The notes beneath the pieces are model-generated. The model searched no databases. It was given only the letters and a program-made list of their open reading frames with translations, and was not told where the DNA came from. From assembly GCA_947086625.1 (NCBI GenBank), contig CAMTZV010000010.1, forward strand, positions 1-10,508: a stretch of DNA of 10,508 bases, in the 5' to 3' direction. This stretch comes from an uncultured bacterium. GTDB taxonomy: Bacteria; Bacillota; Clostridia; Lachnospirales; Lachnospiraceae. Positions 1-10,508 of this stretch are shown here, in pieces; within the stretch, counting starts at the first letter, position 1; each line of letters opens with the position of its first letter. The translations under genes were made by a program, and so were the position numbers.

Positions 1-428
1 TCCACCAGCAAAATCCGCCATGGGCCTTCCGGTCGTTTCTGCCCGCGAAAAGCCGCAGAATCCGCCTGTGGCTCCTCCTCTTGCTGCATAAATTGCAGCC
101 AGGCTTCCCGGACGGGGGCGCGCCGCTGCCGCGACACGGGAACACGCCGTCCGCCCTTTGTCACGGCAAAGCCCCCCTCAATCGCCTGGATACAGCCCAG
201 ATTGACGATATAGGAGCGATGAGATTTCGCAAACTCCGGTCTTTCCAGAAGCGCCCCCTCAAAATCCGTAAGCGCGGCAGTCTCCTCGTGAACACCGCCG
301 TCCGCCATATGGAAGGACACCGTCTTATTGAAAACCTCTACATATTCAATTCCCTGAAAGGGGATTTTGACGGCGCCCTCCCTGTTTTCCAGCACAAGGG
401 CCGCTTCACCGTACACCGTAAGCTGCAT
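1..428 (-). CDS. LytTR DNA-binding protein, probably LytTR-receiver fusion (3' end off window)
   Basis: The first 142 codons are visible; the gene runs off the left edge. Residues about 1-110 form a complete LytTR DNA-binding domain: a strand reading GIEYVEVFNKTVSFHM, then FAKSHRSYIVNL and the closing RRVPVSRQRR, the usual landmarks of this fold in AgrA/LytR-type regulators. A charged linker (QQEEEPQAD, about 117-125) follows, and the last visible residues are WRILLV with the next codon starting GA (Asp or Glu). ILLV(D/E) is the typical first strand of a response-regulator receiver domain, so a LytTR-receiver order is likely, the reverse of the usual one. The start at 428 is chosen because AGGAGGAGG lies 3 bases upstream; an in-frame ATG at 458 has no such site. 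It lies 69 bases after the aldo/keto reductase stop and may be co-transcribed with it. The LytTR call is firm; the receiver is inference from six residues. Confidence 0.85.
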   Translation of the reverse strand, partial: MQLTVYGEAALVLENREGAVKIPFQGIEYVEVFNKTVSFHMADGGVHEETAALTDFEGALLERPEFAKSHRSYIVNLGCIQAIEGGFAVTKGGRRVPVSRQRRAPVREAWLQFMQQEEEPQADSAAFRGQKRPEGPWRILLV

Positions 429-497
429 GATCCTCCTCCTGCATATGGATTCCTGCATCAAATGATGCTGCCCGGATGCGCCGAAATGATTCGTCCT

Positions 498-1631
498 CTA
501 CATGGCAAGCTTCTTCTGAAAATCCGCCATTGCCTCGGAGATTTTGATCTGCTGCGGGCAGACGGCCTCGCAGCTTCTGCAGCCCACGCACGCGGACGGC
601 TGCTTCTCCTGCGGCACTGCCATAAGCGCCATCGGCGCGATAAAGCCGCCCGCGGTAAAGCAGTGCTCATTGTAGAGCGAGATAAGGTGCGGGATGTCCA
701 GCCCCTGCGGGCAGTGCGACGTACAGTAATGGCACGCGGTGCACGGCAAAGTCTTCCCGATCATACCGCGCGCCACGCTAAGCAGCGCGTCCATCTCCTG
801 CGCCGAAAGCGGCGCATCCTCCTCGAAGGTCGCGACATTCTCCATGAGCTGCGCCAGATTCGACATGCCCGAAAGCGTCACCGTTACCGCGGGAATGCTC
901 TGCAAAAACCGAAACGCCCACGCGGGAACCGACTCGCTGCCGCGCAGCTTTTTTAACGTCTGCTCCGCCTCCTTCGAAAGTGCGGCAAGCTTGCCGCCGC
1001 GCAGCGGCTCCATCACCCACACCGGAATGCCGTAGGATTTGAGCAGCTCCAGCTTCTCCTTCGCATTCTGGAACTCGTAGTCCACATAGTTGAGCTGGAT
1101 CTGACAGAACTCCATATCCTTGCCGTAAGCGTCCAGAAACCGCTTCATAACCGCAACACTCCCGTGCGCCGAAAAGCCTAAGTGACGGATGCGCTTATTT
1201 TTCTTCTGCTCCATGAGGTATATATAAATACCGTATTTCTCATCGTCCAGATACGCGTCGATGTTCATCTCGCACACGTTGTGGAAGAGGTAGAAATCAA
1301 AATAATCCACCTTGCACTTCTCGAGCTGCCTCTCAAAAATCTCCCGCACCTTCGGCATGTTGGCCAGATCGTAGCCCGGGAACTTTGTCGCGAGATAAAA
1401 GCTGTCGCGATCGTACTTCCTCAGCACATTTCCCATGACAATCTCGGAGTTGCCGCCGTGATAGCCCCACGCGGTGTCGTAGTAGTTGATCCCGTGCGCC
1501 ATTGCGTAGGCGACCATCTCTCCGACTGCCGCCTCATTGATATCCGCATCGTCCGTCCCGTTTAGCGGCAGGCGCATCGCGCCAAGGCCAAGCGCAGAAA
1601 GCTTCATTCCCTGAAAATCCCTGTAAAGCAT
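498..1631 (-). CDS. Aldo/keto reductase with C-terminal 4Fe-4S ferredoxin domain
   Basis: A 377-residue predicted cytoplasmic oxidoreductase. Residues about 1-285 form an aldo/keto reductase barrel: GLGAMRLPL near the start, then the catalytic tetrad D52 and Y57 (NYYDTAWGYHGG), K83 (ATKFPGY) and H117 (FYLFHNV), and GFSAHG at 152-157. Residues 297-307 (CTACHYCTSHC, followed by P) and 348-358 (CVGCRSCEAVC, followed by P) are two CxxCxxCxxxC motifs, each typical of a 4Fe-4S cluster. The length fits the ferredoxin-fused branch of the family, whose substrates are mostly unknown; electrons may pass between NAD(P)H or a substrate and the clusters. The start at 1631 has AAAGGAGG 6 bases upstream. A promoter with MerR-activated geometry lies just before it, suggesting inducible expression. 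All key residues are present and nothing looks truncated. Physiological substrate not assigned. Confidence 0.93.
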   Translation of the reverse strand: MLYRDFQGMKLSALGLGAMRLPLNGTDDADINEAAVGEMVAYAMAHGINYYDTAWGYHGGNSEIVMGNVLRKYDRDSFYLATKFPGYDLANMPKVREIFERQLEKCKVDYFDFYLFHNVCEMNIDAYLDDEKYGIYIYLMEQKKNKRIRHLGFSAHGSVAVMKRFLDAYGKDMEFCQIQLNYVDYEFQNAKEKLELLKSYGIPVWVMEPLRGGKLAALSKEAEQTLKKLRGSESVPAWAFRFLQSIPAVTVTLSGMSNLAQLMENVATFEEDAPLSAQEMDALLSVARGMIGKTLPCTACHYCTSHCPQGLDIPHLISLYNEHCFTAGGFIAPMALMAVPQEKQPSACVGCRSCEAVCPQQIKISEAMADFQKKLAM

Positions 1632-1665
1632 TGTGATCCTCCTTTAAATTTATATTGATAGATAC

Positions 1666-1696
1666 ACTATAAACCTAAAGCGGACTTTATGTTCAA
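1666..1696 (-). promoter_or_regulatory. Promoter of the aldo/keto reductase, MerR-family design
   Basis: On the minus strand a -35 element TTGAAC (1696-1691) and a -10 element TATAGT (1671-1666) are separated by 19 bases, 2 more than the usual 17. The spacer holds an inverted repeat, CATAAAG-TCCG-CTTTAGG (1691-1674), with 6 of 7 arm positions paired. A long spacer carrying a dyad is the hallmark of promoters activated by MerR-family proteins. The ribosome binding site and ATG (1631) follow at a suitable distance. No MerR gene is in the window, so the regulator is not identified. Confidence 0.6.
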
Positions 1697-1704
1697 GCCC
1701 TTTT

Positions 1705-2715
1705 TTACAATTTTACCCGATAAATATCCCCGGCAAACATATCTCCCATATACAGATACCCGTTGCGCGCCATCAGCGCCCGCGGCTCTGCCGGAATCCT
1801 GCCCTGCCGTCTCGAATTTGCCTCCAGCACAAGTGCGAGCTTTCCGTCCTGCAGACATTTGATACAGCCGTTGCCCGTGTCCGCAATGTAGAGCACACCC
1901 CGGTATACCGTGATCTGCTGCGGATTGGAAAGCGCCGCCTGCATCGGTTCCCCGAGGGCGTCCCCCTCCGCTCCGTTATCGCTCCCCGCGACAATTTTCA
2001 CCTTTCCGTTTGCAATTTTGCATATCCGGTGGTTGCCGGAATCGGCCACATAAAGAGCTCCGTTTTTATAAAACAGGCCGGTCGGCTCGCAGAAGCGCGA
2101 CTGCGCGAGCGTCCCGTTTTCACAGCCCGGCTCACCCGCCGCCCCTGCAAAAGTCGTCACAATCCCATCCGCATCGATCGCGCGGATCGTGTGATTTTCG
2201 GTGTCCGCCACGTAGACTGTCCCGTCGTCTGCGACAGCCAGCCCGGTGGGGCGGTTAAAGGTTGCCGCATCCGCTTTTCCGTTCAAAATCCCCGGCTCCT
2301 TTGCAATACCGGCAAAGGTCGTCACCTGATCGCCGTCGATCCTGCGGATCACATGGTTGCCCGTATCGCTGATGAGATAGCCTTCCCCGTAAGCCGCCAC
2401 ACTCCAGGGACTGTTAAAGCGCGCCTGCGTAAGCGTCCCGTCCGTATACCCGGCATTGCCCGGTATCCCCGCAAGCAGTGCGTAATCATCCTTTTTTAAC
2501 CGCATCCACACGGAATGATTCTCCGTGTCCACCATACAGATGTTTCCGCCGGGAACGCTTGCCATACCGGAAATGGACGCCATCGTCTGCGCCTTCTTCG
2601 CGTCTGCCGCCGGCAGCGTCTGCGCCGCGTCCACCGAAGAAAATCCGGCTCCGAAAAGGAGCGCCGCCGCAAGCGATACCGCCAAAATCCCCTTCTTCCG
2701 TGCCATATCTGCCAT
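1705..2715 (-). CDS. Secreted NHL-repeat beta-propeller protein
   Basis: A 336-residue protein with an N-terminal signal peptide (basic ARKKG, then hydrophobic ILAVSLAAALLFGAG; likely cut near residue 30 after SSVDA). The mature part is a set of NHL repeats, each ending in a D(T/S)xNH-like motif: DTENH at 63, DTGNH at 117, DTENH at 171, DSGNH at 225 and DTGNG at 279. These are exactly 54 residues apart; a divergent sixth copy (GDMFAGD) lies near 324. This predicts a six-bladed propeller, usually a binding or scaffold surface; no catalytic residues are recognised. It has no membrane anchor, LPxTG motif or lipobox. The start at 2715 is preferred because GGAAGG lies 9 bases upstream; a second in-frame ATG at 2706 is possible. 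It follows the CHASE2 cyclase gene by 109 bases and could share its transcript or use a weak promoter of its own. The fold is secure, the ligand unknown. Confidence 0.88.
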   Translation of the reverse strand: MADMARKKGILAVSLAAALLFGAGFSSVDAAQTLPAADAKKAQTMASISGMASVPGGNICMVDTENHSVWMRLKKDDYALLAGIPGNAGYTDGTLTQARFNSPWSVAAYGEGYLISDTGNHVIRRIDGDQVTTFAGIAKEPGILNGKADAATFNRPTGLAVADDGTVYVADTENHTIRAIDADGIVTTFAGAAGEPGCENGTLAQSRFCEPTGLFYKNGALYVADSGNHRICKIANGKVKIVAGSDNGAEGDALGEPMQAALSNPQQITVYRGVLYIADTGNGCIKCLQDGKLALVLEANSRRQGRIPAEPRALMARNGYLYMGDMFAGDIYRVKL

Positions 2716-2732
2716 ACCTGTTTTCCTTCCCT

Positions 2733-2761
2733 TCTATAACTAATAAATAAGAACAATACAA
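2733..2761 (-). promoter_or_regulatory. Possible weak promoter of the NHL gene
   Basis: In the AT-rich gap before the NHL gene the minus strand shows TTGTAT (2761-2756), a 17-base spacer and TATAGA (2738-2733). The -10 matches 4 of 6 consensus bases and the -35 only 3 of 6. The position is plausible, but in such AT-rich DNA chance matches are common. Confidence 0.25.
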
Positions 2762-2822
2762 AAAATGATACACCATCTCTGCCGCACAGGCCGTACAGGC
2801 GAAATGAGAGCAAAGAGAGATG
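2762..2822 (-). terminator. Possible terminator or long-arm inverted repeat after the cyclase gene
   Basis: Just after the cyclase stop, CATCTCT (2822-2816 on the minus strand) pairs perfectly with AGAGATG (2780-2774) across 35 bases. A run of six Ts follows at about 2766-2761. The stem is only 7 pairs and the T run starts some 8 bases after it, so this is a weak candidate. If it works, it would separate the signalling operon from the NHL gene. Confidence 0.25.
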
Positions 2823-2824
2823 AC

Positions 2825-4633
2825 CTACAGCAGCCGCTCCGCCCGCAGCACCTCAAAGCCCGCCGCTTTGCCCTTCAGTGTGATGGAATCTCCAAGCGAC
2901 GTGAACTGTACGCGCCCCTCCAACGCATCCGCCACCGCACGACTCACATAGATCATGCCGCCCGGCGCGTTCGCCTCGAGACGGGAGGCGGTGTTGACCG
3001 TATCCCCGATCGCCGTGTAGTCCATACGGTTTTTCGCGCCGATATTGCCCACGACCGCCGGACCATAGTGGACGCCGATCCCAAAGCCGACCGTGCGCCC
3101 GTATTTCTCCTGCAGTTCCTCCTGCAGCGCCCGCGCGCCCTCGCGCATGTCAAACGCCGTCTTTACCGCTTTGTAAATACTGTCCTCCTGCGGCAGCGGC
3201 GCACCCCAGAACGCCATCGTGCAGTCACCGATGAACTTGTCCAGCGTCCCGGTATTTTTGAAGATACACTCGCTGGTCAAAGTCAAATATCGATTTAAAA
3301 TCTCTACAATCTCTTCCGGATTCATAAGCTCCGACATGGAGGTAAATCCCCGGATATCGACAAAGAGCACCGCAATGTCGCAAAGCCGGCCGCCTAAGGC
3401 AGCCGCATCCGAACCCTCCTTCAACAGCTCCGAGACGATCTCCGGCGCCACATAGCGCTCAAACGTCGCCGTCACCCGGCGCTTCTCAAGCGTCTCCCGC
3501 ACATAATTTGACGCCACGCTCACCACGTAAAGCACAGCAACGGCCGCCACGAGATACAGCGGTGAGAGGACAACACCTCCGGCTGCTGCCGCAAAACAAA
3601 CCGCGATATAACAAACGACCGTTCCTGCCAGCACAAGCGTTGCGGGGAGCATCCTTCTGCGATAAAAAAACATGCCGCACAATATACTCACGACAAACAA
3701 GGCAAGCGCCTGCCAGGCGTTTGGAAGCTCCCGCATCGTCCGCCCGTGAATGAGCGCGTCGAGCATGTTCGCCTGGTACTCAATACCGTACATCTTCGTC
3801 GCATGGTCGATGGCAGTCGTAAAATCGTCCTGCATGCCCGCCGCATACGGCCCGATCAAGACGATCTTTCCCGCATAGACAGAACGGTCGATCATTCCGT
3901 CCAACAGATCGATGACACCGTAGCCATCACTGTAATCGCCGGGATTTCCCTGGAACGGTACATAATAGCAATCCCTGCTGTCACAAAAAGGCACGGTGTC
4001 CGCCGCAATCCCCTTCGATTCGCAGTAAAGCTCATATATTTTCCGGTGAAACGAGGGCACGGCCGTGCCGTCGGGCAGCCGGATCTCCCAGATACCGTGG
4101 CGCAGGATGCCGTCCCGGTCAAACATGGAATTGATGTGTCCCTGAAAGCTGTTCTCCTTTAAGGCCTCGTAGGGCTCGTCAAACGCCACCAGCCCATCCG
4201 CCATATAAAAGCTGCCGTCGTCTTCCGTCACAAGCGTCGTGTCATACGTCCCGGCACACGCCGCAACGACCGGACAGCCCGCGCCCGCCATTTCGGCAAG
4301 ATACGCGTCGCCCTCCGGATCGTCCGACTCCCCGACGTATAGCACGTCGAGCGCCACAACCGCAGGCGCCGTCGCAGGATCTTCGTTTAAAATTGCGAGC
4401 ACATCCCCCATGAGCGCCCTGCCCCAGTCCCCGAAGGGACCGAGCGCGTCAAGGCTCGCCTGATCGATGTTGATGAGGACGATCTCGCCGTCCTTTGGCA
4501 CCGGACGCTGGCAGATCAGATCCGAAAACGCCTGATCCTGCGAATAAAAGACGTTTCCGAGCATCAGTCCCGCAAAGAGCGCGCCGACGAGCAGCCCGCC
4601 AGCCATCCGGTGAAAAAGATTTTTCTTATCCAT
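2825..4633 (-). CDS. CHASE2-domain class III adenylate cyclase (membrane sensor)
   Basis: A 602-residue membrane enzyme that should convert ATP to cAMP. Order: short cytoplasmic start, membrane segment about 11-30, an extracellular CHASE2 sensor about 31-300 (ending in YGIEYQANMLDAL), three membrane segments (about 305-323, 329-350, 353-374), a short basic linker, then a class III cyclase domain about 412-600. Both metal-binding aspartates are present (D426 in VLFVDIRGF, D470 in DKFIGD). K466 and T540 (MDYTAIGD) sit at the purine-recognition positions, the Lys/Thr pair of class IIIb adenylyl cyclases, and N547 and R551 (VNTASRLE) are the transition-state residues. The domain therefore looks active and specific for ATP. 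The start is 6 bases after the FecR stop with no good Shine-Dalgarno site, suggesting translational coupling. CHASE2 beside FecR implies sensing outside the membrane. The cyclase call is very firm; the ligand is unknown. Confidence 0.95.
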   Translation of the reverse strand: MDKKNLFHRMAGGLLVGALFAGLMLGNVFYSQDQAFSDLICQRPVPKDGEIVLINIDQASLDALGPFGDWGRALMGDVLAILNEDPATAPAVVALDVLYVGESDDPEGDAYLAEMAGAGCPVVAACAGTYDTTLVTEDDGSFYMADGLVAFDEPYEALKENSFQGHINSMFDRDGILRHGIWEIRLPDGTAVPSFHRKIYELYCESKGIAADTVPFCDSRDCYYVPFQGNPGDYSDGYGVIDLLDGMIDRSVYAGKIVLIGPYAAGMQDDFTTAIDHATKMYGIEYQANMLDALIHGRTMRELPNAWQALALFVVSILCGMFFYRRRMLPATLVLAGTVVCYIAVCFAAAAGGVVLSPLYLVAAVAVLYVVSVASNYVRETLEKRRVTATFERYVAPEIVSELLKEGSDAAALGGRLCDIAVLFVDIRGFTSMSELMNPEEIVEILNRYLTLTSECIFKNTGTLDKFIGDCTMAFWGAPLPQEDSIYKAVKTAFDMREGARALQEELQEKYGRTVGFGIGVHYGPAVVGNIGAKNRMDYTAIGDTVNTASRLEANAPGGMIYVSRAVADALEGRVQFTSLGDSITLKGKAAGFEVLRAERLL

Positions 4634-4639
4634 ATGCCG

Positions 4640-5968
4640 TTACGCGCCGCTTCCCGCAGACTGCTTTGACGTCTCGACAAACTTGCCGAAGCCTCCGAGC
4701 AATACCTTTCCCTTGCCCTCCAGCTTATCCGCCTTAAGCATGCTGAAATTGTAGACAACGCCCTTTTCGTTGACCTTAATGCTGCCTGTGAGCTGTAAGC
4801 TCGCACTCTGATCGATATAGAGCGCGGCATTATTATCGATCGTCCACTCTTTGCCGGTGATCGTCACACTGTCCAGAACGAGCACCTTCCCGTCGTTGAT
4901 ATTTAAGGTGTCGATATTGATCTGATTCGTCGTCCCCGTGGAACCGCCCTTTATGTACACGGTCTTCTTCGTATTCCACGCCTGCTCGATCTCCTGCTTT
5001 ACGTCCTTTCCGGCAGCAATTACCGTGTCCAGATCGATCAGGGCAAGATCGCTGCTGCTAAAATCCCACTTTGGCATCTCGATCTTTTCCGGCTGCTCGG
5101 GCTTTGTCGGATCGGTCGGCTGTGTCGGGTCTGTCGGCTGTGTCGGCTGATCGGGCTTTGACGGCTGCTCCGGCTGCGTGGGCTGCTCGGGCTTCGTCGG
5201 CTGCTCCGGCTTTTCGGGCTGGACGGGCGGCTGCGGCTGTGTCGGCTGAACCGTCTCTATGATCTTTTGTACGTCGGGCCCGCCCATCTCGGTGATTTTC
5301 TGCTGCAAGGCCGTATCCTTTGCGACCTCCTCTGCCGCAAAAGCCGGAACTTCCGCGGGCGCAAGCACTGTGACAGCCGGGACCGTCTGCGCATTTTTCG
5401 TAAGCGTCAGCTTCTGGCCGCTCTTTAAGGCAACCGGCTCCACCTCCCCGGTCTTCGGGTTTTTCCAGTTAATCTCCAAGGCGCCCTCCAGGAGATACAC
5501 GCTTGCCGTATCGTTACCTGCCGCCTCGATAACGCCGCACGTGCCGCGCACACCGGTCACCATCGTGGAAGTCTGCACGTCCATCGACTCTCCGGTCTTC
5601 AAGGGTACGTTCACGTTGAAAAACAGCTTTCCCTTTTTCACAAGAAGCTTCAGCTTCCTGCCGTCCTGACGCACCTGAACCTTTGCGTTGGCATCCAGCT
5701 TCACCGCCTTGCTCGAATCAAGGCTGATATAAGCATAGCTGCCGCTTCCGGTCTCGATGACGTTGCCGTTGTAGAGACGCATATTCTTTGTAATACTTCT
5801 CGCGCTCCCGTTCAGCGTCCTGAGCGTCACACGCGGTCCGCTCGTCGCGGCCAGCCGCATTGTCGTGGCTCTCGCGACCGCGCCGAATACCGTCACGCAC
5901 ATGCCCAGCGCCAGCGTACACGCCAGAAGCAGGCACAACATCCGTTTCACATTTCCGTTTCTTTTCAT
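4640..5968 (-). CDS. Secreted FecR-domain protein with Pro-rich linker and beta-rich C-terminus
   Basis: A 442-residue exported protein. Residues 1-34 form a signal peptide (MKRNGNVKRM, then LCLLLACTLALGM, likely cut near VARA). Residues about 45-165 are a FecR domain, with its repeated short strands (GSYAYISLDSSKAVKLDANA) and the signature TGVRGTCGV at 138-146. Residues 241-296 are a repetitive PEQPT/QPTDPT linker, and 345-425 are strand-rich (TLNINDGKVLVLDSVTIT, LYIDQSASLQL), resembling a short beta-solenoid. Unlike Gram-negative FecR there is no cytoplasmic anti-sigma part, and no sigma factor gene is nearby. It has no LPxTG motif; the LLAC at 14-17 comes too early in the hydrophobic core for a convincing lipobox. 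AAAGGAG lies 10 bases before the start. Placed between HD-GYP and CHASE2 cyclase genes in one operon, it is a candidate extracellular partner of the CHASE2 sensor (inference). Confidence 0.9.
   Translation of the reverse strand: MKRNGNVKRMLCLLLACTLALGMCVTVFGAVARATTMRLAATSGPRVTLRTLNGSARSITKNMRLYNGNVIETGSGSYAYISLDSSKAVKLDANAKVQVRQDGRKLKLLVKKGKLFFNVNVPLKTGESMDVQTSTMVTGVRGTCGVIEAAGNDTASVYLLEGALEINWKNPKTGEVEPVALKSGQKLTLTKNAQTVPAVTVLAPAEVPAFAAEEVAKDTALQQKITEMGGPDVQKIIETVQPTQPQPPVQPEKPEQPTKPEQPTQPEQPSKPDQPTQPTDPTQPTDPTKPEQPEKIEMPKWDFSSSDLALIDLDTVIAAGKDVKQEIEQAWNTKKTVYIKGGSTGTTNQINIDTLNINDGKVLVLDSVTITGKEWTIDNNAALYIDQSASLQLTGSIKVNEKGVVYNFSMLKADKLEGKGKVLLGGFGKFVETSKQSAGSGA
5084..5248 (-). repeat. Low-complexity Pro/Gln/Glu/Thr repeat in the FecR gene
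   Basis: This stretch encodes residues 241-295 of the FecR protein as imperfect short units such as PEQPTK, PEQPTQ, QPTDPT and QPTDPTK. The DNA is a run of related 9-18 base units (GTCGG and GGCTGCTC recur on the plus strand), so it can expand or contract by slippage. In exported Gram-positive proteins such Pro-rich segments usually act as stiff spacers across the cell wall. Confidence 0.9.
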
Positions 5969-6028
5969 TTTGTTGGAACTCCTTTCTCTTCATTTTACAA
6001 TTTTTTTACAGGCAAAACCGGCTATCCG

Positions 6029-7504
6029 CTATCGCTCATCCGTCTGCCCGCTTTCGGGCAGGGGTTTCCATGCCCCGCTCTCCTCAAATAATTCGACGAT
6101 GTTCCGGTCCAGCTCCCCCCGATCCGCCATCCGGTAAAGAATGGCAAACGAGTCGTCGATTTGGATTGCACCTTTATATTTACGGTCTCTTGCAGTCAAA
6201 GCCTCATAAATATCGATAATCATCAAAAGCCGCGACTCCATGCTGATCTGATCCCCCGTAAGCCCCCGCGGGTAGCCGCTGCCGTCAAGCCGCTCGTGGT
6301 GCTGGCTCGCCCACAGCAGAATCTTGCTGTAGCTGCCCTCGAGGTTCATCTGGGTCAGCATCCGCTCCGTCATGGCCGCATGCTTCTGCATCTCCTTTCG
6401 CTCCGCCGTCGTGAGCGTCCCTTTCCGCACGAGCAGCTGGTCGCGCTCCTCCGGCGTGACCCACGGACATACGCTTCCGTCCGTCTCCCGGTATGTCTCC
6501 CGCGCAAGCTCCTTCACGCGGTCGCGATAGTCGTCGGTCAGGTAGCCCGCCGTGTTGACCTCCTGCACAAGCGCTTTTGCTTCCGCAAGCCTTTCATAAC
6601 GGCTTTTACACTTCTCCGGTGCAAGCGTTCCGGAGAGCTCCTCAATCTGCGTCAACAGCCCGATCCTTTCAAGCCGGGCGTGGAGCCGCTCCTCGTTTGC
6701 GCCGAGACGGCTCGGCTTATCCATGATCTCCTGCGGAATGACGAGCTTGCCGATATCGTGCAGCCACGCGCTCATGAGAAATATCTGCTTATCCTCCTCC
6801 GAGAACTTCCACGAGAGCGGCTGCGCGTTCAGCCAGTCGATAAACCGTCCGGCGTAGCGCACCATCGTCTTCGTGTGGTTCGCGTTGTAGGGCGTACGCG
6901 CGTCGATCGCCGTCGTCATCACCTGCACAAAGGAATTCAGCATGTGCTGGATCTGATGGGAATAGCTGATATTGACGAGACAGATCGCCGCCTGCGAGCC
7001 AAGCGAGTGTAAAATCTGCTCATCCATCTGCGGAAACGGAATCACGTTCCCGTCCGCATCCATCGCATTGATCAGCTCCACCACGCCGATGACGTTTTCC
7101 TTGTCATCCTCCATCGGCACGACAAGCAGCGACTTCGTGTGGTAGCCCGTCATCGCGTCGTATTGTTTCGGACCGGAAAAATCGTACTCCGAGCACTCGT
7201 AGACATCCGGTATGTTGATGAGCCTGCGCTCAAGCGCCGAGAGCGCACAGACGTTGCTGCGCACAAGCGGCACCGGCGGCATATTGATCGCGTCCCCTTC
7301 GCTGCCCTGGTGCACGCCCTTCGAGCGCGTGATCATAATGTTAAATTCCAGCTCTGTGCCGTTGTTGATGTAGAGCGTCCCCCCGTCGCAGCCGGTTAAA
7401 TCCATCGCTGCCTCCAGGATCCGGTCCAAAAGCTTTTCCTTGCTGCGCTCCTTTGAGAAGGCGATCCCAAGGTTTAAAATCCGCTGTATTTTTTTGTCAT
7501 TCAT
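6029..7504 (-). CDS. GAF and HD-GYP domain protein, probable c-di-GMP phosphodiesterase
   Basis: A 491-residue cytoplasmic signalling enzyme. Residues about 20-180 are a GAF small-molecule sensor (LTGCDGGTLYI, SLLVVPMEDDKENVIGVVELIN). Residues about 190-475 are an HD-GYP phosphohydrolase: H210, H249-D250 with K253 (AWLHDIGKLVIP), H375, H402-H403 (QHHERLDGSG), G410-Y411-P412, and D431 (IIDIYEALTARD). This is the metal-binding set expected for hydrolysis of c-di-GMP. Between HDIGK and H375 lie about 120 residues, roughly 85-90 more than in a typical HD-GYP domain; the insert is charged and mostly helical, ending PWVTPEERDQLLVRKGTLT. I recall similar inserts in a GAF-HD branch but could not check. 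The ATG overlaps the upstream hydrolase stop (ATGA), showing coupled translation. FecR and adenylate cyclase genes follow, so the GAF domain might read a cyclic nucleotide (speculative). Activity is inferred from motifs. Confidence 0.92.
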   Translation of the reverse strand: MNDKKIQRILNLGIAFSKERSKEKLLDRILEAAMDLTGCDGGTLYINNGTELEFNIMITRSKGVHQGSEGDAINMPPVPLVRSNVCALSALERRLINIPDVYECSEYDFSGPKQYDAMTGYHTKSLLVVPMEDDKENVIGVVELINAMDADGNVIPFPQMDEQILHSLGSQAAICLVNISYSHQIQHMLNSFVQVMTTAIDARTPYNANHTKTMVRYAGRFIDWLNAQPLSWKFSEEDKQIFLMSAWLHDIGKLVIPQEIMDKPSRLGANEERLHARLERIGLLTQIEELSGTLAPEKCKSRYERLAEAKALVQEVNTAGYLTDDYRDRVKELARETYRETDGSVCPWVTPEERDQLLVRKGTLTTAERKEMQKHAAMTERMLTQMNLEGSYSKILLWASQHHERLDGSGYPRGLTGDQISMESRLLMIIDIYEALTARDRKYKGAIQIDDSFAILYRMADRGELDRNIVELFEESGAWKPLPESGQTDER

Positions 7505-8328
7505 AATGTGATTACTTCCCCCGCACGGGCGAACCGTATGTCCGCGTTTTCGTTATTCTGCCGGTACTCCCGCTCAAGTGAGAGCAGCAGCTCATCCTCA
7601 TGCTCCGGCGCATGGTGGAACAAAAGCCCGATCCCCGGCCCAAGCTCGTTTAAGAGCCGGCAGGCACGCGCGATCGCATTGTGTCCGAAGCCGCGGAATT
7701 TTGTATATTCCTGCGGCAAATACTGTGCATCCAGTATTATTATATCGGCATTTTTGGCAAATTCTTTCAGCTCTTTTTCGCTTTTATCGTCCAGCTCACA
7801 GTCCGTCGCATAGACGACGCGCTTACCCCCGCCGCTGAAGCGGTAAAGCGCCACGCCGCCCGGGTGCTTCGCACGCATGCACTCCGCCACCGGCCCGCCG
7901 CCTGCGAGCGGAAACGCCCCGCTTAACTGACGAAACGCAATATTCGCCAGAAACGCCTCCTCGCCCACCGGCCAGAGCGGCTCCCGCATCAGCGCATCGA
8001 TCGCGTTTTTCGGCGGCATCTGGAAGTCTGCGCCGCACACCGTCAGCTTAAAACGCCTGTCATACATCGGCTTCCACATCGGCAGTCCCAGCAGATGATC
8101 CGAGTGGTAGTGCGATAAAAACAGATACCAGGGCAGCGCCCGCTCCATATTCTGATCCTTCAGGCGCAAAAGCCCGCTGCCCGCATCGAGAATGATCCGC
8201 GCATCGTTCCACTCCAGATACACACATGAGGTCGCCCCGCCGAATATCCGGTATTCCTCCCCGTCCGTCGGCACACTTCCGCGCGCGCCTAAAATGTGCA
8301 GCCGAACCTCCGCTTCCTTTTCTTTCAT
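7501..8328 (-). CDS. Metallo-beta-lactamase-fold hydrolase
   Basis: A 275-residue soluble hydrolase of the PhnP/RNase Z-like branch of the metallo-beta-lactamase fold (COG1235-like). Numbered from the ATG at 8328: GARGSVP and FGGATSCVYLEW lie near the start, then ILDAGSG, the metal motif H73-x-H75-x-D77-H78 (LFLSHYHSDH), H155 (AKHPGG), D176 (YATDCE), DAQYLPQEY, H216 (GFGHNA) and HHAPEHEDE at 238-246. All dinuclear-metal ligands are present, so it should be active. Substrates in this branch include phosphodiesters and cyclic nucleotides; the one used here is unknown. An in-frame ATG at 8364 exists but has no ribosome binding site; 8328 has GGAAG 5 bases upstream and removes a basic tail not seen in the family. 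It is the first gene of the four-gene operon, behind a good promoter and a short hairpin. The fold is firm, the function open. Confidence 0.9.
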   Translation of the reverse strand: MKEKEAEVRLHILGARGSVPTDGEEYRIFGGATSCVYLEWNDARIILDAGSGLLRLKDQNMERALPWYLFLSHYHSDHLLGLPMWKPMYDRRFKLTVCGADFQMPPKNAIDALMREPLWPVGEEAFLANIAFRQLSGAFPLAGGGPVAECMRAKHPGGVALYRFSGGGKRVVYATDCELDDKSEKELKEFAKNADIIILDAQYLPQEYTKFRGFGHNAIARACRLLNELGPGIGLLFHHAPEHEDELLLSLEREYRQNNENADIRFARAGEVITL

Positions 8329-8372
8329 ATCCTCTTCCACCACCCGTCGTTTTCCGGCAATCATCAGCCTGC

Positions 8373-8390
8373 GCCAAAGCCCTCTTTGGC
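8373..8390 (-). promoter_or_regulatory. Perfect hairpin in the 5' leader of the signalling operon
   Basis: GCCAAAG-AGGG-CTTTGGC forms a perfect 7-pair stem with a 4-base loop. It lies about 7-25 bases after the predicted transcription start of the hydrolase gene. No T run follows on either strand, so it is not an intrinsic terminator. It could be an operator or an RNA element in the leader. Confidence 0.5.
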
Positions 8391-8403
8391 ACTGTCACTA
8401 CTT

Positions 8404-8432
8404 ATTATAGTACGGGACAAAATATTCGTAAA
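8404..8432 (-). promoter_or_regulatory. Promoter of the four-gene signalling operon
   Basis: The minus strand has a perfect -10 TATAAT (8409-8404), a 17-base spacer and TTTACG (8432-8427) as -35 (4 of 6). This is the best sigma-A-type promoter ahead of the hydrolase gene and would give a leader of about 70 bases. A TTGACA further upstream (about 8441) is too far from this -10 to serve it. Confidence 0.6.
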
Positions 8433-8588
8433 GCCCTTTGTCAAAAAAGGGGTTGTGAGCGGAACGGGTCGTGAATCGTAACAACTGTTTCTGAATTTTG
8501 TATGCGTCCTGCCAACACCTCCCGCCAAATGTTTGTTTTGCTATACAAGCCCGGAGATTTGTATAGACACATTTTTCGGATACCATGC
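8433..8588. other. Divergent intergenic region with an operator-like palindrome
   Basis: This gap lies between the minus-strand signalling operon and the plus-strand Ig-like gene. It holds a perfect palindrome at 8541-8566: CTATACAA, 10 bases, TTGTATAG. The right arm overlaps the -35 area of the plus-strand gene, a typical place for a repressor. The rest (8441-8540) has no convincing gene; a 62-codon minus-strand frame there lacks a ribosome binding site and overlaps both promoters. Confidence 0.5.
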
Positions 8589-8594
8589 TATAAT
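8564..8594 (+). promoter_or_regulatory. Promoter of the Ig-like protein gene (extended -10)
   Basis: The -10 is a perfect TATAAT at 8589-8594 preceded by TGC, an extended -10 that can work with a poor -35. The nearest -35-like hexamer is TAGACA at 8564-8569 with a 19-base spacer. The start would fall near 8601, giving a leader of about 38 bases. Confidence 0.65.
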
Positions 8595-8624
8595 AGGTGA
8601 CAGTTCAAACAGAAAATAAAAAAC

Positions 8625-8630
8625 GGAGGT
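8625..8630 (+). promoter_or_regulatory. Ribosome binding site that fixes the ATG at 8639
   Basis: GGAGGT is 8 bases before the ATG at 8639, an ideal spacing. The next in-frame ATG of the long reading frame, at 8683, has nothing similar. This shows translation is meant to begin at 8639 and exposes the frame problem in the gene that follows. Confidence 0.85.
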
Positions 8631-8638
8631 ACAAAGCA

Positions 8639-9312
8639 ATGAAACATTACAAAAGATCTTATGCGGCGCACTCGCCGCGGCAATGGCACTCACAATGGCG
8701 GCTACGCCGGTTTCCGCAGCCGCAAAGCCGAAGCTCTCAAAGACAAAGCTTTCGATGACGGTGGGCGACACCGCAACCTTAAAGGTCAAAAACGCCGCCA
8801 AAAAGGAAAAGATTACGTGGAAGAGCAACAAGAAGGCCGTTGCCGCCGTCACCGCAAAGGGCAAGGTAACCGCGAAGAAGGCAGGCAAGGCTGTCATCAG
8901 CGCAACCTTGAAAAATGCGAAAAAGACCCTGAAGTGCAGCGTCACCGTTAAGGCAGCTGCAAAGCCCGAAGAGACCACACAGGACATCACCGCTATGCTC
9001 GCAGGTAAGAGCTACGCCGGAAGCGCCGAGGCAATGGGCGTAAAGATGGACGTGCTGAAGCTGACCTTCGGTGATGCGGGAGCCGTAACCGGCGCAATGC
9101 TCGATACGACTTCCATGCAGATGAAGGAATTCACCGGAACCTACACCGCAACGCTCTCCGGCAAGACCGTAACCATCACAGTCACCGCAGCAGACGGCAC
9201 GACGATGACCGAGACACTCACCGTCGTAAAGGACGATTTCTCGGAGCTTTCCGCGACAAAGACCGTGGCCGGCATGGAAATCCCCGTTACGGTTGTGGAA
9301 GTGAAGGAATAA
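8639..9312 (+). CDS. Secreted Ig-like (BIG2) protein with apparent one-base frameshift in the signal peptide
   Basis: The ATG at 8639 has an ideal ribosome binding site but its frame is soon lost (MKHYKRSYAAHS). The long frame, open from before the ATG to the stop at 9312, reads KILCGALAAAMALTMAATPV then SA from 8653. One more A in the run at 8651-8654 would join MKHYKK to it, giving a normal 27-residue signal peptide and a protein of about 224 residues. Numbered from the ATG at 8683, residues 17-90 are a BIG2 Ig-like domain (LSMTVGDTATLKVKN, ITWKSNKKAVAAV, GKVTAKKAGKAVISAT), rich in lysine, and 104-209 form a strand-rich domain I do not recognise (YAGSAEAMGVKMDVLKLTFG, then paired TxTITVTA strands). 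It has no anchor motif, so it is probably secreted or wall-associated. It is either a sequencing or assembly indel or a true frameshift; translation from 8683 would leave a poor signal peptide. Confidence 0.8.
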
Positions 9313-9331
9313 ACCCTTTCTTATTATTAAG

Positions 9332-9363
9332 AAACGAAAAAACGTATGCGTTTTGATTTGTTT
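9332..9363. terminator. Weak AT-rich terminator after the Ig-like gene
   Basis: About 20 bases after the stop, AAAACG-TATG-CGTTTT forms a perfect 6-pair hairpin, with A-rich sequence before it and GATTTGTTT after it. The stem has only two G-C pairs, so it is weak, but its place between convergent genes and A/T flanks on both sides suit a bidirectional terminator. Confidence 0.35.
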
Positions 9364-9370
9364 CCTGCGC

Positions 9371-9412
9371 CGGATGCACGCCGAGAAGCGACATAATCGT
9401 GCTGTGCATCCG
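9371..9412. repeat. Inverted repeat in the convergent intergenic region
   Basis: CGGATGCAC (9371-9379) and GTGCATCCG (9404-9412) are perfect 9-base inverted arms around a 24-base spacer. There is no T run and no nearby transposase. It could be the stem of a small RNA, part of a dispersed intergenic element, or the trace of a lost mobile element; I cannot tell which. Confidence 0.5.
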
Positions 9413-9445
9413 TGCGCATCCTGCCGAAGGCAAATAGTAAACGCA

Positions 9446-9535
9446 ATGGTTCTTTCGTTTCCGTTCACTCCGGAGCAAGAAAAAATTGACAAGCTGAAAG
9501 AAGAAATCGCAGAGTTGAAAAGCAAAATAGCATAA
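9446..9535 (+). other. Tiny coiled-coil ORF, gene remnant or small protein
   Basis: The frame reads MVLSFPFTPEQ, then a 4-3 heptad-like amphipathic helix (KIDKLKEEIAELKSKIA) to the stop at 9535, 29 residues in all. An in-frame ATG at 9353 would give 60 residues but runs through the inverted repeat. No good ribosome binding site precedes either start. The helix looks more protein-like than a random frame, so it may be the tail of a decayed gene or a small protein. The rest of the 9313-9586 gap holds only the hairpin and inverted repeat listed separately. Confidence 0.25.
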
Positions 9536-9586
9536 CAGCTCATTTGTCCCCCCAACCGTCTTGATGCACAAAATATCCGTGTAAAT

Positions 9587-10228
9587 TCAGCATTTCTTTT
9601 CCTGCCCGTGCCGCTCCCGGTACGAGTACACGCACCCGCAATAATTCTGACGGTACATCCCATATTCCCTTGACAGCTCCGTCGAGCGCTTATAGCCGTT
9701 TTTCTTTTTAAAATCCGAGTACAGGTAGCGCACGCCAAGCTCCTCCCCGACCCGCCCGCCGATCTCGTTCAGCTTTTCGGCGTTTTTGAGCGGGCTGATG
9801 GAAAGCGTCGTCGTAAAATAGTCAAAGCCCCGCTCTTTCGCAAGCATTCCCGCCTCCCGCAGCCGCATCTCATAGCACAGAAAGCAGCGTGCGCCGCCCT
9901 CCTTTTCCCCCTCAAACCCCTTTACCGTCCCGTAAAAGCGCGCGGTGTCATAAGCGCCCTCCACAAACGAGACCGGATGGCGCGCCGGAAAGCGCCCGAT
10001 GAACTCCTGCTGCTCGCGCACACGCATCGCGTACTCCTCCCTCGGATAGATGTTCGGATTGTAATAAAAAACCGTGATAAAAAAATAATCGGACAGATAT
10101 TCGAGCACATAGCTGCTGCACGGCGCACAGCAGCTGTGCAGAAAAAGAGTCGGCGCGCATCCGCCTGCCGCGCCGATCTTGTCTATTATATGATCCAATT
10201 CTTTCTGATAATTTCTGACCGCGTTCAT
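9587..10228 (-). CDS. queH: Epoxyqueuosine reductase QueH
   Basis: A 213-residue enzyme of the QueH (formerly DUF208) family, which reduces epoxyqueuosine to queuosine in tRNA, the last step of queuosine making, replacing the unrelated QueG. Family cysteines are all present: C33-C34 and C37 in LFLHSCCAPCSSYVLEYL, C115 and C118 in GARCFLCYEMRL, and C197 and C199 in YCGCVYS. The adjacent CC pair and the CxxC are the expected 4Fe-4S ligands. Other family landmarks are YYNPNIYPREEY (55-66), YFTTTLSISPLKN (137-149) and the late KKKNGYKRS (174-182). The length is normal. The start is 9 bases after the carB stop with only a weak ribosome binding site, so translation is probably coupled to carB. No other queuosine gene is in the window. 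It ends in a convergent gap facing the Ig-like gene, with no clear terminator. Confidence 0.95.
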   Translation of the reverse strand: MNAVRNYQKELDHIIDKIGAAGGCAPTLFLHSCCAPCSSYVLEYLSDYFFITVFYYNPNIYPREEYAMRVREQQEFIGRFPARHPVSFVEGAYDTARFYGTVKGFEGEKEGGARCFLCYEMRLREAGMLAKERGFDYFTTTLSISPLKNAEKLNEIGGRVGEELGVRYLYSDFKKKNGYKRSTELSREYGMYRQNYCGCVYSYRERHGQEKKC

Positions 10229-10237
10229 ATCGCTTAC

Positions 10238-10508
10238 CTAACCCCGTCTCGCGATCGACGCGATATCAATCAGCGTCAATTCTCCCTGGCTCGCCGCATT
10301 TTCCAGACTGGTCACCAGCGCAGCCGCCGTGTCCATGGCCGTGATACAGTTCACACCCGTCTCAATGGAAGTCCGTCGGATCAGGAAACCGTCCCTGCTC
10401 TTATCCCGTCCCTGTGTGGGGGTGTCAATCACCAAATCAATCTTATGCCCCAGAATCAAATCCATCACCGTAGGCGATTCCTGTGAAATCTTGTTCACCT
10501 TTCTCGCC
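10238..10508 (-). CDS. carB: Carbamoyl-phosphate synthase large subunit, C-terminal part (5' end off window)
   Basis: The last 90 or so residues of CarB, which with CarA makes carbamoyl phosphate for arginine and pyrimidines. The visible part is the C-terminal MGS-like allosteric domain: VNKISQESPTVMDLI, then DLVIDTPTQGRD and RDGFLIRR, which form the phosphate-binding and effector site, and NCITAMDTAAALVTSL. The frame is open to the window edge, so the GTG at 10498 is an internal valine and not a start. The domain ends normally at RRG, then TAG. The effector in this family is usually UMP or ornithine; which applies here cannot be read from this piece. queH follows 9 bases later. Confidence 0.95.
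   Translation of the reverse strand, partial: ARKVNKISQESPTVMDLILGHKIDLVIDTPTQGRDKSRDGFLIRRTSIETGVNCITAMDTAAALVTSLENAASQGELTLIDIASIARRG

Follow-up and report, generated by a model that had tools for sequence, protein, structure and literature searches.

To our knowledge, little is understood of how Clostridia use cAMP as a signal, and links between the cAMP and c-di-GMP pathways tend to be inferred from scattered regulators. A locus from an uncultured clostridial bacterium, in which a cyclase with a CHASE2 sensor lies beside a GAF-HD-GYP protein, a metallo-β-lactamase-fold (MBL) hydrolase, and a FecR-domain protein, raises the question of whether the enzymes of the two messengers belong to one pathway and, if so, whether they act in parallel or in series.

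Organization of the locus

The features found in the window (the whole stretch of 10,508 nt that was analysed) are listed in Table 1. The ORF analysis gave four genes, all on the minus strand: the MBL gene overlaps the GAF-HD-GYP gene by 4 nt, 60 nt separate the latter from the FecR start, and 6 nt lie between the FecR and CHASE2-cyclase genes. This arrangement, reported in the earlier note, is borne out by the ORFs and the Pfam matches. The four members thus stand, but the count of four does not: an NHL-repeat gene, located 109 nt downstream of the CHASE2-cyclase gene, is a fifth co-directional member that had been missed. By eye, the start of the NHL-repeat protein resembles a signal peptide, so that it looks secreted, and the FecR protein has a signal-peptide-like start, a proline-rich linker, and a repeat-like C-terminal region. 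For the MBL gene, the ATG at 8328, inside the frame, is another plausible start.

The earlier note had further placed one good promoter ahead of the operon. The placement upstream of the MBL gene is sound; however, a special promoter was rejected, since the window carries 8 promoter-like sites as compared with 6.3 (sd 2.6) in shuffled sequences, and the site is statistically not special. In the window and the five relatives that were scanned, the sole Rfam match above the gathering score was a THF riboswitch in one relative, the cultured Bacilliculturomica massiliensis P3303 (L010).

Table 1 Features of the locus (positions in the window; locus counts refer to the 67 non-redundant clostridial loci)
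Feature	Position	Strand	Evidence
NHL-repeat protein, fifth member	1705..2715	-	Pfam NHL 105.4 bits; NHL in 33/67 loci
CHASE2 sensor and class III cyclase, predicted adenylate cyclase	2825..4633	-	Pfam
Cyclase catalytic domain	2867..3379	-	Guanylate_cyc PF00211 92.7 bits, cut-off 21.9
CHASE2 domain	3674..4576	-	Pfam CHASE2 106 bits, above cut-off
FecR-domain protein	4640..5968	-	Pfam FecR 39.2 bits, above cut-off; FecR in 55/67 loci
GAF-HD-GYP protein, predicted cAMP-controlled c-di-GMP phosphodiesterase	6029..7504	-	Pfam; model pLDDT 92.7
HHERLDGSGYP, HD-GYP signature	6269..6301	-	HHE and G.GY invariant in 51/51
Helical insertion (~85 residues) separating the third metal histidine from the HD motif	6455..6706	-	Alignment, gap against 4mcw, model
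HDIGK metal/catalytic motif	6746..6760	-	H, D, G, K invariant in 51/51
GAF domain, candidate cAMP receiver	6977..7438	-	Pfam GAF 53.3 bits, above cut-off
MBL-fold hydrolase, predicted cyclic-nucleotide phosphodiesterase	7501..8364	-	Lactamase_B_2 57.2 bits; model pLDDT 93.4
SHYHSDH metal motif of the MBL	8095..8115	-	Fits published [T/S]HXHXDH
Promoter-like site ahead of the MBL gene (TTTACG-17-TATAAT)	8404..8432	-	10/12 matches; no enrichment over shuffles

Conservation of the gene set

The earlier note had made its reading depend on the gene set being kept together in related genomes, and this is directly observed: the cluster is conserved in gut and rumen clostridia. Sufficient flank (at least 4 kb upstream and 3 kb downstream) was available for 67 non-redundant clostridial loci. 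The CHASE2-class III cyclase has a hydrolase nearby in 55 of them, a receiver-output protein nearby in 57, and a FecR protein nearby in 55. Since HD_5 domains number only 1–16 per genome (27 genomes counted), this retention is more than chance would give. When all 121 cyclase loci are taken (the fragment G071:C11 was left out, and L155 and L156 gave no match to the cyclase model), the hydrolase and the output occur together in 74, and in 68 of these 74 they form a fusion or lie next to each other on the same strand, with a domain gap of less than 300 nt. The HD-GYP subfamily, delimited by the original threshold of E ≤ 1e-90, is present in 19 of the 27 CHASE2-bearing genomes of the family as compared with 4 of the 123 others; at 570 bits or more, a line set after the scores were known, full-length matches occur in 17 and 2 genomes, respectively (in some genomes, the genome-wide scoring covered part of the first-look candidates). 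The sequences thus support a conserved unit that joins predicted cAMP and c-di-GMP enzymes.

The cyclase as the predicted source of cAMP

CHASE2 is an extracytoplasmic sensor in known proteins, and class III cyclases employ a pair of metal-binding Asp residues, a Lys/Thr(Asp) pair for the purine, and an Asn and an Arg for the transition state. All 122 sequences have the K, T, N, and R as well as the second of the metal Asp residues; the first is present in 121, the remaining one having a gap there. These residues are those of a class III adenylate cyclase with AC-type purine selection, and the predicted product is cAMP. The CHASE2-cyclase provides the one PF00211 match of the source assembly, and this match is likewise unique to it in 22 of the 27 CHASE2-bearing family genomes. 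CHASE2-HD-GYP and CHASE2-SpoIIE fusions that have no cyclase part also occur.

The GAF-HD-GYP protein as the candidate receiver

The HD_5 score of the GAF-HD-GYP protein is 107.6 bits, against a cut-off of 27.2. In an alignment of the window protein and 50 of the 61 GAF-HD-GYP sequences found (here, as in the MBL alignment below, near-duplicate sequences were omitted, along with certain further close relatives and L009, which is split), H210, H249, D250, K253, H375, H402, H403, D431, G410, and Y411 are invariant in 51/51. The protein thus carries the residues and the GYP motif by which an HD-GYP phosphodiesterase is predicted; its substrate is uncertain, because the 3′3′-cGAMP-specific phosphodiesterase 5z7c is also among its close relatives. 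The GAF-HD-GYP structure 4mcw, which we take to be PmGH, is 25% identical, and its aligned region has no counterpart of the helical insertion, for which the model gives helices at 270–291, 296–318, and 324–334.

Two features of the GAF domain bear on its ligand. One is that, of the 21 PDB sequences related to it at E ≤ 0.01, 20 belong to cyclic-nucleotide GAFs, although these are several entries of a few proteins (PDE2, 5, 6, 10, CyaB2, and Lcd1 5w10); the remaining one is 4mcw. The equivalent PDB search with two control GAFs gave no cyclic-nucleotide GAF, and the window GAF is accordingly placed by sequence in the cNMP class. The other is the NKFDE motif of cyclic-nucleotide-binding GAFs, which neither type of GAF scored keeps as a whole: the HD-GYP type (n = 61) keeps N in 61, K in 4, F in 61, D in 8, and E in 48, while the GGDEF type (n = 16) keeps N, K, F, and D in 16/16 and E in none. 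Because the motif is incomplete, the domain is classed as one that works like a cNMP GAF, and not as a proven member. With this reservation, the GAF of the HD-GYP protein looks like a cAMP receiver. It is the single PF01590 match (the one GAF model applied) in the 68%-complete source assembly.

The slot of this protein is occupied by others elsewhere: GAF-GGDEF, cNMP-SpoIIE, and cNMP-DUF2225 proteins take it in other clusters, and 8 changes of output are needed on the cyclase tree. The GAF-GGDEF type is present, for instance, in the cultured Butyrivibrio VCD2006 (L029). Judging from the domains, the c-di-GMP enzyme in this slot can be a phosphodiesterase (HD-GYP) or a synthase (GGDEF), or a phosphatase can stand there instead.

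These observations help to decide between action in series and action in parallel. In the latter case, the cyclase and the HD-GYP protein would answer the stimulus independently, cAMP would work through CRP-type regulators, and the GAF would sense another ligand. GAF domains do bind many ligands, the Lys of NKFDE is kept in just 4 of the 61 HD-GYP-type GAFs, and a cNMP_binding domain occurs somewhere in 22 of the 27 CHASE2-bearing family genomes. Nevertheless, we regard the parallel arrangement as unlikely: in four genomes that are 98–100% complete (G016, G071, G097, G103), the output of the cassette is a GAF protein and the search for cNMP_binding domains gave none, cNMP-headed proteins replace the GAF protein in other clusters, and the solved relatives of the window GAF, unlike those of the two controls, are nearly all cNMP GAFs. 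PF00027 gave no match in the source assembly; the idea of an organism without any cAMP receptor was dropped, because this assembly is 68% complete and a genus-mate has 3 PF00027 matches.

The hydrolase as the candidate off-switch

Atypical class-II phosphodiesterases are defined by PF12706 and the motif [T/S]HXHXDH (PMC9293780, as far as the part at hand goes). Both are present in the window MBL (PF12706 at 57.2 bits, cut-off 27; SHYHSDH), which would qualify it by sequence for this class, and in 62 of the 63 MBL domains of the loci; the MBL alignment comprises the window protein and 47 of the 51 MBLs. Among solved structures, the profile comparison puts 1zkp and YhfI (6kns) closest to the MBL, followed by RNase Z, while the fold comparison leaves RNase Z and YhfI tied. 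Neither curated cut-off is reached: the cyclic-nucleotide phosphodiesterase equivalog NF041851 gave 29.2 bits (cut-off 400) and the RNase Z model TIGR02651 gave 54.4 bits (cut-off 292.95). The housekeeping RNase Z is a separate protein (G000:C61, 303.9 bits), and this identity was ruled out for the MBL.

The better score with the RNase Z model and the equal closeness of the fold to RNase Z would suit hydrolases that process RNA, or that act after HD-GYP on pGpG or GMP, in place of cAMP. We consider this improbable. The MBL is retained where the output is GGDEF or SpoIIE, neither of which produces pGpG; the hydrolase is sometimes fused to the GAF-output protein; and in one part of the cyclase tree, an unrelated TIM barrel stands in for the MBL. 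This retention across outputs, the fusions, and the replacement make cAMP the likely substrate. YhfI prefers cAMP/cGMP, according to the portion of PMC9117128 at hand. The suggestion of the earlier note that the hydrolase possibly ends the cAMP signal is supported, the MBL being the likely enzyme of that step.

The TIM barrel (~260 residues, AP_endonuc_2/xylose-isomerase-like) is encoded next to CHASE2 cyclases, either as a protein of its own or within a TIM-GAF-HD-GYP fusion; L091 and L112 are loci that have it. The two solved relatives that were found, MJ1311 and TTHB071, are both uncharacterised and thus lend it no function. Tentatively, it may represent a class of cyclic-nucleotide phosphodiesterases that has so far gone unrecognised. 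The cassette as a whole may then be read as a plug-in relay with one sensor-cyclase, either of two unrelated off-switches, and interchangeable receiver-outputs, which would possibly comprise GAF-HD-GYP, GAF-GGDEF, cNMP-SpoIIE with an anti-sigma partner switch, cNMP-DUF2225, and HD-cNMP.

A probable serial relay

A sensor-cyclase, a putatively cAMP-switched c-di-GMP enzyme, and a hydrolase side by side suggest that one outside signal is relayed from cAMP to c-di-GMP. We therefore think it probable that the conserved cassette places the messengers in series, from the CHASE2 cyclase through cAMP to a GAF-headed c-di-GMP enzyme, with the hydrolase as the off-switch. The earlier note had proposed that one stimulus changes both messengers at once; the linked unit is retained here, while the parallel action gives way to a series as the most likely order, owing to the GAF relatives and the cNMP swaps. 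The relay would comprise four steps, all likely on the evidence of sequence. First, a surface cue would act on the CHASE2 domain and on the proteins with FecR and NHL domains. Second, the class III cyclase would synthesize cAMP. Third, cAMP bound by the GAF would alter c-di-GMP breakdown by the attached HD-GYP or c-di-GMP synthesis by the GGDEF that other species have there. Last, the MBL or the substituting TIM-barrel enzyme would hydrolyse cAMP near the receiver and reset the relay.

That the genes are chance neighbours, or share regulation without a common pathway, is scarcely credible: NHL occurs in 33 of the 67 loci, the gene order is variable (23 arrangements in 39 loci), and some loci are devoid of certain parts, but the set survives this reshuffling, is fused in several combinations, and co-occurs with CHASE2 across genomes (HD-GYP subfamily, Fisher p ~1e-13; MBL, ~1e-9).

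Because one gene cluster holds the cAMP source, the predicted receiver, and the predicted off-switch, the serial two-messenger relay can be tested with three purified proteins. The output swaps between species (breakdown, synthesis, phosphatase) supply natural variants for such experiments, and a new family of phosphodiesterases is predicted from the exchange of the MBL for a TIM barrel.

Comparison with known systems

The c-di-GMP arm, the output swaps, and the TIM-barrel replacement were not found in print among open-access papers, a weak kind of absence. The closest known cluster is that of Campylobacterota, composed of a CHASE2 adenylate cyclase, a cAMP phosphodiesterase, FecR, and TPR (PMC9239204). 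Like the present locus, it has a CHASE2 cyclase gene with those of a FecR-domain protein and a cAMP phosphodiesterase (a predicted one here) next to it. It differs in having TPR and an outer-membrane FecR protein, and GAF-HD-GYP or GAF-GGDEF is not among the members described in the part of that paper at hand; no TPR match at E ≤ 0.01 was found among the nine window proteins scanned, so that the window falls outside the four-gene definition. The CHASE2 adenylate/guanylate cyclases of Sinorhizobium meliloti likewise feed a cAMP pathway, with no c-di-GMP arm seen in the available portion of PMC13001267.

Two cAMP-activated proteins listed in the accessible part of PMC8846402 resemble the proposed receivers. 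The Thermosynechococcus c-di-GMP phosphodiesterase Tlr0485 has the same GAF and HD-GYP architecture and a cAMP input (predicted here), a likeness at the level of description; an operon with a cyclase and a cAMP phosphodiesterase is not mentioned in that part. The Leptospira GAF-GGDEF diguanylate cyclase Lcd1 (PDB 5w10) belongs to another phylum, whereas the GAF-GGDEF of the cassette adjoins the hydrolase or is fused to it. Finally, the window MBL resembles the atypical class-II phosphodiesterases Rv1339, YhfI, and C. glutamicum CpdA (PMC9293780, PMC9117128, as far as the parts at hand go) in PF12706, in the [T/S]HXHXDH motif, and in having YhfI among its top solved profile relatives. It differs from them in being 21% identical to YhfI and far under the NF041851 cut-off, and the MBL of the cassette has a GAF-c-di-GMP enzyme as its gene neighbour or fusion partner.

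Conservation of the cassette

The loci were gathered in three ways. A scan of species genomes for close relatives of the cyclase provided the best 80 of 138 loci, a set that is hence selected for similarity. CHASE2 was also sought in two surveys with less selection, one of the family (27 of 150 genomes positive, the window's own counted; sequence retrieved for 29 of 30 further places) and one of the class (18 of 393 positive, the window's own and G016 counted; 18 further loci retrieved). Architectures were assigned with iterated domain models that had been seeded with sequences of the window and of a few relatives. Of the 121 cyclase loci, 52 with less than 4 kb upstream or less than 3 kb downstream and two with identical cyclases were set aside, and domain matches within 10 kb were counted for the remaining 67.

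The earlier note had grouped a hydrolase, an HD-GYP protein, a FecR protein and the CHASE2-cyclase into one operon, and the gene neighbourhoods in Clostridia bear out that the set is conserved together: in the 67 loci, the cyclase is accompanied by a hydrolase in 55 (MBL 46, TIM barrel 9, the two never together), a receiver-output protein in 57, FecR in 55 and NHL in 33. Hydrolase and output were found, respectively, in 33 and 32 of the 39 similarity-chosen loci, 15 and 15 of the 17 family-survey loci, and 7 and 10 of the 11 class-survey loci. Both were absent from seven of the 67 (L024, L035, L049, L061, L072, L099 and L140). Gene order is variable (23 arrangements in 39 loci); hydrolase and output are fused, or adjacent on one strand, in 68 of the 74 loci having both among all 121.

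Among the genomes of the family survey, the profile of the HD-GYP subfamily (E ≤ 1e-90) matched 19 of 27 CHASE2-positive versus 4 of 123 CHASE2-negative genomes, full-length matches of at least 570 bits occurred in 17 versus 2, and the MBL profile matched 12 versus 1; recovery in the positive genomes is partly by construction, because the profiles include some of those sequences, while the near-absence from the negative genomes is not. All 17 full-length matches share a contig with CHASE2. Chance HD_5 neighbours would be uncommon, since the 27 positive genomes carry 1–16 HD_5 domains each.

In the window, the gaps between the five genes, in transcription order, are −4, 60, 6 and 109 nt. Its assembly is a fragmented MAG (508 contigs, 2.40 Mb, 68% complete), which limits claims of absence there.

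Features of the window and of loci from other genomes (L-numbers)
Feature	Location	Strand	Remark
MBL-fold hydrolase	window 7501-8364	-	first in transcription order
GAF-HD-GYP protein	window 6029-7504	-	second
Helical insertion	window 6455-6706	-	within HD-GYP domain
FecR-domain protein	window 4640-5968	-	third; signal-peptide-like start by eye
CHASE2-class III cyclase	window 2825-4633	-	fourth
NHL-repeat protein	window 1705-2715	-	fifth; signal-peptide-like start by eye
Aldo/keto reductase with 4Fe-4S domain	window 498-1631	-	ordinary flanking gene
Big_2 domain protein	window 8683-9312	+	opposite strand, upstream of operon
QueH epoxyqueuosine reductase	window 9587-10228	-	ordinary flanking gene
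CHASE2-HD-GYP fusion	L094:7657-9711	+	684 aa; no cyclase part
CHASE2-HD-GYP fusion	L098:5613-7655	-	680 aa; no cyclase part
CHASE2-SpoIIE phosphatase fusion	L106:6851-8791	+	646 aa; no cyclase part
CHASE2 with other C-terminal part	L108:4713-6962	-	749 aa
cNMP-SpoIIE, HATPase, STAS	L091:7097-11658	+	
cNMP-SpoIIE, HATPase, STAS	L142:3290-10404	+	
MBL and two HD-domain proteins	L015:4283-8642		beside cyclase
Long FecR protein	L029:4225-8766		1,513 residues
Long FecR protein	L027:6957-12002		1,681 residues; longest
THF riboswitch	L010:1924-2024	+	upstream of cassette region; apparently unrelated

Cyclase and inputs

In the cyclase, the Lys and Thr that select the purine are kept in 122 of 122 sequences, as are Asn, Arg and the second of the two metal-binding Asp residues; the first of these two is kept in 121 sequences and falls in a gap in the remaining one. 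A single PF00211 match, the cassette cyclase, was found in 22 of the 27 CHASE2-positive family genomes, two in three and none in two. The FecR and NHL proteins would present the cue to CHASE2. FecR proteins range from about 290 to 1,681 residues (three shorter, cut or broken frames left out), and the long ones suggest surface proteins of considerable length whose outer parts vary.

Exchange of outputs

The outputs of the cassette are plug-ins. GAF-GGDEF replaces GAF-HD-GYP directly before MBL in the Butyrivibrio-type loci L013, L016, L029 and L037 and also in L107, and MBL-GAF-GGDEF fusions occur in nine loci, two with identical cyclases. Other outputs are cNMP-DUF2225 (L090 and L141) and cNMP-SpoIIE, which immediately precedes the cyclase in L091, lies 3.3 kb upstream of it in L142 and is also present in L110. 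In L015, the second HD protein after MBL has a C-terminal cNMP-binding domain. The HATPase and STAS genes that accompany cNMP-SpoIIE and the cyclase in L091 (Pfam), with homologues of both in L142, resemble an anti-sigma partner switch, and the group is a possible cAMP-controlled partner switch. The GGEEF motif was found in all 16 GAF-GGDEF proteins, and the metal residues are kept in 51 of 51 aligned GAF-HD-GYP sequences (the window and 50 of 61). A helical insertion of about 85 residues inside the HD-GYP domain is common to the aligned subfamily. On a quick tree of 86 of the 122 cyclases (near full length, output or hydrolase known), the output label needed eight changes (minimum three for four states) and the hydrolase label one.

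Receivers and direct fusions

CRP-type targets of cAMP are possible, because 22 of the 27 CHASE2-positive family genomes have cNMP_binding domains. Since no such domain was found in G016, G071, G097 and G103 (98–100% complete, all cassette-bearing), no CRP-fold receiver was detected in these four genomes; in G016 and G103, the GAF protein is encoded on the opposite strand. In the proposed relay, cAMP from the cyclase would act through the GAF receiver on the c-di-GMP enzyme. CHASE2 occurs without a class III cyclase match in 6 of 127 loci (L094, L098, L106, L108, L155 and L156). Judged by its domains, the CHASE2-HD-GYP fusion would be a one-protein short cut of this relay, and together with the SpoIIE fusion it suggests that sensor and outputs form a unit, the cyclase-receiver pair being a relay placed between the two. 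G001 and G071, both with CHASE2-HD-GYP, carry the CHASE2-cyclase too.

Comparison with known systems

A cluster of CHASE2 cyclase, cAMP PDE, FecR and TPR has been described in Campylobacterota (PMC9239204), and single cAMP-controlled c-di-GMP enzymes, namely Lcd1, Tlr0485 and Bd1971, have been described too (PMC8846402, PMC6717892). In the open-access literature, we found no account of a clostridial cassette joining such a cluster with such enzymes, nor of its exchangeable outputs or TIM-barrel off-switch. Thus, the CHASE2-cyclase/PDE/FecR cluster and the single cAMP-controlled c-di-GMP enzymes are already known, and the clostridial combination, the exchange of outputs and the predicted TIM-barrel off-switch are apparently new.
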